In this document: piece after piece, positions 1 to 64,000 of the stretch
Numbering within the stretch: position 1 is the first letter of the stretch
Layout: each line of letters begins with the position of its first letter
Source of the DNA: Lyngbya aestuarii BL J
GTDB lineage: Bacteria; Cyanobacteriota; Cyanobacteriia; Cyanobacteriales; Microcoleaceae
NCBI RefSeq assembly: GCF_000478195.2
Contig: NZ_AUZM01000016.1
Coordinates: forward strand, 1-64,000
Reading direction: 5' to 3'
Length of the DNA: 64,000 nt
The notes under the pieces: generated by a model
What the model was told of the DNA's origin: nothing
What the model saw: the letters and a program-made list of their open reading frames with translations, nothing else
Databases searched by the model: none
Position numbers and translations under genes: made by a program

Positions 1-855
1 GGAACCGTTGAAAACGACGAAATTCTTGGAAATTCCAACAATAATACTCTCTTTGGAATGGGGGGAGATGACAATATTTATAGTCAAGATAGTGATGACT
101 TAATTTTTGGAAATGAAGGAAACGACCACATCGATACAGGCTTGGGAAATGATAGCATTTATGGCGGTAAAAATAATGATGCAGTCTGGGGAAAAGAGGG
201 AAATGATATGATTTGGGGGAATTTAGATTCAGATTCTCTCATGGGAAGTTCGGGAAATGATAGCATTTATGGCGGTCAAGAAGATGATTATATTTGGGGA
301 GGTTTGGGAGAAGATTGGCTGTTTGGTGATATTGGAAATGATGTCGTTAGCGGGGGTGATGACAATGATAATCTGTTTGGAAATCAAGGAAATGATGAAT
401 TGTTTGGAAATGGGGGAGATGACACCATTTTTGGCGGACAAAATAATGATAGTCTTTGCGGAGGAGAGGGTGAAGATTTACTCTTGGGAAATTTGGGTGA
501 GGATTTGATTTTAGGAGATACGGGCAATGATACAATGTATGGAGGTCAGGCTAATGATACGTTAGTTGGTGGAGAGGGTAACGATTTTATTAGTGGTGAT
601 TTGGGAAATGATACCCTCGTCGGTGAAAGCGGAAGCGATACTTTTGTCATTGGTTCTGGAAGCGATCTTTTACTTGACTTTGAGAACGGAACTGATAAAC
701 TATTATTAGCCCAAGAATTAACTTTTGAACAGTTGGCGATCGCTCAAGATACAAATTCAACTGTTATTCGTATCGCCAATACCAACGAATTAATTGCTAC
801 GTTAAACGGGGTTGATGCTGCTGTTATCAGTGCAGATGATTTTGTAACTTTGTAA
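1..855 (+). CDS. RTX (hemolysin-type calcium-binding repeat) protein, C-terminal part
   Basis: The reading frame is open from base 1, so the gene starts outside the window; about 284 residues are visible. Nearly all of the first 200 residues are glycine/aspartate-rich nonapeptide repeats of the GGxGxDxUx type (for example GGLGEDWLFG and GGEGNDFISG), which in this family fold as a calcium-binding parallel beta-roll. The last 60 residues (SGSDLLLDFENGTDKLLL and onward) match the usual end of such repeat blocks. Proteins of this kind are normally exported by type I secretion and act as surface-layer, adhesin or enzyme domains. The effector or enzymatic part, if any, is upstream and cannot be seen, so the exact role is unknown. 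A good intrinsic terminator follows the stop codon. Confidence 0.85.
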   Translation, partial: GTVENDEILGNSNNNTLFGMGGDDNIYSQDSDDLIFGNEGNDHIDTGLGNDSIYGGKNNDAVWGKEGNDMIWGNLDSDSLMGSSGNDSIYGGQEDDYIWGGLGEDWLFGDIGNDVVSGGDDNDNLFGNQGNDELFGNGGDDTIFGGQNNDSLCGGEGEDLLLGNLGEDLILGDTGNDTMYGGQANDTLVGGEGNDFISGDLGNDTLVGESGSDTFVIGSGSDLLLDFENGTDKLLLAQELTFEQLAIAQDTNSTVIRIANTNELIATLNGVDAAVISADDFVTL

Positions 856-878
856 TCGATTAAACTCGGTTCAATAAC

Positions 879-911
879 TACCCGATTTCTTCAATAATTC
901 GGGTATTTTTT
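879..911 (+). terminator. Intrinsic terminator of the RTX gene
   Basis: TACCCGA at 879-885 pairs with TCGGGTA at 899-905 and is followed by six T residues. It lies 24 bases after the RTX stop codon and isolates that gene from restriction-modification system I. Confidence 0.8.
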
Positions 912-1002
912 ATGTCTAAATTAGTTGATTGTAGATTTTTCTATGATAATTTAATGGTTTAAATACCTAGTTTCTTGAAAATCTGCTGATGTGACACATC
1001 GT

Positions 1003-1041
1003 CCGTAGACTGATAGTCCGCAGACATCTAAGTTATTAGTC
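1003..1041 (+). promoter_or_regulatory. Probable C-box operator of the controller protein
   Basis: GACTGATAGTC at 1008-1018 is an exact match to the GACTnnnAGTC half-operator known from restriction-modification controller (C) proteins. After exactly 4 bases (CGCA) a second, degenerate GAC...AGT half follows at 1023-1033, and another AGTC occurs at 1038-1041. The site ends 2 bases before the controller start codon at 1043. A strong left and weak right operator overlapping the promoter is the arrangement known for C-protein autoregulation; that this protein binds here is inference. Confidence 0.6.
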
Positions 1042-1042
1042 T

Positions 1043-1294
1043 ATGGAACCATCAAAAAAACAGATACTCCAGGCTTTGGGTAATTTAGTCAGACAACATC
1101 GCACAATGTTAGGGCTTTCGCAAGAAGAACTTGGGTTTCGTGCGAATTTAGATCGAACCTACATTTCGGGAGTCGAGCGAGGAATTAGAAACCCTTCACT
1201 GACAGCACTTGTGAGTTTGGCTAATGGCTTGGGAATAACTGTATCCGAACTTCTTGATGGACTAGAAGGGATGATCGCCAAACCCAATGAATAA
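1043..1294 (+). CDS. XRE-family HTH protein, probable R-M controller (C) protein
   Basis: This 83-residue protein is almost entirely one helix-turn-helix domain of the Cro/C1 type (about residues 12-70). The recognition region carries LDRTYISGVERGIRNPS, close to the LDRTYISxIERGxRNPS stretch typical of C proteins. Its stop overlaps the start of the putative endonuclease gene by 8 bases, implying translational coupling, and a GACTnnnAGTC box lies just before its start. C proteins delay endonuclease synthesis until the methyltransferase has protected the host DNA. Size, neighbour and operator all fit; the alternative is an ordinary phage-type repressor. Confidence 0.8.
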   Translation: MEPSKKQILQALGNLVRQHRTMLGLSQEELGFRANLDRTYISGVERGIRNPSLTALVSLANGLGITVSELLDGLEGMIAKPNE

Positions 1295-2186
1295 AATCAG
1301 AATTCACCAAAGCCGTAGTCACCGCAAAGCTTCTGAACGCTACAAAGACGTAACTTTCTATTATGAAGATGGAACAGTTTGGGAAGGTTCAATTCCCATT
1401 GAGTACCGTCGGACAGGAACCAATCTTTACGAAGAAAAAGAAATTCAAGAATACCTAAAAAAAGCCTACGATTATTGTCAACCTAGCAAGCGACAAGAAT
1501 GGCTAGCAGAACAGGAAAAATTTTGGGCGAGTAAGCGAAAGGAAGAAACATGGCAACTTTTTGAACAACTCAAAACCTTTAAATGGACTTGTGTTTCTTG
1601 TGTTTACAATAATCCTAACTGGGCGAGAAGAAATCAAGATCTCAAAGAAATGGGTTATACAATTGCAACAGATACAAACCGTTTTTGCGAACAATGTGGA
1701 AAACGCAGAACTTTTCTAATTTTGGTTCCTTTACCCAGAGGCGGTTTATCCGGTTACGAAATTTGGTCACAAGCTTTAAGGGAAAAAATTGTTAAAGTCC
1801 TGGGGAGCTACGATGCTTATGAAGGAAAAAGGGTCAAAAGCGAAAGTCTTTTACCCGATCATAAATTTCCGGAAATTAGATGGAATTTAGAAACAAAACG
1901 AAACTCTATTGAACATCTTACAGATGAAGAAATTAGACGAGATTTTCAGCTTTTATCGAATCAGCGAAATCTGCAAAAACGAGAAGTTTGTCGTAGCTGC
2001 TATCAGACTAATATTCGAGGATATCCCTTTGGAATAAAATTTTACTCCCAAGGTAACGAACAATGGTCTGAGGAGATTCCAAAAACAGGAAAAGAAGCGG
2101 AACAGGGTTGTTTGGGTTGCGGTTGGTATGACTTAGAAGCTTGGCGTCAAGCTGTTAATCAGAAATTAAAAGAGTTTTCTGAATAA
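1287..2186 (+). CDS. Putative type II restriction endonuclease, HNH-like, with zinc-binding cysteines
   Basis: This 299-residue protein is translationally coupled to the controller gene and faces a C5 cytosine methyltransferase, the context expected of a restriction enzyme. The C-terminal half has LLPDHKFPEIRW, then FQLLSNQRNLQKREVCRSC, resembling the DH...N...K plus cysteine pattern of beta-beta-alpha-metal (HNH) restriction enzymes. Four CxxC-type pairs (CVSC, CEQC, CRSC, CLGC) suggest two zinc ribbons. The N-terminal 90 residues are charged and of unknown role. The recognition sequence cannot be read from the protein. The assignment rests on context plus the HNH-like motif; it does not look like a PD-(D/E)xK enzyme. 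Confidence 0.65.
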   Translation: MNKIRIHQSRSHRKASERYKDVTFYYEDGTVWEGSIPIEYRRTGTNLYEEKEIQEYLKKAYDYCQPSKRQEWLAEQEKFWASKRKEETWQLFEQLKTFKWTCVSCVYNNPNWARRNQDLKEMGYTIATDTNRFCEQCGKRRTFLILVPLPRGGLSGYEIWSQALREKIVKVLGSYDAYEGKRVKSESLLPDHKFPEIRWNLETKRNSIEHLTDEEIRRDFQLLSNQRNLQKREVCRSCYQTNIRGYPFGIKFYSQGNEQWSEEIPKTGKEAEQGCLGCGWYDLEAWRQAVNQKLKEFSE

Positions 2187-2199
2187 CTCGAATTCACTT

Positions 2200-3489
2200 T
2201 TATTTTGACTCATTTTGTGAGATCATAGACAAGTATGGAAGCAGTGCATATCCTATACATTCAGCCAAACGGGGCGGGACAGCATTACCAATTTGCCACA
2301 TGGCTTTTTTCATCGTTCCTTCAAAAATAAATGTATCAGGAAATGTCTGTAATCTCGCCATCTCTCGCGCCGAAATTACCCGATTTAGGTAAGGGTGAAT
2401 GTGAGTTCCTCCATGATTTTCTTTAACTGTCATGCTAGGTTTACCCGGATATTGACGTTTAAAAGCATCCGCATAGCTTTTATATAAAGAACCCCCCGGA
2501 GGAACTTGAGCAATTCTTTCCATGTATTCAGGAGAATGGCGAGTCCATTGGTGATTAATTTCAGGAATCGGGGTGTATTCGGGAAGGTCAGATATTGCTG
2601 ACTCAATGGGAATATATTCATCGGGTAAAAGTTGGGGTTTGGGATAGGGATTCAACATTCCAAATCGGTTGGCTATAAATATAGCACGGGGTCGAATTTG
2701 TGGAACTCCATAAGCCGCAGATTCAAGGATTGCAACCGAAATATTATTGTAGCCAATTGCTTTAAATTTTTCAAAAATTGACCGTTTTACCGTTCCGCCT
2801 TTCATCGTTAAAATTCCCGGCACATTTTCCATGATGATATACCAAGGACGTACCGCTTCTACAACTCTGATAAACTCTAGAAATAAGTAATTTCTCGGAT
2901 CGTCCGCTTTCCGTTTTCCGGCGACGGAGAATCCTTGACAGGGTGGGCCACCAACAACCAAATGAACTTCAGGATTGTCAATTTTTCTCAACCATTCTGC
3001 GGGATTAAATTCTTCTATATTTCCGCAAAAATGATTACAATCTGGAAAGTTTTTGACATGAGTTGCTGATGCAATTGGGTTATTTTCTACACTAGCAATG
3101 GCTTGAAAACCTGCTTGTACTAAACCTTGGGTAAACCCTCCAGCACCACTAAAAAGATCGATAAACGTATAATTGGAGGTTAAACTTGATTTATTTTCCC
3201 CAATATCAATGAATATCTTGGCCGAATCATCTTCAGAATTTAGTTCTAGTTCTCGCTGAAGTCGCTCGTAGCGTCCCAGTTTAACTTTCTTGATATTTGG
3301 CTCAAGAGTTTGGGTTTGTTCCTCGGATGAAAAAAGGGATAATTGCACCGATTTTTCATTATACTTTTCTTGAGTAGTTTTGGATTGAGATTTAAAATTT
3401 GACTGGTGTTCTAGTTGGTCTTGGTGTTGTTCGCGATCGACAGTAAAGTTTTCACCTTCTGAAAATAAAGATAACTGTACGGGTTTCAC
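2200..3489 (-). CDS. DNA (cytosine-5-)-methyltransferase of R-M system I
   Basis: This 429-residue protein carries the ordered C5-methyltransferase motifs: I (FIDLFSGAGGFTQGL, near residue 109), IV with the catalytic cysteine (GGPPCQGFS), VI (ENVPG), VIII (QIRPRA) and X (GNAVPPRLA). It transfers a methyl group from S-adenosylmethionine to C5 of cytosine and should protect the target of the convergent endonuclease gene, whose stop lies 13 bases away. The first 105 residues precede the catalytic domain and contain VQLSLFS twice (near residues 4 and 48). QLSLF is the consensus sliding-clamp-binding pentapeptide, so the extension may tether the enzyme to replication forks; that is inference. Target specificity is unknown. 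Confidence 0.93.
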   Translation of the reverse strand: MKPVQLSLFSEGENFTVDREQHQDQLEHQSNFKSQSKTTQEKYNEKSVQLSLFSSEEQTQTLEPNIKKVKLGRYERLQRELELNSEDDSAKIFIDIGENKSSLTSNYTFIDLFSGAGGFTQGLVQAGFQAIASVENNPIASATHVKNFPDCNHFCGNIEEFNPAEWLRKIDNPEVHLVVGGPPCQGFSVAGKRKADDPRNYLFLEFIRVVEAVRPWYIIMENVPGILTMKGGTVKRSIFEKFKAIGYNNISVAILESAAYGVPQIRPRAIFIANRFGMLNPYPKPQLLPDEYIPIESAISDLPEYTPIPEINHQWTRHSPEYMERIAQVPPGGSLYKSYADAFKRQYPGKPSMTVKENHGGTHIHPYLNRVISAREMARLQTFPDTFIFEGTMKKAMWQIGNAVPPRLAECIGYALLPYLSMISQNESK

Positions 3490-3588
3490 TTGACTCTAAT
3501 ACAAATACTGCTTTATCATGATTTATTGTATAATATCATAGGTTTTGAATATTAGTTTTGTGTTTCAGACAACACAAAGAGATTTGTT

Positions 3589-3766
3589 GAGTTGAACGAA
3601 CTGAAACCCAACAATCCTCTGAGAATGTTGGGTCTCGTAAACTCGACACCAACCTACAAATAAATTAGTCTTCAAACAGTAGGTTGGGTTGAACGAACTA
3701 AAACCCAACAATTCACTCAAAATGTTGAGTCTCGTCAACTCGACACCAACCTACAAATAAATTAGT
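3589..3766. repeat. Two tandem copies of a GTAGGTTGG-type palindromic dispersed repeat
   Basis: Two copies of about 80 bp (3589-3669 and 3686-3766) sit 97 bp apart and both end in ACCAACCTACAAATAAATTAGT. The second copy has outer arms GTAGGTTGG (3679-3687) and CCAACCTAC (3746-3754), and both have an inner CCCAACA/TGTTGGG-type pair, so each can fold into a cruciform. Elements with this core are common non-coding repeats in cyanobacteria. They lie directly upstream of the methyltransferase gene. Confidence 0.8.
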
Positions 3767-3774
3767 TCCGATTT

Positions 3775-4062
3775 TTATAACTCAAAGTTACAAATTGCAT
3801 CCCCATCATTTGAATAAGGATTTTGCAAACATTCTAATTCTTGAATCCTCTCATCTTTAGTTCGGTTCAGCATTTCCAATTGTTGAATCTGTTCTTTCAA
3901 TTCCCGAACATATTTTAATTCGTCAATAGAAATAAGTTGACCGTGACGTAATTCAAACACAACCTGCTTCAGTTCATCGGCGCTCATTGGAATTAACACC
4001 AACGAAACAGGAGCAAACGAATCCGATTGCTGGACATTTCCAGCAAAATTTGATATGCTCAT
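3775..4062 (-). CDS. Hypothetical small coiled-coil protein
   Basis: I do not recognise this 95-residue protein. Residues 30-75 (MSADELKQVVFELRHGQLIS and the following ELKEQIQQLEMLNRTKDERIQELE) form a charged amphipathic helix with coiled-coil heptads. There is no signal peptide or membrane segment. It stands alone between a repeat block and a gene-free stretch with several palindromes. No clear ribosome-binding site precedes the ATG. The coherent coiled-coil suggests it is real, but support is limited to its composition. Confidence 0.5.
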   Translation of the reverse strand: MSISNFAGNVQQSDSFAPVSLVLIPMSADELKQVVFELRHGQLISIDELKYVRELKEQIQQLEMLNRTKDERIQELECLQNPYSNDGDAICNFEL

Positions 4063-4087
4063 AACATTAGAAAAAAATCAACATTTG

Positions 4088-4163
4088 TAAGACGACCTCT
4101 TTCAAGTCCCTCTGATGGTACTGCTAATACCATTTGAGTAGGATACAGGGGTCTTATTTTTTT
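4088..4163 (+). terminator. Structured element ending in a T-run
   Basis: TAAGAC at 4088-4093 pairs with GTCTTA at 4151-4156, which is followed by seven T residues. Inside it ATGGTA/TACCAT (4115-4120 and 4127-4132) forms a second hairpin. On the plus strand this looks like the end of a small RNA, but no promoter or gene on that strand is evident nearby, so its role is uncertain. It also lies in the leader of the minus-strand gene starting at 4062. Confidence 0.4.
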
Positions 4164-4209
4164 GAATCATAGCATAAATATCCTCAAAAATGTCAAGGGT
4201 TTATTGGGC

Positions 4210-4267
4210 GATCATTTTAATCAGAGGAGTGATCAAAATGATCAGATGGGAGTGGTCAAAATGACCA
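4210..4267. promoter_or_regulatory. Array of three related palindromes (operator- or iteron-like)
   Basis: Three units of about 22 bp follow one another: GATCATTTTAATC (about 4210-4222), TGATCAAAATGATCA (4230-4244) and TGGTCAAAATGACCA (4253-4267), each followed by a purine-rich AGGGGAG-like linker. A related palindrome AGGTCATTTTTGACCT is at 4411-4426. Regular helical spacing suggests cooperative binding of a dimeric regulator. The target gene could be the coiled-coil gene at 4062 (minus) or hemC at 4665 (plus). No plasmid-type replication gene is near. Confidence 0.5.
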
Positions 4268-4664
4268 TAGGGGAGCGAACATTTTTATAATGTCAAATCC
4301 CAAATGGCACTGCAAACGTCAATTAGTCATAAGTTTTTTGTTGGTTTCAATCCCTGTTGAGTAGGGCATTTTAGATTTTTTGGTACAGATTAATCAAACC
4401 TCTTTTAGTGAGGTCATTTTTGACCTTGATACTGCTTAGATAAGCTCAGAGCTAAAATTTTAAAGGGCTAGTAAACCCAAAAATTGACTATGGTATACAG
4501 GCTCAAACGTTAAAGCGATGATCATTTTTTGAAAAATTCCCCGTCACCGCCTCAGACTGTTAAGGATAGTTACCAAATTTTCGGCAAACACCAACCGACG
4601 TCCCCCGTTGCGGTACGCTAAAGAATGGACAAAAAACCAACGATAACAAGCGATCGCACACAGC
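4268..4664. other. Gene-free stretch upstream of hemC
   Basis: No coding region is supported here. It contains a lone CRISPR-repeat-like sequence beginning GTTTCAATCCCT at 4344, with CCCT/AGGG arms at 4352-4355 and 4363-4366, and the fourth palindrome at 4411-4426. The last 100 bases before hemC are GC-richer and may hold its promoter, which I cannot place precisely. Confidence 0.5.
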
Positions 4665-5630
4665 ATGACAACCGTATCTGCCCCCAGTCGAACCGTTCGG
4701 ATCGGTTCACGCAAAAGTCAACTCGCACTCGTCCAAACCTATTGGGTGCAAGCCGAACTTCAGAAGCACTTCCCGGATATCGAATTTGAAGTGCATACCA
4801 TGTCAACCCAAGGCGATAAAATCTTAGATGTCGCCCTCGCTAAAATTGGGGATAAAGGACTCTTTACCAAAGAACTCGAAGTCGGAATGCTCAACCACGA
4901 AACCGACATCGCCGTTCACTCCCTCAAAGATCTTCCGACAAACCTTCCCGAAGGATTAATGTTAGGATGCGTCACCGAACGGGAAAACCCCGCAGATGCA
5001 GTTGTTCTACACGAAAAACACAAAGACAAACAACTCGAAACCCTTCCCGAAGGTGCCGTTATCGGAACATCTTCCCTGCGGAGACTCGCCCAACTGCGTC
5101 ACCATTTCCCCCATTTTGAATTTAAAGATATTCGCGGAAACCTCAACACCCGCCTGCAAAAACTCGACGAAGGCGGCTATGATGCGATTATTCTAGCAGT
5201 AGCAGGACTGACACGCTTGGGAATGGGCGATCGCATTCATCAAACCATTTCCCCCGATGTCTCCCTCCACGCCGTCGGACAAGGGGCTTTGGGGATAGAA
5301 TGTCGGGATGGGGATGAGAAGATTTTAGAAGTGATTAAAGTCTTAGAACACACTCCCACCGCCCAACGTTGTCACGCCGAACGTGCTTTTTTACGGGAAC
5401 TAGAAGGGGGTTGTCAGGTTCCCATCGGGGTAAATACCCAAGTAGAAAACAACCAACTGACGCTAATTGGAATGGTTGCCAGTTTGGATGGAAAACGCCT
5501 AATTCGCGATACGGTTAGTGGAGAAGCAAGCAACGCCGAACAGTTAGGAATTGATCTGGCCCATCGTTTGAGAGAACAAGGTGCCAAGGAAATTTTAGAT
5601 CAAATCTTTGCTGAAATTCAACGGCAATAG
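4665..5630 (+). CDS. hemC: Hydroxymethylbilane synthase (porphobilinogen deaminase)
   Basis: This 321-residue enzyme joins four porphobilinogen molecules into hydroxymethylbilane (EC 2.5.1.61) in the tetrapyrrole pathway feeding chlorophyll, heme, bilins and cobalamin. It begins with the family-typical [15 protein letters not shown], has HSLKDLPT (near residue 85) in the active site, [11 protein letters not shown] in the phosphate-binding region, and [10 protein letters not shown] near residue 250, whose cysteine binds the dipyrromethane cofactor. Length is normal. It stands alone, preceded by about 600 gene-free bases and followed by a repeat-rich gap. Nothing suggests damage. Confidence 0.97.
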
Positions 5631-5745
5631 GCGTGTGAAGAAGTTAGTTGTTGGTTGTCAGTTTGGCGGGAACGGAGAAACGAACGGTTAAACACGGTTT
5701 GGGGGAACTCTCCACCTAAAAAACTGATAACTAATCTCTATAGAA

Positions 5746-5790
5746 ACTTATTTCCAGATGAAATGGGACCGTTCTTGTATGGAAATAAGT
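5746..5790. repeat. 10-bp perfect inverted repeat in the GH108 leader
   Basis: ACTTATTTCC at 5746-5755 is perfectly complementary to GGAAATAAGT at 5781-5790, with 25 bases between. It overlaps the two upstream in-frame ATG codons (5758, 5779) of the next gene, favouring translation start at 5821. Just upstream (5648-5735) TTAGTT...GTCAGTTT and AAACTGATAACTAA form a further degenerate inverted repeat. Confidence 0.6.
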
Positions 5791-5820
5791 ATAACTAACC
5801 TCTCTAATTCTTCTCCCAAT

Positions 5821-6603
5821 ATGACTGAAAAACTTAATCCGTTTGCGATCGCTCTCCAGTTTACCCTGAAGTGGGAAGGCGGCGCCGGACATCCCCAAGA
5901 TTTGGGCGGTATTGTTCAATATGGCATTACCCAAGCCACGTTTGACACCTATCTTCGCCGTCAAGGTTTACCTTTAAAATCAGTGATCGATATTACTGCT
6001 GAGGAACTCAAACAAGTCTATTTAGAGATGTATTGGAAACCCTCAAAAGCAGACTTGATGGTTTTACCTTTAGCCATTGTTCACTTTGATACTGCCGTTA
6101 ATTTTAGTGTTAGAGGAAGTATAGAATTTTTACAAGAAGCCTTGGGGGGATTAGTAATTGATGGACGTATGGGCCCCAATAGCGAAGCGGTTTTAGAACA
6201 GAATAACAGTTTAGAAACAGCCCAACGCTATTGTCAAGCTCGGATTAATTATCGTTACCAACGAGTTCAAGTCAACGCTTCTCAGGAAATCTTTCTAGAA
6301 GGATGGCTAAAACGAGATCGGGATTTACTCAGTTATATCTCGCAACTGCAAGAAAATCCAGAAACTCAAACCCCTACTCCGAGTGAACCGATTTCAGGCA
6401 ATTGCCCAACTCCTGAAATTGTAGACAAACTAGAGCAAGCGATCAACTTACTCCAAGACGTATTGGATCAACTCAAGGAGTCGAAAGTTATAGCGCAACG
6501 CGGGCGGGAACAGGGAACAGCGCTTGCCTTGCGGCCCGGCGGTTTCCGGCGAGACTTAGTTTGCAATCTTAGGGAACACCGGATCAGGGAACAGAAGAGA
6601 TAA
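5821..6603 (+). CDS. GH108-type lysozyme-like protein with peptidoglycan-binding helix domain
   Basis: From ATG 5821 this is a 260-residue protein. Residues 5-90 match glycoside hydrolase family 108 (FTLKWEGG, where the glutamate is the expected catalytic residue, then LGGIVQYGITQATFD). Residues 80-160 match the associated C-terminal peptidoglycan-binding helix domain (FDTAVNFSVRGSIEFLQEAL, then DGRMGPNSEAVL). It should cleave the peptidoglycan glycan chain; related enzymes occur in phages and as bacterial autolysins. No signal peptide is visible. The last 40 residues are encoded by a dispersed repeat that has replaced the natural end. Upstream in-frame starts at 5758 and 5779 are possible but lie inside an inverted repeat. 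Confidence 0.8.
   Translation: MTEKLNPFAIALQFTLKWEGGAGHPQDLGGIVQYGITQATFDTYLRRQGLPLKSVIDITAEELKQVYLEMYWKPSKADLMVLPLAIVHFDTAVNFSVRGSIEFLQEALGGLVIDGRMGPNSEAVLEQNNSLETAQRYCQARINYRYQRVQVNASQEIFLEGWLKRDRDLLSYISQLQENPETQTPTPSEPISGNCPTPEIVDKLEQAINLLQDVLDQLKESKVIAQRGREQGTALALRPGGFRRDLVCNLREHRIREQKR
6491..6597. repeat. Dispersed GGGAACAGGGAACA repeat forming the end of the GH108 gene
   Basis: TATAGCGC, GCGGGAACAGGGAACA and AACACCGGATCAGGGAACAG occur here and again at 15541-15594, where they are non-coding. Here the repeat is split by about 50 bases of TTGCGGCCCGGCGG-type sequence and is read through as coding sequence, giving an arginine-rich tail. Confidence 0.75.
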
Positions 6604-6814
6604 ATGCCTATAGTGCAAGGCTTTGAGCAATTTCTTACAATGGCGATCTGTAAATAGACGACTCGCGACTTGCTATAAACCTTCCCCCTCAGAAATTCGA
6701 TCCGGCAATTGAGAAGAAAAAGTATTGAATGTCAGAAAATCTAGAAAAATATGCAGATTCTCGAAAAAGTCTCCCCAATTTCTTAAACCCTGTCCTGATG
6801 GGAGGTTTACCCTC
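6604..6814. other. Intergenic stretch, no feature seen
   Basis: About 210 bases between the GH108 gene and the convergent secreted-protein gene. ATGGGAGGTTTACCCTCC near 6797-6814 forms GGAGGTTTACCCTCC, a GGAGG/CCTCC hairpin at the tail of the minus-strand gene, without a T-run. Confidence 0.4.
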
Positions 6815-7411
6815 CTAATTTCCCGCTTTTCTTTGACTTAAATCCGATTTACAAGTCTCTAAAATTTGGCGATCCGCTTGACTTATAGATTCAATCGGGT
6901 AAAATCCCTCTAGTGAAACCCGCTGATCGGCTCCCCCGGAAGTGGAAGCAGCCACAACTGAGGGATTAAAGCCAATCGCATAAGGATGTGTTTCCTGAGT
7001 GTAAGTATCGACAACCGTTAAAGCTAACCCATTGCCTTGAGGAGTTCCCCAAAAACAATCAAACGTAGAATGCGGCATATAGAAAGCACCCACCATCTGA
7101 CCCTGGTTGATCTCAAACACCATGTAAGCAAGGCCTATTTGATCCCGTTGGGGAGATTGACCATAGAGGTAAACCCCATTGTCAAGAAAACGTGTTCCTG
7201 GTTCAAAAGACTGAGCAACTACAGTTTTTGGTTGGAAGCCATTCGTCGGATTAGCTTGCGCCATCTGCGTTGGCAATGGACTATTCAAAAAACTAATTAT
7301 TAAAAGAAATAAAAGATTGATAGAATTGCAGTTGTTTAATAAATTGCGATGACGCACCCTTTGAAACCCTGATTCAAATAATTGATCCTGTGGCATTTTG
7401 ATAATCCTCAA
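6815..7411 (-). CDS. Conserved-type hypothetical exported protein
   Basis: I do not recognise a named family in this 198-residue protein. A hydrophobic stretch at residues 31-48 (SINLLFLLIISFLNS) followed by TQMAQA looks like a signal peptide with a long N-region, predicting export to periplasm or thylakoid lumen. The mature part (residues 60-185) has beta-rich sequence with GVYLYGQSPQ, YMVFEINQGQMVGAFYMPHS and two cysteines (C124 region and C185 region) that could pair. It is followed by a 550-base gap upstream of glgA and is monocistronic. Confidence 0.6.
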   Translation of the reverse strand: MRIIKMPQDQLFESGFQRVRHRNLLNNCNSINLLFLLIISFLNSPLPTQMAQANPTNGFQPKTVVAQSFEPGTRFLDNGVYLYGQSPQRDQIGLAYMVFEINQGQMVGAFYMPHSTFDCFWGTPQGNGLALTVVDTYTQETHPYAIGFNPSVVAASTSGGADQRVSLEGFYPIESISQADRQILETCKSDLSQRKAGN

Positions 7412-7664
7412 ACATGATGGTCAATAGGGCAGAAAAAACAATATTGCTATTCGTTGATCTGATCCCAAAATTAATCGACCCTATTTCCAACATACAATAA
7501 GAAATAGAGGGTGCCTATAATCCGTCTAGCCTAACTGACTTGAATTGTCCTCGACTGTATCAAAATATTCAAACAGTCAGCTTTCTGAGGCGATCAAAAC
7601 CAATCATTAGAAATGTTAAGAAATACGGTAGAATCGTTGAGAATCTCAAACAGACCACAATCGT

Positions 7665-7790
7665 TGATTGAGGGGTAGAGTCTGTCTTCTCACAGGTGAC
7701 TGCTGCTAAGGCTAATTTTGATCTAACCCCTCAGTTTGATCGCTGTTGTTGAAGGACAACGGTGAGTAGGGGATCAACTCAACAGAGTTA
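7665..7790 (+). ncRNA. Candidate structured leader or small RNA upstream of glgA
   Basis: The 548-base gap 7412-7959 contains no gene but a cluster of foldable segments. TGAGGGGTAGA (7669-7679) pairs with TCTAACCCCTCA (7722-7733) with one bulge; GTTGT/ACAAC (7745-7749, 7756-7760) and AACTC/GAGTT with an AACA loop (7776-7789) follow. Together they could be a small RNA or a regulatory 5' leader of glgA. I cannot assign a known RNA family; 6S RNA was considered but not supported. Confidence 0.35.
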
Positions 7791-7959
7791 ACCTGCCCAT
7801 TATTGAGAAGCGAACCGATTGGGTCAGGAGATCGAGGGTGTATAGTTTGCCCAGATAGAAATCAAAACTCTATCCAAACCAAGTTTTAGTCTCAACAACA
7901 GAGCCAACTTGGAACTATGGTGATATTACGAAGCATAGTACGGGAACGCAAAGTCAATC

Positions 7960-9384
7960 ATGCGAATTCTATTTGTAGCTGCTGAAGCCTCACCTTTGGC
8001 TAAAGTGGGTGGCATGGGAGATGTCGTCGGCGCTTTACCAAAAGTGCTGCGGGCAATGGGACACGATGTACGGGTGTTTATGCCCTATTACGGTTTCCTC
8101 CCCGATAAACTGGAAATTCCCTCCGAACCGATTTGGTGGGGAACTGCAATGTATCAAAAGTTTGCAGTCTATGAAACCCGACTGCCCAAGTCAGATGTAC
8201 CACTCTACTTGTTTGGACATCCTTCCTTTATGCCCCGTCGTGTCTACTACGGAGAAGATGAGGAGTGGCGTTTCACCTTATTTTCCAATGGTGCGGCCGA
8301 ATTTACCTGGAATTATTGGAAGCCGAATGTGATTCACTGCCATGACTGGCACACCGCCATGATCCCGGTTTGGATGAACGAGACCCCAGACGTTAAAACT
8401 ATTTTCACCATTCACAATTTAGCTTATCAAGGGCCTTGGCGGTGGTTCCTAGAACGGATTACCTGGTGTCCTTGGTATATGGAAGGTCATAATGTGATGG
8501 CATCGGCGGTGCAGTTTGCCGATGAAGTCACAACTGTTTCTCCGACCTACGCCGAACAAATTCAAACCGCCGCTTATGGTGAAACTCTCGAAGGGTTACT
8601 TTCCTTTGTCAGTGGTAAACTCTCAGGTGTTCTCAACGGCATTGATGTCGAAAGCTATAACCCGGAAACGGATCGCTTTATTGTCGAAAACTATAATGCT
8701 GATACCGTCGAACGACGTAAAGCCAATAAGGTGGCGTTGCAAGAAGAACTGGGGTTAGTTGTAGACTCGGGTGTGTTTTTGGTGGGGATGGTCAGTCGCT
8801 TGGTTGAACAAAAAGGACTCGATCTGGTCATTCAAATTATGGATCAGTTCTTGTCTTATACCGATGCCCAACTTGTGGTTTTGGGAACAGGCGATCGCTA
8901 TTATGAAACCCAAATGTGGCAGATGGCATCTCGCTATCCGGGTCGTATGTCGAGTCATATTCTGTTTAATGAAGCCTTGTCTCGACGCATCTATTCCGGT
9001 TGTGATACTTTGATCATGCCCAGTCGCTTTGAACCTTGCGGGATTAGCCAAATGTTAGCAATGCGTTATGGCTGTGTTCCGATTGTCCGTCGGACTGGTG
9101 GACTGGTTGATACGGTGTTCTATAACGACCCCATGAATGAGGCGGGTACGGGTTACTGTTTCGATCGTTATGAACCGATGGACTTCCTGACTGCGATGAT
9201 CCGGGCGTTAGAGGCTTATCGCTATAAAGACCAATGGCGGAAACTGCAACAACGAGGAATGTGGCAAAACTTTAGTTGGGAAAAGTCAGCCTACGAGTAC
9301 ATTAAAATCTATAACCGAGTTCTGGGAAACCCTGATGAGGGAAAACCCACAGAACCATCCCAGACTTCTGGTGTAAAGGTTTAG
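7960..9384 (+). CDS. glgA: Glycogen synthase (ADP-glucose:alpha-1,4-glucosyltransferase)
   Basis: This 474-residue GT5-family enzyme extends glycogen from ADP-glucose (EC 2.4.1.21). It opens with ILFVAAEASPLAKVGGMGDV, whose KVGGMGD loop binds the sugar nucleotide (KTGGL in many bacteria). HCHDWHTAMIP, FTIHNLAYQG, the GVLNGID segment and the C-terminal PSRFEPCGISQMLAMRYG with RRTGGLVDTV are all family landmarks. The KVGGM form and overall sequence resemble the cyanobacterial GlgA1 type rather than GlgA2, from memory. Length is normal. It is preceded by a long structured gap and followed by two hairpins, so it is probably monocistronic. Confidence 0.96.
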   Translation: MRILFVAAEASPLAKVGGMGDVVGALPKVLRAMGHDVRVFMPYYGFLPDKLEIPSEPIWWGTAMYQKFAVYETRLPKSDVPLYLFGHPSFMPRRVYYGEDEEWRFTLFSNGAAEFTWNYWKPNVIHCHDWHTAMIPVWMNETPDVKTIFTIHNLAYQGPWRWFLERITWCPWYMEGHNVMASAVQFADEVTTVSPTYAEQIQTAAYGETLEGLLSFVSGKLSGVLNGIDVESYNPETDRFIVENYNADTVERRKANKVALQEELGLVVDSGVFLVGMVSRLVEQKGLDLVIQIMDQFLSYTDAQLVVLGTGDRYYETQMWQMASRYPGRMSSHILFNEALSRRIYSGCDTLIMPSRFEPCGISQMLAMRYGCVPIVRRTGGLVDTVFYNDPMNEAGTGYCFDRYEPMDFLTAMIRALEAYRYKDQWRKLQQRGMWQNFSWEKSAYEYIKIYNRVLGNPDEGKPTEPSQTSGVKV

Positions 9385-9391
9385 TTTTGAG

Positions 9392-9468
9392 GAGTTCAAA
9401 GTTCAAACTTTTAAATCTCTGATTTGATGCTTGAATTTTGAACTCTCGTTATCCGTATTTTCACGGAT
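9392..9468 (+). terminator. Two inverted repeats downstream of glgA
   Basis: GAGTTCAAAGTTCAA (9392-9406) pairs with TTGAATTTTGAACTC (9431-9445) over 15 positions with only one G-T pair. ATCCGT/ACGGAT (9451-9456, 9463-9468) follows at once. There is no T-run, so this may be a dispersed palindromic repeat acting as an mRNA 3' end rather than a classical terminator. Confidence 0.5.
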
Positions 9469-9579
9469 TTATCTGAAGATACTCGGCTCAATTTCCGTAA
9501 CTCTACGGTTACACTTCGCAACTCTCATTGACTAAACTAGAACTAGAAACAGTTTTAGTAAGGTTCGCAAGCGTAACGT

Positions 9580-9870
9580 ATGAAATTCCTGATCTTGTCT
9601 GCATTCATCCTTTTAGCCACAACCGTTGGAATTCTCAGATCAGAGTTTTTAACGTTCCGTCCTTCCCCGTCTAACCCCTTACCCTCAACTTCTAAAAATC
9701 GTTTTTTCTCTTTTTTAAAAGCCCTAATTTTCTTCCTTATTATTCTTCCTTTATCTTATCTAGAAATGCTCGTTGAAGTTTGTTTTTATTCTCCAAAAAA
9801 TTCTTCAAACAACGATTCTTCTCTTGCAAACCGAACAGATTATCAATCTAAATCTAAAGTTTCTCTATAA
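9580..9870 (+). CDS. Small hypothetical membrane protein
   Basis: This 96-residue protein has a hydrophobic N-terminus (MKFLILSAFILLATTVGIL) and a second hydrophobic segment at about residues 46-66 (FFSFLKALIFFLIILPLSYL), so it probably spans the membrane twice. The rest is serine/asparagine-rich. No family is recognised and no ribosome-binding site is obvious; a TTCGCAAGCGTAACG repeat-like sequence precedes the ATG. It ends 2 bases before the convergent GGDEF gene. It may be a chance frame. Confidence 0.35.
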   Translation: MKFLILSAFILLATTVGILRSEFLTFRPSPSNPLPSTSKNRFFSFLKALIFFLIILPLSYLEMLVEVCFYSPKNSSNNDSSLANRTDYQSKSKVSL

Positions 9871-9872
9871 AA

Positions 9873-12401
9873 TCACGATTCAATCTCAATCATCGCATAA
9901 CCATTTCGTCCAGCCTCTTTCGCTTGATAAAGTGCTTTGTCAGCTTGATCAATTAAATTATACCTCGAAGAACTCAAAGAAGGATAAACACAAGCAATCC
10001 CAAAACTGAGGGTAATTTGTTTCGCGTTGAGTGAGGTGGAATGGGGTATATTTAATGCTTGAATTTCATTTTGAATGCAACGCACAACCTCAACGGCTCC
10101 CTCAGTATTTGTATTCGGTAAAATCACCACAAATTCCTCTCCGCCATAACGAGCCACTAAATCTGCTGGACGTTTAACTCCCCGAGAAATCGCTTCAGCT
10201 ACTTGTACTAAACACCGATCACCTGCTAAATGACCATAGGTATCGTTGTAATATTTAAAATAATCAACATCACAAAGAATTAACGATAAAGGAGCCTGTT
10301 CCCGCTTGAGTCGATGCCATTCTTGCTCAAAATATTCGTCAAAATAACGACGGTTAGCAATTTGAGTTAATTGATCATAATGAGCCAGATAGCTGAGTTC
10401 TTGATTGACATTTTGAAGTCTTTCATAAAGGGCTGATTGTTGAACAGTGATTGCCAATTGTCCGGTTAAACGTTTGAGAAATTCAATATCCTGAGTTTGC
10501 CAATCTCGGGGTTCGACACAGCTATTAATTCCCAGTAAACCCCAAACGGTTTGTGAATTGACTTCCTGCTGAGAATTGGGGGGAAAAATACAGATAGGTA
10601 ATAGCAAAGAGGCTCGAATTTGCAGTTGAGTGAGTAATTCTTGATGACAAGGGGTTAAGTTGGCGGTGTAAATATCATTCACCACCTGAATATTCCCCTG
10701 GCGAAAGGCTTCTCCTCGGGTTTGAAGCAGATAGGAATCTGTGCAACTTTTGTCTAAAATAGAGTCAAAACCGGGGACAACTGACTCCGTAATAATTGTA
10801 CCACTCCAATCGGGATTAAACCGATAAATTAACACCCGATCCGCTTGCAAAATTTCCTGAACTTCCGTGACTGCGGTTACTAAGATTTGATCGAGTTCTA
10901 AAGACTGACGAATGCGATCATTAATTTCTGCTAATAATTTTTCATGTTGAACACATTGATACAGTGCATCTTCTGCAATTTTTTTATGGGTAATTTCTCG
11001 GCTTGCTGTCAAGACGGACTCCACCATTCCTTGAGCATTAAATTCAGGAACAATTCGACATTGCCAATATTTGAATGTTCCATCAGCAGCCGGAAATTTT
11101 GATTCGTATAACTGTTGCTTACCTGTTTCAAACACTTGCTGAATTACTTGATGCCAGGGAGTAACAATTTCTTCAGAAAATCCCAATTCTAGCTCAGTTT
11201 TACCTATCCAATCTGAAGTTTTAATTCCTGTTTCTCGTTCAACTTGGGGGTTAACATAACGGAAGCGATATTGACGATCTATCCGAGAAATAATATCCGG
11301 TGAATTTTCTACTAATGCTCTAAAATCTTGTTCTTGTTGCTGAAGTACAGCGATTTTTTGTTGATAACTCTGACATTCATTCACTCGATTTTCTAAGGTT
11401 TGACGAGTGTATTGAAGTTGTTGTTTTGAGCGTTGGTGACGAAGATTAACGGCATATAAGCGATTATTCGTCCAGTAAAATAACCCTAAAATAACTGAAA
11501 TTTCTAGAATTATTTTTGATCCTAATAAAAATGCTTTTTCTTGTTGTAAGTCTTGCGGTAAGTCGAGTTTAATAATATTAAAAAATACTAGAAAAATGAT
11601 TCCTATAAATAAGGGGTAGGGTCTGACTGTGAACATAGAACGATGAGTAAAAGTTCTCATCAAACCGCGATGGGGATAGATCCAAAGTAGACCAAAACAA
11701 AGTATAATAAAGCTAATCGTTTTGAGAGGTATTCCTCTGTTAGAGAAAACTATTCCCAAGTCTGAAAAGGGAACGGAAAACAAAAATGTGATTAAGTTCG
11801 TGGTTTCAATGGCTAAAACTAGACCGATTATTGTTTGAGCAACTTGAATTCGAGTCGGGGTTTTATGAATAAGCAGTAATAGCACAGTGGCTAAGGAAAT
11901 TAACACGAAACTTGACTGTTCAAAAATAAACGAAGAAACACGTAAAATGAATAAGGAGGGATGATCCTGAATCAACCCTGGTTCAAAATACAAATTCCAG
12001 TTTCGTGCCTCTTCACTAAATGTAAAGAATCCAATTCCAATAATTAGGACACTACACAATTGAGCTATAGATTTAAACCTTTGTCGCTGTTGTCTATTCT
12101 GAAGCCATTTTAGAACAATACTGAACAGGATAAAAGACAAGAAAATCGAGGGGTGGAGTGATAGAGATGTTGGCAACAATTCACCAGAAAACAGAGGAAA
12201 ATTGAACAGGAAGTTGACTAAAGCTAGAAGTCCAACTCCACCCACCCAAATCGTAACAATCGAGGGAATAGACCAATTCATCAATCTAAAAAAATATGAC
12301 ATGGATTCTTTCCCTATTCTATGGCTTCCTGCCGAGAGATGAAACAGTAGTTTCACGGAACTTTCCTTGAGACTAACGATGAAATTTAACCAAGGTGACA
12401 A
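9873..12401 (-). CDS. Membrane-anchored PAS-GAF-GGDEF diguanylate cyclase
   Basis: In this 842-residue protein, roughly residues 40-300 contain about eight hydrophobic segments forming a membrane sensor region. A coiled linker (about 305-345) leads to a PAS domain (FRALVENSPDIISRIDRQYR, about 350-470), a GAF domain (about 490-650) and a C-terminal GGDEF domain (about 680-838). The active-site motif is RYGGEEF and the inhibitory RxxD site lies five residues before it (RPADLVARYGGEEF), so it should make c-di-GMP with product inhibition. It is divergent from cphA with 133 bases between. A ligand for the membrane, PAS or GAF part cannot be named. Confidence 0.93.
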   Translation of the reverse strand: MSPWLNFIVSLKESSVKLLFHLSAGSHRIGKESMSYFFRLMNWSIPSIVTIWVGGVGLLALVNFLFNFPLFSGELLPTSLSLHPSIFLSFILFSIVLKWLQNRQQRQRFKSIAQLCSVLIIGIGFFTFSEEARNWNLYFEPGLIQDHPSLFILRVSSFIFEQSSFVLISLATVLLLLIHKTPTRIQVAQTIIGLVLAIETTNLITFLFSVPFSDLGIVFSNRGIPLKTISFIILCFGLLWIYPHRGLMRTFTHRSMFTVRPYPLFIGIIFLVFFNIIKLDLPQDLQQEKAFLLGSKIILEISVILGLFYWTNNRLYAVNLRHQRSKQQLQYTRQTLENRVNECQSYQQKIAVLQQQEQDFRALVENSPDIISRIDRQYRFRYVNPQVERETGIKTSDWIGKTELELGFSEEIVTPWHQVIQQVFETGKQQLYESKFPAADGTFKYWQCRIVPEFNAQGMVESVLTASREITHKKIAEDALYQCVQHEKLLAEINDRIRQSLELDQILVTAVTEVQEILQADRVLIYRFNPDWSGTIITESVVPGFDSILDKSCTDSYLLQTRGEAFRQGNIQVVNDIYTANLTPCHQELLTQLQIRASLLLPICIFPPNSQQEVNSQTVWGLLGINSCVEPRDWQTQDIEFLKRLTGQLAITVQQSALYERLQNVNQELSYLAHYDQLTQIANRRYFDEYFEQEWHRLKREQAPLSLILCDVDYFKYYNDTYGHLAGDRCLVQVAEAISRGVKRPADLVARYGGEEFVVILPNTNTEGAVEVVRCIQNEIQALNIPHSTSLNAKQITLSFGIACVYPSLSSSRYNLIDQADKALYQAKEAGRNGYAMIEIES

Positions 12402-12534
12402 ATCTCTTTTTCAAGCCTCATGTTGAGAGAAGGAAGTAGAAAACTCTCCCTTGTATGAGACAGTAGAAATATTCGTAAAAATGACAATAGCCTGTATCTG
12501 TGTTGATGCATCTACCCCTTAGGAGGCGGCAACC

Positions 12535-15141
12535 ATGAAAATCCTTAAAACTCAAACTCTCTATGGCCCAAACTTCTGGAGTATTAATCACCCTCATCTG
12601 ATTGTCCTGCAACTCGAGCTAGAAGATCACGAACGTCGCCTCTCCAACGAGATGTCTGACTTTTGTGATCAACTCGTCAAGGTGCTTCCCGGATTGAGGG
12701 AACATCATGGATCTCGGGGTTGTCGAGGTGGCTTTTTACAACAGATGCAAGAAGGAATCTCCATCGCCAAAATTATCCAACACGTCGCTTTAGAGTTACA
12801 AAACTTGGCTGGAATGCCTGTTGATTTTGGTCGGATTCGTCTGGCTGCTACACCGGGAATTTGTCGGGTTGTGTTTGAATATCAAAATCCTGAAGCTGGA
12901 CGTTATGCAGGGCGAGGGGCTGTCCGTATCTGTCAAAGCTTAATGAATCGAGGCTATTATCCCCAAGCCGAACTGGAAATTGATCTCGAAGATTTACAAG
13001 AAATCAAAGCCGAAGATTCCCTCGGGCCAACAACAGAAGCGATTATTAATGAAGCCCAAAAACGAGGAATTCCTTGGCAAGAATTACCCGTTCGTCATGT
13101 CGTTCAACTAGGCTACGGTAAATATCAACGTCGGATTCAAACGGCTCAAACCGATCAAACAAATATTCTCGGGATTGAATTTGCTGGAGATAAACAAGCC
13201 ACAAAAATATTATTGGAAGCGGCCAGTTTACCAACCCCTCTCGGAGAAGTCATCTATTATTTTGATGAACTCGAAGAAGCGATTGATCAAGTCGGTGGTT
13301 TTCCAATTGTGATTAAGCCCTTAGATGGAAATCATGGTCGGGGAATCACTTTAAATATTAACAGTTGGCAAGATGCAGAAAATGCTTATGATGTTGCCAA
13401 GGAAGAATCCAAAGCCGGCGGAATTTTAGTGGAACGCTATTATCGCGGCAAAGATTATCGCGTCTTAGTCATTAATGGTAAAGTGGAAGCCGTTGCTGAA
13501 CGAGTTCCTGCTCATGTCACAGGCGATGGTCACTTAACAATTGAGGAATTAATCGAAGATATCAATCGTCATCCCAGTCGAGGAAGTGGTCACGAAAATA
13601 TTCTCACTCGGATTGAAATTGACCGTCATACCGATGATGTTCTCGCAACTCAAGGCTACGATCTCGATAGTATTTTAGAAGAAGATGAAATCTGTTATCT
13701 CAAAGCCACAGCAAACCTGAGTACAGGTGGAATTGCCATTGATAGCACAGATATTATTCACCCCGAAACCGTTTGGATGGCTGAACGGGCTGCCCAAATT
13801 ATTGGTTTAGATATTGCCGGAATTGATATCACTTGTACCGATATTAGTCGTCCTCTGCGAGAAGTAGATGGAGTCATTATCGAAGTCAATGCCGCCCCAG
13901 GTTTACGAATGCACCTACAGCCCAGTCAAGGAAAACCTCGTAATGTAACAGCACCGATTTTAGAGATGCTTTATCCGCCAGGAGTTCCCTATCGAGTACC
14001 GATCATTGCAGTCACAGGAACCAATGGGAAAACAACAACAACTCGTCTGATTGCCCATATTTTTAAACAGACCAAACAGGTGATTGGTTACACCACCACA
14101 GACGGGACTTATATCGGTGATTTTTTGTTAGAATCAGGAGATAATACCGGACGTCAAAGCGCTCAACTGATTCTCAATGATCCCACCATTGAAGTAGCAG
14201 TCTTAGAAACGGCAAGAGGCGGAATATTAAGGTCTGGTTTAGGATTTAATCGCTGTGATGTAGGTGTGGTTTTAAATGTTGCTGCCGATCATTTGGGGTT
14301 AGAAGATATTAACACCCTCGAAGATATGGCTCAGGTGAAAACTGTAGTTGCGGAAGCGACTGATGACAACGGTTATGCGGTGTTGAATGCTGACGATCCG
14401 TTAGTGGCAAATATGGCAAAATGGGTCAAAGGAAAAGTCGCTTATTTTTCGATGAATCCTCACAATGAAATTGTTAAAGAACATCTGCGAAAAGGGGGAA
14501 TTGCAGCCATTTATGACGGAGGTTTTCTCACCTTTTGTAATGGGCAAGATACCCTTCAAGTTGAACAAATGGTAAATGTTCCTTCAACGTTGCGGGGTTT
14601 GGTTTCCTTTATGATTGCTAATGTTTTAGCAGCGAGTTTGGCAGCCTATGTGCAAGGGGTGAGTATTGAAAATATTAGTACAGGATTACGAACCTTTCAA
14701 GCCTCTTTAGAACACACTCCTGGCCGGATGAATTTGATTGAATTGGGCAAGTTTCATGTTTTAATTGATTATGCTCACAATCCCGCAGGTTATCAAGCAA
14801 TTGGTGAGTTTGTTTGTCAGTGGTCTGAGGGTGAACGAATTGGGGTGATTGGAGGCCCTGGCGATCGCCGTGATCAAGACTTAAAAGAGTTAGGACGGTT
14901 ATCAACTCAGATGTTTGATTGGGTGATTATCAAAGAAGATGATCATACTCGCGATCGCCCGCGTGGAGATGCAGCCCGTTTAATTCGAGAAGGAATTTGT
15001 CAGGAAAAACCGCAGTTTAATTATCAAGAAATTTGGGATGAAACAGAAGCTATTCAAACGGCTTTGGCGGAAGCTTCCGAAGGAAGTTTAGTGGTGATTT
15101 TTCCTGAAAGTGTTAAACGGGTGATCGCGTTGTTGAAGTAA
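12535..15141 (+). CDS. cphA: Cyanophycin synthetase
   Basis: This 868-residue ligase polymerises aspartate and arginine into cyanophycin, a nitrogen store (EC 6.3.2.29/6.3.2.30). Its three parts are visible: an N-terminal domain (1-160, MKILKTQTLYGPNFWS), an ATP-grasp domain (about 165-485) with VIKPLDGNHGRGI and IEVNAAPGLRMH, and a Mur-ligase-like domain (about 490-868) with VTGTNGKTTTTRLIAH, DYAHNP and GGPGDRRDQDL. Full length and all three parts indicate the CphA1 type. A strong Shine-Dalgarno sequence (TTAGGAGG) precedes the ATG. The cyanophycinase gene cphB, often upstream, is absent here; a GGDEF gene is divergent instead. Confidence 0.97.
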   Translation: MKILKTQTLYGPNFWSINHPHLIVLQLELEDHERRLSNEMSDFCDQLVKVLPGLREHHGSRGCRGGFLQQMQEGISIAKIIQHVALELQNLAGMPVDFGRIRLAATPGICRVVFEYQNPEAGRYAGRGAVRICQSLMNRGYYPQAELEIDLEDLQEIKAEDSLGPTTEAIINEAQKRGIPWQELPVRHVVQLGYGKYQRRIQTAQTDQTNILGIEFAGDKQATKILLEAASLPTPLGEVIYYFDELEEAIDQVGGFPIVIKPLDGNHGRGITLNINSWQDAENAYDVAKEESKAGGILVERYYRGKDYRVLVINGKVEAVAERVPAHVTGDGHLTIEELIEDINRHPSRGSGHENILTRIEIDRHTDDVLATQGYDLDSILEEDEICYLKATANLSTGGIAIDSTDIIHPETVWMAERAAQIIGLDIAGIDITCTDISRPLREVDGVIIEVNAAPGLRMHLQPSQGKPRNVTAPILEMLYPPGVPYRVPIIAVTGTNGKTTTTRLIAHIFKQTKQVIGYTTTDGTYIGDFLLESGDNTGRQSAQLILNDPTIEVAVLETARGGILRSGLGFNRCDVGVVLNVAADHLGLEDINTLEDMAQVKTVVAEATDDNGYAVLNADDPLVANMAKWVKGKVAYFSMNPHNEIVKEHLRKGGIAAIYDGGFLTFCNGQDTLQVEQMVNVPSTLRGLVSFMIANVLAASLAAYVQGVSIENISTGLRTFQASLEHTPGRMNLIELGKFHVLIDYAHNPAGYQAIGEFVCQWSEGERIGVIGGPGDRRDQDLKELGRLSTQMFDWVIIKEDDHTRDRPRGDAARLIREGICQEKPQFNYQEIWDETEAIQTALAEASEGSLVVIFPESVKRVIALLK

Positions 15142-15162
15142 ACTATTTTGGTGGGGGTTTCT

Positions 15163-15370
15163 AGCCCCCTCTTCCAATTCCGCCACAGGAGGCATTAGGA
15201 ATAAAAGATTAATTATTAGTTGCCCTGCCAGGGATCGAACCTGGACTCAACGAACATTCAAAGTGCGATCGGGTGCCAATTACACCACAGGGCAATGAAT
15301 GGGAATTGAACCCGTTACATCTTGTATTACAATAAGCTGTAATACTACAGAACGCAGAGACTAGGATTTG
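15163..15370 (-). repeat. Partial duplicate of the tRNA array
   Basis: This segment repeats 16990-17150 joined directly to 17341-17394. It holds the 5' half of the tRNA-Leu-like gene (15163-15190), the Gln-like tRNA, a T-arm fragment (15295-15321) and the 3' end of the tRNA-Trp-like gene (about 15355-15372). The block carrying tRNA-Ser(GCT) and the Tyr-like tRNA is missing. It lies beyond the terminator at 15385-15420 and is probably not expressed. Confidence 0.85.
15220..15294 (-). pseudogene. Degenerate tRNA-Gln-like (anticodon TTG) gene, copy 1
   Basis: The acceptor stem TGCCCTG/CAGGGCA is perfect (15221-15227 and 15288-15294) and the T-arm is CCAGG/TTCGAAC/CCTGG. The anticodon loop reads CTTTGAA (TTG, Gln). 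The anticodon stem has only about two good pairs plus a wobble, and the D-stem does not close normally, so function is doubtful. Another register gives anticodon TGA. It is near-identical to 17047-17120. Confidence 0.6.
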
Positions 15371-15384
15371 AACCGCATAGCCAT

Positions 15385-15420
15385 AAAAAACGGGGTTACA
15401 ACGAAGACGCTGTAAACCCC
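15385..15420 (-). terminator. Intrinsic terminator of the tRNA array
   Basis: On the minus strand GGGGTTTAC pairs with GTAACCCC around a short loop and is followed by six T residues (plus-strand A-run 15385-15390). It lies about 240 bases after tRNA-Ser(TGA) in the direction of transcription and separates the active-looking array from the duplicated remnant next to cphA. Confidence 0.75.
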
Positions 15421-15540
15421 ACCTAATCTACCGAATGCGAAATTTAGGTAGAAAATTGGAATCAATTTCGACAAGAATTAGAACCTGTTTTAGCTGAAAA
15501 CTAAGTCAAAGTAAATTGGTTTTTATCGAAATTTTTAACA

Positions 15541-15594
15541 TATAGCGCTACTTGAATCGGGAACAGGGAACACCGGATCAGGGAACAGTAGACT
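15541..15594. repeat. Dispersed GGGAACAGGGAACACCGG repeat
   Basis: TATAGCGCTAC followed by CGGGAACAGGGAACACCGG and ATCAGGGAACAGTAGA. It is the same family as the sequence that forms the end of the GH108 gene (6491-6597). Here it is non-coding, between the array terminator and tRNA-Ser(TGA). Confidence 0.75.
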
Positions 15595-15657
15595 GTGAAA
15601 GGGTTTTAGGATCTAGAAATGTCCTAACTTAAATGCGTAGTGCTATAAAAAAATAAA

Positions 15658-15763
15658 GGAAGATAGAGGAATCGTTCGCGAAGCGTCTCCGCAGGAGATA
15701 CCCCCAGGTTTTACCCTGCTCCCGTTTTCAAGACGGGTTGCTGTCCCTTCAGCAGTATCTTCC
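15658..15763 (-). tRNA. tRNA-Ser (anticodon TGA) with a repeat inserted in the T-loop
   Basis: The acceptor stem GGAAGAT/ATCTTCC is perfect, the anticodon arm is CCCGT-CTTGAAA-ACGGG (TGA, reads UCA) and a long class II variable arm follows. At 106 bases it is about 18-20 bases too long. The excess lies in the T-arm, where GTTCGCGAAGCGTCTCC and GCAGGAGAT, a well-known cyanobacterial short dispersed repeat, interrupt an otherwise GGGGGT...GAACGATTCCTC arm. The inserted part (GGAGA...TCTCC) is itself a hairpin. Whether it is processed or charged is unknown. Confidence 0.75.
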
Positions 15764-15769
15764 GAAAGG

Positions 15770-15844
15770 GGAGTCTGATGGGACTTGAACCCATTATTAC
15801 TGGTGTCACAGACCAGCGTCTCGACCGCTTTGACTTCAGACTCC
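15770..15844 (-). tRNA. tRNA-His (anticodon GTG), array copy
   Basis: Perfect acceptor stem GGAGTCT/AGACTCC; anticodon arm CTGGT-CTGTGAC-ACCAG gives GTG (CAC, His). T-arm ATGGG-TTCAAGT-CCCAT is good. Position 8 is G rather than the usual T and the D-arm is odd (GTC...GAC), so it diverges from normal tRNA-His. It lies 6 bases from tRNA-Ser(TGA). Confidence 0.8.
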
Positions 15845-15848
15845 ACAG

Positions 15849-15921
15849 TGGAACTGGTCGGACTTGAACCGACATCTACCAAGTTGCAAGCTTGGTGCTT
15901 TCCCAATTAAGCTACAGACCC
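15849..15921 (-). tRNA. tRNA-Ala (anticodon TGC), array copy
   Basis: Anticodon arm CCAAG-CTTGCAA-CTTGG (TGC, Ala). Acceptor GGGTCTG/CAGTTCC has one mismatch and one wobble. T8, A14 and the G18G19 pair (TTGGG) are in place and the T-arm GTCGG-TTCAAGT-CCGAC is perfect. It ends 4 bases upstream of tRNA-His in plus coordinates, showing tight array spacing. Confidence 0.85.
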
Positions 15922-15950
15922 TCATTTTTTAATTTTTAAAATGTGTTAAA

Positions 15951-15974
15951 GTGCTGACCACTCAGCCAGGTGGA
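15951..15974 (-). pseudogene. tRNA 5'-end fragment (Ser/Leu type D-arm)
   Basis: On the minus strand TCCACCTGGCTGAGTGGTCA matches the 5' part and D-arm of class II tRNAs (TGGCTGAGTGGTC). No anticodon arm follows. It is a remnant between the Ala tRNA and the heptamer array. Confidence 0.45.
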
Positions 15975-16040
15975 AACCCCTAGGTTTTATGGAACCTACA
16001 ACCAAAACTCCCGGATTTTATCGAATGTTAATCTTTGGGA

Positions 16041-16117
16041 TTTAAGGCTTGAAAGTCTAAGATTTGAGGCTTGAGATTTAAGCGTTAAGCGTTGAGCTTT
16101 AAGCTTTAAGATTTATG
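16041..16117. repeat. Heptanucleotide tandem repeat, about 11 units
   Basis: Eleven successive 7-mers with consensus (C/A)TTTAAG: TTTAAGG, CTTGAAA, GTCTAAG, ATTTGAG, GCTTGAG, ATTTAAG, CGTTAAG, CGTTGAG, CTTTAAG, CTTTAAG, ATTTATG. The array ends two bases before the 3' end of tRNA-Phe. Short tandemly repeated heptamers of this kind are typical of filamentous cyanobacteria. Confidence 0.8.
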
Positions 16118-16118
16118 C

Positions 16119-16190
16119 TCGATGGAGTTGGAATCGAACCAACAACTCATGATTTTCAGTCATGCGCTCTACCTATTGAGCTATCCATCA
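16119..16190 (-). tRNA. tRNA-Phe (anticodon GAA), array copy
   Basis: It fits the canonical numbering well: acceptor TGATGGA/TCCATCG, T8, D-stem GCTC/GAGC, loop AATAGGTA, anticodon arm CATGA-CTGAAAA-TCATG (GAA), T-arm GTTGG-TTCGATT-CCAAC, then A73 and GCA. It is the best-formed tRNA of the array and lies just downstream of the phage-like gene. Confidence 0.88.
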
Positions 16191-16289
16191 AATCCATAAA
16201 TTTAGAGGTTTTCGAGTGACCAGCACAGATTTTTGGGGTTTAAGACTGTCAAAAATTAAGTGATTTAATTGCCGACAATCTTAGATGAA

Positions 16290-16919
16290 TTAATCGGGAA
16301 TCTCAATCATTGTTCGAGCATTACTAATCGATAATACCCGGTCAACCGTTGATTGAAATTCTTCGACGAAAGTTTGGCGTTGTTCAATATTTGCAGCCAA
16401 CTCAATGGGGTCTAGCAGTTCAACGCCTTCTCGCGCTAAGAAACTATCGGCTAAAGATTGATATTTTTCAGAAGCCGCATTTTTTCCTAACACTTCCATC
16501 GCCAATTTATCCAGACGTTCTTTAACTCGTGCTTGGGCGACATCAAAATCTTTGCGAGTGCGGTTATAAACTAATAACATGGTATTCATAACCGCTTCTG
16601 AATACAGGATGAAACTTTTCATTTCAATGGCTTCTGCCACCGTCATTTCTTGACCTGCAACTGAAACGGTTATAGACGCATTTGATAACACAATTGCTCG
16701 TTTAATCATGCGCCGACGGGCAATTAACGCATCAACTTTCTGCACAGCAGCACGGGCTTGAGTGGTATAATCTTGGCGGGATTTGTAACCCGTTGGAACT
16801 TTACCAATTTCAATGACAGTAATTAAAGTATTCCCGTCTAAAGCGGCTCGGGCTGATTCAATTCGTTTTTCTAATAACGTTAATTCTGCTAAGGCATCGG
16901 TTACGGTCATTTGAGTCAT
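16290..16919 (-). CDS. Phage-like hypothetical protein inside the tRNA array
   Basis: From ATG 16919, preceded by AGAGGTGG, this is a 209-residue protein (a GTG at 16928 would add three residues). It is largely helical: LLEKRIESARAALDG, VDALIARRRMIKRAIVLSNA, then AGQEMTVAEAIEMK, and a C-terminal EEFQSTVDRVLSISNARTMIEI. The pattern of a helical hairpin, an LIxRRxxIKxAIxxSNA segment and a final VDxxLSxSNAxTxIEI segment resembles DIP1984-like and phage proteins seen from memory; no biochemical function is known to me. It is the only protein gene in the array, co-oriented with the tRNAs and probably co-transcribed. Its presence suggests the array came from a phage or plasmid; that is inference. 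Confidence 0.75.
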   Translation of the reverse strand: MTQMTVTDALAELTLLEKRIESARAALDGNTLITVIEIGKVPTGYKSRQDYTTQARAAVQKVDALIARRRMIKRAIVLSNASITVSVAGQEMTVAEAIEMKSFILYSEAVMNTMLLVYNRTRKDFDVAQARVKERLDKLAMEVLGKNAASEKYQSLADSFLAREGVELLDPIELAANIEQRQTFVEEFQSTVDRVLSISNARTMIEIPD

Positions 16920-16941
16920 ATTATCCACCTCTTTTGTTTAA

Positions 16942-17018
16942 TCCTCCTGACAGGATTTGAACCTGCAAAATAGAACAGATTTTAAGTCTGCCCCCTCTTC
17001 CAATTCCGCCACAGGAGG
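16942..17018 (-). tRNA. tRNA-Leu-like (anticodon TAA) without a long variable arm
   Basis: Perfect acceptor CCTCCTG/CAGGAGG with discriminator A; D-arm GGCGGAATTGGAAGA; anticodon stem CAGA-CTTAAAA-TCTG (TAA, Leu); T-arm GCAGG-TTCAAAT-CCTGT. The variable region is only about 8 bases, whereas genuine tRNA-Leu has a long arm, so charging identity is uncertain. Its 5' half is duplicated at 15163-15190. Confidence 0.72.
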
Positions 17019-17046
17019 TATTAGGAATAAAAAATTAATTATTGGT

Positions 17047-17120
17047 TGCCCCGCCAGGGATCGAACCTGGACTCAACGAACATTCAAAGTGCGATCGGGT
17101 GCCAATTACACCACAGGGCA
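17047..17120 (-). pseudogene. Degenerate tRNA-Gln-like (anticodon TTG) gene, copy 2
   Basis: Same sequence as 15220-15294 except for one acceptor change giving a T-G wobble. The loop CTTTGAA gives TTG but the anticodon stem is poor. A T-arm fragment of a further tRNA (GAATGGGAATTGAACCCG) follows at 17122-17140, also present in copy 1. Confidence 0.6.
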
Positions 17121-17156
17121 ATGAATGGGAATTGAACCCGTTACATCTGTCAAAGG

Positions 17157-17240
17157 CGGAGAGCAGTGGACTCGAACCACAAGCAGTTAAACTCCATCTG
17201 TTTAGCAAACAGCACCCATCCCCTGACGGGTTTACTCTCC
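17157..17240 (-). tRNA. tRNA-Ser (anticodon GCT), array copy
   Basis: GGAGAGT/GCTCTCC acceptor (one T-G pair), anticodon arm CTGT-TTGCTAA-ACAG (GCT, reads AGC), a class II variable arm of about 15 bases (ATGGAGTTTAACTGC) and T-arm TGTGG-TTCGAGT-CCACT. The discriminator G and following CC are encoded. This tRNA is absent from the partial duplicate near cphA. Confidence 0.82.
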
Positions 17241-17250
17241 ATCGATTTGG

Positions 17251-17333
17251 TAAGCCGGGCACCGATTCGCACCTGCAATGCTTTTAGCGGCTGTTTTACA
17301 GACAGTTGCCCTCTCTGATAGGCGAGCCGACCC
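17251..17333 (-). tRNA. tRNA-Tyr-like (anticodon GTA), degenerate
   Basis: Anticodon arm CTGT-CTGTAAA-ACAG gives GTA (UAC, Tyr) and a class II variable arm (CCGCTAAAAGCATT) follows, as expected for tRNA-Tyr. The acceptor GGGTCGG/CCGGCTT pairs only with several wobbles, and the T-arm (GCAGG-TGCGAAT-CGGTG) is badly paired. It may be a decaying gene. Confidence 0.55.
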
Positions 17334-17371
17334 AAACTGTTTGTATTACAATAAGCTGTAATACTACAGAA

Positions 17372-17443
17372 CGCAGAGACTAGGATTTGAACCTAGATCC
17401 TCGGTTTTGGAGACCGATATGTTAGCCGTTACACCATCCCTAC
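17372..17443 (-). tRNA. tRNA-Trp (anticodon CCA), array copy
   Basis: Acceptor GTAGGGA/TCTCTGC (two wobbles), D-stem GTGT/ACAT with loop AACGGCTA, anticodon arm TCGGT-CTCCAAA-ACCGA (CCA, Trp), T-arm CTAGG-TTCAAAT-CCTAG. All canonical elements fit. It starts 3 bases from the 3' end of the next tRNA. Confidence 0.83.
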
Positions 17444-17446
17444 AAG

Positions 17447-17518
17447 TGGCAGCGGCGGGATTTGCACCCGCAACAACCCGGTTATGAGCCGGGGGCTTTA
17501 CTCTTAAGCTACGCTGCG
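17447..17518 (-). tRNA. tRNA with CAT anticodon (Met or Ile2), array copy
   Basis: CGCAGCG/CGCTGCC acceptor with a C-C mismatch at position 1-72, T8, D-arm GCTTAAGAGTAAAGC, anticodon arm CCCGG-CTCATAA-CCGGG, T-arm GCGGG-TGCAAAT-CCCGC. The 1-72 mismatch recalls initiator tRNA, but the stem lacks three G-C pairs in initiator order. Elongator Met or lysidine-type Ile cannot be told apart from sequence alone. Confidence 0.75.
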
Positions 17519-17563
17519 TTGTTTGCAGTCCAACGCCTATTGGGCAACCTGGACTCGGTGAGC

Positions 17564-17636
17564 AGCCTTGACGGGAGTTGCACCCGATCCTCTATGCTTG
17601 AAAGGCACAGCGACTTCTCTAATTGTCCACAAGGCT
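17564..17636 (-). tRNA. tRNA-Glu (anticodon TTC), first gene of the array
   Basis: Perfect acceptor AGCCTTG/CAAGGCT, anticodon arm TGTGC-CTTTCAA-GCATA (TTC, Glu). The D-loop lacks the usual G18G19 pair and the T-loop is TGCAACT, so it diverges from the normal housekeeping tRNA-Glu. It is the most upstream tRNA in transcription order. Confidence 0.7.
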
Positions 17637-17918
17637 ATGAGCGAGGGTGATGGGATTTATTGGCGTCGCCTCGGCGTAACACATACCCACAATTTCGGTG
17701 TTCTACATCGGAAAAATGTAGTATAATATTCAGTTGTCTAGGTGCAGATGGCTTGCTCAATCAAGCTTTATCGCTTTCCTTTGCTTGCCATGTTTTTATA
17801 CTACAAACATACTACATAAATTGTCAAGGGGTGTGGCAAAAATTTTTTGATCCCATTCTTGTACCTCGGGGACAAATACGGGGAAAATCCTTTAATTCTG
17901 GGGTTTGTGGAGTGATCA
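17637..17918. promoter_or_regulatory. Region upstream of the tRNA array
   Basis: No protein gene is supported. A GGCGTCGCCTCGGCGTAAC repeat (17664-17682) belongs to the same family as the sequence inserted in tnpB. CTACAT/ATGTAG (17703-17708, 17715-17720) forms a hairpin. TATACT on the minus strand at 17720-17725 is a possible -10 box for the array, but no convincing -35 partner is seen. Confidence 0.4.
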
Positions 17919-17968
17919 ACTATAGATGAAAGTCAATAGTTAATTGATTTACTATAGACAAAAATCAA
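17919..17968 (+). promoter_or_regulatory. Two-box direct repeat upstream of the cytochrome b561-like gene
   Basis: ACTATAGATGAAAGTCAA (17919-17936) and ACTATAGACAAAAATCAA (17951-17968) are 18-bp direct repeats, 32 bp apart, 20 bases before the start codon at 17989. The same ATAGA(C/T)nnnAGTCAAT...ATAGAC arrangement with 32-bp offset is upstream of bicA (51715 and 51747). A shared regulator is inferred. Confidence 0.5.
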
Positions 17969-17988
17969 AGTAAAACGGAGTCTGACAG

Positions 17989-18705
17989 ATGCCTGGTAAA
18001 CTTTCTCAGCCCTATCAACCCCTGCTTCTCCGTATTTTGCATGGAGTCACGGGGATCTGTGCGATCGCGGCAATTTTCACCGCAGCTTGGACTTATGACA
18101 CCTATGATGGACGGTTTGGGCGATTTTTTTTACCGAAGTTAGAAGCGATTGAGGGAATTCATGGTACTTTTGGGCTGTGGACGCTGCTGATTTTTCCCCT
18201 CTTTGTAGTATATGCCTTTCGTCGGGGTCAAAAACGCCTAATTCAACCCGACTCTCTACAAAAGCTAAGTCAACGGGGAAAGCCGATTTTTGGGTACACA
18301 CTACACCGGATTACAAATACCTTGGCGATTTTTGCGCTTACCTTTGCGCTGTTCTCCGGTAAGATGATGAGTGAGAAATGGTTGCCCCAAGGAGAACTTA
18401 ATCATATTTGGTATTATCTTCATCTATTTTCTTGGGTGGTTTTAGTGATTATGATCGCGTTTCATGTGTTAATGGCGGCGAAAGTTGGGGGAACTCCGTT
18501 GCTGTTGTCTATGATGAATTGGAAGTTTCGCACTCAGGATAATCCGAAATTATGGCAAAAAAATATTTCTGAATGGAAAGCAAATGTTCAGATAAGTTCA
18601 ATTCTGAATAACCACTCAGCGAGAATTTTTCAGATTTTAGAAGCCATTGTTTTAATTACTATTATTTTAGCTTGGGTGATTTCCCTGGCTAAAGAGTTGG
18701 GTTGA
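17989..18705 (+). CDS. Cytochrome b561-like membrane protein (di-heme b type)
   Basis: This 238-residue protein has about four or five membrane helices (around 15-35, 57-77, 105-125, 140-162 and 212-234). Histidines lie near helix ends (LRILHGVTG, IEGIHGTFG, GYTLHRITN, YYLHLFSWV, IAFHVLMAA), the pattern of b-type heme ligation in the cytochrome b561/hydrogenase cytochrome-b superfamily. It probably carries electrons across a membrane; donor and acceptor are unknown. A GGAG ribosome-binding site is 9 bases before the ATG. A two-box direct repeat shared with the bicA promoter precedes it. The convergent phytol kinase gene ends 18 bases away. Confidence 0.8.
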   Translation: MPGKLSQPYQPLLLRILHGVTGICAIAAIFTAAWTYDTYDGRFGRFFLPKLEAIEGIHGTFGLWTLLIFPLFVVYAFRRGQKRLIQPDSLQKLSQRGKPIFGYTLHRITNTLAIFALTFALFSGKMMSEKWLPQGELNHIWYYLHLFSWVVLVIMIAFHVLMAAKVGGTPLLLSMMNWKFRTQDNPKLWQKNISEWKANVQISSILNNHSARIFQILEAIVLITIILAWVISLAKELG

Positions 18706-18723
18706 ATTTTTCAGGTTTAAATT

Positions 18724-19425
18724 CTAGATTATTCCTACCCATAATTGATTTAGAAAAAAAGCTAACGCTGCACTACTCAGGGGAACGGTTAGATTATCGA
18801 TGCCTAATTTTGAAAACGCTTCCATTGTCGTCGCCACAACTGCAACAATCAGAGAAATAACCCAAGTTTGCCAAATATTTCCTTGAACTGCGAATAAAAT
18901 TAAGCTAGAAACAAGATAACTCACTAAACACATTGTTAGAGAACCTTCCCAACTTTTTTTAATTTCTCCAATTTTGTAGGGATGTCGTCCAAAACTCTGA
19001 CCAATGACCGCTGCAAGTCCATCGCCCCAAGTCATGATTAAAATCCCTAAAACAGCGTATTCAGGTTTGTTAATTGACCAAAAACAGCCGATTAAAACCC
19101 CAATACTGACGGCATAAAAAAACGTTCCTAAGCTTTTGCGTCCAACACTATTAATACTCGGTAAAATCGGGAATTTATAAGAAATCAGAGCGATAATACC
19201 AGAAATTACCCCGGCTGTAATTCCAATCCAAGCGGGAGTATTCAACCACCATGCTAGTAGAATAACATTTCCAGTGCCAATATGAACAACTTTTCGAGAA
19301 ACCTCCGCCTCCACAGAAATTAGACGGTTTAAGCCTTCAGCAATCACTAAAACAACACCTAACCACACCGCAACTAAAGCAATTTGTTGCCAAATATTCA
19401 GACTTTCAGTAACAATAAACATCAC
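18724..19425 (-). CDS. Phytol kinase-like, CTP-dependent polyprenol kinase family
   Basis: This 233-residue, all-membrane protein (about six or seven helices) has the family signature MTWGDGLAAVIGQSFGRHPY and IKKSWEGSLTMCLVSYLVSS. Such enzymes phosphorylate phytol, released from chlorophyll, to phytyl phosphate for tocopherol and chlorophyll recycling (cyanobacterial/VTE5 type, EC 2.7.1.182), or dolichol-type alcohols. SREVSRKVVHIG-like residues (EVSRKVVHIGTGN near 38) are also characteristic. Substrate preference is inferred from the cyanobacterial context. It is monocistronic. Confidence 0.85.
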   Translation of the reverse strand: MMFIVTESLNIWQQIALVAVWLGVVLVIAEGLNRLISVEAEVSRKVVHIGTGNVILLAWWLNTPAWIGITAGVISGIIALISYKFPILPSINSVGRKSLGTFFYAVSIGVLIGCFWSINKPEYAVLGILIMTWGDGLAAVIGQSFGRHPYKIGEIKKSWEGSLTMCLVSYLVSSLILFAVQGNIWQTWVISLIVAVVATTMEAFSKLGIDNLTVPLSSAALAFFLNQLWVGII

Positions 19426-19528
19426 AATTTTAAAAAAATCAAAAAATCACTAAACTTAACTTTTACCAGAGAGACTTGTATTGACTCACGGTCTTTGTCA
19501 GTATATCATGGAAAGATATGTAGATGAT

Positions 19529-19560
19529 ATGAATTAACAGCTTCGAGAATTTTAATTCAT
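19529..19560 (+). promoter_or_regulatory. 9-bp perfect inverted repeat before the radical SAM operon
   Basis: ATGAATTAA (19529-19537) and TTAATTCAT (19552-19560) are perfectly complementary, separated by 14 bases, and lie 44 bases before the radical SAM start codon. This may be an operator or a leader hairpin. Confidence 0.45.
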
Positions 19561-19603
19561 AAAATACTGAAAAAAATTGATTTGACAAAACAGCAAAACT
19601 CAT

Positions 19604-20566
19604 ATGGTAATATCAGAGAGAAGACCAACTGTTTATTCTCTGATCAACACAGTGAAATCTCAAGAATATTCTGTTAGACAATCTACTCCGAGAGTTTTAG
19701 AAAAGTTTGGAAATACAAATGTTTATAACTTAGATTCTAAAACTATACTCAATAAGGCAACAGGATATATTGGTTCTTATGACTTTACTCTCAATCCTTA
19801 TCGAGGTTGTCAATATGGATGTAGTTACTGTTATGCGGCTGCATTTAGTCCAAATAGTCAAATGCGTCAAGATTGGGGAAATTGGGTAATTGTCAAACAA
19901 AATGCGGTTGAATTGATAGAAAAAGAGCTAAAAAAATGGTACAAGCGTAATCCGAATAAACCTCCAACTATCTACATGAGTAGTGTAACCGATCCCTATC
20001 AACCTTTAGAATCTCAAATTCAGTTGACTAGGGGTTTATTATCGGTGATGATTCCATATCAACCGATTTTAGTGATTCAAACTCGTAGTCCAATTATTGT
20101 TAGAGATATTGATTTACTCAAACAGTTTAAACGCTTGCGAGTGAACATGAGTATTCCCACAGGAAGCGAGTCCGTTCGTAAAGATTTTGAACCTCAATCA
20201 CCCAGTATTCAAGCCCGACTGAATGCGATTGGAAAACTACGACATAATATTCCAGATAATCAAGATCATCAAATTAGATTTTCCATAACTATAACACCTT
20301 TACTCCCTATTTTTCCAGAGGATGAAACCCCGTTTATTTGTAAATTAGAAGTTATTGATCGCATAGTGATTCAAGCGTTTCATTCGGCGAGTCAAAAATC
20401 AGTTTTAGCAGCAACTACCCGCAAAGAAGCTGTCAATCTTAAGGAAAAATATAAATGGTGGTATGACAACGAATCCGAAAAATATAACAACTTTCTTGAA
20501 AATTTAAAAGCTTTGCTGTGTGACGTAGAAGTTTTTGAAGGAAAAGCAGGATTTGGCTATGATTAA
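19604..20566 (+). CDS. Radical SAM protein, spore-photoproduct-lyase-like family
   Basis: This 320-residue protein contains NPYRGCQYGCSYCYAAAFSP near residue 65, the CxxxCxxC cluster motif binding the [4Fe-4S] used to cleave S-adenosylmethionine; the following YMSSVTDPYQPLE and MSIPTGSESVRKDFEPQSPS are typical of the SPL-like (Rv2578c-type) group. The C-terminal part lacks recognisable extra domains. It overlaps the next gene by 8 bases (ATGATTAA), so the two are translationally coupled and probably act together. The substrate is unknown; SPL-family membership does not imply DNA photoproduct repair. Confidence 0.85.
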   Translation: MVISERRPTVYSLINTVKSQEYSVRQSTPRVLEKFGNTNVYNLDSKTILNKATGYIGSYDFTLNPYRGCQYGCSYCYAAAFSPNSQMRQDWGNWVIVKQNAVELIEKELKKWYKRNPNKPPTIYMSSVTDPYQPLESQIQLTRGLLSVMIPYQPILVIQTRSPIIVRDIDLLKQFKRLRVNMSIPTGSESVRKDFEPQSPSIQARLNAIGKLRHNIPDNQDHQIRFSITITPLLPIFPEDETPFICKLEVIDRIVIQAFHSASQKSVLAATTRKEAVNLKEKYKWWYDNESEKYNNFLENLKALLCDVEVFEGKAGFGYD

Positions 20567-21908
20567 TATGATTAATTTGTTTAAAAATTGGTGGAGATCC
20601 CGAAAGTTTTGTGCGGCTTTAAAACAAGGCAACGAAGATTTAGCGCGAAAAATTATTCGAGACGCTAAACTTTCCGAAAGTCAACTTTCTTTACCGGAAA
20701 AGCTGTATAGAGAAAAGTTGAAGCTAACCTATAATCTCAATCAAAAGAATAAAACTATCAAGCAATTAAAAGAAGAATTGGAAACAACTGTTCGGGAGTT
20801 AGAACAATTGAACTCTCTTACAGAAGTTTCAACGAATAACCAATTTTGTTTGTTACCCGAAAAACAGTTTATCGATTTTATCTGGGATAAATTTAAACTG
20901 ATTGAACGTGATACAGGATTACTGCAATGTACGGGAATTCATCAAGAAATATTTGAGGATATTGAACGGAGTCTAGCCGATTTTATTGAAGGGGAGTTTG
21001 AACAATTCCGTCGAACCAGAAGGGATTTTGAATCAATGCTAGCAGATGCGACACAAGATCTCAATAGTTTGAAAGGGGGAAAAGATCCAAATTACAGTTA
21101 TACTCTCAGTCCTCATGTTTACTTGATTCGTTATTTTTTAGAAAATGTATATTGTGCTTATCTGGCTTGGTTTTTAATCTATCAATCTGGATTTTTACCG
21201 ACAAATCTCAATATTCTTGATATTGCTGCTGGCCCTGGGACAATGGCTTACGGTTTAGATTTATTCTTACAAAGTAGTCATCTTTTTTCAATTCAGTTAC
21301 CTCCGGTTCAGGTCGCTTACTATTCCCTAGAAAAACAAGATAAATTTCAATACAGAGGTTTGCAATTTTGGCGGAAATATAGCGAACAAAAGGCAAATCC
21401 AACCAATGCCTATTTTCGCTTTGATACGGTGGACTTATTCGACGAAAAAGCAGATTTTCAAAAAATACCCAAAGACTTTTTTGATTTTATTGTGATTTCT
21501 CATTGCTGGTTTTATGAGGTTGAAACTCGCAATTATGCTTATCTCAAATACAAACAAATATTCAAATCGAGCTTAAAACCCGGAGGTTACGTTTTACTCA
21601 TCATTCAAGATAAAAAACTCTGGAAAATTAACAACTTAAAATGCTGTGAAGATCCCGTTCAAGAACAAGAGTTAGTTGAAAAAATGCTTCGGGAAATGGA
21701 TCTAAATTTAGTTTGGTACAAATACTTGAATTCTACTCCTCAAAGAGGTACAATGAAAGGGAGTGAGTTTTCCAAATTTGCCCGAGCTAATTTATCCCCT
21801 CAAGTCTATATGAGTAAATTAATGAAAGATTACTTAGATATAAAATATACTACCTGCTATACACTTGATGATTATGTTATCCTAGCATCACGAGAAGAAA
21901 ATAAATAG
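20559..21908 (+). CDS. Putative SAM-dependent methyltransferase coupled to the radical SAM protein
   Basis: From ATG 20559, overlapping the upstream stop, this is 449 residues; an in-frame ATG at 20535 would add eight. Residues 40-100 are a charged coiled-coil (LTYNLNQKNKTIKQLKEELE). The C-terminal half carries a class I methyltransferase fold: LNILDIAAGPGTMAYGLDLF (motif I, about residue 225), a DTVDLFDEK acidic stretch, then DFIVISHCWFYEVE and LKPGGYVLLII (motif VI-like). The substrate is not recognisable; Rsm22-like and other rRNA-type enzymes are possible but unproven. Coupling to a radical SAM enzyme suggests two-step modification of one substrate. Confidence 0.7.
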   Translation: MINMINLFKNWWRSRKFCAALKQGNEDLARKIIRDAKLSESQLSLPEKLYREKLKLTYNLNQKNKTIKQLKEELETTVRELEQLNSLTEVSTNNQFCLLPEKQFIDFIWDKFKLIERDTGLLQCTGIHQEIFEDIERSLADFIEGEFEQFRRTRRDFESMLADATQDLNSLKGGKDPNYSYTLSPHVYLIRYFLENVYCAYLAWFLIYQSGFLPTNLNILDIAAGPGTMAYGLDLFLQSSHLFSIQLPPVQVAYYSLEKQDKFQYRGLQFWRKYSEQKANPTNAYFRFDTVDLFDEKADFQKIPKDFFDFIVISHCWFYEVETRNYAYLKYKQIFKSSLKPGGYVLLIIQDKKLWKINNLKCCEDPVQEQELVEKMLREMDLNLVWYKYLNSTPQRGTMKGSEFSKFARANLSPQVYMSKLMKDYLDIKYTTCYTLDDYVILASREENK

Positions 21909-21987
21909 AAATAAATAACTAAATTTTGCTAGAGAAAAAACCTATGCTAACTTAGAAACAGTACAACCTCCTCACCACATTTCCGCT

Positions 21988-23358
21988 ATGTTAACCTCAG
22001 GGAACATTTTACAGGAACGCTACCAACTCCAAAAACAATTGGGACGAACTGCTGCGGGACATCAAACCTGGTTATCAACAGACTTACATACCCAGGAACA
22101 AGTTACGGTTAAGTTACTGGCGTTTAGTCCGCAGATGGAATGGGAGGAATTAAAATTATTTGAACGAGAAGCAGAAGTTTTACAATCCCTCGAACATCGT
22201 TATATTCCCCGATATCGAGACTATTTTTCCATCGATAGAGAAACGGGATCGGGTTTACCTTGGTTTGGGTTAGTTCAAGATTATATTCCCGGATCTTCGC
22301 TACAAGAACTGATTGAAAACGGAAAACGATTTAATGAGTCTGATGTCAAAAATATTGCCAAAAATGTTTTAGAAATTCTGATTTATTTACATCAGCTTAG
22401 TCCTCCGGTTTTGCATCGAGATATTAAACCCAGTAACTTGATTTACGGAGACGATAAACAGATTTATTTAATTGATTTTGGAGCGGTACAAGCTCAAGCT
22501 CATGTGACGGGAGTGACGTTTACTGTAGTTGGAACTAGCGGTTATGCACCCTTAGAACAGTTTTGGGGACGAGCGGTTCCGGCGTCTGATTTGTATGCGT
22601 TAGGAGCGACATTAATTCATGTTTTAACCGGAATTCCTCCCGCAGATTTACCTCAAAAAGAGTCTCGGATTCAATTTCGCGATCGCGTTAGTATTAGTCC
22701 TCATTTCATCAGTTGGTTGGAAACAATGACAGAAATTTCAGTTGAAAAACGCTTTCAAACTGCAAAGATTGCATTGGAATGTCTAATCGATCAAAACAAT
22801 CAGCATTTTCTTCCATCTCAATCTGCAAAAATCAATAAATTATCTCCGCCTAAAAATACTCGAATTCAATTGGAAAAAACAGCCGAACAGTTAAATATTT
22901 ATTTTCCGCCAGGACTTAAATCTTTCATCAATCAATATAATCCAAATATTAACAAGTGGATTTATTACTCTTCTATATTTGTGATAGGTCTAAGTTTTCC
23001 GGTTGTCTTATTTCCCCTGATTCCCAGGATGTGGAATGATTCACCAGTATTTGGTTTAGTATTTTTAACCACGATGCTGATGCTTTTGGCGGGCATCATT
23101 GTTTTAGTCAATCAGAAAACCTACGTTAATATCAACCCTAACCAACTTGAAATTAAACGCAAATTATTTGGATTAGTTTATGGGTTAAAAGTGGGTAAAA
23201 CTTCCGACATATTGGGCGTATTTGTGTATCAAAATAAGTCTAGCCGAGGAGTCAAGATTCGTTCAGAAACTAAAAGTTATACAATTATTGAAAACATAAA
23301 AGAAGAAGAATGTTTTTGGCTTGCTCAAGAAATCCAAGATTGGTTAAACTCCAGATAA
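21988..23358 (+). CDS. Eukaryotic-type Ser/Thr protein kinase with C-terminal membrane segments
   Basis: In this 456-residue protein the kinase domain spans about residues 10-265: a loose glycine loop (LGRTAAGHQ), lysine in VTVKLL, HRDIKPSNLI catalytic loop, LIDFGAV metal-binding motif and GTSGYAPLEQ activation segment typical of cyanobacterial kinases. After a linker, two hydrophobic segments (about 328-348 and 352-372) and a 75-residue C-terminal domain follow. The glycine loop lacks the full GxGxxG. It phosphorylates unknown proteins and is probably membrane-anchored. It ends 8 bases from the convergent NurA-domain gene. Confidence 0.9.
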   Translation: MLTSGNILQERYQLQKQLGRTAAGHQTWLSTDLHTQEQVTVKLLAFSPQMEWEELKLFEREAEVLQSLEHRYIPRYRDYFSIDRETGSGLPWFGLVQDYIPGSSLQELIENGKRFNESDVKNIAKNVLEILIYLHQLSPPVLHRDIKPSNLIYGDDKQIYLIDFGAVQAQAHVTGVTFTVVGTSGYAPLEQFWGRAVPASDLYALGATLIHVLTGIPPADLPQKESRIQFRDRVSISPHFISWLETMTEISVEKRFQTAKIALECLIDQNNQHFLPSQSAKINKLSPPKNTRIQLEKTAEQLNIYFPPGLKSFINQYNPNINKWIYYSSIFVIGLSFPVVLFPLIPRMWNDSPVFGLVFLTTMLMLLAGIIVLVNQKTYVNINPNQLEIKRKLFGLVYGLKVGKTSDILGVFVYQNKSSRGVKIRSETKSYTIIENIKEEECFWLAQEIQDWLNSR

Positions 23359-23366
23359 GCCATTTT

Positions 23367-24584
23367 CTACGCAATACTTCCTCGCTTTCGAGCTTCTTTA
23401 TAAGAAGTACCGATATTTTTCATTCCCGCTTTAATCATTTCTTGTTCTAACATAGCAAAAAAACGGGTGCGATCGCCTCCCCTAACAACAGCTTGGTTGT
23501 GTGCTTCTGCTAACGCTACCGGATAACCGTAGCCTTTTTTTACTTGGGCGATCATCATTCCCAAAGCCAATTCTAACTGTTCGGAATTTTCCGCAACCCA
23601 AGCCGGAACTTCTATTCTAGCAATTTCTGTCCCCACATTTACATAACAAAAATAAACTTGATGACAATCATACAGATCTAATATTCTAGCTTGACTTCGC
23701 CATAACGGACTACGTTGACCTGGTTGTAATTTAGACGCCCAAATGACAGTATCTCGCAACGGTTCAAAACTTTGACAGGGTGCTTTTTTAGAAAAGCCTT
23801 GGCTGTCAATAATTCCCACCGTCGGACAATATTTAACGCAGTTAGGTTCTTCGTGGGGACAAGCTTCTAACCGCAAAAAAGACACCGTTTCACTACTACG
23901 AGAAGCGCTAACATATCCCAATAATGGAATACCCGCCAACCGCAAAGTATCCCAAGCTTGTAAGATCGGTTCTAAGATTAAATTACGGGCTTCAGAAGGG
24001 AGTTGTTCGAGAAACCAATAGGTTAAACTCCCATCCACCATTGCTAAAGTTGGAATAGATAGTAGATTTCCGGGAATCATCGATAAATACTCGCCAATTT
24101 CTGCTAGAATAACCGCTTCAGAAACCGTGCGTCGATATCCCATCCATTCTTCAGTTCTAATTCCCCACTGACGAGAAATATATAAATCTTCCGGTTGATA
24201 ATAAATTTCGGGGATACTATCTAAAACCGGATGGCGACTTTGACCGTAATATAAAATAATCCGACCCACATTTAACAAATAACAATAGGCAATTTCGTGG
24301 GCGCTGGGTGAAATTTGAGAACCATCTGTGGCGAATACTGTATGAACTTTTGGAGGAACAGGAATATAGCAACAAGCATCTATCGGTTCAACCGGTTTAG
24401 CGGGGTTAAACAGGATGCGATTTCCCAAATTTTCTTGATGTTCAACTAACTGACTTTGATGGGGTTTAGCCGCTTCTAAAAAGCGTTGAGCAATTTCTAA
24501 CCGTTTGTGGGCGGCTTCGACTTCCCGACTCATATGTTGACTCATTCCCTGCATTTGTTGGGAGAGTTTAGTGAGATCAAGCAT
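23367..24584 (-). CDS. NurA-domain protein (putative 5'-3' nuclease)
   Basis: This 405-residue protein has TVFATDGSQISPSAHEIAY near residue 95, with the aspartate and GSQ of the NurA nuclease core, and later VDGSLTYWFLEQL, ESQ/KAL-type segments and GYVSASRSSETV, all typical of the family. Archaeal NurA works with HerA in end resection; cyanobacterial homologues are widespread but less studied. Residues 1-55 are a coiled-coil-like helix with many histidines and glutamates. There is no HerA-like gene beside it. Its own stop is almost shared with the kinase gene's, so they are convergent. Confidence 0.8.
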   Translation of the reverse strand: MLDLTKLSQQMQGMSQHMSREVEAAHKRLEIAQRFLEAAKPHQSQLVEHQENLGNRILFNPAKPVEPIDACCYIPVPPKVHTVFATDGSQISPSAHEIAYCYLLNVGRIILYYGQSRHPVLDSIPEIYYQPEDLYISRQWGIRTEEWMGYRRTVSEAVILAEIGEYLSMIPGNLLSIPTLAMVDGSLTYWFLEQLPSEARNLILEPILQAWDTLRLAGIPLLGYVSASRSSETVSFLRLEACPHEEPNCVKYCPTVGIIDSQGFSKKAPCQSFEPLRDTVIWASKLQPGQRSPLWRSQARILDLYDCHQVYFCYVNVGTEIARIEVPAWVAENSEQLELALGMMIAQVKKGYGYPVALAEAHNQAVVRGGDRTRFFAMLEQEMIKAGMKNIGTSYKEARKRGSIA

Positions 24585-24662
24585 GGTGTTTTACCCGAGA
24601 AGAAAACAGGTACTTTCTTTAAGTTTAGAATAAAATTAACTTTTCAACATCCATTTTGATTT

Positions 24663-25448
24663 TTAGGATCTCCAAGCCGAAAACTCTTGAGTAAACTGAG
24701 ACTGAGATAAAAGCTGAATACGCGGATATTCTGAAACAGAATCTCGTTCGGTTTGGGTATTGTAACCCCAGTCTGCTAAAAACAAATGTACATCTCCTAA
24801 GTCGGGGTGTTGTTGAACTTTTAGTAACGTTTTGAGTCGATCTTCAACAAACCAAATTTGAGGAGTCGGTTGAACCCCCGCTAATAACTCTCGCAAGATT
24901 TCATATTTAGGACGTTTTTCACCTTTCCCAAAAATCCTTCCTCGGTTCAGATTAACTCCTTCTTTTTCTAGAAGCGATCGCACAAACCGTTCTTCTTTGG
25001 TTGTGATAATATAAAGATCTAAAGAATTCTCTAAAAAAGCTTTAACCCGTTCAATTACCCCTGGATAAAACCGATGTAAAGCCAACCAACTCGGTAAATC
25101 AGCAGAAATCCATTGATCTCGAATTCCATCGAGTTGAGTCGATAACATTTTGGGGTCAAGATTTTCGGAGGTAATCGTTTGTTTGGCGATACTTTGCCAA
25201 TCGTGTAAGATATCCGCTTCTGGGGTTCCTTTTACCAATTCTCGCACCAGTACAGGCATTTCCCAACCGGTTTCAATCACTGGACGAGTTCGATAAAATT
25301 TTTGAGCGAGATCATCAGGAGGAACAGAGTCAGAAGACGACCAAATTCGACAATAGGTTCGCCATGCAGTCTGAAAATATTCAATCATACCATCACAGAC
25401 AACCCCATCAAAATCAAGGGCGAGAAGCGTCGGTTGGTCGGCTATCAT
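24663..25448 (-). CDS. HAD-superfamily hydrolase
   Basis: This 261-residue protein starts with LLALDFDGVVCDGMIEYFQT, the HAD motif I with the nucleophile DxD. LYIITTKEERFV (motif II, around residue 150) and the motif III/IV region with KGEKRPKYEILRELL and IWFVEDRLKTL complete the fold. It would hydrolyse a phosphate ester; the substrate is unknown. It lies 78 bases downstream of the NurA gene start in the same orientation, so the two may be one operon. Confidence 0.85.
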   Translation of the reverse strand: MIADQPTLLALDFDGVVCDGMIEYFQTAWRTYCRIWSSSDSVPPDDLAQKFYRTRPVIETGWEMPVLVRELVKGTPEADILHDWQSIAKQTITSENLDPKMLSTQLDGIRDQWISADLPSWLALHRFYPGVIERVKAFLENSLDLYIITTKEERFVRSLLEKEGVNLNRGRIFGKGEKRPKYEILRELLAGVQPTPQIWFVEDRLKTLLKVQQHPDLGDVHLFLADWGYNTQTERDSVSEYPRIQLLSQSQFTQEFSAWRS

Positions 25449-25617
25449 TAATCAAAACCTCCAATGGGATAATCAATCTGGGTCTAACTGGGGATTTGGC
25501 GATCGCCCGCTTCAATGTATACTATGTCGATGTCTCTTAGCACAAGTAAATTAAGAACGTTTTCTGCTAGAAAGACTAAAATTGAAGTGAGGACTCATAT
25601 AGGACAGTGAAATATTT

Positions 25618-25788
25618 ATGACACAAACACAACCGACAACTACACCGAACTTAGAAGAACCGAAATTTGGATTTAATCACTATGCGGAACGTTTGAATGG
25701 CCGTGCGGCGATGATGGGATTTGTCATTACCCTGGCGATTGAATATTTTACCGGACAGGGGTTGCTATCCTGGCTAGGCTTGAGTTAA
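25618..25788 (+). CDS. High-light-inducible protein (small CAB-like)
   Basis: This 56-residue protein has the single-helix chlorophyll-binding motif YAERLNGRAAMMGFVITLA (ExxNGRxAMxG), followed by EYFTGQGLLSWLGL. Such Hli proteins bind chlorophyll and carotenoid in thylakoids and protect photosystem II assembly under excess light. Length and motif are normal for HliA/B/C-type proteins; which one cannot be told. It lies divergent to the HAD gene with 169 bases between. Confidence 0.93.
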   Translation: MTQTQPTTTPNLEEPKFGFNHYAERLNGRAAMMGFVITLAIEYFTGQGLLSWLGLS

Positions 25789-25952
25789 CCTATGGGCAAC
25801 TTCCTCTCCTTGTCTGAGGTTAGAGGAAATTGCTCTCCCAAGAAGTTCTAATCTGTTCAGGTTAATTGAATTGAGCAAGTGAGTCAGTTTCAATACGGAT
25901 ACCCACTAAAAGTCAAAGAAAATAACGATAATAAAGAGTAGAGTCAGCAGAG

Positions 25953-26252
25953 ATGAACGCATTATGGCGACAGATGTTGATGTTTAAGTCCGCTTATCGT
26001 AGAGAGCCAATTGTCAGCTTTATCATTACCGTCGGAGTGGTTGATGCTATTATTGGCGGTGTCGGTGCGAGTTGGTCGCTGTTAAGTTTTGGATTGGGAA
26101 CAGTCGGTGTTGCAGTTGCAGTTCGATGGTGGCAAAGTCCAGGTTCTAAAGTGGAGTCACCAGAAGCGGCGCCCGAATATTATCTTCCTTCTAGTTCTTC
26201 TCGACCTCCCTTACCGATGTTGAACCCCAAACACAAGCGTCCTCCTTATTGA
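25953..26252 (+). CDS. Small conserved-type hypothetical membrane protein
   Basis: This 99-residue protein has a hydrophobic segment at about 20-58 (VSFIITVGVVDAIIGGVGAS then LLSFGLGTVGVAVAV), probably two membrane helices, and a proline/serine-rich basic tail (LPSSSSRPPLPMLNPKHK). No named family is recognised. It follows the hli gene by 164 bases and precedes the MerR regulator by 19, so it may share a transcript with either. Confidence 0.6.
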   Translation: MNALWRQMLMFKSAYRREPIVSFIITVGVVDAIIGGVGASWSLLSFGLGTVGVAVAVRWWQSPGSKVESPEAAPEYYLPSSSSRPPLPMLNPKHKRPPY

Positions 26253-26271
26253 TCAATTCAAATTTGTTCTC

Positions 26272-26697
26272 ATGGTTTCTGTAACGCACGATAAGTCACT
26301 CAAAATTGGGGAAGTCGCCTCTCTGAGTGGTTTATCGGTGAAAACAATTCGCTACTATGAAGATATTGGTTTGCTCAGTCCCACGGTTGAACGGTCAGAG
26401 TCCGGGTATCGCTTGTTTAACTCCTTAGTTTTAACGCGGTTGAGTTTTGTTAAACGGGCTAAATCTTTGGGTTTGAGTTTGAGTGAAATTCGAGAAATTT
26501 TAGAAATTCGTGATCTCGGTCAATTGCCTTGTGGCGAAGTCAAGCAGTGTTTGCTGTCTAAGGTTGAAGCGATTAATCAGCAAATTGCCGCCTTGGAAAC
26601 GCTCAGAGGGGAGTTAAAGGAGTTACTCGCTCATTGGCAAGAGCAACCTTCACCTAACCAAGCCGCGCAAACCATTTGTCCGAATATTCAGCTTTAG
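26272..26697 (+). CDS. MerR-family transcriptional regulator (heavy-metal type)
   Basis: This 141-residue protein has a winged helix at about residues 10-75 (LKIGEVASLSGLSVKTIRYYEDIGLLSP) and a dimerisation helix (about 80-130). Cysteines occur at LPCGEVKQCLLS and the C-terminal TICPNIQ, where ZntR/CueR-like proteins bind metal, so a metal-responsive activator is likely; the metal is unknown. No metal exporter gene is next to it. Its end overlaps the end of the opposite-strand small basic protein gene by 48 bases. Confidence 0.9.
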   Translation: MVSVTHDKSLKIGEVASLSGLSVKTIRYYEDIGLLSPTVERSESGYRLFNSLVLTRLSFVKRAKSLGLSLSEIREILEIRDLGQLPCGEVKQCLLSKVEAINQQIAALETLRGELKELLAHWQEQPSPNQAAQTICPNIQL

Positions 26698-26910
26698 TTC
26701 CAAAAACAAAGGGAAGGGGTTTTCTGATTTTCCCTTCCCTGGCTGTTCTGGTTGGTTTGAGTTGTTTTGATTGCCCGGGTTGGGCTTCAGTTTGTTTCGC
26801 AGAACTTGTTGCCGTTTTTTCAGTTGTCTTGCTCGTGCGGAACCGCCTTTTCCTTTATTGTTTCTCCCCTGGCGGCGTGGAGATTCCCATCGCTTCATAT
26901 ATTGAGCCAT
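26650..26910 (-). CDS. Small, highly basic hypothetical protein
   Basis: This 86-residue frame begins MAQYMKRWESPRRQGR and continues with GSARARQLKKRQQVLRNKL, rich in arginine and lysine. A good ribosome-binding site (TGAGGAAAGCT) precedes the ATG, unlike the opposite-strand frames in the same place. The tail overlaps the merR 3' end on the other strand, and a 9-bp stem (AGGGAAGGG/CCCTTCCCT, about 26709-26741) lies inside it. A nucleic-acid-binding role is possible from charge alone. Confidence 0.5.
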   Translation of the reverse strand: MAQYMKRWESPRRQGRNNKGKGGSARARQLKKRQQVLRNKLKPNPGNQNNSNQPEQPGKGKSENPFPLFLELKLNIRTNGLRGLVR

Positions 26911-27246
26911 AGCTTTCCTCAGACTACCATTTCCTCTACTGTAAATGAAAAATTCCGCATTGTCAACCCTTAAAGCGAAATTATTTCTATCTTTTCAATT
27001 TGAATTTTGTTACTACAGTTGCTCAATTAAGTGGAAGTTTGAAGTCATAATTAAGTCATCAATATAAGTTGGATAAATCAACGGACTTTTGAATACTGGT
27101 ATTATTTAAAACCTTGATTATCAGTAATTTCAAGGGGTTTTCAACGGTCTATCCAGACGGATCAATCAAAAAAATCAGTATTTTGAGGGTTTTATTTTTT
27201 GGCGATTCATAGGACAATAAAAGTAGAAGTTATTTCAATCAATCTT
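26911..27246. other. Gene-free AT-rich stretch
   Basis: No coding region, RNA gene or strong hairpin is supported in these 336 bases. It contains the divergent starts of the small basic protein gene and the small membrane protein gene at 27247. Confidence 0.5.
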
Positions 27247-27420
27247 ATGCTGTACTCTGAATCTACTTTTTCTTCTCTCAACACTCCTTCTTTGCTTATC
27301 CTTCGCAACTGGGTGAGAAGCGGTCTGTTTTTAATGCTTTTAATTTTGGCAACTGTTCCCTTAACGATATTTGCTTTATTAAGCTGGAAATTAGAAAGTC
27401 AGATGCCGACAGAAAACTAA
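27247..27420 (+). CDS. Small single-span membrane protein, hypothetical
   Basis: This 57-residue frame from ATG 27247 has one hydrophobic helix (about 26-46, GLFLMLLILATVPLTIFALL) and short polar ends. A TTG at 27199 would extend it by 16 residues but with no support. No family is recognised. Its size and single helix resemble small thylakoid subunits in general only. Confidence 0.4.
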   Translation: MLYSESTFSSLNTPSLLILRNWVRSGLFLMLLILATVPLTIFALLSWKLESQMPTEN

Positions 27421-27466
27421 AAATCAAGTAGAGTGAACAACATTATTTGAGTAAAAACTTATCGGT

Positions 27467-30070
27467 CTACCAACGCGGATCAGACTCAATAAACGCTATA
27501 GCAAGATCAGCCGGAACAGGTCTGAGAAAATAGAATCCTTGAGCAAATTCACAACCCAGGGATCGCAATTGTTCGACTTGCTTTAAGGTTTCGACTCCTT
27601 CTGCAATCACTGCCAATTTTAACACATGAGCCAGGGTAATAATCGTCTGTACAACCACTAAATTTTCTCCTTCTCCATCCGCTTCCATTTGAGAAATAAA
27701 ACTGCGGTCAATTTTGAGCGTATCAACCGGAAAACGATTTAGAGAACTCAGTGAAGAAAAGCCCGTGCCAAAATCATCAATACTTAGCCGCACATTCAGG
27801 GCTTTTAGTTGTTGTAATAAAGCAATCGTTTCATCAACCTCTTTCATCACAACACTTTCACTAATTTCTAGTCGTAAATTCTGAGGATCAATACCCGATT
27901 CTAAAATAATCTCTTGAATTTGTTCAACTAAATCAGGTTGCGAAAATTGTCGGCTTGATAAATTTACCCCCATAATCAACTCTAGATTGTTTCCGAACTG
28001 ATCTTGCAGCCTTTTTAATTGATGACAAGCTTCCCTAATCACCCATTGACCCATCGGAATAATTAAACCAGTTTCCTTCGCAATTGACATAAACTCATCG
28101 GGAAATAGTAAATCTTTTTGAGGATGTTGCCAACGAATTAAGGCTTCTAAACCAATCAATTTCCCCGTTTTCAATGAAACTAGAGGTTGATAATGTAGGA
28201 CAAATTCTTGACGTTCTAAAGCCCGTCGTAAATCAGTTTCTAACTGAAGATGTTGTTTTCCATCCACACTCATTTTGTGTTCAAAGATTTGATAAGAACC
28301 TGTTCCTTGACTTCTCGCTTGATACATTGCAGTATTAGCATTTCGGAGTAAAGCTTCAGCACTGGTATTTGTAGCGTCATTTAAAGCAATACCAATACTA
28401 ATCGTTCTAAACACTTCTTGTCCTTGTAAATAAAAAGGTGTAACTAACGCTTGCTGAATCCGTTCCGCAACCCAAATTGCATTTTGAGGCTGTCTAAGAT
28501 GTTCAATCAAAATGGCAAATTCGTCAGCACTCAAGCGAGCAATAATGTCACGGTTTCGTACACAAGTTCTCAACCGTTGCACTAAATCAATTAAAAGTTG
28601 ATCGCCTGCCTGATGACCTAAACTATCATTAATCACTTTAAAACGATCAATATTTAAAAATAAGATTCCACAGAATATTTTCTGTCTTGTTTTGAGATTG
28701 ATTTCTTTCTCGATATAATTCAAAAAGCTACCTCGATTGGGTAAGCCTGTTAAGGGATCATGAGAAAGATAATAAACTTGTTTATAAGCAATAATACTAA
28801 TACTGGTTAGCACAAAAGCGAGTGCAGGTGAAATCAGAGGAAACCATCCTTTAAACACAAATAATCCATAGCCAATTCCGAATAAAATCAGCAGTCCACT
28901 ACTCAAGGTAATTGCTTGTTTAATCGGATGTCGAATTCGCCAAGTTATTCTTCCAGCAATCAAAGCCCAACCGAGAATCCAAATTGCTTCTAGCCATCTG
29001 GGTAAAAACCAAAATAATTGGGGAGATTGCCAAAATTTTAAAGATTGATTGATACCAAAATCATTTAACGCGACACTAATTAGATGACTCGTCATCTGAG
29101 CATGAACAAATACTCCAGGCATCATGGCTTCATTTAATGCCGCAGCACTATAAGGAGTAAAAAAAGAATCTTTTAAACTCGGTGCTGTTGCGCCAATTAA
29201 GACAATTTTATCCTGAACTAAACTTGGATTGAGATTTCCGGCTAAAATCTCTCCAATTGAAATCGTTTTCGCGATTTGAGGACTGCGATAATTGAGTAAA
29301 AGTTGATACCCTTGATCGTCAATTTGGGCATATCCACCACTCCAAGTTTTCAAGGGAACAAAAACCTGATCACCCAACTGCATATAATTCGGGTTAGAAG
29401 AATAATTTTCAGGTTGAATTCCTCTGGCTTGAAGATAAAATAGGGCGAGTTGTAATGAAAAAGAAAATAAGGTTTCCTCCTCCGTACTGGCAAACAAAAG
29501 CTGACGTCGAATCACACCATCTGGATCAACGGGAACATCATTAAATCCAATCCGTTCAGGAGGAATATTGGGTGGCGGTGGAATGGGTGAAACCCCTAAG
29601 TTTGTAATAGCAATAATATTCTCAGCTTGGAGTTGAGCGGCGAGTTTATCCATTCCTGGGGGTTGGGGTAAATCTCGATAAACGTCAATTCCAATCACTA
29701 CAGGTTTATACTGTTGGAGTCGAGCTAAGATTTCAGCCAGAGCCTGATCCGAGAATGGCCAGCCTTGGTTTTTTAAGTCGGCTTCTGTAATCGTTACCAC
29801 TAACAGTCGAGGATCACGTTTTTTTTCGGGTTGGAGTCGCACCAACAGATCAAAAATTCTCAATTCTAAAGGCTGTAAACTGCCCGATTGTTGTAAAATG
29901 GCAACAACCACAGCGATCGCTAAACTGGCAATTAACCCCGGACAGAGGAGAGTCTTTAATCCGGTATAAACACCAGTTTGATCACTTTTGAGGAAAGAGA
30001 TTCGCGGTAAAATTGAACGAAGTTTAGGAGACCACATGGAGTAAGTGTAGAATTCAAAATCCGAATTCAA
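27467..30070 (-). CDS. CHASE2-GGDEF-EAL sensor (probable c-di-GMP phosphodiesterase)
   Basis: In this 867-residue protein an N-terminal helix (about 42-62) is followed by an extracytoplasmic CHASE2 domain (about 70-350, with LLVVTITEADLKNQGWPFSD and IVLIGATAPSLKDSF), three membrane helices (about 355-430), a GGDEF domain (about 440-600) and an EAL domain (about 615-860). The GGDEF active site is degraded to SADEF, so it is probably not a cyclase. The EAL domain keeps LEALIRWQHP, ISESVV, DDFGTGFSSL, KIDRSF and AEGVET, so it should hydrolyse c-di-GMP. The first ATG may be further in. It is divergent from dapB. Confidence 0.93.
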   Translation of the reverse strand: MNSDFEFYTYSMWSPKLRSILPRISFLKSDQTGVYTGLKTLLCPGLIASLAIAVVVAILQQSGSLQPLELRIFDLLVRLQPEKKRDPRLLVVTITEADLKNQGWPFSDQALAEILARLQQYKPVVIGIDVYRDLPQPPGMDKLAAQLQAENIIAITNLGVSPIPPPPNIPPERIGFNDVPVDPDGVIRRQLLFASTEEETLFSFSLQLALFYLQARGIQPENYSSNPNYMQLGDQVFVPLKTWSGGYAQIDDQGYQLLLNYRSPQIAKTISIGEILAGNLNPSLVQDKIVLIGATAPSLKDSFFTPYSAAALNEAMMPGVFVHAQMTSHLISVALNDFGINQSLKFWQSPQLFWFLPRWLEAIWILGWALIAGRITWRIRHPIKQAITLSSGLLILFGIGYGLFVFKGWFPLISPALAFVLTSISIIAYKQVYYLSHDPLTGLPNRGSFLNYIEKEINLKTRQKIFCGILFLNIDRFKVINDSLGHQAGDQLLIDLVQRLRTCVRNRDIIARLSADEFAILIEHLRQPQNAIWVAERIQQALVTPFYLQGQEVFRTISIGIALNDATNTSAEALLRNANTAMYQARSQGTGSYQIFEHKMSVDGKQHLQLETDLRRALERQEFVLHYQPLVSLKTGKLIGLEALIRWQHPQKDLLFPDEFMSIAKETGLIIPMGQWVIREACHQLKRLQDQFGNNLELIMGVNLSSRQFSQPDLVEQIQEIILESGIDPQNLRLEISESVVMKEVDETIALLQQLKALNVRLSIDDFGTGFSSLSSLNRFPVDTLKIDRSFISQMEADGEGENLVVVQTIITLAHVLKLAVIAEGVETLKQVEQLRSLGCEFAQGFYFLRPVPADLAIAFIESDPRW

Positions 30071-30237
30071 ACCAAATCACGTCATCTAGACTATGAAATC
30101 GTCATCCAACTATTGTAACTTCCCCCTGAAGAAACAATTAAGCTGACAATATATATTTTGGCTCTTACTGACTTATGATAGTCTGAGTTTTGAGTTTTAA
30201 AAATCTCGTCATTAAAGTGCAGGATCAATCAAAGCCG

Positions 30238-31065
30238 ATGACAAATCAATTTCCGATTCCAGTAATTGTTAATGGTGCAGGTGGTAAAATGGGACGAGAG
30301 GTGGTGAAAGCCGTTGCGACTGCCTCAGATCTGACTCTAATGGGTGCGATTGATCGCAACCCGCAAACATTAAACCAAGATGCAGGATCTTTAGCCGGAA
30401 TAGAGCCTCTAGAAATCCCAATTACCAATGATCGTGAAGCGACACTGGTGATGGCAGCGCAGGAAAAACAACCCGGTGTGATGGTCGATTTTACCCATCC
30501 TGATTTTGTTTATGATAACGTTAGAGCAGCGATCGCCTATGGTATCCGTCCGGTTGTGGGGACGACAGGTTTAAGTCCTGAGCAAATTCAAGACTTAGCA
30601 GAGTTTGCAGATAAAGCAAGTATTGGCTGTTTGATTATTCCTAACTTTTGTATTGGGATGGTATTGCTTCAACAAGCCGCAGTTACCGCATCTCAATACT
30701 TTGATCATGTAGAAATTATCGAACTTCACCACAACCAAAAAGCGGATGCTCCCAGTGGAACCGCGATTCATACCGCACAGATGTTAGGAGAGTTAGGGAA
30801 AGCCTACAACCCTCCGAGCGTTGAAGAAAGCGAGAAATTAACCGGAGCAAGAGGCGCGACAGCAGCGGAAAATATTCGCATTCATAGTATTCGTTTACCG
30901 GGATTAATCGCCCATCAAGAAGTGATTTTCGGATCGTCCGGTGAAATTTATACCCTCCGCCATGATACCACTGATCGCGCTTGCTATATGCCAGGCGTAA
31001 AGCTAGCGATTCGTAAAGTTCTAGAACTCAAAACCCTCGTTTATGGGTTAGAAAAGATATTATAG
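30238..31065 (+). CDS. dapB: 4-hydroxy-tetrahydrodipicolinate reductase
   Basis: This 275-residue enzyme of lysine and diaminopimelate synthesis (EC 1.17.1.8) has the N-terminal [17 protein letters not shown] nucleotide-binding loop, VGTTGLS, and the catalytic [19 protein letters not shown] 30238 gives the usual family length; a TTG at 30190 would add 16 residues and is less likely. AGGA lies 11 bases upstream. It is divergent from the CHASE2-GGDEF-EAL gene. Confidence 0.97.
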
Positions 31066-31172
31066 AGGTTCAGGGTTAGGGATAGAAAATCATCGTAATT
31101 TGACTGATTAATTTTGTCTGAGCCTCCGATCACACTATGACCTAACACCTGACGCAATACCACTGAAGCTAT

Positions 31173-31859
31173 ATGTTGATTCCCTTAACTCGCAAAACCT
31201 TTGAGGAATTAATTCCTGCTGTCGCCACCAGCGATCAATATCGTTATGCTTGGGGAAAACTCTCGGATTTTTTAAAGCGAGTGTTGATTTCGGCCGTTTG
31301 TGCCTCGGTTTGGATTATTATTGAGATTGCCGTCGAATCTGATAGCATCAAATCGGTGTTATTAATCTTAGGATTAATCACCATTCTTTACTGGTTTTGG
31401 GGGCCAGTGGTTGAAGCCAGTTTACGCAATCTACAATGTCGTAAATATCCCTACTGTGGATTTTGGCAGGGAAAAGTTCTCGACTATTATATTACCGAAG
31501 AAGTAACCAGCGAACAGGAATCTGTCAACAAAAAAGGAGATTTAATTATTATCGAAAACTTAGAGCGGCGAATAAATGTAGAAGTGGGAGACTCAAAAGG
31601 ATTTACAACAAGCATTCAAGCCCCTCTAAACCGCTCTCACAAAAAACTTCATCGGGGTCAAGTTGCTCAACTGATTGTCATGTCTTACCTCGAAGATTTA
31701 AGCCGAATTAGCCAAGTTTCTGACCTCTATATTCCCAGTCAAAACTTGTGGGTGAGTAACTATCCGTATTTGCGTCGAGATGCCTTTGTTGATGTAAGTC
31801 GCTGGGTTCGTTCTCAACGCGATACTCGTAGGCGATCGCAAACTTCTGTAGATCGATAA
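31173..31859 (+). CDS. Hypothetical cyanobacterial membrane protein
   Basis: This 228-residue protein has two hydrophobic segments at about 37-53 and 61-82 (LISAVCASVWIIIEIAV; VLLILGLITILYWFWGPVV), then a hydrophilic domain with CRKYPYCGFWQGKVLDYYIT and YPYLRRDAFVDVSRWV. The domain is charged and has no recognised active site. It begins 108 bases after dapB on the same strand but a link is not obvious. I know no function for it. Confidence 0.65.
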   Translation: MLIPLTRKTFEELIPAVATSDQYRYAWGKLSDFLKRVLISAVCASVWIIIEIAVESDSIKSVLLILGLITILYWFWGPVVEASLRNLQCRKYPYCGFWQGKVLDYYITEEVTSEQESVNKKGDLIIIENLERRINVEVGDSKGFTTSIQAPLNRSHKKLHRGQVAQLIVMSYLEDLSRISQVSDLYIPSQNLWVSNYPYLRRDAFVDVSRWVRSQRDTRRRSQTSVDR

Positions 31860-31981
31860 AATCTAGGTATCCTTCATCTGCGTTTCATGTGAAAAAACGA
31901 CTGATAGCCGGAGAAGATGCTCGTATAAATTAGAGGTATCTGGGGTGGTCAACTTCCTGTTAAGTCATCGGAGGAAACACA

Positions 31982-32149
31982 ATGGAAACACCTGGAACTC
32001 TCAGTTTAGAGCAGCAATTCAAGTTAGAAGTTCTGCAAAAAGAAGTGAAACGCTTAACCCAAGAACAAGCTCAAGCCTACCTGATGGAACTGATGCGTCA
32101 GAATATGGTGAAGGATAACTTACTCAAGCATTGGATAAAAAAGTCTTAA
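31982..32149 (+). CDS. nblA: Phycobilisome degradation protein NblA
   Basis: This 55-residue protein (LSLEQQFKLEVLQKEVKRL, then QAQAYLMELMRQNMVKDNLL) matches the NblA family, small helical adaptors that deliver phycobiliproteins to Clp protease during nitrogen or other starvation. Length is normal. A strong TCGGAGGA ribosome-binding site lies 8 bases upstream. Starvation control is usual for the family; no clean NtcA box (GTAN8TAC) was seen here. Confidence 0.95.
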   Translation: METPGTLSLEQQFKLEVLQKEVKRLTQEQAQAYLMELMRQNMVKDNLLKHWIKKS

Positions 32150-32167
32150 TCACCCACTTGTTGCAGA

Positions 32168-32205
32168 GGGGGCGCAAACCCCAGCGCCCTTAAATTTTAA
32201 AAAAA
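32168..32205. terminator. Hairpin between nblA and cobH
   Basis: GGGCGC (32170-32175) pairs with GCGCCC (32184-32189), followed by a TTAAATTTTAAAA stretch. It lies between the convergent stops of nblA and cobH. The T-tract is broken, so it may be a weak two-way terminator. Confidence 0.5.
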
Positions 32206-32206
32206 A

Positions 32207-32836
32207 CTAATTCACATTCACCTCACGACCGTAGGCTTGCCAAGCCAAATCGACCAAACCATTCACAATTGCAACAGAGACCACCGCACTGCCTTTGCGG
32301 CCATCAATCCGAATATGAGGCACCATTGAGTCATGTAAACGAGATTTCGCCACATCCGCCCCCACAAAACCCGAAGGCGTTGCAATCACTAAAGCGGGTT
32401 TAATTTCTTCAGCCTCAATCAAATCAACCAAAGCCGAAAGCGCCGTTTGTTCTTGACCAATCACAAAAATAGCTTCGGGATAACGTCGAGCTAAAGTTTG
32501 AATTCCCCAAGCGGTGCGGGTTTTTTCCCGTTGGGGTCGAGTCACCGCTTCCATCGAACAATAAACAGGATTAGCAAAAGTCGCTAAAATCTGGGGACTA
32601 ATCCCCACCTGCACCATCGGTACATCCACAACAATCGTTGTCCGGGCGGCTAAGGCGGCGGCTCCGGCTTGTAAAGCTTGATCAGAAAAGCGAACGAGGG
32701 ACTTGTACTCAAAATCAGCAGTCGCGTAAATGACCCGACGGACAATCTCATACTCGGCTGGAGAAAAAACGTGATCACCAATTTCGTGATCAATAATCCC
32801 TAGACTTTGGGCATCGGTAATGTGCCATTCCATCAT
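32207..32836 (-). CDS. cobH: Precorrin-8X methylmutase
   Basis: This 209-residue enzyme converts precorrin-8X to hydrogenobyrinate or cobyrinate in B12 synthesis (EC 5.4.99.61; CbiC in the anaerobic route, which cyanobacteria use). HVFSPAEYEIVRRVIYATADFEY near residues 24-45 includes the region around the expected catalytic histidine; VDVPMVQVGI and GVGADVAKSRL-type segments (ATPSGFVGADVAKSRL) are typical. The true start may be the second methionine. Cobalamin is needed for methionine synthase and for the B12-radical SAM enzyme further along. Confidence 0.93.
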   Translation of the reverse strand: MMEWHITDAQSLGIIDHEIGDHVFSPAEYEIVRRVIYATADFEYKSLVRFSDQALQAGAAALAARTTIVVDVPMVQVGISPQILATFANPVYCSMEAVTRPQREKTRTAWGIQTLARRYPEAIFVIGQEQTALSALVDLIEAEEIKPALVIATPSGFVGADVAKSRLHDSMVPHIRIDGRKGSAVVSVAIVNGLVDLAWQAYGREVNVN

Positions 32837-32898
32837 GATCTTCCGCTATTATCCGTCTGTGAATCGGTGCATTACCCCCGAACCGAAAAAATCTGAGC

Positions 32899-32941
32899 CA
32901 GGTATGGTCTGTTTACAGGAGTTCGGGATGGGAATTGAGTG
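32899..32941 (-). pseudogene. 5S rRNA-like fragment
   Basis: The plus strand reads CAGGTATG, 12 bases, GAGTTCGGGATGGG, 4 bases, GAGTG. The reverse complement of cyanobacterial 5S rRNA reads CAGGTATG, about 10 bases, GAGTTCGGGATGGG, 4 bases, GAGTG. The CCCATCCCGAACTC block is the most conserved part of 5S rRNA. Flanks do not match, so only about 43 bases survive. The comparison is from memory. Confidence 0.5.
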
Positions 32942-33099
32942 CAGCAACGATTCTATATATTAGATAAGTTTATCAGGCAAAATGTAGAGTCGCTCACTTT
33001 CGAGGGATTGAATTTAGACTTGCCTAAAATCAAACAGGATCGAGAGTTTCGTCAATTCCCAATCCTGTAGTCAAATCAGTTAGATTGTTGAATTTAAAA

Positions 33100-33918
33100 T
33101 TAGCTTTCAGAAGTCGAAGGCTGATTGAACGCAGGAGTCAAATAAGCTGCCAAAACACCAATCAGAAATGCGGCGATATTACGAACTAATGGCACCCAAT
33201 CCGAAGTCCGAGAGACAACCGGGCCGATCCCAAAGGCAATAAATAAGATTCCCCATAACGGAGAAAAAATCAAAGCCCACTGCCAAGCCACAATTTGTCC
33301 GGGTTTACGAGGAATCGCCGCAATACCACAAATCACTCCCCCCAAAGCAGAAGTAATCAGAGTTAAAATCCACTGTTCACGGGGAAGTCCCGGTACAACT
33401 CGACAACCCCCTTGAACTAAGCAAGATTTAACCGCATCTAAAGATTGAATGATGGATTGATCCTCGCCATTATCTCGTACAAAGTATTGGTTTCCATAAC
33501 GGGTTTGCAGTTCCACCCAAAACGTCCGAGAAAGCAAAGCATAGAGGTCACGACCGACGTTAAAATTGAGGATATTTCCGCCTCGTTGGTCAGCAACCAG
33601 CAAAACACTTTTATCATCGAGTCCCCAATAGCCCTTAACTGCACGACCTGGAGTGCGATCAAATTGAGTCAGAACTCTGAGTTTCCAGCCCGTCTCCGAC
33701 TCAAATTGTTGAATTTCTGAGGCGATCAATTGTTCTTGAGTATCGGTGAGAATTTCTGCTAAGTCAATGATCGGAGTTTGAATTTTGGGAAGTAACTCAG
33801 GATTATCATAAGCCTGAGCAGCCGGGGCGATCATCCAAGTCGATAAGCTTAGACAACACGCAACGATAGAGACCAGGAGCCGACGAAGCCATATCTGTTT
33901 CATGGGATTTTCTATCAA
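33100..33918 (-). CDS. psb32: TPM-domain thylakoid/exported protein, Psb32-like
   Basis: This 272-residue protein has a signal peptide (about 8-35, IVACCLSLSTWMIAPAAQA), a TPM domain (about 50-175, IIDLAEILTDTQEQLIASEI and WGLDDKSVLLVADQRGGN) and two or three C-terminal hydrophobic helices. Plant and cyanobacterial Psb32 proteins with this layout are thylakoid proteins linked to photosystem II repair; TPM domains sometimes have acid phosphatase activity. The start could be the fourth codon (MKQIWLRRLL). It is monocistronic. Confidence 0.8.
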   Translation of the reverse strand: MIENPMKQIWLRRLLVSIVACCLSLSTWMIAPAAQAYDNPELLPKIQTPIIDLAEILTDTQEQLIASEIQQFESETGWKLRVLTQFDRTPGRAVKGYWGLDDKSVLLVADQRGGNILNFNVGRDLYALLSRTFWVELQTRYGNQYFVRDNGEDQSIIQSLDAVKSCLVQGGCRVVPGLPREQWILTLITSALGGVICGIAAIPRKPGQIVAWQWALIFSPLWGILFIAFGIGPVVSRTSDWVPLVRNIAAFLIGVLAAYLTPAFNQPSTSES

Positions 33919-34030
33919 GGTTTAAATTGTCAAGGATAAAGGATTTTGTTAACCCGCAGATAATCGAAATCTTATATTTCTTTACAATTGTTAACTTTAG
34001 CATAGAATTTTGGACAGTAGGGGCAATTCA

Positions 34031-37000
34031 TCAATTCCCGCTACCCGGAAATTCTTCTCTCTTTTCAGTTAACTGACACAAACTCCGATCTTCATTGCTG
34101 ATATAGGGATTGTACTTAAGATAATCACCCACCCATTGACAAGCCCGTTCCATCAGATCATCAAGATCCAAATTCCATAAAATCACCGTCTGATCTCGAC
34201 TCGCCGAGGCTAACACCCGACTATCGGGACTAAAACTAATACTCATCACACCATCTTGATGACCCAGTAACGTTTTGAGTAAAGTCCCATTGTGGCGACT
34301 CCACAGCTTCACATACCCGTCATAACTCGCTGAAGCAATCAGCTGACCATTGGGACTAAAAACTACACTTGTAACACTATCACTCGAACCTTTTAATAAT
34401 GTTTCCAACAAAATCCCGTCACGACTCCAAAGCTTCACTGTATTGTCATAACCGGCTGAAGCAATCGTATGACCATCGGGACTAAAACTCACCCCCAACA
34501 CATAGGCGTTATGGGCGATAATCGTTTTCAACAATCTTCCCTGTAAATTCCACAACTTCACCGTACCGTCATCACTCGCCGAAGCAATCATTCGACCATC
34601 AGGACTAAAACTCACACTATTAACCCATCCCTGATGACCCACAAACGTTTGGAGTAAACGACCTTCTGAAGTCCACAGTTTAACCGTTTTATCCTTGCTT
34701 CCCGTCACAATAAACTGACTATTTGGACTGAAACTCACACTCATCAAACTATCACTATGCGCCGTCCAAGTCTTCACGGTTGAGAAGCGATGAAAAACTG
34801 AAGCCTCAGACTGAATAGGAGATTGATCAAAGTCTAGACTTCCTCTCAGTGGAAAATAAAAGGATCGAAAATAAAGCTGTTCTCGCAATGGTGTATGAGT
34901 CCAGAGAAAATGATCTTGTTGTTGAACTTTTTTGGGATGAGGAGTCATCCGCCACAGTTTTACTTTTTTGTCATAACTCGCCGTTGCTAACAGTTGACCA
35001 TCGGGACTAAAACTAATCGCTGAAACCCGATCTTGATATCCTTTTAAGGTTTGTAGTAAAGTTCCGGAACGACTCCACAGTTTGACGGTTTGATCTTGAG
35101 AGGCAGAAGCCAAGATTTGACCATCGGGACTAAAACTAACACCTAAAACGCGATCCTGGTGTCCTTCTAATAGTTTCAGTGGAATATCTTCAATCCGCCA
35201 CAATTTTACTTTTTTGTCATAACTCGAAGAAGCCAAAATTTTACCATCCGGTGAAAAACTCACATTCGTCACCTGATCTCCATGTCCTTCAAAAGTTATC
35301 AAAAGTTCTCCATCTCGACTCCAAAGTTTAACGGTTTTATCTCCACTTGCTGTTGCGAGCATTTGACTGTCTGGAGAAAACTCAACACCATAAATGAGCT
35401 GTTCATGTCCCCGTAAAATTTTCAGTAAACGGCCTTGACGATTCCATAATTTAATCGTTCGATCTGAACCGACAGTCGCGATTAATTCACCATCGGGTGA
35501 AAAGGTCACAGTATAAACTTTCGACTCATCAGAACTACTATGACGCAGTGTTTTAAGGCGTCTTCCTCTCGGGGTTAATAATCGGGCAGTGCCATCATTT
35601 CCTGCGGTGGCAATCACATCACCTTTGGGGCTAAAACTCACCCAATTTAAAGGAGAATTATGAGCAGTTATTGTTCTGAGTAGCTGTCCTTCTAAATCCC
35701 ACAATTTTACCGTTTTGTCTTCGGAAGCCGAAGCAATAATTTGACCATCCGGTGAGAAAGACACACTAGAAACAATATCGCCATGACCTCTGAGTGTAAT
35801 GGGAATGGCAGCCATTTGAGTATCTTGACCCAACGTCCACAATTTTACAGTTTGATCCTGGGAAGATGAGGCAATCATCTGAGCATTTGGACTAAAGCTT
35901 ACACTGGTAATACTTTTTTGATGACCTTTCAAAGTATTGAGAAGTTTCCCTTTCGGAGTCCAGAGTTTAATTACTTTATCTACACTACCCGAAGCAATAA
36001 TATTCCCATCTGGACTAAAGCTAACATCCCAAACCACTTCGTTGTGTCCTTCTAAACGGTTGAATTCGTGAATTCCATAAACCGCTTGTTGTAGGGTTGC
36101 TGCAATTGAAATTTCGGTGTTTTGTAAGTCAAAGTTAATCAGGCTTAATTGTTTGAGTTGTCGCAAGCGTTTGGCTGCTCTTAAACTTTCCATAATAGCA
36201 TCAAACTTTTGATGAGAAAAGAATAAGGCATCGGAAGCGGATGTTAAAGTCGCAATATTAGCAAGTTGTTTTTGTTTATAAGCAATTTTTACAGTGAAAG
36301 CAAGTCCGACTGCGGTAATAATGGCTAATCCTAATAATTGTTTTAAAACTCGGTTGCGATGAATCAACTGCTGTTGACTCATTTTTTGCAATGCAGCTTC
36401 TGCTTCTTTTTTCGCCACTTGGGCTTGTCTGAGTCGTCGATGAATTTCAGTCCGACGTTGTTGTTCTTTGATGGCGTAGCGTTGACGAATGGGTAAGACT
36501 AAATAATCATGTAAAAGTTGATAGCGATTTTCGGGTAGAGAAGCTTCACGAATACAGGTTTTTTCTCGTTGACGTAATAATAAACCCGATTCTAAAATGA
36601 CATCAATAAATGATACAGGTTGTTCTAAATCTTTGGAGAGATCTAATTTATTGTGGGAATGAATAGCTGTAATTAACTCTCGGCGAGTTTTGATCGGACG
36701 AGTAAATTTTTCATCGGTTAAAGCAAATAAAACATCCCAAGCTGCATCTTCATTTTCTTTTCCACAATCTTCGATCACTTGCTCAATAGAATGTTTGATT
36801 AGTTCTGCTTTGGGATTTTTTCCCAGTTGTTTATATTGGGTAAGGGTGGTAATTCCCTGTTCTCCTTCTTCTTGAAGCTGCGCTCCTACCACTTGTAATT
36901 CAATGGGACGAACTTCACCTTGTTCATCTGCTAAATCTTGAACTAAAGCATCAATTAAAGCTGGTTCTAATTCAAATTTTGCTCGCTGAGTTAAACGTTC

Positions 37001-39376
37001 AATTACAGCTTTTGCTTCACTTTTAGAAAAGTCTTTTAAGTGATAACGAATTTTTTTATCTAGAATGTTATTATTAATTGCATCTAACTTCACCAAGTTC
37101 TCACATTCTAAAAGATAATGAAGATAATCTTCTCTCAATGAAAATACAACTTTTACAAAAGGTAGATCTAAACAAATCCTCAAAAATTGAGAAAAAGCAC
37201 AAATTTCTGATCTAGAATTCACAAAGAAAAATTCTTCAAACTGATCGAATACCAGTACAGTTAGTAAATTTATTTCTCCATTTTTATGAAGGGTTTTTAA
37301 GACAAATGAATTTGGATTGAGTAAAAAATTAGAGGGATAATTTTTTGTTTTTTTCCAGGATTTATAAGCGGCTTGAGTGATCACCTTGTCCCATTGTTTT
37401 TTAACATCATCTTGTGGTTTTCTATGATAAATACTTTCTTGGGCTAAGATTGCTTTTGTCAAAGATTGTTCAATTTCTTTTGACCAATGGGTATAGCTAC
37501 GAATCACCACAGGTAAAACATGACGAGCGCTCAAGTTAATATTCGTTAACGCGGGAACTAATCCGGCATTCACTAATGAGCTTTTTCCTACTCCTGAACG
37601 TCCATGAATAATAACCAGTTTATGATCGTCTCTGCCCAATCTTTGCAAAAGGTTATGAATATCTTTTTGCCGACAAGATGCGACAATTTCTTCAGCCATC
37701 ATCATCTGAGTTTCAACCTTTAAACTCGAAGGATTAACAACCTGTTTAGTCGGCTGAAGTTGATGAGCGCCAATAAATGCTCTAAACCCATATTGATGCT
37801 CAATCTCTCGTTGTTTTTTCTTGATTCTAAATGCTTTTAAATATTGACATTGTTCGTAGTAAATTGAACGTAACTCTGCTAATATATTAATATATAAATG
37901 AGGATCATATTCGGGTTCTGTTCCCGCTTGAGCCTGTTCTAAGCCCTCAACCGCCTCATCCCATCGTCCTAGATGTTTGGTACTTCGAGCTAACAGCAAA
38001 AGATATACACTACGACTCGAAACAGGTTCAGATGTCGGTAAAATAGTTAACGCCAGTCGAGTCAGTTGATCCGCTTTTAACCATTGAGAATGTTGTAAAC
38101 TAACTTCTGCCATAAACCCATAATCTTTCGCAAGCTGACGAGGTGTACCATAGGTGAGGTGCATTTTTAATACTCGTTGGGCGAAGGTTTGCAACTCATC
38201 CCACTTTTGCAGACGTTGTAATAGTTCCCCCATATAAGACATCACACCTGCTACTAAATCAGGTCGTCCAGCTTGTTCAAATACTTGCTGACATTGTTCT
38301 AAACTAACTTGTGCTTTCTCCAATAATGTTTGACTTAAACCCGGATTTCGCGCGGCTTGTAAACGGTAAGTTAAAGCAATATAAAACAACACAATTCCCT
38401 GATATTTAATCAGAGATTGTTGCTCATCTAAATCACTAAAATCAGGATGAATTTGCTGATTTTCTGGAATAGAATTGATATCTATAGAATCTTCGACGAT
38501 GACTTCCCATTTAATCAATTGAGGATCACAAATCTGATTTTTTTCCTCTGGGCAACTCCTATCATAGTGAAGCAATGCTATAAAGCTTTTTTGGTAATGA
38601 ATTCGAGCAATATCACTTTGGTCACTTGCATCTCGGTCTTGGCCCCAAATAAACTCCCGACAGGCTTCTAAAGTTGGTTCCAACTCATAACCCCGATGTT
38701 GTAAGTCTCGCCAAGTTGATTCTAGTTCGCGCCGACGTCGAGAACCGATAGAAAAATCATAGTCCTGCTGGGGAAATTGGTAAAAAGAAATCGAATATTG
38801 AGTGGCAAGTTCCCCTTCTTTTATTTTCAGTTCAGCGCAGGAGAAAAGAATATTTGCTTGCTGTTGGAGATATTCAATCAGTTCACAGGTTGCGAGTTCA
38901 AATTTCAGGGTTGCTGCTGCCCAACTTTTGAAATCTGGGGCTAATCGAATTAATTTAGTTGCGACTTCATCGGTAATCCACAAAATCAATGGAAAAGTAA
39001 AGTTTTTCCGAAATTCATCTCGAACTTGATTGGTAGAATTGAGTAAATGATCAAGAGAAGCAACTGTTTCTAACCCTAAAACCATTAAGGCAGTCGGAGG
39101 TTCATTTTGAATCGCTGAATATAAAGTTGTGTAAAGAGTTTCAACTGATTCTGGCAAGGTTAATTCTTGAATCGGAATCGGGGATTTTTGTTGTAATTGT
39201 TGGATTAGTTTGAGTTGGAGACTGGAATAGTTACAGCGCACTAAAACAAGAGAAAATTGTCCTTGAGATAAAGCGATTGACCGCACCAATCGAGTTAATA
39301 ATTTATCATTATGGGTGGCAGTTTGTTCGGAGGTATATAGAGTATCCATAGGATGAGCCATTTTGCTCAAAATCAT
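34031..39376 (-). CDS. Giant STAND-type NTPase with TPR-like region and 14 WD40 repeats
   Basis: In this 1781-residue protein the N-terminal 1-200 are ATPase-like but lack a Walker A motif. A helical, TPR-like region lies at about 330-540 and the NTPase at about 575-1000, with Walker A HGRSGVGKSSLVNAG near 590 and Walker B VLVFDQFEEFFF near 710. One membrane-like segment (LLGLAIITAVGLAFTVKIAY, near 1015) precedes 14 WD40 repeats (about 1105-1750), each ending in VKLW-like sequence, enough for two seven-bladed propellers. A 58-residue insert separates repeats 9 and 10. STAND proteins of this kind are signalling or conflict switches; the trigger is unknown. A partner ATPase gene lies upstream. 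Confidence 0.92.
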   Translation of the reverse strand: MILSKMAHPMDTLYTSEQTATHNDKLLTRLVRSIALSQGQFSLVLVRCNYSSLQLKLIQQLQQKSPIPIQELTLPESVETLYTTLYSAIQNEPPTALMVLGLETVASLDHLLNSTNQVRDEFRKNFTFPLILWITDEVATKLIRLAPDFKSWAAATLKFELATCELIEYLQQQANILFSCAELKIKEGELATQYSISFYQFPQQDYDFSIGSRRRRELESTWRDLQHRGYELEPTLEACREFIWGQDRDASDQSDIARIHYQKSFIALLHYDRSCPEEKNQICDPQLIKWEVIVEDSIDINSIPENQQIHPDFSDLDEQQSLIKYQGIVLFYIALTYRLQAARNPGLSQTLLEKAQVSLEQCQQVFEQAGRPDLVAGVMSYMGELLQRLQKWDELQTFAQRVLKMHLTYGTPRQLAKDYGFMAEVSLQHSQWLKADQLTRLALTILPTSEPVSSRSVYLLLLARSTKHLGRWDEAVEGLEQAQAGTEPEYDPHLYINILAELRSIYYEQCQYLKAFRIKKKQREIEHQYGFRAFIGAHQLQPTKQVVNPSSLKVETQMMMAEEIVASCRQKDIHNLLQRLGRDDHKLVIIHGRSGVGKSSLVNAGLVPALTNINLSARHVLPVVIRSYTHWSKEIEQSLTKAILAQESIYHRKPQDDVKKQWDKVITQAAYKSWKKTKNYPSNFLLNPNSFVLKTLHKNGEINLLTVLVFDQFEEFFFVNSRSEICAFSQFLRICLDLPFVKVVFSLREDYLHYLLECENLVKLDAINNNILDKKIRYHLKDFSKSEAKAVIERLTQRAKFELEPALIDALVQDLADEQGEVRPIELQVVGAQLQEEGEQGITTLTQYKQLGKNPKAELIKHSIEQVIEDCGKENEDAAWDVLFALTDEKFTRPIKTRRELITAIHSHNKLDLSKDLEQPVSFIDVILESGLLLRQREKTCIREASLPENRYQLLHDYLVLPIRQRYAIKEQQRRTEIHRRLRQAQVAKKEAEAALQKMSQQQLIHRNRVLKQLLGLAIITAVGLAFTVKIAYKQKQLANIATLTSASDALFFSHQKFDAIMESLRAAKRLRQLKQLSLINFDLQNTEISIAATLQQAVYGIHEFNRLEGHNEVVWDVSFSPDGNIIASGSVDKVIKLWTPKGKLLNTLKGHQKSITSVSFSPNAQMIASSSQDQTVKLWTLGQDTQMAAIPITLRGHGDIVSSVSFSPDGQIIASASEDKTVKLWDLEGQLLRTITAHNSPLNWVSFSPKGDVIATAGNDGTARLLTPRGRRLKTLRHSSSDESKVYTVTFSPDGELIATVGSDRTIKLWNRQGRLLKILRGHEQLIYGVEFSPDSQMLATASGDKTVKLWSRDGELLITFEGHGDQVTNVSFSPDGKILASSSYDKKVKLWRIEDIPLKLLEGHQDRVLGVSFSPDGQILASASQDQTVKLWSRSGTLLQTLKGYQDRVSAISFSPDGQLLATASYDKKVKLWRMTPHPKKVQQQDHFLWTHTPLREQLYFRSFYFPLRGSLDFDQSPIQSEASVFHRFSTVKTWTAHSDSLMSVSFSPNSQFIVTGSKDKTVKLWTSEGRLLQTFVGHQGWVNSVSFSPDGRMIASASDDGTVKLWNLQGRLLKTIIAHNAYVLGVSFSPDGHTIASAGYDNTVKLWSRDGILLETLLKGSSDSVTSVVFSPNGQLIASASYDGYVKLWSRHNGTLLKTLLGHQDGVMSISFSPDSRVLASASRDQTVILWNLDLDDLMERACQWVGDYLKYNPYISNEDRSLCQLTEKREEFPGSGN

Positions 39377-39704
39377 TGTAAAAGTTGACCCTGAGTTCAG
39401 TTTATTTGATCTCAGCAGAAATTAGACCGAAAAAATAAGATCTTAAGCTTCTTCGGATGACTCCTGTTCTTATACACAAGATTGGTTACATCTTCTGCTT
39501 TTTGATCCAATCAATTGAACACATTTATCCTCAACATCAATAAACTGAAAGCTCTATCTAATGTTAAAGAAAGTATTAATCAAATTTAATTGGTATGTTT
39601 TGTACTTTGTCAAGCTTAGACTTGAATTCAGGATTTAAGACAATTTAGACTAACCTGCTTACCTGCTTACACAACAACCAACTCAAACAAAACCCATAGA
39701 GAGA
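39377..39704. other. Gene-free stretch between the STAND gene and the partner ATPase
   Basis: 328 AT-rich bases without a supported gene. A short direct duplication (CCTGCTTA twice near 39655-39670) is the only repeat noticed. Promoter elements of the STAND gene should lie here but cannot be placed. Confidence 0.4.
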
Positions 39705-41045
39705 CTATCCCATTAAAGACTGATTTAGCTCTAAAGTACCCTTTTTAAATTGTCGAGTTTCCTCTAAAGCGGGATTGATCCCAAACCAACGACCATCACC
39801 ATCACGATATTCAAAAACAAACATACTCCGAAGTAAAGTTTGACATTCTTCTTCTCCCCGAACGTGTTGATGATTGACGACTTGTACCAGCAATTTCCAC
39901 TCATCTTCAGTAATTGCACCTAAGAGATCATCACGATATTCACGAATCACATTGTCGAGACAATCGCGAGTAAAAGGCGGATCAGCTTGTTGTAAACAGC
40001 TATACATCAACATCAACAACCGTCGCATATGACCCCCACTAATTCGACATAAGCGATCTAGCGTTTCTCGAGTGTCAAATAATTCTGGGATTAACTCAAA
40101 ACGTTGTTCAGATGGAATTTTTGGAAAAGCCCTCGCTAAAACCATTTCTCGCAACATTGCCATTCCTTTAGAATAATCTTCACCTTGACGAGTTTTAACT
40201 GGAATCATCGGCAGAACTTTGGGTTTGACTCCAAATCGACTGGACAATCTTCCATAATCGTTAGAGAACATTAAAGTGAGAGGAATGGTATAAACCACAT
40301 GGCAATTGAGTCGTTTGAGTTGTTCGCCCCGATCAACAAACAGATATTCCGGTTGAGTTCGCCCCCAAGGTTTAGGAGAGTTATCCACCCGATCAAGGTT
40401 ATCGATAATCACAACTAAGCCTTTTTTTCCTTTTGCTTTTAATGCCGTGTTAGCCCGTTCGAGGAGTTCTTTATTAATTGCATCAAGAATACTACTGACT
40501 CGCGGTTCGAGATATTGTCTGAGTTGAGAGCGTAATTTTGGGGAATCTTTGGTGCGAGCGCTTAATTTAGCAAATCCAACTGATAGTTCCGCTTCTCCAG
40601 AGAGTTCTAAGGGAGTTTGCAAAAAGTCTGAAATTTCAGAGAACAGGTTGCCAAAGTATCCAGCTTTGATCCGAATTTGAGCGCCTTCGAGATTTTCGCT
40701 GACTTGATGAGCGATTGCCAGTAAAATATCACTAATATCGACATCAGCCATGTCTAAATCTTGGGAAGACTCAAAATAAACGACATGGTATCCTTGGTGT
40801 TCTAAGGTATCTTTAAGTCGAAATAGCTCAGTCGATTTGCCACAACCGATGTGTCCTGAAAACAGTTGGCAAGTCGGTTCATCCCCAGAGAGTAACGTAA
40901 TGGTGCGGCAGAGTTCTCGAACCAAATCGCTACCCCGAACTGAGGAAAAATCGATATAATACTGCCGATCCTCAGGATTTGCCATATCAATGGTTTTACT
41001 CGGATTGCAGGCTTTGTAAAATTGAATTAAATCTAAGCTCACCAC
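39705..41045 (-). CDS. P-loop ATPase, probable partner of the STAND protein
   Basis: This 446-residue protein has Walker A FSGHIGCGKSTELFRL near residue 62 and Walker B GLVVIIDNLDRVDNSP near 207; LSSRFGVKPKVLPM further on looks like the sensor region, and the C-terminal 90 residues resemble a winged helix (WKLLVQVVNHQHVRGEEECQ). The LDRV motif after Walker B recalls KAP/STAND-related ATPases. It lies directly upstream of the giant NTPase on the same strand, 328 bases away, and is divergent from ftsQ. In cyanobacteria such ATPases often sit beside STAND/WD40 genes, so a joint function is inferred. Confidence 0.8.
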   Translation of the reverse strand: MVSLDLIQFYKACNPSKTIDMANPEDRQYYIDFSSVRGSDLVRELCRTITLLSGDEPTCQLFSGHIGCGKSTELFRLKDTLEHQGYHVVYFESSQDLDMADVDISDILLAIAHQVSENLEGAQIRIKAGYFGNLFSEISDFLQTPLELSGEAELSVGFAKLSARTKDSPKLRSQLRQYLEPRVSSILDAINKELLERANTALKAKGKKGLVVIIDNLDRVDNSPKPWGRTQPEYLFVDRGEQLKRLNCHVVYTIPLTLMFSNDYGRLSSRFGVKPKVLPMIPVKTRQGEDYSKGMAMLREMVLARAFPKIPSEQRFELIPELFDTRETLDRLCRISGGHMRRLLMLMYSCLQQADPPFTRDCLDNVIREYRDDLLGAITEDEWKLLVQVVNHQHVRGEEECQTLLRSMFVFEYRDGDGRWFGINPALEETRQFKKGTLELNQSLMG

Positions 41046-41170
41046 AGCAGACTCTCTTGTGTGACAATTCTTTACTCAAAAGTATAGATTGACACTTGGC
41101 TCGGTGGGGTGTGGACTCAAACAGAACAGGAGAGTCGAACCGACTAGGTGATATTACTGAAGGGTTAACC

Positions 41171-41207
41171 CCACTGGTGGTATTAATTGATATACCCTCG
41201 TCAGTGG
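41171..41207. promoter_or_regulatory. Two-layer hairpin in the ATPase/ftsQ divergent region
   Basis: CCACTG (41171-41176) pairs with CAGTGG (41202-41207), and inside it GGTAT (41179-41183) pairs with ATACC (41192-41196). It lies between the divergent ATPase and ftsQ genes and could be a leader or operator for either. Confidence 0.35.
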
Positions 41208-41329
41208 TCAGTAGTTTGAGTCCAAATCTGAATGTTGAGCGAATCAATCTCTAAATGATTGATCCCCAATCTTTTCTCCGCTCATTATATAAATGTGAAC
41301 AAACCCAATCGTCGCGACAAGAAAGACTT

Positions 41330-42142
41330 ATGACGAATATTGTATCTGTTTCTTCTCGGGATCTCGGAAATCGGCGTCAGCAATTGCGTCGTCAGCGTCG
41401 TCTACGTTTAGTACAAATTCTTTGGCAAGCTCTAGCCGTTAGTGGTTTAACTGGAGGTGTTTTTTGGGCTGTTAACCAGCCGATTTGGTTTATTAATCAG
41501 CCTGAACAAGTCAGCATTGAAGGCAATCAATTACTCTCTGATCGACGAATTCGCGCTTTACTTCCCTTATCCTATCCTCAATCCCTTTGGGAAATTCAAC
41601 CTCAAGCGTTAGCAAAGACCTTAGAATCTCAAGGCCAAATTGCCAAAGCCAGCGTCAGCCGACAGTTGTTTCCCCCTCAGTTAACGATTAAAGTCCAAGA
41701 ACGACGTCCAGTGGCGATCGCTCAACCAAGTCCGACTTTAACTCGACGTTCTGAAGCCTCGCAAGTGGGTTGGCTTGATGCGAATGGGGGTTGGATTCCG
41801 TTAGAAAGCTATGCTAAGTTAGAGCGATCGCGACAGTTGCCCCGCTTGAAGGTGATTGGCAACCCAGAGCAGTACCGTCCGCATTGGAAACAAATGTATG
41901 AAACCTTGAGTCGCTCTCCAGTGGTGGTTGATGAAATTAACTGGCAAGATCCAGCCAATTTAATGATCACCACCGAAATAGGAGTTGTACATCTCGGTGC
42001 TTATAGTCCTTTGTTTGCTCAACAGCTTCGTGTTTTGGATCAGATGAGAAATTTACCGGAACGAGTCGATTTAGCCCTAGTGGACTATATTGATTTACAG
42101 AATCCAGATCACCCAGTCATTCAGATGTTGCCAGAACCCTAA
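41330..42142 (+). CDS. ftsQ: Cell-division protein FtsQ (POTRA domain)
   Basis: From ATG 41330 (270 residues; ATG 41255 would add 25) there is a basic cytoplasmic N-terminus (NRRQQLRRQRRLRLVQ), one membrane helix (about 35-53) and a POTRA domain (IEGNQLLSDRRIRALLPLSY, about 65-135), then the FtsQ beta domain. It bridges the early and late division proteins at midcell; cyanobacterial homologues are called FtsQ/DivIB. AGAAAG is a weak ribosome-binding site for 41330. It precedes ftsZ by 199 bases on the same strand, the conserved cyanobacterial order. Confidence 0.9.
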   Translation: MTNIVSVSSRDLGNRRQQLRRQRRLRLVQILWQALAVSGLTGGVFWAVNQPIWFINQPEQVSIEGNQLLSDRRIRALLPLSYPQSLWEIQPQALAKTLESQGQIAKASVSRQLFPPQLTIKVQERRPVAIAQPSPTLTRRSEASQVGWLDANGGWIPLESYAKLERSRQLPRLKVIGNPEQYRPHWKQMYETLSRSPVVVDEINWQDPANLMITTEIGVVHLGAYSPLFAQQLRVLDQMRNLPERVDLALVDYIDLQNPDHPVIQMLPEP

Positions 42143-42341
42143 AACTTTGCTATTGTGCCGACTATCGCGATCAAGATACCTAAACCCCTCGATTGATTGT
42201 GCTTGTCGCCCTCTGGTTCAAGTCCGTTGCGTAAACTGATTGCATCTTGAATTCCTCTTGGTTTAGATCGCAACTTACTTTATAGTTGAGTTTGAGTTGC
42301 GTCCTTTATTGAAACGTTATTCACTACCCCTATCGATTAAA

Positions 42342-43628
42342 ATGGATTCTAAGAGTAACCTGGGGTCTACCCAAAGGAATAATAATAATAACCAAGCTGA
42401 TCAGAAAGCCAATCTCTGGTTAGCGGCGGAATCAGCAAATCCATTCCGCAAAAACGAGCGTATGGTAAACCCCAATAACGAAAGTAATTCTATGCCTCAC
42501 GAAGAGTCTTGGAGTACCGATATCATACCAAGCAACGCAGCGAAGATCAAAGTCATTGGTGTGGGCGGCAGTGGGGGAAATGCGGTCAATCGCATGATTG
42601 AGAGTGAGGTATCGGGTGTAGAGTTTTGGGCGGTCAATACAGATGCCCAAGCCTTGGCTCAGTCAAAAGCACTGAAACGTTTACAAGTCGGACAAAAGTT
42701 AACCCGAGGACTAGGAGCGGGGGGTAATCCGGCGATTGGACAAAAAGCCGCAGAAGAATCTCGTGATGAAATTGCCCATTCTTTAGAAGGGGCCGATTTA
42801 GTGTTTATTACAGCCGGATTAGGCGGGGGAACTGGAACAGGGGGCGCTCCGGTTGTGGCTGAAGTCGCCAAAGAAGTGGGTGCATTAACAATTGGTGTGG
42901 TGACACGACCTTTTACTTTTGAAGGGCGACGACGCATTTCTCAAGCCGATGAAGGGGTCGCTGCTTTACAAAGTCGGGTTGATACGCTGATTATTATTCC
43001 TAATAATAAGCTGTTATCGGTGATTAACGAACAAACGCCGGTTCAGGAAGCTTTTCGCTATGCCGATGATGTCTTGCGTCAGGGTGTACAAGGGATATCT
43101 GATATTATTACTATTCCCGGCTTAGTGAATGTTGACTTTGCCGATGTTCGGGCGGTGATGGCAGATGCGGGTTCAGCTTTGCTTGGAATTGGTTTAGGTT
43201 CGGGTAAATCAAGGGCGAGAGAAGCGGCAATGGGAGCGATTTCGTCTCCGTTACTGGAATCTTCTATTGATGGGGCGAAAGGGGTTGTCTTTAATATTAC
43301 AGGCGGAACTGACTTAACGCTTCATGAGGTGAATGCGGCAGCCGAGGCGATTTATGAAGTGGTTGATCCCAATGCCAATATTATCTTTGGGGCGGTGATT
43401 GATGAACGGCTACAGGGAGAAATTAAAATTACGGTGATTGCGACTGGATTTTCGGGTGAAAAACAACAAAGCATTCCTAGCACTCGAGAAACCACGCCCC
43501 AACCCCGGAATGCACCGCCGCCTTCACCTCTGGGTCAACAACCGTCAAAAGATCCTGCTGAACAACAATCCCAACAGCCAGGACTTGATATTCCGGACTT
43601 CCTCAGACAACGGCGTCCTCGACGTTAG
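42342..43628 (+). CDS. ftsZ: Cell-division tubulin homologue FtsZ
   Basis: From ATG 42342 this is a 428-residue GTPase that polymerises into the division ring; a TTG at 42297 would add 15 residues. Its N-terminal 60-residue extension is typical of cyanobacteria. The core has [17 protein letters not shown], the GTP-binding [13 protein letters not shown], the T7 loop [11 protein letters not shown], and the C-terminal peptide [13 protein letters not shown] that docks partners such as Ftn2/ZipN and SepF. All landmarks are intact. Confidence 0.97.
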
Positions 43629-43639
43629 TCGAGTCAGTA

Positions 43640-45050
43640 TTCGCGTATAGGGCAAATTCACCTTTTTCGGCGAGTTGGAAGCCTACACTGAAAGCGAAGT
43701 GTCAGTGTGTGGAGGAAAACTATGTGCTTCGCACAGGCGAGGAGCGAACGCATAGGGTTTATCATTATGTTACTATATCATACGGTGAGTTTTTGATGTC
43801 GTGAAACAACTTATGACCTTAGCTGTGCGAATTGAACCGACCGCAGAACAGCAGAAATTGCTGGACGATACTGTGGTCGCGTTTGCGTCAGCCTGTAATT
43901 GGATTAACGACAACGTGAACTCAAACCTGACCAACCGAAACTCAATACAAGCCGTCTGCTATAGCGAGGTTAAATCTCAATTTGGGTTAACAGCTAATCA
44001 TGTAGTTAGAGCTTGTGCGAGAGTTGGTGCAAATCGATTAACTGCAAAACAAAAAAGACGCAAGGTAACAGGATTTAAACCAACCAGTTTTGACTGTGAT
44101 GCCAGAACATTTCGGATTATTGAAGACGGCTATCTAGTCAGCCTCAGCACAACAGGTAAACGAGTTAAAGTTCCGATGCGAGTAAGTAATTACCATATCG
44201 GAAAACTCAAAAACCAAAATCCGACTTCGGCTCAAGTTTGTAAGCATAAAGATGGTAACTTTTATCTCCATATTCAACTAAAATTTGAAGCACCAAAACC
44301 GAGAAAAACTCAAAATGTTATTGGTGTTGACTTTGGAAGACGGGATATAGCAGTAACTTCAACAGGTCAATCTTGGTCGGGGAAAGATATCAACAATACT
44401 AGAGACAAATATACCAGGACTAGAGCTTCCCTTCAAAAGAAAGCGTCTCAAGGTAAGTCCGCGTCGCCTAGGGTTTCCCCAGGCGTTTATGCCGGACGCA
44501 CAAGGTCAACTCGGCGTAGATGCCGAGAAATCTTGAAACGGCTATCGGGACGTGAGAGAAGATACCAAACCTGGTTAAATCATCAGATTTCGAGTTCAAT
44601 CATCACAGAAGCAGTTAGCACAAATTCAATTGTTGCTATCGAAGACTTGACCGGAATAAGGGATAGAACAAATAATCAGCCCAGGAAAAAAACAGAGGGT
44701 AGACGTTCTAATTCCTGGAGTTTTTATCAGTTAAGAACCTGCCTTGAATATCAAGGCATTAAAGAGGGTGTAAATGTCATTGCAATTCCACCTGCTTATA
44801 CCAGTCAAACCTGTCATAAGTGCCTGTATATTCATCCAGTCAAAGGTCAATCTTATCGAAACAATAAAACCTTTAAATGTGGTAATTGTGGCAAGAGTTG
44901 CGATGCAGATTTTAAGGGGTCAAAAATGATTAAATTATGGGGTGCAAGTGTAACCGCACCTAGAGGTTCGGAATTCTTGTCTTGTGCAGTAGTTCTAGGG
45001 CTACCGAAAGCCCACGTTGAAAGGCATAGCCAGTGTGGGTAGGTTACAAT
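43640..45050 (+). mobile_element. IS200/IS605-related element carrying only tnpB
   Basis: Left-end hairpins (ACACTGA/TCAGTGT at 43685-43708; TGTGC-TTC-GCACA at 43723-43735) precede tnpB, and a right-end hairpin (GGGCT/AGCCC at 44998-45013) followed by GCCAGTGTGGGTAGG at its tail matches the CACTG end motif. There is no tnpA, so it would depend on a transposase from elsewhere. Such elements make a guide RNA from their right end; it would overlap the end of tnpB. Precise ends are uncertain. It lies between ftsZ and thiD. Confidence 0.75.
43801..45042 (+). CDS. tnpB: RNA-guided nuclease TnpB, with in-frame repeat insertion
   Basis: This 413-residue protein starts at GTG 43801. The RuvC-like nuclease residues are visible: first D in VIGVDFGRRDIAV, E in VAIEDLTGI and last D in CDADFKGSKMI (normally DADxNAA). 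Zinc cysteines follow (CHKC...CGNC). The N-terminal domain is of OrfB_IS605 type. An extra 15 residues (KSASPRVSPGVYAGR, 44455-44499) interrupt the usual SQGTRSTRRR stretch and derive from a GCGTCGCCTAGG dispersed repeat. The DADF in place of DADxN is a mild departure. TnpB cuts DNA next to a short motif using a guide RNA; activity here is doubtful. Confidence 0.9.
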   Translation: MKQLMTLAVRIEPTAEQQKLLDDTVVAFASACNWINDNVNSNLTNRNSIQAVCYSEVKSQFGLTANHVVRACARVGANRLTAKQKRRKVTGFKPTSFDCDARTFRIIEDGYLVSLSTTGKRVKVPMRVSNYHIGKLKNQNPTSAQVCKHKDGNFYLHIQLKFEAPKPRKTQNVIGVDFGRRDIAVTSTGQSWSGKDINNTRDKYTRTRASLQKKASQGKSASPRVSPGVYAGRTRSTRRRCREILKRLSGRERRYQTWLNHQISSSIITEAVSTNSIVAIEDLTGIRDRTNNQPRKKTEGRRSNSWSFYQLRTCLEYQGIKEGVNVIAIPPAYTSQTCHKCLYIHPVKGQSYRNNKTFKCGNCGKSCDADFKGSKMIKLWGASVTAPRGSEFLSCAVVLGLPKAHVERHSQCG

Positions 45051-45052
45051 CC

Positions 45053-45868
45053 ATGATTCCAGTCGCTCTCACCATTGCCGGATCAGATAGTGGTGGAGGT
45101 GCAGGCATTCAAGCCGATTTGCGAACCTTTGCCTTTCATTGCGTTCATGGCACCAGTGCTTTAACTTGTGTTACTGCTCAAAATACTTTGGGGGTTAATC
45201 GAGTCGATGCCCTCTCGCCCCAAGCCGTCGCTGACCAAATTACGGCGGTTGCTGAAGATATTGGGGTACAAGCGACGAAGACGGGAATGTTGCTCAACTC
45301 CGAGATTATTCAACAGGTTGTCGCGCAGGTTGAACAATGGCATCTACAGCCGTTAGTGGTTGATCCGGTGATGGTCTCCCGGACTGGAGCGCAATTGATT
45401 GATGATCAGGCAATTACGGCTTTGCGAGAAACTCTATTTCCCCATGCAACGGTGATTACACCCAATCGCTACGAAGCTGAAATTCTCACGGGGTTGAAAA
45501 TACAAACCCTTGATCAGATGTATACTGCTGTTCAACAGATTTATGATCAACTGGGAGTCAAAGCGGTTTTGGTGAAGGGAGGAAGTTTAGAAGCGTCTTT
45601 GCGAGGAACAGATGTGTGGTTTGATGGCAAACAGCTTCAGACTCTACAAACTGAAATCATCAACACTTCCCATACTCATGGGACAGGTTGTACGCTTTCA
45701 GCCGCGATCACCGCTAACCTTGCCAAAGGACAAGATCTATTGACCGCTATCCAAGGTGCAAAGACTTACGTCACCCAAGCTTTACAATTTTCCCTGAGTA
45801 TCGGTCAGGGTCAAGGTCCGGTTGGACATTTTTTTCCACTTCTCTCCCAGAGCCAATCTTTACTCTAG
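45053..45868 (+). CDS. thiD: Hydroxymethylpyrimidine/phosphomethylpyrimidine kinase
   Basis: From ATG 45053 this 271-residue thiamine-synthesis enzyme phosphorylates HMP twice (EC 2.7.1.49 and 2.7.4.7). VALTIAGSDSGGGAGIQADL at the N-terminus, VVDPVMVSRTGAQLI, the PNRYEAEILTG segment and the C-terminal HTHGTGCTLSAAI are all family hallmarks. An ATG at 45017 would add 12 residues but lies in the mobile element's right end. The TnpB stop is 10 bases before the start, so the gene's promoter may now be inside the mobile element. There is no TPP riboswitch visible. Confidence 0.95.
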   Translation: MIPVALTIAGSDSGGGAGIQADLRTFAFHCVHGTSALTCVTAQNTLGVNRVDALSPQAVADQITAVAEDIGVQATKTGMLLNSEIIQQVVAQVEQWHLQPLVVDPVMVSRTGAQLIDDQAITALRETLFPHATVITPNRYEAEILTGLKIQTLDQMYTAVQQIYDQLGVKAVLVKGGSLEASLRGTDVWFDGKQLQTLQTEIINTSHTHGTGCTLSAAITANLAKGQDLLTAIQGAKTYVTQALQFSLSIGQGQGPVGHFFPLLSQSQSLL

Positions 45869-45897
45869 CTCCATCACGCCGAATCGGTAAATTTAAT

Positions 45898-46341
45898 TTA
45901 TCTAGCCGATCGTTGACCCGAGCGAGAAGAACGTTTTTGCTGCCAGTAATACGGATGAGAGGGTAATTCCTTTGGGGTTTCCACTTCTGCTGTATCACTG
46001 CGAATGGCACTTTCACCCATAACGTCCTCTTTTTCTTGAAAGAGAGGAGTTGTACTTCGTAGGGGATCACGCTGCACGGCGGCTAACGCTTGACGAACTG
46101 CCGTTTTGATCTTAACTTGATATTGGTCTCGGGCGCATTTTTGTTGATGCAGCCACCCTTCGCGGCTAGAGGCATAGAGAGTTGGCAGACGGTTAAGCGC
46201 GTAGGTTTCAACTTCAGATCGCTGAATGTACTGCGTTAACCGAGGAGACAAAAGAGCCATTTGACTTCTGACTTCCTCAGCCACCAAGTCTTCCATGATG
46301 TTGTGGTATTTTCTGCGTTGCTTCACTGACATAGTCGTCAC
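45898..46341 (-). CDS. comFB: ComFB-domain protein
   Basis: This 147-residue protein matches the ComFB domain at about residues 10-95 (NIMEDLVAEEVRSQMALLSP, then SEVETYALNRLPTLYASSRE and GWLHQQ). ComFB was first named in Bacillus competence operons; recent work describes ComFB-family proteins, including cyanobacterial ones, as cyclic-dinucleotide (c-di-AMP/c-di-GMP) receptors. The C-terminal 45 residues are unique to this protein and charged. It is convergent with thiD. Two GGDEF proteins in the window make a c-di-GMP link conceivable but unproven. Confidence 0.85.
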   Translation of the reverse strand: MTTMSVKQRRKYHNIMEDLVAEEVRSQMALLSPRLTQYIQRSEVETYALNRLPTLYASSREGWLHQQKCARDQYQVKIKTAVRQALAAVQRDPLRSTTPLFQEKEDVMGESAIRSDTAEVETPKELPSHPYYWQQKRSSRSGQRSAR

Positions 46342-46457
46342 CGAAAACCTTAGTGTATTGAGTATTTTGACTGAATTGGTGCTGATCTTTCCCTGTAGTC
46401 CACAAATCTACTGTGGATTATCTCTAATAACTGAGAAATGAACCTTTAGCGAGTCGA

Positions 46458-46838
46458 TCATAAGGCTGTCTCGATCAACTCCTCGATTTCATTTACCTGA
46501 CGTTCCTCGGCTAAATAGCCAATTCCACGATGCAGATGAAGACGAAGTTGTTCTGCGAGAGTTTGTCTATCTGTGCCTAAGCCGTCTTGACAACACCTAT
46601 ACTTCAAGGCAGTTATAAAGACATCAGACAGTTCACCGCCAAAGACCCGCCAAGTCATTTCGATCCCCTGATCAGCAGGTAATGAAACTGAAGAAGGTAC
46701 AGTAGACTCTACAAGTGATAGACAAAAAGCCCAACGACAAAGAATATTCCACTGCTCGATCTTCGTTGTTCGCTTCAGCTTAATTAGCTGTTCTTTCGCT
46801 TCAGAGGAAAGACGAACTCGATCAACCGGTGGCTCCAT
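46458..46838 (-). CDS. Orphan DndE-like protein
   Basis: This 126-residue protein has the DndE pattern: VRLSSEAKEQLIKLKRTT near the N-terminus, then WNILCRWAFCLSLVE, EMTWRVFGGELSDVF and RLHLHRGIGYLAE. DndE belongs to the DNA phosphorothioation (Dnd) system and binds nicked DNA in E. coli. Here no dndB, dndC or dndD neighbours exist in the window, so a phosphorothioation role cannot be assumed. It sits upstream of comFB in the same direction, 116 bases away. Confidence 0.8.
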   Translation of the reverse strand: MEPPVDRVRLSSEAKEQLIKLKRTTKIEQWNILCRWAFCLSLVESTVPSSVSLPADQGIEMTWRVFGGELSDVFITALKYRCCQDGLGTDRQTLAEQLRLHLHRGIGYLAEERQVNEIEELIETAL

Positions 46839-47223
46839 AAGTTCCTAGGGTGAGTACAATCTCTACAAACCAGGAATTTACTGAAACCTGTTTGATCTCT
46901 ATTATACAACGATTAAGTGTTTTGTCGGTAGACAGATGCGTCGTTTTTAACCTGAACATCTAGTATAAGATTGAAATGTTCAAAGTTTGATCTAAAGTTT
47001 GTTAAAAAGTTAACATTCTGTTCTGACAACTTTACGTTTAAAGACCCAGATGGTAGTTGTCAGCTTACTGATCTCCGTTAATTTGCGGAAGTACAAGTAT
47101 ATCTTTACTCAAGCTATCATAAAGCATACCCATCGATGGGTCAAGTCAATCACTAGAATTTGATTTGCTTTCTAGTCAATTCCTGAAACCTTACAAATCT
47201 TCTCTCCTACAACAGCCTCAAAA
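46839..47223. other. Divergent intergenic region with a 14-bp palindrome
   Basis: 385 bases between the DndE-like and PHP genes. It contains the perfect palindrome ACCCATCGATGGGT (47128-47141), TCCG/CGGA around 47079-47094 and AGTTGTCAG/ACTGA-type short inverted repeats. No gene is supported. It probably holds both divergent promoters. Confidence 0.45.
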
Positions 47224-48045
47224 ATGCTAGAACTTCATTGTCATACCACTTACTCCGATGGTACACTTACCCCCAGCGAACTGGTCGCTTTAGCCATGCA
47301 AGCCGGAGTCAAAGCCCTCGCCATCACCGATCACGATACTCTTTCAGGTTGGGAAGAAGCCTTTGCTGCTGCTGCTGACTTTGATCTGGAAATTGTTCCT
47401 GGGGTTGAACTCTCTACGGTTTACAACGAGCGTTCTTTACATATTTTGGGATTTTACCCCAATAAAAATAAACTCTATTCTCCCCTTAAAGAACGGTTAG
47501 AAGGACGCAAAAGACGCGCCCAATTAATTATTAATAAACTCGCTGAATTCGGTTATCCAGTTGAACTTCCCTCAATGGGTGAAGGAATTGCACCTTCTCG
47601 TCCTCATATTGCTACAGCTTTGGTCAAAGCCGGTTATGTTAAATCTTCCAAAGAAGCCTTTGAAAAATGGCTAGGAGATGATCAACCTGCCTTTGTTCAA
47701 TATGAAAAATTTTCCACCGCAGAAGGGATTCAACTCTTACTCAATTGTGAAGCAATTCCGGTTTGGGCGCATCCTTATTTATTTCGAGGCGGTGAAGTTG
47801 AAACAGTGTTAAAAGATCTAGTTTCAGCCGGGGTATTGGGTCTTGAAGTTTATCATCCTAGTCATACCTCAAAACAAATTAAGCACTTAGAATCTTTGTG
47901 TGATGAATATGATTTACTGAAAACCGGAGGAAGTGACTTTCATAGCCCAAATTCTGATATCAGTCTCAACCAACTTCATTTACCCCTAGAGTTGCTAGAC
48001 TCTATCAAAAAAGTTAGAAATCATGCCAGCTTAACAACAAACTGA
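47224..48045 (+). CDS. PHP-domain metal-dependent phosphoesterase
   Basis: This 273-residue protein has the PHP metal-binding residues LELHCHTTYSDGTLTPSEL and ALAITDHDTLSGW, then PGVELSTVYNERSLHILG and, near the end, KTGGSDFHSPN. Proteins of this type (YciV/RNase AM family) remove phosphate from nucleoside 3',5'-bisphosphates or trim RNA 5' ends. Length and motifs are normal. It is followed by the DCC-type gene after 100 bases. Confidence 0.9.
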   Translation: MLELHCHTTYSDGTLTPSELVALAMQAGVKALAITDHDTLSGWEEAFAAAADFDLEIVPGVELSTVYNERSLHILGFYPNKNKLYSPLKERLEGRKRRAQLIINKLAEFGYPVELPSMGEGIAPSRPHIATALVKAGYVKSSKEAFEKWLGDDQPAFVQYEKFSTAEGIQLLLNCEAIPVWAHPYLFRGGEVETVLKDLVSAGVLGLEVYHPSHTSKQIKHLESLCDEYDLLKTGGSDFHSPNSDISLNQLHLPLELLDSIKKVRNHASLTTN

Positions 48046-48145
48046 TTTTCAAAAGTTTGACTGGTTTTTTCACTCAGACTGAAGCCCAAAAAAATAGAAA
48101 AATCTGTAACAATTATAGTGTTAGTTTCTTTTTGACTCTCCCCCT

Positions 48146-48553
48146 ATGACTTATCATGTGATTTACGATGGCAACTGCAATTTGTGTGTAACCTTAGTGC
48201 AGTTTTTAGAGAACTTCGATCAAGGTCAACAGTTTCAATATATCCCCATGCAAAATGAAGCTGAACTCAACCGCTTTGGGATTACATCAACTGACTGTAA
48301 ACAGGGGATGATTTTAATTGATGATAACCATCCTCAGCGTCGTTGGCAAGGCAGTGATGCCGCCGAAGAAATTGGGAATTTATTACCCGCAGGCAATCTA
48401 TTTGTGAGTGCGTATCGAGCATTACCGGGGTTGAAATGGACAGGTGATCGGGTTTATGAGCAAGTCCGCGATCACCGTTATCAGTGGTTTGGTCAACGTT
48501 CAAGCACCTACAATTCAGCTTACCCCAGTTGTGAGAGTTGTCAAAAAAATTAG
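48146..48553 (+). CDS. DCC-family thiol-disulfide oxidoreductase (DUF393)
   Basis: This 135-residue protein begins HVIYDGNCNLCVTLVQFLEN, with the CxxC (CNLC) of DCC proteins after DG, and has the ALPGLKWTGDRVYEQVRDHR-like C-terminal pattern of the family. DCC proteins are thioredoxin-like redox enzymes of mostly unknown role. Two cysteines at the end (SCESCQ-like) add a second pair. Confidence 0.9.
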   Translation: MTYHVIYDGNCNLCVTLVQFLENFDQGQQFQYIPMQNEAELNRFGITSTDCKQGMILIDDNHPQRRWQGSDAAEEIGNLLPAGNLFVSAYRALPGLKWTGDRVYEQVRDHRYQWFGQRSSTYNSAYPSCESCQKN

Positions 48554-49032
48554 GGGTTGCGCGATCGCGATCATTGAGTGTATAATACTGCTCATCAGTT
48601 AGCACTATTGTGGGCTGCTGTCTCACCGTCCGGAAAATTTCTGTATTGCTGGTATAGGTGTGTCAATTGGTTGTTACGTCAGGTCAGCCAAAAACTTAGA
48701 TTGCAAGTTAATTAAAAGCTTTAATCTTCTGCAAAACCTAGTTTTTAAGGTCTGACTTAGCGTTACTACCCATGTACATACACATACTTACGGATACATA
48801 TTGCGGGTCGTGAGACATTAGCTGACATATTGATGTAAAGTGTTCTGGCTTTGAATTTATCAGTTTCAAATGGAAATGCTAGATCTAAATTTAGATAGCA
48901 TTCCTTTGAAGCAACCTTGATGATGACTTCTATTTTTTGGAAAGAAGCCATTAATTTTCGAGAATTTCATAACAGAATACTTCGTTAGTGCTAGGTGAGT
49001 TAACAAAAAATAACTCGACTAGGAGTAAACTA
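48554..49032. promoter_or_regulatory. Gene-free stretch with an orphan consensus promoter
   Basis: About 480 bases without a supported gene. TTGCGC (48557-48562), an 18-base spacer and a perfect TATAAT (48581-48586) make a good promoter pointing right, yet the next gene starts 450 bases away. An unknown small RNA or a long leader of the NYN gene is possible. The GCGATCGC in the spacer is a HIP1 site. Confidence 0.4.
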
Positions 49033-49809
49033 ATGAAAGTCAAAAACAATGAGTCTAAAAACTCACAAAAGTCATTAGCAATAGCAATTTTTTTGGATTT
49101 TGAAAATGTATCTCAATTTTATATCGCCTCAGATTTGTTAAAATTTGCTCGTCAGCAAGGAAAAGTTGTGACTTCAAAAGCTTACAGTTGTAACTGGAAT
49201 GAAAACCATAAAAGCCATCTTGAATTTAAAGGCTTTGAGTGTATTCAAGTAGACAATCCAGATAAAATTAAAAATGCAGTTGACTTTCAAATCGCAATAG
49301 ACTGTTTTAAGCCAACAAGAACCAATTCTTACCCAGAGGTTATCATCTTAGTGACAGGAGATTGTTATAGTCAAATTATACAACAAAACTTGAAGTCAGA
49401 AAACAGAAAACTAATTGTACTTGCACGCCGGGGAAGTGATTGTCACTCTTTAAAGAAACAGGTTGATGAATTTTACTACATAGATCAACTTCCTGATTTA
49501 GTGAAAAATTTGGATTATGAAACTCTGCAAACAGAAGCTTACATTTGTTATGAAGATGCTGTAAACTGTTTAATATAATCCATTCAAACTGCGATCAAAA
49601 GCGGCAAATCAACAACCATCGGTTTGATTGCTAAATTAATGTGTAATAATTCCAAATTTCCCAACTATAAAAATGTTTCATCAATCCGAAAACCAGATGG
49701 TAGTAAATTTTCAAAGTTTACTAAATTTATTGATCGGGTGAGAGAGAAAGGAATTATACGCAAGGTTAATCAAGAGATATTTCTGATTAATGAAATAAAG
49801 GAAGATTAA
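49033..49809 (+). pseudogene. NYN-domain / OST-HTH protein interrupted by an in-frame stop
   Basis: ATG 49033 follows AGGAG at 7 bases. The first 181 residues form a NYN/PIN-like RNase domain (AIAIFLDFENVSQFYIASDL, VDFQIAIDCFK, then VIILVTGDCYSQI). TAA at 49576-49578 then stops translation. The same frame continues without another stop for 76 codons to TAA at 49807-49809, encoding SIQTAIKSGKSTTIGLIAKL and SSIRKPDGSKFSKFTKFIDR, a winged OST-HTH (LOTUS) domain usual at the C-terminus of such proteins. A single base change could restore the full length. Product, if any, is a truncated nuclease. Confidence 0.8.
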
Positions 49810-49834
49810 TTCTATCAACGTATTGATAAAAAAA

Positions 49835-49889
49835 TCCTCACTGGGTTGTAGATCATCATTGTTTAATGATAAACTAACCAAAGTGAGGA
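49835..49889 (+). promoter_or_regulatory. Long imperfect hairpin in the rnc leader
   Basis: TCCTCACT (49835-49842) pairs with AGTGAGGA (49882-49889); GGTT with AACC and AG with CT continue the stem; ATCATT (49855-49860) pairs with AATGAT (49865-49870) around the loop GTTT. It lies 55 bases before the rnc start codon. In E. coli RNase III controls its own mRNA by cutting a leader hairpin; a similar role here is inference. It may also end transcription of the NYN gene. Confidence 0.5.
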
Positions 49890-49944
49890 AACAGAAAATT
49901 TTATTGATGATGTTAGGTTTTGCTGGATAACAAAGATATTGAAA

Positions 49945-50646
49945 ATGGATAAACTACCAGAAATTAAAGATGAAAAACTGAGGTTGCGTGCTTTAACCCA
50001 TCGTTCCTATGTCAACGAACATCCTGGAGACGGAAAAAATAACGAGCGCTTAGAATTCTTGGGAGATGCAGTCTTAGGGTTTGTGGTGGGGGAGTTACTT
50101 TATACTTATTATCCAGAAGAACTCAGTGAAGCCAAAATGACTCGTTTACGAGCCGCATTAGTTGATGAACAACAACTGGGAAAATTTGCGGAGCAACTCG
50201 GAATTGGTGAAATTATGCGACTGGGTAAAGGTGCGATCAAAGATGGAGGATATCAAAACCCGGCTTTGCTTAGTGATACCTTTGAAGCCTATATTGGAGC
50301 TTATTATTTAGATGCAGGAATAGAGAAAGTTCGAGAATTTATTATTCCTCTATTCACCAAAGTTGCTGATGAAATTCTGGGAATGCACACTGAAGAAAAA
50401 AATTCTGAACATTTAATTGATTCAAAAAATCGATTTCAGCAATGGGCGTTAGCCGAATTTGGAGAAAATCCCAAGTATTTTATTATTGATCAATCTGGCC
50501 CCGATCATGCCAAAGAGTTTATCGCAGAAGTGCGCGTCAGAGATCAAGTGTATGGTTTAGGACAAGGACGTCGTAAGCAAGATGCTCAAAAAAAAGCCGC
50601 AGAAGCAGCTTTAAAGAAATTGGGAATTTTAGACAGTGAATCGTGA
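49945..50646 (+). CDS. rnc: Ribonuclease III
   Basis: From ATG 49945 (233 residues; a TTG at 49939 would add two) this is a double-strand-specific RNase. It has the signature ERLEFLGDAVLGFVVGELL at about residue 34, the second acidic site DTFEAYIGAYYLDAG, and a C-terminal dsRNA-binding domain (about 155-230, NRFQQWALAEFGENPKYFII and GRRKQDAQKKAAEAALKKL). It matures rRNA and other RNAs and could act on the hairpin in its own leader. Confidence 0.96.
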   Translation: MDKLPEIKDEKLRLRALTHRSYVNEHPGDGKNNERLEFLGDAVLGFVVGELLYTYYPEELSEAKMTRLRAALVDEQQLGKFAEQLGIGEIMRLGKGAIKDGGYQNPALLSDTFEAYIGAYYLDAGIEKVREFIIPLFTKVADEILGMHTEEKNSEHLIDSKNRFQQWALAEFGENPKYFIIDQSGPDHAKEFIAEVRVRDQVYGLGQGRRKQDAQKKAAEAALKKLGILDSES

Positions 50647-50699
50647 ACCGTAAGTCGTAAAATAGTTGTGAGTGAGAGTTTGTGTCATACCCAACTCAA

Positions 50700-51617
50700 T
50701 TAAGCTCGCAGGGCTAACTTAGTGATGGGTTGAGTTTCTTCGATCAGATATTCGAGGAACGTCTGAGCAACCACAGAGAGATGTTTACCACCGAGATAAA
50801 CAACATACCAGCGCCGCTGAATGGGAAAATGTTGGATATCTAAAATCGTTAATTCTTTGGATAGACTCTCCAAAACTAGCGTGTGTTTAGAGAGGACAGA
50901 AATTCCTAAGCCGCCTGCGATCGCGTGTTTAATGGCTTCATTACTACCAAGTTCTAGGCGAACCTTAACCTTAACCTTGTGTTTTTCAAGCAACTGTTGA
51001 ACCGCTTGTCGAGTTCCAGAACCCGGTTCTCGCATGATGAATGCTTCACCCCGAAGTTGTTTGATCGAGACATTTTTCTGTTTGGCGAGGGGATGATCGT
51101 GTCGGGCGACAACAACTAAAGGATTATCCAAAAAAGGTTCTGTACAAAGATCGAGATCTTCTGGAGGTTGACTCAATATATAAAGATCATCTTGATTATC
51201 CTGTATTCGTCGAGTTATTTCTTGGTGGTTGTTCACCTGAAGTGAAATGTCAATACCGGGATACTTTTGACAAAACGAACCCAGGAGTCGAGGAACAAAA
51301 TATTTAGCCGTTGTCACCACTGCCAGGCGAAGTTGTCCTTGCTTCATGCCTTTCAAGTCTGCCACTTTCATCTCAAAGTTATCTAGTTGTTTAAAAATGT
51401 CGTGACAGGTTGCAGATAACTCCCGGCCTGCTTGTGTGAGATAAAGTTGCTTACCAATTTGCTCAAATAACGGTAAACCAACAGCTTGAGCGAGTTGCTT
51501 GACTTGGCTAGAAACTGTGGGCTGAGTAATATATAACTCTTCGGCCGCTTTGGTAAAACTACCGTGACGAGCCACAGTTTCAAAGACTCGTAACTGATGT
51601 AGGGTTGCCTGGATCAA
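50700..51617 (-). CDS. LysR-type regulator (CmpR/RbcR-like), divergent from bicA
   Basis: TTG 51617 is preceded by AAGGAGGAG at good spacing, giving 305 residues; an ATG at 51653 would add 12. The N-terminus (IQATLHQLRVFETVARHGSF, TKAAEELYITQPTVSSQVKQL) is the winged helix of the CbbR/CmpR group controlling carbon assimilation. The effector domain covers about residues 90-300. Divergent orientation to a BicA-type bicarbonate transporter suggests it controls that gene in response to carbon supply; the effector (for example ribulose bisphosphate or 2-phosphoglycolate) cannot be told. Confidence 0.9.
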   Translation of the reverse strand: MIQATLHQLRVFETVARHGSFTKAAEELYITQPTVSSQVKQLAQAVGLPLFEQIGKQLYLTQAGRELSATCHDIFKQLDNFEMKVADLKGMKQGQLRLAVVTTAKYFVPRLLGSFCQKYPGIDISLQVNNHQEITRRIQDNQDDLYILSQPPEDLDLCTEPFLDNPLVVVARHDHPLAKQKNVSIKQLRGEAFIMREPGSGTRQAVQQLLEKHKVKVKVRLELGSNEAIKHAIAGGLGISVLSKHTLVLESLSKELTILDIQHFPIQRRWYVVYLGGKHLSVVAQTFLEYLIEETQPITKLALRA

Positions 51618-51699
51618 GAACTCCTCCTTTTTATAGGTATGGCTTGGAATCACTATAGGTAAATGAAATTTGAAAAAGGTTGCACTCTATTAAGACTTT

Positions 51700-51762
51700 T
51701 ATGGTATGCTCACCATAGACTTTAGTCAATCAATTTTAGTATTCCGATAGACCTATGTCTAT
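51700..51762. promoter_or_regulatory. Operator cluster between the LysR gene and bicA
   Basis: TATGGT-N6-ACCATA (51700-51717), ATAGACTTTAGTCAAT (51715-51730) and ATAGAC-CTAT-GTCTAT (51747-51762) lie between the divergent genes. The two ATAGAC boxes are 32 bp apart, as upstream of the cytochrome b561-like gene. They are candidate LysR-regulator sites; the ATAGAC-N4-GTCTAT palindrome is the strongest. Confidence 0.5.
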
Positions 51763-51791
51763 TTTAGCATTCACTCAGATTTCACTAACCC

Positions 51792-53549
51792 ATGCAATTT
51801 ACCAGGATTACAAACGAAATTAATTTCAGGTATCTAAAAGGTGACATATTTGGAGGAGTAACCGCCGCAGTTATCGCCCTACCGATGGCGCTCGCTTTCG
51901 GGGTCGCTTCTGGTGCGCCAGACGGAGCCGCAGTTGGCCTTTGGGGCGCTGTTTTGGTGGGTTTCTTTGCCGCCTTATTTGGAGGTACGCCGACTCTAAT
52001 TTCCGAACCAACAGGCCCGATGACCGTTGTGTTCACGGCCGTCATTGCCAAACTCACCGCCGATAACCCCGAAACGGGGATGGCAATGGCTTTTACCGTT
52101 GTCATGTTGGCTGGAGTATTTCAGCTGGCGTTTGGGGCATTGAGACTGGGTAAATATATTACCCTGATGCCCTACACGGTAATTTCCGGGTTCATGTCCG
52201 GTATCGGTATTATCCTGATCATTCTTCAGATAGGGCCGATGCTCGGACAAGCCGGTCCGAAAGGTGGAGTGGTCGGAACCCTACAAAATATTCCCAGCTT
52301 GATAGCTAATATCAATCCGTTAGAAACCCTGTTGGGTGTGATTGCGATTGCCATTATCTTCTTCACTCCTGCTAAATTAAAGAAGATTGTTCCGCCTCAA
52401 TTAAGTGCTTTAGTGATCGGAACACTGATTTCTCTATTATTCTTCCCGGAAGTAGATATTCGTCGCATCGGTGAAATTCCGATGGGTTTACCTCAATTAC
52501 ATCTGCCCGTATTCAGCCTCGACCAACTCAACACCATGTTAATTGATGGTTTGGTTCTGGGGATGCTCGGTTGTATTGACTCTCTGCTGACTTCTGTCAT
52601 TGCCGATAGTTTAACTCAATCTCAACACAATTCCGATAAAGAACTTCTCGGTCAAGGACTTGGAAACCTCATCTCTGGAATTTGTGGCGGTTTACCGGGT
52701 GCAGGGGCAACAATGGGAACCGTTGTTAATATCCAAGCTGGGGGTCGCACTGCGGTTTCCGGTTTGACTCGCGCTCTGATTTTATTAGTTATCGTCCTGG
52801 CTGCTGCTCCCTTGACACAAGGTATTCCCCTCGCCGTTCTTGCAGGGATTGCCCTGAAAGTGGGTATCGATATTATCGACTGGAAATTCCTCAAACGCGC
52901 TCACAGACTTTCCTGGAAAGCTGCTGCCATCATGTATGGTGTGGTCTTGCTCACCGTCTTCTACGACTTAATTGTCGCGGTTGGTGTTGGAGTATTCATT
53001 GCCAATATGCTGACGATCAAACGTTTAGCTGATATCCAAGCCGAACAAGTCAAAGCCATTGACACACCCAACGATGAAGTGATGTCTAATGAAGAAGCCA
53101 AACAGTTAATGAAACAAGCCAAAGGTCAGATTCTCTTACTCGACCTCGGCGGCCCAATGAGCTTCGGTGCGGCAAAAGCTATTACTCAACGTCAAGGGAT
53201 TTTAGATAACTATCAAGCGATTATTATTGACTTAAATCACGTTCCTCTGTTGGGTGTAACTGCAACCCTGGCGTTAGAGAAAATGATCGATAGCGCTTAT
53301 AACAAATCCATTGATGTTTACATTGTCGGCGCTGAAAACAGTGAACATCAAATTAGAACCCGTCTACAACGCTTCAATATTTTGGATCGTTTACCCAAAG
53401 AAAATCGAGTAGCAACCCGAGTTGTTGCTCTGCGACGTGCTTTAGCAAGCATTAACGGTGAAATCATTGAACCTGAAAGCTATGACGAAGAAATGAATAG
53501 CTATCCTCCGGTTAATCCTACTGATGCTGCGACATTGCAAAAATCTTGA
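51792..53549 (+). CDS. bicA: SulP-family bicarbonate transporter, BicA type
   Basis: This 585-residue protein begins FRYLKGDIFGGVTAAVIALP and has the BicA-typical GGTPTLISEPTGPMTVVFTA, the SulP signature region VISGFMSGIGIILIILQ, and LLTSVIADSLTQSQHNSDKE. About 12-14 membrane helices end near residue 405, followed by a cytoplasmic STAS domain (about 435-550). BicA is a low-affinity, high-flux, Na+-dependent HCO3- uptake system feeding the CO2-concentrating mechanism. The LysR gene upstream and antiporter genes downstream fit that role. High similarity to the Synechococcus 7002 protein is from memory. Confidence 0.93.
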   Translation: MQFTRITNEINFRYLKGDIFGGVTAAVIALPMALAFGVASGAPDGAAVGLWGAVLVGFFAALFGGTPTLISEPTGPMTVVFTAVIAKLTADNPETGMAMAFTVVMLAGVFQLAFGALRLGKYITLMPYTVISGFMSGIGIILIILQIGPMLGQAGPKGGVVGTLQNIPSLIANINPLETLLGVIAIAIIFFTPAKLKKIVPPQLSALVIGTLISLLFFPEVDIRRIGEIPMGLPQLHLPVFSLDQLNTMLIDGLVLGMLGCIDSLLTSVIADSLTQSQHNSDKELLGQGLGNLISGICGGLPGAGATMGTVVNIQAGGRTAVSGLTRALILLVIVLAAAPLTQGIPLAVLAGIALKVGIDIIDWKFLKRAHRLSWKAAAIMYGVVLLTVFYDLIVAVGVGVFIANMLTIKRLADIQAEQVKAIDTPNDEVMSNEEAKQLMKQAKGQILLLDLGGPMSFGAAKAITQRQGILDNYQAIIIDLNHVPLLGVTATLALEKMIDSAYNKSIDVYIVGAENSEHQIRTRLQRFNILDRLPKENRVATRVVALRRALASINGEIIEPESYDEEMNSYPPVNPTDAATLQKS

Positions 53550-53554
53550 TTGTC

Positions 53555-53606
53555 TAGCCCCGGTTTGTAACTCCGTGATATTCTCCCTCTTATCGGGGCT
53601 ATTTCC
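53555..53606 (+). terminator. Hairpin downstream of bicA
   Basis: TAGCCCCG (53555-53562) pairs with CGGGGCTA (53594-53601), followed by TTTCC. It lies 6 bases after the bicA stop. The loop is long (31 bases) and the T-run short, but the stem is strong. Confidence 0.55.
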
Positions 53607-53895
53607 TAATCTACTTGAGATCGATCTCAACTCTGGGGAAGGTAGAACTCTCTTCAACACTTAAAAAACAATTAATCATCAACTGAGTTTTTAAAGTTTC
53701 TGCTGTTTCTGCCTTCCAAACTTTTTACAATTTTTCTATCTATAATCATCTCCACAACTAAAACGTGAGAAGCTATTTTAAGGGCTGGTTGATCAATATT
53801 TGCTTCTAAGAAATTCAAAATAAAGATCAACTCGCTTTGTTCTGAAAACCAATTTATGATTCAATTGATTTAGATTGCTATTGTCTTGAAAAACT

Positions 53896-55260
53896 ATGTT
53901 ACACGACTTGAACATTCCCCAATCTTTTCCAATTTTTGCAACCGCTACAGAAGCTGAAAAGGCACCGCTGGTATTAACTTCTGTTCTCCTGAGTTTAGTC
54001 ATTGTTTATATTGCCAGTAAATTAGGCGGAGAATTATCAAAACGCTTAGATTTACCCCCAGTTTTAGGTGAACTCATCGGCGGAGTGATTGTCGGAACTT
54101 CGGCATTGAACCTGTTAGTTTTTCCCGAAAGTGGTGCAACCGCTTCTGACTCTTTATTGATGACTTTTTTACAATCCATTAGTGATTTGAGTCCCGAATC
54201 AGTCACCTCAATTTTTGCCAGTCAAAGTGAAGTAGTTTCGGTTCTGGCTGAATTGGGTGTGATTATTCTACTGTTTGAAATTGGTTTAGAATCCGAACTG
54301 AGAGAACTTCAAAGTGTGGGTTATCAAGCGGCAGTTGTGGCAGTTGTGGGAGTAGTAGCACCTTTTGCAGCCGGGACGTTAGGACTAATGTATTTCTTTG
54401 GGGTTTCTGCAATTCCTGCTATTTTTGCCGGGGCTGCATTAACCGCAACTAGCATTGGCATTACCTCAAAAGTTCTCTCGGAAATCGGACATCTCAAATC
54501 AAAAGAAGGTCAAATTATTGTTGGGGCGGCTGTTATTGATGATGTTCTCGGGATTATTGTTTTAGCAGTTGTTGCTAGTTTAGCAAAAACAGGCGAGATA
54601 GACATTCTCAACGTTGTTTATCTGATTATTAGTGCTACAGCTTTTCTGCTCGGTTCCATTTTACTCGGGAAATTCTTTAATAAATCTTTTGTCTCAATTG
54701 CTGACATTTTACAAACCCGAGGACAGTTAGTAATTCCCGCTTTTACCTTTGCTTTCTTGATGGCATTTTTAGCCAACGCAATTCATTTAGAAGCTATTTT
54801 AGGAGCATTTGCAGCCGGATTAGTTCTCGATGAAACCGACAAACGCAAAGAACTCGATAAACAAGTTGTTCCAATTGCGGACATCTTAGTTCCTATTTTC
54901 TTTGTTAGTGTAGGAGCAAAAGCAGATTTAGGCGTATTAAATCCCGCAGTTCCCGCCAATCGTGAAGGACTGATTATTGCCACTTTCTTAATTGTGGTTG
55001 CGATTATCGGTAAAATTATTACAGGTTGGGCTGTAATTGGTCAGCCTCAGATTAACCGCTTGGCAATTGGGGTCGGGATGATTCCTCGGGGTGAAGTCGG
55101 TTTGGTCTTTGCGGGAATTGGTTCAGCCAGTGGTGTACTTGATAAACCCCTAGAAGCCGCTATCATTATCATGGTGATTATAACCACATTTATCGCACCG
55201 CCTTTTCTGCGGTTAGCTTTCAAACAGTCTGCACAGCCAGCCAAATCTAGTGTAGAGTAA
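53896..55260 (+). CDS. Na+/H+ antiporter, CPA2 family (NhaS3-like)
   Basis: This 454-residue protein has about 12 or 13 membrane helices. GAAVIDDVLGIIVLAVVASL carries the paired aspartates (DD) used for ion exchange in CPA2 antiporters, and LGELIGGVIVGTSALNLL is the usual first-helix motif. NhaS3 in Synechocystis is the essential thylakoid Na+/H+ antiporter; the similarity is from memory. Na+ export would supply the gradient for the Na+-dependent BicA next door. It lacks the C-terminal TrkA-type domains of KefB proteins. Confidence 0.88.
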   Translation: MLHDLNIPQSFPIFATATEAEKAPLVLTSVLLSLVIVYIASKLGGELSKRLDLPPVLGELIGGVIVGTSALNLLVFPESGATASDSLLMTFLQSISDLSPESVTSIFASQSEVVSVLAELGVIILLFEIGLESELRELQSVGYQAAVVAVVGVVAPFAAGTLGLMYFFGVSAIPAIFAGAALTATSIGITSKVLSEIGHLKSKEGQIIVGAAVIDDVLGIIVLAVVASLAKTGEIDILNVVYLIISATAFLLGSILLGKFFNKSFVSIADILQTRGQLVIPAFTFAFLMAFLANAIHLEAILGAFAAGLVLDETDKRKELDKQVVPIADILVPIFFVSVGAKADLGVLNPAVPANREGLIIATFLIVVAIIGKIITGWAVIGQPQINRLAIGVGMIPRGEVGLVFAGIGSASGVLDKPLEAAIIIMVIITTFIAPPFLRLAFKQSAQPAKSSVE

Positions 55261-55523
55261 CAAGGGAACCCGTAAATTATTTTTGGTCTTATCTTTCACA
55301 GGAGGCTAGTGGATTATTTAGAATAATTTTCCATCCTACCCATGAATTAAAATTCAGTGATCACCGAACAGTATATCTTGTTAAAGCCTGTTCCTTGATT
55401 GCTGAATTTTAACTGTCTCTATCTGTGATCATCGAGTCTCAATAGACACAATATTGATCAGAGTTTTTTCGCTGATATAAGTTCATTAAATTTGTTTGAT
55501 CTCTATTATTTTGAATAATTAGT

Positions 55524-57632
55524 ATGGAAAATATTATCCAAGGTCTGCCGGATAGTCCAATTGTTACGTTTACAATTCTAATTCTCGTTAGTTTAACCAT
55601 TCCTCCCATTTTTGAGAAGTTAAAACTACCGGGATTAGTCGGATTATTAGTCGCTGGAGTCGTTTTGGGAACCAACGGCTTTCAGCTACTTAATCCGGAT
55701 TCCGAAACGATGAAACTCTTTGCGGATATCGGTAAAATTTATCTGATGTTTGTGGCGGGTTTAGAAATTGATTTAGAAGAATTTAGACGGAAAAAAGATC
55801 GGTCTCTGGGTTTTGGTTTAGCCACCTTTATTCTTCCCCTACTCACGGGAACTGGTGTGGGTTTGCTGTTTGGTTTTGGATTAAATGCTGCAATTTTAAC
55901 GGGTTCGCTTCTGGCTTCCCATACCCTCCTCGGATATCCCATCGTTAACCGTTTAGGAGTTGTAAAAAACGAAGCCGTTACCGTAACTATTGGCGCAACA
56001 ATTTTTACTGATATCGCCGCACTCCTGGTCTTAGCCATTTGTATTTCTATTTATGGCGGAGAATTTTCAGCCGCAACATTAATTATTCAACTCGGTGCTT
56101 TAGCGCTCTATTCTACTATAGTTTTAGTGGGATTAGATTGGGCCGGAAAAGAATATTTTCGCCGCACGGGAGACGAAGAAGGAAACCAATTTTTGTTTAT
56201 TTTGTTGGCGGTTTTTCTGGCATCCGTCGGCGCCCAATTCATCAATATTGACAAAATTGTGGGGGCGTTTCTCACCGGACTCGCCGTTAATGATGTTTTG
56301 GGTCACAGTCCCGTCGAAGAAAAGGTTGAATTTGTCGGCAGTACCCTATTTATTCCCTTTTTCTTTATTCAGATGGGATTACTGATTGATGTTCCCGCTT
56401 TTATTAGTAGTTTAACCACTGAATTACCGTTAACTTTAGCGATTGTCGGTGGACTAATTGGGAGTAAATTTCTGGCGGCTTTTGCAGCGAAGCTTCTCTA
56501 CAACTATAACTGGAATGAAGCCCTAACCATGTGGTCGCTTTCCCTTCCTCAAGTGGCGGCAACTTTAGCAGCAGCTTTAGTCGGAGTTAATGCGGGTCTT
56601 CTCAGCCAAGAAGTCTTTAACAGCGTGATTGTTTTGATGCTTGTCACATCAATTCTTGGCTCAGTTTTAACCGCTCGTTTCGCAAGAGATTTAACCATTC
56701 CCAAAGCAGATTTAGAACCTCAAACCGAAGAATGGACGTTAGGAATAGAACCGCTTGAACCGTCCGAAATACAACAGTCAGACGGTAAATTTACCGTGTG
56801 TAAACTCAAACATCGCTTTACCGTTTTAGTTCCAATTTATAATCCCCTATCCCAACGTTATCTCATCGAAATGGGAGCGTTATTGGCGCGTCACGAGTCG
56901 GGAATAATTGTGCCTGTATCCATTACTCAAGCCCACGTTCACATGGACGAACCCCAGTTAGGTATCGCCCTAGAACAAAGCGATAAGCTATTAGAAAGAG
57001 CCGTAGAAGTTGCCAAAGAATTTAAAGTCGAAGCCAAGCCAAAAGTTAGAATAGACGACGATATTGCCGAAGGAATTAGTCGGACGGCTCGTGAACAAAA
57101 TGCCAATTTAATTGTTATGGGTTGGAGTGATTCCACCACCAGTTTAAGAGCGCGATTATTTGGCAGTTTGGTTGACAATGTATTTTGGTCTTCTCACTGT
57201 CCGGTGGCGATGGTAAAACTATTAGATGAACCGATTAATATTCGTCGGATTTTAGTCCCTGTTAAAAATATTACACCTGAAGCTATTAGAACCCTGCGTT
57301 TTGCTCAAATGTTTGCGGATACCAACCAGGCGAAAATAGCCCTTTTACACGTCTGCGATCGCGGAACACCCCCAGAACAAATTACTAAGTTTGAGTCAGA
57401 AATGGCGGATGTTTTAACTCAAGGTGGCCCCCAAGTTCAGGCGAGAATTAAAACCGTTGCTTATGATGATGTTTCCAAAGTCATTGTCAGAGCCGCCCAA
57501 TCTTTTGATTTGGTTGTTTTGCGTTCAATGCGGCGTCGAACTGCGGGAGGTTTAGGGGTAAGTAATGTAACATCTGAAGTGATCAAACAACTCACCTGTT
57601 CTATTGTTTTGTTTGGAGAACCCCACACTTAA
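55524..57632 (+). CDS. Cation:proton antiporter with C-terminal tandem USP domains
   Basis: This 702-residue protein has an antiporter part (about residues 1-390; PGLVGLLVAGVVLGTNGF and GATIFTDIAALLVLAICISI, with a TD pair in place of DD) and two universal-stress-protein domains (about 425-565 and 570-700; NLIVMGWSDSTTSLRARLFG, then HCPVAMVKL). USP domains bind ATP or other nucleotides and may regulate transport. It follows the NhaS3-like gene by 263 bases and probably handles another monovalent cation. The replacement of the first aspartate sets it apart from the neighbour. Confidence 0.88.
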   Translation: MENIIQGLPDSPIVTFTILILVSLTIPPIFEKLKLPGLVGLLVAGVVLGTNGFQLLNPDSETMKLFADIGKIYLMFVAGLEIDLEEFRRKKDRSLGFGLATFILPLLTGTGVGLLFGFGLNAAILTGSLLASHTLLGYPIVNRLGVVKNEAVTVTIGATIFTDIAALLVLAICISIYGGEFSAATLIIQLGALALYSTIVLVGLDWAGKEYFRRTGDEEGNQFLFILLAVFLASVGAQFINIDKIVGAFLTGLAVNDVLGHSPVEEKVEFVGSTLFIPFFFIQMGLLIDVPAFISSLTTELPLTLAIVGGLIGSKFLAAFAAKLLYNYNWNEALTMWSLSLPQVAATLAAALVGVNAGLLSQEVFNSVIVLMLVTSILGSVLTARFARDLTIPKADLEPQTEEWTLGIEPLEPSEIQQSDGKFTVCKLKHRFTVLVPIYNPLSQRYLIEMGALLARHESGIIVPVSITQAHVHMDEPQLGIALEQSDKLLERAVEVAKEFKVEAKPKVRIDDDIAEGISRTAREQNANLIVMGWSDSTTSLRARLFGSLVDNVFWSSHCPVAMVKLLDEPINIRRILVPVKNITPEAIRTLRFAQMFADTNQAKIALLHVCDRGTPPEQITKFESEMADVLTQGGPQVQARIKTVAYDDVSKVIVRAAQSFDLVVLRSMRRRTAGGLGVSNVTSEVIKQLTCSIVLFGEPHT

Positions 57633-57639
57633 AAACATA

Positions 57640-57712
57640 TTAGGAGTAGGGTGCATCAGATAATCAACTAAAAAATTCAACCCAAGTGGTTGCAGTCTAA
57701 TACACCCTACAA
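57640..57712. repeat. GTAGGGTG-type palindromic repeat, left copy
   Basis: TTAGGAGTAGGGTGCATCAG... ends in TCTAATACACCCTAC, so the arms GTAGGGTG and CACCCTAC are inverted. A second copy sharing most of the interior lies at 60607-60682 in the same orientation. The two bracket the toxin-antitoxin and R-M island. Confidence 0.8.
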
Positions 57713-57774
57713 TAACTGAAAATTATAAAGGTTAAAACAATTTAAGCAACCTTTCTTACCCCCAATCTTCGCAA

Positions 57775-58068
57775 CTATTCCTGAAAAAAGGAAGGAAAAT
57801 TTCGACGACCACTTAAAACCCGCAATATTTCAACCCCATCGTCTAATAAGCGATAAAAAATGATATAACCCTTGAACGATAATCCTCGAAGATCGGGACG
57901 AATTTCTGCATAGCTTTTACCCAAATTGGGAAAATTAACCAATTGTTGACACCTGCGATTAAACTCACGAAAAAATTCCTCGCCTGCCGCAACATTATTG
58001 TTGGCAAAATACTCCGCAATGTCATTGATATCGCGGCTGGCTAAAATATTAATAACATAGCGACTCAT
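57775..58068 (-). CDS. ParE/RelE-family toxin
   Basis: This 97-residue protein (YVINILASRDINDIAEYFAN, then FKGYIIFYRLLDDGVEILRV and LSGRRNFPSFF) matches the RelE/ParE fold: ribosome-dependent mRNA cleavage or gyrase poisoning in relatives. It follows the antitoxin gene by 9 bases in the same direction, the usual order. Which target applies is unknown. Confidence 0.9.
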   Translation of the reverse strand: MSRYVINILASRDINDIAEYFANNNVAAGEEFFREFNRRCQQLVNFPNLGKSYAEIRPDLRGLSFKGYIIFYRLLDDGVEILRVLSGRRNFPSFFQE

Positions 58069-58077
58069 AGTTATATC

Positions 58078-58332
58078 CTAATTGGCTGGATTAAACCGTT
58101 CTAAAATTTCATTGATAAAAGTTTCTCCATCAAGGGGTGGGGTTTCCTCAGAAGCGGATATCGCAGCATCAATTTTCGTTCCCACGTCTTCGATCCATTC
58201 AGCCTCAGCCTGTTCCCAAACCTCCAGCAGTCGCAACGCCTTTGAAACAACTTCTTCAGAGGTTTGATATTTCCCCGATTTCAGCTTGCTTTGAATAAAT
58301 TGTTCTTGGTCAGAGGTGAGATTGATACTCAT
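58078..58332 (-). CDS. ParD-family antitoxin (ribbon-helix-helix)
   Basis: This 84-residue protein begins MSINLTSDQEQFIQSKLKSG and has YQTSEEVVSKALRLLEVWEQ, the usual ParD/CopG DNA-binding N-terminus, followed by an acidic C-terminal toxin-binding tail. It probably represses its own operon and neutralises the toxin encoded next. Confidence 0.88.
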   Translation of the reverse strand: MSINLTSDQEQFIQSKLKSGKYQTSEEVVSKALRLLEVWEQAEAEWIEDVGTKIDAAISASEETPPLDGETFINEILERFNPAN

Positions 58333-58409
58333 GGTATGATTAAAATAGGGTTCATCCTAATCATAGCTCATCTAGTTTATCATCAGTTTTGAGAGTTCAA
58401 TTGATTGTC

Positions 58410-58468
58410 GGGTGGGTGAGATCAAAGATGTGTTAATTCTCATGTAAATTCTCGACTTTCACCCACCC
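58410..58468. repeat. 10-bp inverted repeat (GGGTGGGTGA) before R-M system II
   Basis: GGGTGGGTGA (58410-58419) is perfectly complementary to TCACCCACCC (58459-58468), 39 bases apart. It belongs to the GTAGGGTGGG-type palindromes frequent in cyanobacteria and lies between the toxin-antitoxin pair and the methyltransferase gene. Confidence 0.65.
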
Positions 58469-58544
58469 TACCGGATACACGCCGAACAGTGTAAAATATG
58501 TAAAGTTAATGGTAGTTCCGCACAGCTTTTGTCAATAAATACTA

Positions 58545-59432
58545 ATGTTTGAACGATATGCAGATGATCAACATACTCTATTTCATGGGGACGCCCTTCA
58601 GATTTTGTCTGATGAGATTTCTTCTAATTCAGTAGATCTGATTTTTCTCGATCCTCCTTACAACATTGGAAAGCGTTTTTCAAATTTCTACGACAAATGG
58701 GAATCCGAAGAAAAGTATGCAAATTGGGCTTACAAAATGCTAGATCAATGCCTTCGGGTATTGAAGCCGAACGGCACATTATATGTTATGACAAGCACTC
58801 AAGCAATGCCCTACTTTGACCTTTATTTAAGGCAAAAAACGGTAATTTTGAGCCGCATTGTTTGGCATTATGATAGTTCTGGAGTTCAAGCCAAAAAATA
58901 CTTCGGATCGATGTATGAACCCATACTTCACTGTGTTAAAGACAAGAATAATTATATTTTTAATTCAGATGATATTAAAATAGAAGCCAAAACAGGCGCC
59001 CAACGAAAATTGATTGATTACAGAAAATCCGTTCCCTGCCAATACAATACAGAAAAAGTACCCGGTAATGTCTGGTATTTCCCCCGTGTTCGCTATCGAA
59101 TGGAAGAATATGAAAATCATCCTTCACAAAAACCCGAAGCATTGCTAGAAAGGATTATTCTTGCCAGTAGCAATCAAAATAGCTTGGTACTCGATCCCTT
59201 TGCAGGAACTTTTACATCTGCTGCGGTAGCCAAACGCTTGGGGCGGATTTCTACCAGCATAGAATCCCAAGAAGAATACCTAAAAATTGGTCTGAGACGG
59301 GTTCTAGGATGGAAAGAATACAAAGGAGAAAAGTTATTACCTCCCTCTAAAAATCATACCCCAAAAAATAAAAAGAGCCAAGAAAAAAACTTTATACAAA
59401 AGAGCCTTTTCGATGCCGATAGTACAGCATGA
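58545..59432 (+). CDS. DNA N-methyltransferase of R-M system II (beta class)
   Basis: In this 295-residue protein LIFLDPPYNIGKRFSNFYD (motif IV, DPPY) precedes LVLDPFAGTFTSAAVAKRLG (motif I), the order of beta-class adenine-N6 or cytosine-N4 methyltransferases. NHPSQKPEALLERIILASS (motif X) is in place. The stop overlaps the endonuclease start by 20 bases. Near the C-terminus IQKSLFD resembles a sliding-clamp-binding peptide. There is no controller gene; the toxin-antitoxin pair lies just upstream. The base modified is unknown. Confidence 0.92.
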   Translation: MFERYADDQHTLFHGDALQILSDEISSNSVDLIFLDPPYNIGKRFSNFYDKWESEEKYANWAYKMLDQCLRVLKPNGTLYVMTSTQAMPYFDLYLRQKTVILSRIVWHYDSSGVQAKKYFGSMYEPILHCVKDKNNYIFNSDDIKIEAKTGAQRKLIDYRKSVPCQYNTEKVPGNVWYFPRVRYRMEEYENHPSQKPEALLERIILASSNQNSLVLDPFAGTFTSAAVAKRLGRISTSIESQEEYLKIGLRRVLGWKEYKGEKLLPPSKNHTPKNKKSQEKNFIQKSLFDADSTA

Positions 59433-60564
59433 ATTTACCAAACGGATTCTTGAAATTTTAAATTATTACTTTCCAAACCGGGGAGATATAGTTTTAAACT
59501 CTAGTGAGTTATTGCAATATCTCAATATTAAAACCAAAGCTGCAAATCGAGGATCTAAATCACGAGCAGGATTCGCAAATCATTACGCTATCTATGTTTT
59601 AGTTGAAGACTATCTTAATAATGAGTTTCACATTAAGGGTGGATATGATGAGTATGAAGGCGCTCAGTTTATCCAACTTTTTCGCAGACAAAGAGAACTT
59701 CCGTTTGGCAACAAGCTACAAAATCATGCACTAAATCATCGACTCAATCAAGAATTTAAAAAATATTTCCCTACCTTATCTTATGTACCTATAATTAGAG
59801 ATGCCAAAACGAATCGATATTGGATTAACGAAAATCTGATCAAAATATATATTGACGGCAATCAAATCAATATTGCTGAGGCGATTATAGACATTATTAA
59901 TGCTTATGTTACCGCACGCAGACAAGCATTTAACGAGTTTATGATCTATTGTCAACAAATGATAGATATTCAACAACAAGATCCTTTACGAGCAATTGAA
60001 TTTATTCGGAGTTTGTTAAGACCAAATATAGATGCAAGAGTTTTTGAAATAGTCAGCTATGCAATTTTAAAAGAGTATTACGGAGATCAAAAAATATATT
60101 GGGGATGGTCTCTTGATGAACTCAATGCTGAATATTTGATTTTGTATAAAACGGGTCGTACCAACGCAAATGATGGGGGTATAGATTTTGTTATGAAACC
60201 TCTCGGTCGATTCTTCCAAGTCACAGAAACAATTGACGCTGGAAAATATTTCTTAGATATTGATAAGGTGCAGAGATATCCGATTACTTTTGTTGTTAAA
60301 ACTGACCAGAGAACAGAAGAAATTTTAGTTAAAGTTGAAGAACAAGCTAGAGCAAGATATAATATTAAAGCGATTGTCAGCAGATATTTAGAATGTATAG
60401 AAGAAGTAATAAATATCCCCGAATTAATAGAACGTTTTAACTCGGTTTTAGAACGGGGTCAAGGGGGAGCAGTTATTCAAGAAATCGTTTTACAGAGTCG
60501 TATTGAGTTTAATGTAGAGTCGGAAACCCAGGATATTCTCATTTATGATGATACAGTACAGTAG
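59413..60564 (+). CDS. Putative type II restriction endonuclease of R-M system II
   Basis: This 383-residue protein is translationally coupled to the methyltransferase. In its C-terminal half, TGRTNANDGGIDFVMKPLGR followed by FFQVTETID resembles the D...(Q/E)xT/E PD-(D/E)xK-like core of some restriction enzymes; the first 150 residues look like a recognition domain. No other function fits the context. Its final codons lie inside a GTAGG...CCTAC palindromic repeat (60561-60595), so the natural end may have been altered. Target sequence unknown. Confidence 0.75.
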   Translation: MPIVQHEFTKRILEILNYYFPNRGDIVLNSSELLQYLNIKTKAANRGSKSRAGFANHYAIYVLVEDYLNNEFHIKGGYDEYEGAQFIQLFRRQRELPFGNKLQNHALNHRLNQEFKKYFPTLSYVPIIRDAKTNRYWINENLIKIYIDGNQINIAEAIIDIINAYVTARRQAFNEFMIYCQQMIDIQQQDPLRAIEFIRSLLRPNIDARVFEIVSYAILKEYYGDQKIYWGWSLDELNAEYLILYKTGRTNANDGGIDFVMKPLGRFFQVTETIDAGKYFLDIDKVQRYPITFVVKTDQRTEEILVKVEEQARARYNIKAIVSRYLECIEEVINIPELIERFNSVLERGQGGAVIQEIVLQSRIEFNVESETQDILIYDDTVQ

Positions 60565-60682
60565 GAGTTTTGGGCGCTCTTGCTTGCGCCCCTACTATCG
60601 CTCAAATTAGGAGTAGGGTGCATCAGATAATCAACTTAAAAATTCAATCCAAGCACTTCGGTCTGATACACCCGACGACAAT
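60561..60682. repeat. Two palindromic repeats closing the R-M II island
   Basis: GTAGG (60561-60565) and GGGCGC (60572-60577) pair with GCGCCC (60586-60591) and CTAC (60592-60595), which also overlaps the endonuclease stop codon. A second unit at 60607-60682 repeats the sequence at 57640-57712 (TTAGGAGTAGGGTGCATCAG), with arms GTAGGGTG.ATCAGA and TCTGATACACCCGAC. Confidence 0.8.
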
Positions 60683-60683
60683 T

Positions 60684-62264
60684 TTAACTCGCACTAACAA
60701 GCTGTTTTTTGTTCGTTTTTTCGGGTTCAATAGGCGCACTCAACGCTTCTTCTAACGGCGCACAACCCAACCTTTCTTCGAGAATATTCATCACTTCTCG
60801 GCCAAAATCGTAGGGATTTCGTTGCCAAGCTTCCAGACAAACTTCTCCAAAAAACGACCCCAACGGTTCGGGATTCCATAACAGCTTTCTCGCCGTCCAA
60901 GGCATTAAACTCATGGGATTATAATCGGGATTAAGCATATCCTTTTCAAAGGCATATTCTTCTAAATGGGTGTGCGGTTGTAACCCAATAAAGAAAATCG
61001 CAGGTTCGACTTTATCCGCCCCGAAAATCTTTTCTAATTCCCGGTGATAGGCTAATGTTTGGCGAATAGTTTCAAAAGTTTCATCAATCACATTAAACGA
61101 ATAATTCACCGAAACTAAATCGTTAAACCCTGCGGCTTTTAAATCCCGGCAATTTTCCAAAACCACCCGCAAATTATACCCCATTCGCATTTTCCGAACC
61201 AATTCTTGAGAACCGCTCGTAATGCCTATTTCAAAATAATTCATCCCGGTTTTGACCATCAAATCGCACAACTCGGGAGTTAAATTATCCGCCCGAATAT
61301 AAGCCGCCCAGTGAATATCATCCATCCCCGCATCGAGAACTTTTTGTAACAGTTCCACCGCATCATTAATAAACCGACGAGCCGGGATAAATTGAGCATC
61401 CGTAAACCAAAAATTGCGAATTCCGCGATCGTAAAGTTGCTTCATTTCCGCGACAACTTCATCTGCGGGATTAATTCGGACTTGTTTCCCTTCAATCACC
61501 GTATAAACACAATAGCAGCAATTGTGAGGACAGCCCCGCTTGGTTTGCACTCCAATATAAAAATCTTGGTCTTGGAAATAATATTCAAACTCGGGCCAAA
61601 TACTTTCGATGTAATTGTAATTGCAGGCGGTTTTTTCTAACGGAGTTGGCTTTTCGTGTATCATGCGATCGCGAGGCGTTGTTTGTCCAACAACATAACA
61701 GCGTTCATCACTTAAACTTTGTCCCCGTAATAGCTTTTCAAGTAACGTTTCACCCTCTCCCACCGAAACAATAGTCCCAGTCGGAAGACTGCGCCCCAAT
61801 TGTTCGTAAAAGACGCTGACTGCTCCTCCACCGACAACAACACTAGCTTGAGGGTTATAGGTTTGGGCGCGTTTGAGTCCTCGCTTAATTAAACCCTGGT
61901 TGCGCCAGAGTTCAGTATAGTAGGAAGCGGCTAACCGTAGCCCCCCTAAGGCCCCTCGGAGTTTTGTCAGGGGATTTTTAGCGTAGTAAAATTCAAAGGC
62001 ATTTTGCAGGGGATTTCCGCCGCGTCCACCTACGGGTGCGTAAATTTGAATATCTCGCCACGAAAATACTAATAATGTGGGTTTAAACTCATCTACACAA
62101 GCATCTAAGGCTGAACGGTAGTCTAAGGGAGGAATCGCGCCTAAATCAAAGATTCGCTGCTGTACGTCGGGAAACAGCTTGTGAACATGATCAGCCAGGT
62201 AAACCACTCCAATGGGAAAGATGGGATTACAAGGGAGGCGAACGTAAAGGATTTTGTTGTCCAT
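60684..62264 (-). CDS. B12-binding-domain radical SAM protein
   Basis: In this 526-residue protein the N-terminal 200 residues resemble a cobalamin-binding domain (Rossmann-like, VVVGGGAVSVFYEQLG and VSVGEGETLLEKLL); the DxHxxG motif is not obvious. The radical SAM core follows, with KRGCPHNCCYCVYTVIEG (CxxxCxxC). Later YFEIGITSGSQELVRKM and an elongator-like C-terminal segment appear. Such enzymes methylate or rearrange unactivated carbons, for example in pigment or lipid-type metabolism; the substrate is unknown. The stop lies 2 bases from the right-hand island repeat. Confidence 0.88.
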   Translation of the reverse strand: MDNKILYVRLPCNPIFPIGVVYLADHVHKLFPDVQQRIFDLGAIPPLDYRSALDACVDEFKPTLLVFSWRDIQIYAPVGGRGGNPLQNAFEFYYAKNPLTKLRGALGGLRLAASYYTELWRNQGLIKRGLKRAQTYNPQASVVVGGGAVSVFYEQLGRSLPTGTIVSVGEGETLLEKLLRGQSLSDERCYVVGQTTPRDRMIHEKPTPLEKTACNYNYIESIWPEFEYYFQDQDFYIGVQTKRGCPHNCCYCVYTVIEGKQVRINPADEVVAEMKQLYDRGIRNFWFTDAQFIPARRFINDAVELLQKVLDAGMDDIHWAAYIRADNLTPELCDLMVKTGMNYFEIGITSGSQELVRKMRMGYNLRVVLENCRDLKAAGFNDLVSVNYSFNVIDETFETIRQTLAYHRELEKIFGADKVEPAIFFIGLQPHTHLEEYAFEKDMLNPDYNPMSLMPWTARKLLWNPEPLGSFFGEVCLEAWQRNPYDFGREVMNILEERLGCAPLEEALSAPIEPEKTNKKQLVSAS

Positions 62265-62643
62265 AATTTTGCGAAAGGATCTTTACTCTAACGACAGTCT
62301 AACGACAAGCTTTAACGGCGTTTTATTTATATAACTTAACAATATACTGGAATTTTTTGATTTTAGGAGGGGTGATTATGAAAATCTTTAAAACTTTCTA
62401 AAGATGAGTTACGGAGATGCTAAGAGGGGATTTACTCGCGTCTGTCTTGATTTTAAAGCATTACCCACAAGATTGGGTAATTTCCCCCAAAGACAGGCAA
62501 AACCCTTGAATTTTATCAGAAATCCGCGATTTACGAATGAGTATGAAAACGGATTGGTAGTCGCGTTTACAACTAACAGGGATCAGCAAGTGTTAGCTTG
62601 GCAATAAGTCCTACAACTTGTACACCAAAGCTCCTTAGCAGTC
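62265..62643. other. Gene-poor stretch with a mini-ORF and hairpin
   Basis: TTAGGAGGGG and a good spacing precede ATGAAAATCTTTAAAACTTT then a stop (about 62378-62401), a seven-residue frame MKIFKTF. A 7-bp hairpin (ATTACCC/GGGTAAT, 62460-62481) lies downstream. The open frame 62404-62607 has no recognisable protein features. The mini-ORF resembles the first codons of cphA. Confidence 0.4.
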
Positions 62644-63036
62644 ATGGCTCAAATTCTTGATCCCCTACCATCTAACGTCTCTAGTCAGATTCTTTGTTGC
62701 TACGTTAATGCAACCAGCCAAATCCAAATCGCTCGTATTAGCAACATTGCCAATTGGTATTTTGAGCGAGTCGTATTTCCGGGACAGCGTTTATTGTTTG
62801 AGGCTTTATCAGAGGCTCTGTTAGAAATTCACACCGGCAGTATGGCCAGTGCTATTCTGTCAGATCGGATTCCTTGCACTCGTCTTCAGATTGATCAAAA
62901 TGCTCCGAGTAGCGTTCCGACAGAAGATACTCATCCCTCTCAAGCCGCGCAAGCTTATCATCAGCGAGTAATGTCGCAAACGCGTCAACCTGTTCCTGAG
63001 TCTTTAGCAACACCCGCTTTAACTGCTGTTGACTAG
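62644..63036 (+). CDS. DUF1830 domain protein
   Basis: This 130-residue protein has the DUF1830 core at about residues 8-80 (ILCCYVNATSQIQIARISNI, NWYFERVVFPGQRLLFEALS, EALLEIHTGSMASAILSDRI PC region), a cyanobacteria-specific family of unknown function. The C-terminal 45 residues are polar and probably disordered. It appears monocistronic. Confidence 0.85.
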   Translation: MAQILDPLPSNVSSQILCCYVNATSQIQIARISNIANWYFERVVFPGQRLLFEALSEALLEIHTGSMASAILSDRIPCTRLQIDQNAPSSVPTEDTHPSQAAQAYHQRVMSQTRQPVPESLATPALTAVD

Positions 63037-63263
63037 ATTCGGAACAAAAACCTTTTTTAAAATCTCCTATCTAGCTAAAAAGTTCCACTTTTAACACAAT
63101 AACCTTGAAATCATCTTTGACACTCCTTGCACTTCCAACGGACTAACTTATATTTTTCCTTGAGAAGTGCGGGGTGTCATAAATTATGGAACAAGGAGAG
63201 CAGGGGATTGAAGAAACGAAAAATGGATTATCGTGTAGAGTAAAGGATTAAATCTAATGACAC

Positions 63264-63854
63264 ATGGAATCTAACGCTGTTGTTTCATCAGATTCACGCC
63301 ATTCATCCCCATCTCTGAATGTTGTTTTTCATATTTCTCCGATTATTCGGATCACCCTACTGGGGTTGTATACAGCATTAATGTTGCCTTTGCCTTTCTT
63401 ATCTCAAGCGGTCGATGCACCTGTATCTCCTAACGTATTGTGGATCGGAATTAGTTTAGGCGCGATTATTGTTTATGCCGCAATGACTGAACAAGTCATC
63501 GTTGATGACCAACAAATTCAGGTGACTTATCCTCGTTGGGTTAAGCCTGTTTTTCGTAAAGGTTGGTCTTTACCTTGGAATGAAGTCAAAGCACTCAAAC
63601 CCCGCACAACAGGACAAGGAGGACTGGTTTATTATTTTCTCAGTCAGTCTGGACAGGGGTATTTACTCCCAATGCGAATTGCTGGGTTTGCTCAACTGGT
63701 CAGAATTGTACAGCAAAAAACAGGAATTGATACAACCGATGTTCGCCCTCTCGCTCAACCTTGGATGTATTTTATCCTATTTGGGTTTACGTTGCTCTTG
63801 TTTTTGGTTGATATTTGGACAGTTACAACTGCCTTTTCTGTTGGTCTTCCTTAA
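63264..63854 (+). CDS. Hypothetical cyanobacterial membrane protein with PH-like middle
   Basis: This 196-residue protein has hydrophobic segments at about 28-45, 57-75 and 168-188. Between the second and third lies a soluble stretch with VIVDDQQIQVTYPRWVKPVF and ALKPRTTGQGGLVYYFLS, a layout like the PH-type membrane-associated DUF proteins of cyanobacteria. I know no function. A leaderless-type context without a strong ribosome-binding site surrounds the ATG. Confidence 0.65.
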   Translation: MESNAVVSSDSRHSSPSLNVVFHISPIIRITLLGLYTALMLPLPFLSQAVDAPVSPNVLWIGISLGAIIVYAAMTEQVIVDDQQIQVTYPRWVKPVFRKGWSLPWNEVKALKPRTTGQGGLVYYFLSQSGQGYLLPMRIAGFAQLVRIVQQKTGIDTTDVRPLAQPWMYFILFGFTLLLFLVDIWTVTTAFSVGLP

Positions 63855-63940
63855 CAACAAACGGGGACTAATAAACAGTAATTTTAGTTTTGGCGATCGC
63901 ACAACTCAAAAAGTGCGATCGCTATTCGTTTAATTATTGT

Positions 63941-64000
63941 ATGGACATTAGAACAATAGGTTGGAGTTTCTTGATGTCAACCCAAGCGATAAGGAAAGGC
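63941..64000 (+). CDS. Possible start of a gene running off the window
   Basis: ATG 63941 (or in-frame ATG 63974) begins a frame open to the window end. Only 20 codons are visible, with no recognisable motif, so this is weak. Confidence 0.25.
   Translation, partial: MDIRTIGWSFLMSTQAIRKG

Follow-up and report, generated by a model that had tools for sequence, protein, structure and literature searches.

A small dispersed repeat in the T-loop of an array tRNA-Ser(UGA) gene of Lyngbya aestuarii, at an insertion junction that recurs in cyanobacterial array tRNAs

In 2008, Elhai et al. reportedly described small dispersed repeats in cyanobacteria, SDR5 among them, and STRR/SDR insertions lodge in genes for cyanobacterial structural RNAs, for example rnpB. 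SDR5 inserts between nucleotides 3 and 4 of the HIP1 sequence (GCGATCGC; GCG/ATCGC, the slash marking the point of entry) (PMC4390886). In Anabaena PCC 7120, an array of tRNA genes, the trn operon, is kept silent until translational stress by the repressor TrcR, whose footprinted site, TGTAGTAT, overlaps the −10 element TAGTAT (PMC10272220). The elbow of a tRNA is held by the contacts U54–A58, U55–G18, and C56–G19 (PMC7912444), and the contact between the D and T arms matters to bacterial RNase P (PMC4919922). Here we analyze a 64,000-nt stretch of the genome of Lyngbya aestuarii BL J (the window), in which the last gene of a tRNA array carries a small repeat within its T-loop. The features of the locus, all on the minus strand, are listed below.

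15658–15763, minus strand: tRNA-Ser(UGA) gene with T-loop interruption, 106 nt, no encoded CCA (sequence, ARAGORN after excision, fold)
15675–15699, minus strand: 25-nt T-loop insert ATCTCCTGCGGAGACGCTTCGCGAA, a double hairpin probably of SDR5 type (comparison with the empty site L010; dispersed copies)
15701–15705, minus strand: 5′ strand of the T-stem, GGGGG, pairing with CCTCT at 15665–15669 (sequence, fold)
15721–15737, minus strand: anticodon arm CCCGT-CTTGAAA-ACGGG (sequence)
15728–15730, minus strand: anticodon TGA (sequence; ARAGORN on the excised sequence, anticodon position 34)
15541–15647, minus strand: MITE-like repeat of ~107 bp, directly downstream of the Ser gene (blastn of own contigs)
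15219–17636, minus strand: degraded trn-operon-type tRNA array with Glu, Met, Trp, ..., Leu, Phe, Ala, His, and Ser, and a partial array repeat after Ser (ARAGORN, Rfam)
17798–17827, minus strand: promoter of the array, TTGACA-18-TAGTAT, bearing a pair of TGTAGTAT boxes that resemble the TrcR operator (sequence, 0 expected)

Read on the minus strand, the gene has an acceptor stem GGAAGAT/ATCTTCC, a long variable arm, and a T-arm GGGGG-T54-ATCTCCTGCGGAGACGCTTCGCGAA-C56-G57-A58-T-T-CCTCT that runs into the acceptor strand ATCTTCC. The insert stands between T54 (15700) and C56 (15674) in place of T55, leaving the T-stem pairable. The resulting T-loop of 31 nt is 24 nt longer and retains U54, C56, G57, and A58 but not U55, and thus departs from the 7-nt loop with U54, U55, C56, R57, and A58 of a functional tRNA. 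With the insert in place, neither ARAGORN nor Rfam calls the gene, and Rfam gave no match to tRNA-Sec or any other RNA family at the site. Once the insert is excised, ARAGORN calls tRNA-Ser(TGA), and the acceptor, D, anticodon, and T stems are all paired in this call and in the fold. For the full 106-nt RNA, the predicted fold is a cloverleaf whose T-arm is extended (−41.5 kcal/mol, z = −3.5). A preliminary description of the locus had placed a tRNA-Ser(TGA) at 15658–15763 and expected its T-loop contacts to be blocked; coordinates, strand, and identity are borne out, and the insert does interrupt the U54, U55, and C56 contacts. The 20-base repeat that it had reported in the T-loop is present, at a length of 25 nt, and the 17-mer noted for it is the reverse complement of part of the insert.

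The orthologous locus L010 provides a clean empty site, GGGGGTTCGATTCC, with a single T where the insert stands, and filled and empty sites differ cleanly by +24 nt. Contig C83 of the same genome holds a diverged paralog of the gene, its anticodon arm broken, with an identical insert. An assembly or sequencing error, which the preliminary description had named as a possible refutation, is excluded by this diverged paralog and by the clean empty sites in orthologs, and the same site is found in other genomes as well. Compared with its ancestor-like paralog, the window copy differs at three compensated pairs, one in the D-stem and two in the anticodon stem. To judge from the sequences, these look like continuing selection on the gene, and gene conversion could also explain them.

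The insert had been taken for a short dispersed repeat able to form a hairpin, and the genome agrees: the 18-mer core of the insert occurs at 23 places at up to 3 mismatches (reversed control, 0). Among 390 genomes of the class, 35 contain its consensus, CTCCTNCGGAGACGCTNCGCGAACG, again with none in the reversed control. Compensatory changes hold the hairpins, and the stem of hairpin 1 occurs as CTCC/GGAG, TTCC/GGAA, GTCC/GGAC, TGCC/GGCA, and CGCC/GGCG. Across 23 SDR5-type T-arms, 97% of cells pair, and the covariation score for the whole structure, T-stem included, is 0.484, against 0.171 for shuffled alignments and at most 0.129 for slid partners; within hairpin 1, 98% of cells are paired and three of the four pairs show double changes. 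The insert is thus a dispersed cyanobacterial small repeat of 24–25 nt with two small hairpins, probably SDR5, a presumed name based in part on the statement on HIP1 insertion.

Like SDR5 and other small dispersed repeats, the element is about 24 nt long, dispersed in many cyanobacterial genomes, built of compensated hairpins, precise in its entry at a CG-containing site, and present in nested copies. In contrast to SDR5 as described, it does not occupy HIP1 at this locus, where it has entered GTTCGA in the T-loop, a site also used by a second repeat family, B, and by other repeat sequences. Only a few copies elsewhere split GCGAT/CG (e.g., L084, L086, L092), those at L084 and L086 reading GCGAT-[T CTCC...GAA]-CGC. 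The rnpB insertions resemble the present case in that small repeats occupy loops of a structural RNA gene, but they lie in a peripheral loop, whereas here the universally conserved T-loop is entered at one junction in many tRNAs.

The proposal that the same repeat be sought in other cyanobacterial tRNA genes proved fruitful. Excision of the repeat restores tRNA genes for Cys, Gly, Gln, Glu, Trp, Leu, Val, Ala, and Ser in other cyanobacteria, and the T-loop inserts in these genes share one junction (T54/C56) and one orientation. Of 52 distinct SDR5-type sites sampled without regard to context, six fall within the T-loops of tRNA genes, five recognized through ARAGORN and the sixth a Ser-GCT gene (L102) that also has a D-arm insert (P ~2e-10, taking tRNA genes as 0.15% of the genome). 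Family B, ACCGCTTCGCGGAAGCAAGCTA, has 18 copies in eight genomes, 18/18 of them in T-loops. A T-loop-exclusive repeat B, which holds in those eight genomes, fails class-wide, where its relatives are also dispersed and 8/30 copies lie in T-loops. A generic scan of the fetched loci for long T-loops yielded 65 curated inserts of 20–27 nt. Its extension to further loci gave 103 distinct candidates, mostly 20–29 nt and in array tRNAs, against 2 in reversed and 3 in block-shuffled controls, a figure that is not a prevalence because the loci were largely fetched for holding arrays or repeats. Inserts are also present in five of 13 plasmid arrays found by tRNA similarity, including those of Nostoc TCL26-01, Nostoc PCC 7524, and Calothrix NIES-4101. 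The inserts follow the plan T54-A-hairpin-A-hairpin-(A or T)A-C56, with variable stem sequences; on sequence grounds, several unrelated repeats of one architecture use the T54/C56 junction. Some inserts are common to congeneric species, namely Gln-TTG in G165, G464, and G308 and Gly-GCC in G078 and G503, and the Gln pair of congeners shows a compensated anticodon pair. No T-loop-inserted copy was present among viral contigs, and we discarded a phage origin.

Other tRNA loops also hold small repeats. In three genera, array tRNA-Ser(GCT) genes (L237, L102, L125) have a different 24-nt double-hairpin insert, GCAACTTCGTTGAGCTTCGCTAAC, in the D-arm, alone or alongside a T-loop insert. In Leptolyngbya-like genomes (L154, L167, L172), tandem tRNA-Ala(CGC) genes carry SDR-like inserts in the anticodon loop (GCG/ATCGC) and the T-loop, with the first copy intact in L154 and L167.

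Taken alone, the window locus is an ordinary example of a mobile repeat sitting in a redundant tRNA gene. The hot spot, with its conserved junction, several repeat families, and many cyanobacterial arrays, appears to be undescribed; we found no report of it in the literature searched, which did not cover the original SDR description.

These observations suggest how the insertions may arise. We propose that an SDR-type element of ~24 nt with two hairpins entered the T-loop of the last array tRNA gene, and that such elements enter the apex of hairpins bearing a TTC(G/A) loop. The tRNA T-loop, G53-T54-T55/C56-R57-A58, would suit such a target, which would account for repeated hits on T-loops at a single junction and in one orientation. 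Inserts would themselves be struck within their own TTCG hairpin loops. Nested insertions do lie at the same junction in the TTCG loop of another insert in L103 (Ala-TGC) and L336 (Arg-CCG), and also in two plasmid arrays, in the Tyr gene of PCC 7524 (L326) and the His gene of NIES-22 (L327). Copies outside tRNAs often occupy T-arm-like hairpins (L085, L095, L098, L109). Over all SDR5 sites, flanking stems of at least 5 bp occur in 15% versus 4%, and since this excess is modest, hairpin targeting is not universal for SDR5 copies. On entry, T55 would be replaced or converted and the loop would gain 24 nt. At HIP1 and at certain hairpin sites, the T preceding the element is retained; at most tRNA and nested sites it has become A. 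The idea that T55-to-A is a selected compensation is weakened by nested insertions outside the T-loop with the same T-to-A junction, and because those sites share the change, it probably reflects the insertion process or the ends of the element rather than tRNA function.

The setting of the gene is that of a spare tRNA. An intact, normal tRNA-Ser(UGA) is present on contig C38 of the same genome, which makes the window copy redundant, and the existence of this housekeeping gene would explain why a damaged tRNA is tolerated. The insert-bearing gene closes an array that has decayed, with several truncated tRNAs and part of the array repeated downstream. The order ...Ala-His-Ser(UGA) is common to the arrays of relatives (L014–L016, L034–L036). 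As in the trn operon of Anabaena PCC 7120 (PMC10272220), the window holds a tRNA array that ends in Ala-His-Ser(UGA), has a TAGTAT element overlapped by TGTAGTAT, keeps its order in relatives, and is redundant with housekeeping genes; in contrast to that operon, it is short, degraded, and includes an insert-bearing tRNA. By this likeness in sequence, the window array would normally be repressed. Contig C9 of the same genome bears two further tRNAs with T-loop inserts (Lys-TTT and Gly-TCC). The MITE-like repeat at 15541–15647 is missing at the paralogous C83 locus and has copies on C9.

Several other features of the arrays were observed. At 15219–15294 and 17043–17120 (minus strand), ARAGORN reports tRNA-Ser(tga), but the loop CTTTGAA suits a decayed tRNA-Gln(TTG). 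These two genes duplicate one another and derive from the partial array repeat. A 212-aa open reading frame within the array (16290–16928, minus strand), with no match in Pfam or NCBIfam, is also found, disrupted, in the C83 copy. Between the tRNA-Phe paralogs of C83 (L078, ~880–950) and the window (16117–16191), almost all of the anticodon stem and the T-stem is different, yet these stems are perfectly paired in each copy and the flanks are ~90–96% identical, a pattern that would fit either rapid divergence with compensation or conversion. Almost every plasmid trn array in Nostocales follows directly on a gene for an HNH endonuclease of ~178 aa (L319–L331; e.g., L319:897–1433), which matches Pfam HNH/HNH_5 and is distantly similar to the HNH domain of IscB/Cas9. 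This protein may serve the array as a homing nuclease.

Given the contacts that hold the elbow, a 31-nt T-loop without U55 should impair both the elbow and the D–T contact. Insertion would break U54–A58, U55–G18, and C56–G19, leaving a tRNA that is most likely poor or dead, and T-loop hits would survive only in redundant array tRNAs. Insert-bearing genes were indeed seen only in arrays, in tandem Ala-CGC copies beside an intact gene, or in one isolated relic (L317), and context-free searches found no inserts in housekeeping tRNAs. Such restriction to redundant genes is what would be expected if insertion harms essential tRNAs. We therefore favor, with a probability of roughly two in three (0.68), the reading that a small mobile repeat, targeting TTC(G/A) hairpins, hit the T-loop of a redundant, normally repressed array tRNA whose product is likely poor or dead. 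The preliminary description had recognized the tRNA, the repeat, and the lost contacts, and had overlooked the redundancy of the array, the recurrent hot spot, and the several repeat families. Among the outcomes that it had listed, the confinement to redundant tRNAs favors an impaired tRNA, while an insert that is processed, or that has a new role, keeps some weight because the insert-bearing genes are structurally intact.

This intactness speaks for functional tRNAs that keep the insert, an array class with a double-hairpin T-loop that works, perhaps only when translational stress lifts repression of the trn operon. In insert-bearing array tRNAs, 1.62 of the 12 acceptor and anticodon pairs are unpaired, compared with 1.83 in uninserted neighbors, although both groups were preselected by passing ARAGORN, which limits the test. 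All 18 B-bearing genes retain a recognizable cloverleaf. The single position, the single architecture with its covarying stems, and the Gln-TTG and Gly-GCC inserts that congeneric species have in common point the same way. However, dispersed SDR copies covary too, T55 is nearly always lost, and no housekeeping tRNA with an insert turned up in context-free searches. Moreover, some insert-bearing tRNAs carry extra inserts in the D-arm or anticodon loop, and these double inserts resemble decay. Inserted and empty alleles of Arg-CCG have the same anticodon-stem and T-loop variants, so that insert presence departs from the gene tree. An insert that predates the split of the orthologs and is held by selection was rejected on these mixed alleles, which repeated insertion or conversion fits better. 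As inserted and empty alleles share stem variants, inserts appear to turn over, by gain and loss or by conversion, more quickly than the tRNAs diverge, and the intactness of the stems may then just mean that most inserts are young. We consider functional insert-bearing tRNAs improbable. The wider proposal that stress-induced arrays express working tRNAs with a conserved T-loop double hairpin, either kept or processed away from the RNA, and overlooked by tRNA finders, seems to us unlikely.

Removal at the RNA level would make the insert a mini-intron, cut out at its hairpins and rejoined, or leaving a nicked tRNA. The ends of the insert are near-repeats (A...A, and TAC...TAC in several families), and so an excision that left T54-A-C56 would bring the loop back to 7 nt; the length range is also narrow, at 20–27 nt. 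Known tRNA introns, whether bacterial group I or archaeal bulge-helix-bulge introns (some of the latter in the T-loop), likewise sit at a fixed position in a tRNA loop. The inserts differ from them in being 20–27 nt long, lacking a group I core, and having been found in redundant genes only, and any splicing of them would be hypothetical. Group I and II introns are far longer and self-splicing, and we know of no such splicing endonuclease in bacteria. Restriction to redundant genes would be unexpected given efficient removal, and the same repeats also occur outside tRNAs. We regard a mini-intron as highly improbable. Least credible is an untargeted origin, in which the gene would be just a pseudogene and its repeat a product of chance or of assembly. 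The array is degraded and its tRNAs truncated and repeated, but this reading is already contradicted by recurrence at the same junction and orientation in ~100 array tRNAs of many genera, against 2–3 in controls, and by the identical insert on C83.

Few RNA regions are as conserved as the T-loop, yet, taking the inserts as mobile repeats in redundant array tRNAs, many such tRNAs across cyanobacteria have it broken at a single defined junction. This hot spot suggests that some of the smallest mobile elements known have a structural target, the loop of a hairpin. T-loop inserts also account for annotation gaps in tRNA arrays, where standard tRNA finders miss such genes, and the insert-bearing tRNAs offer a natural test of how much change in the T-loop can be tolerated before a tRNA fails.
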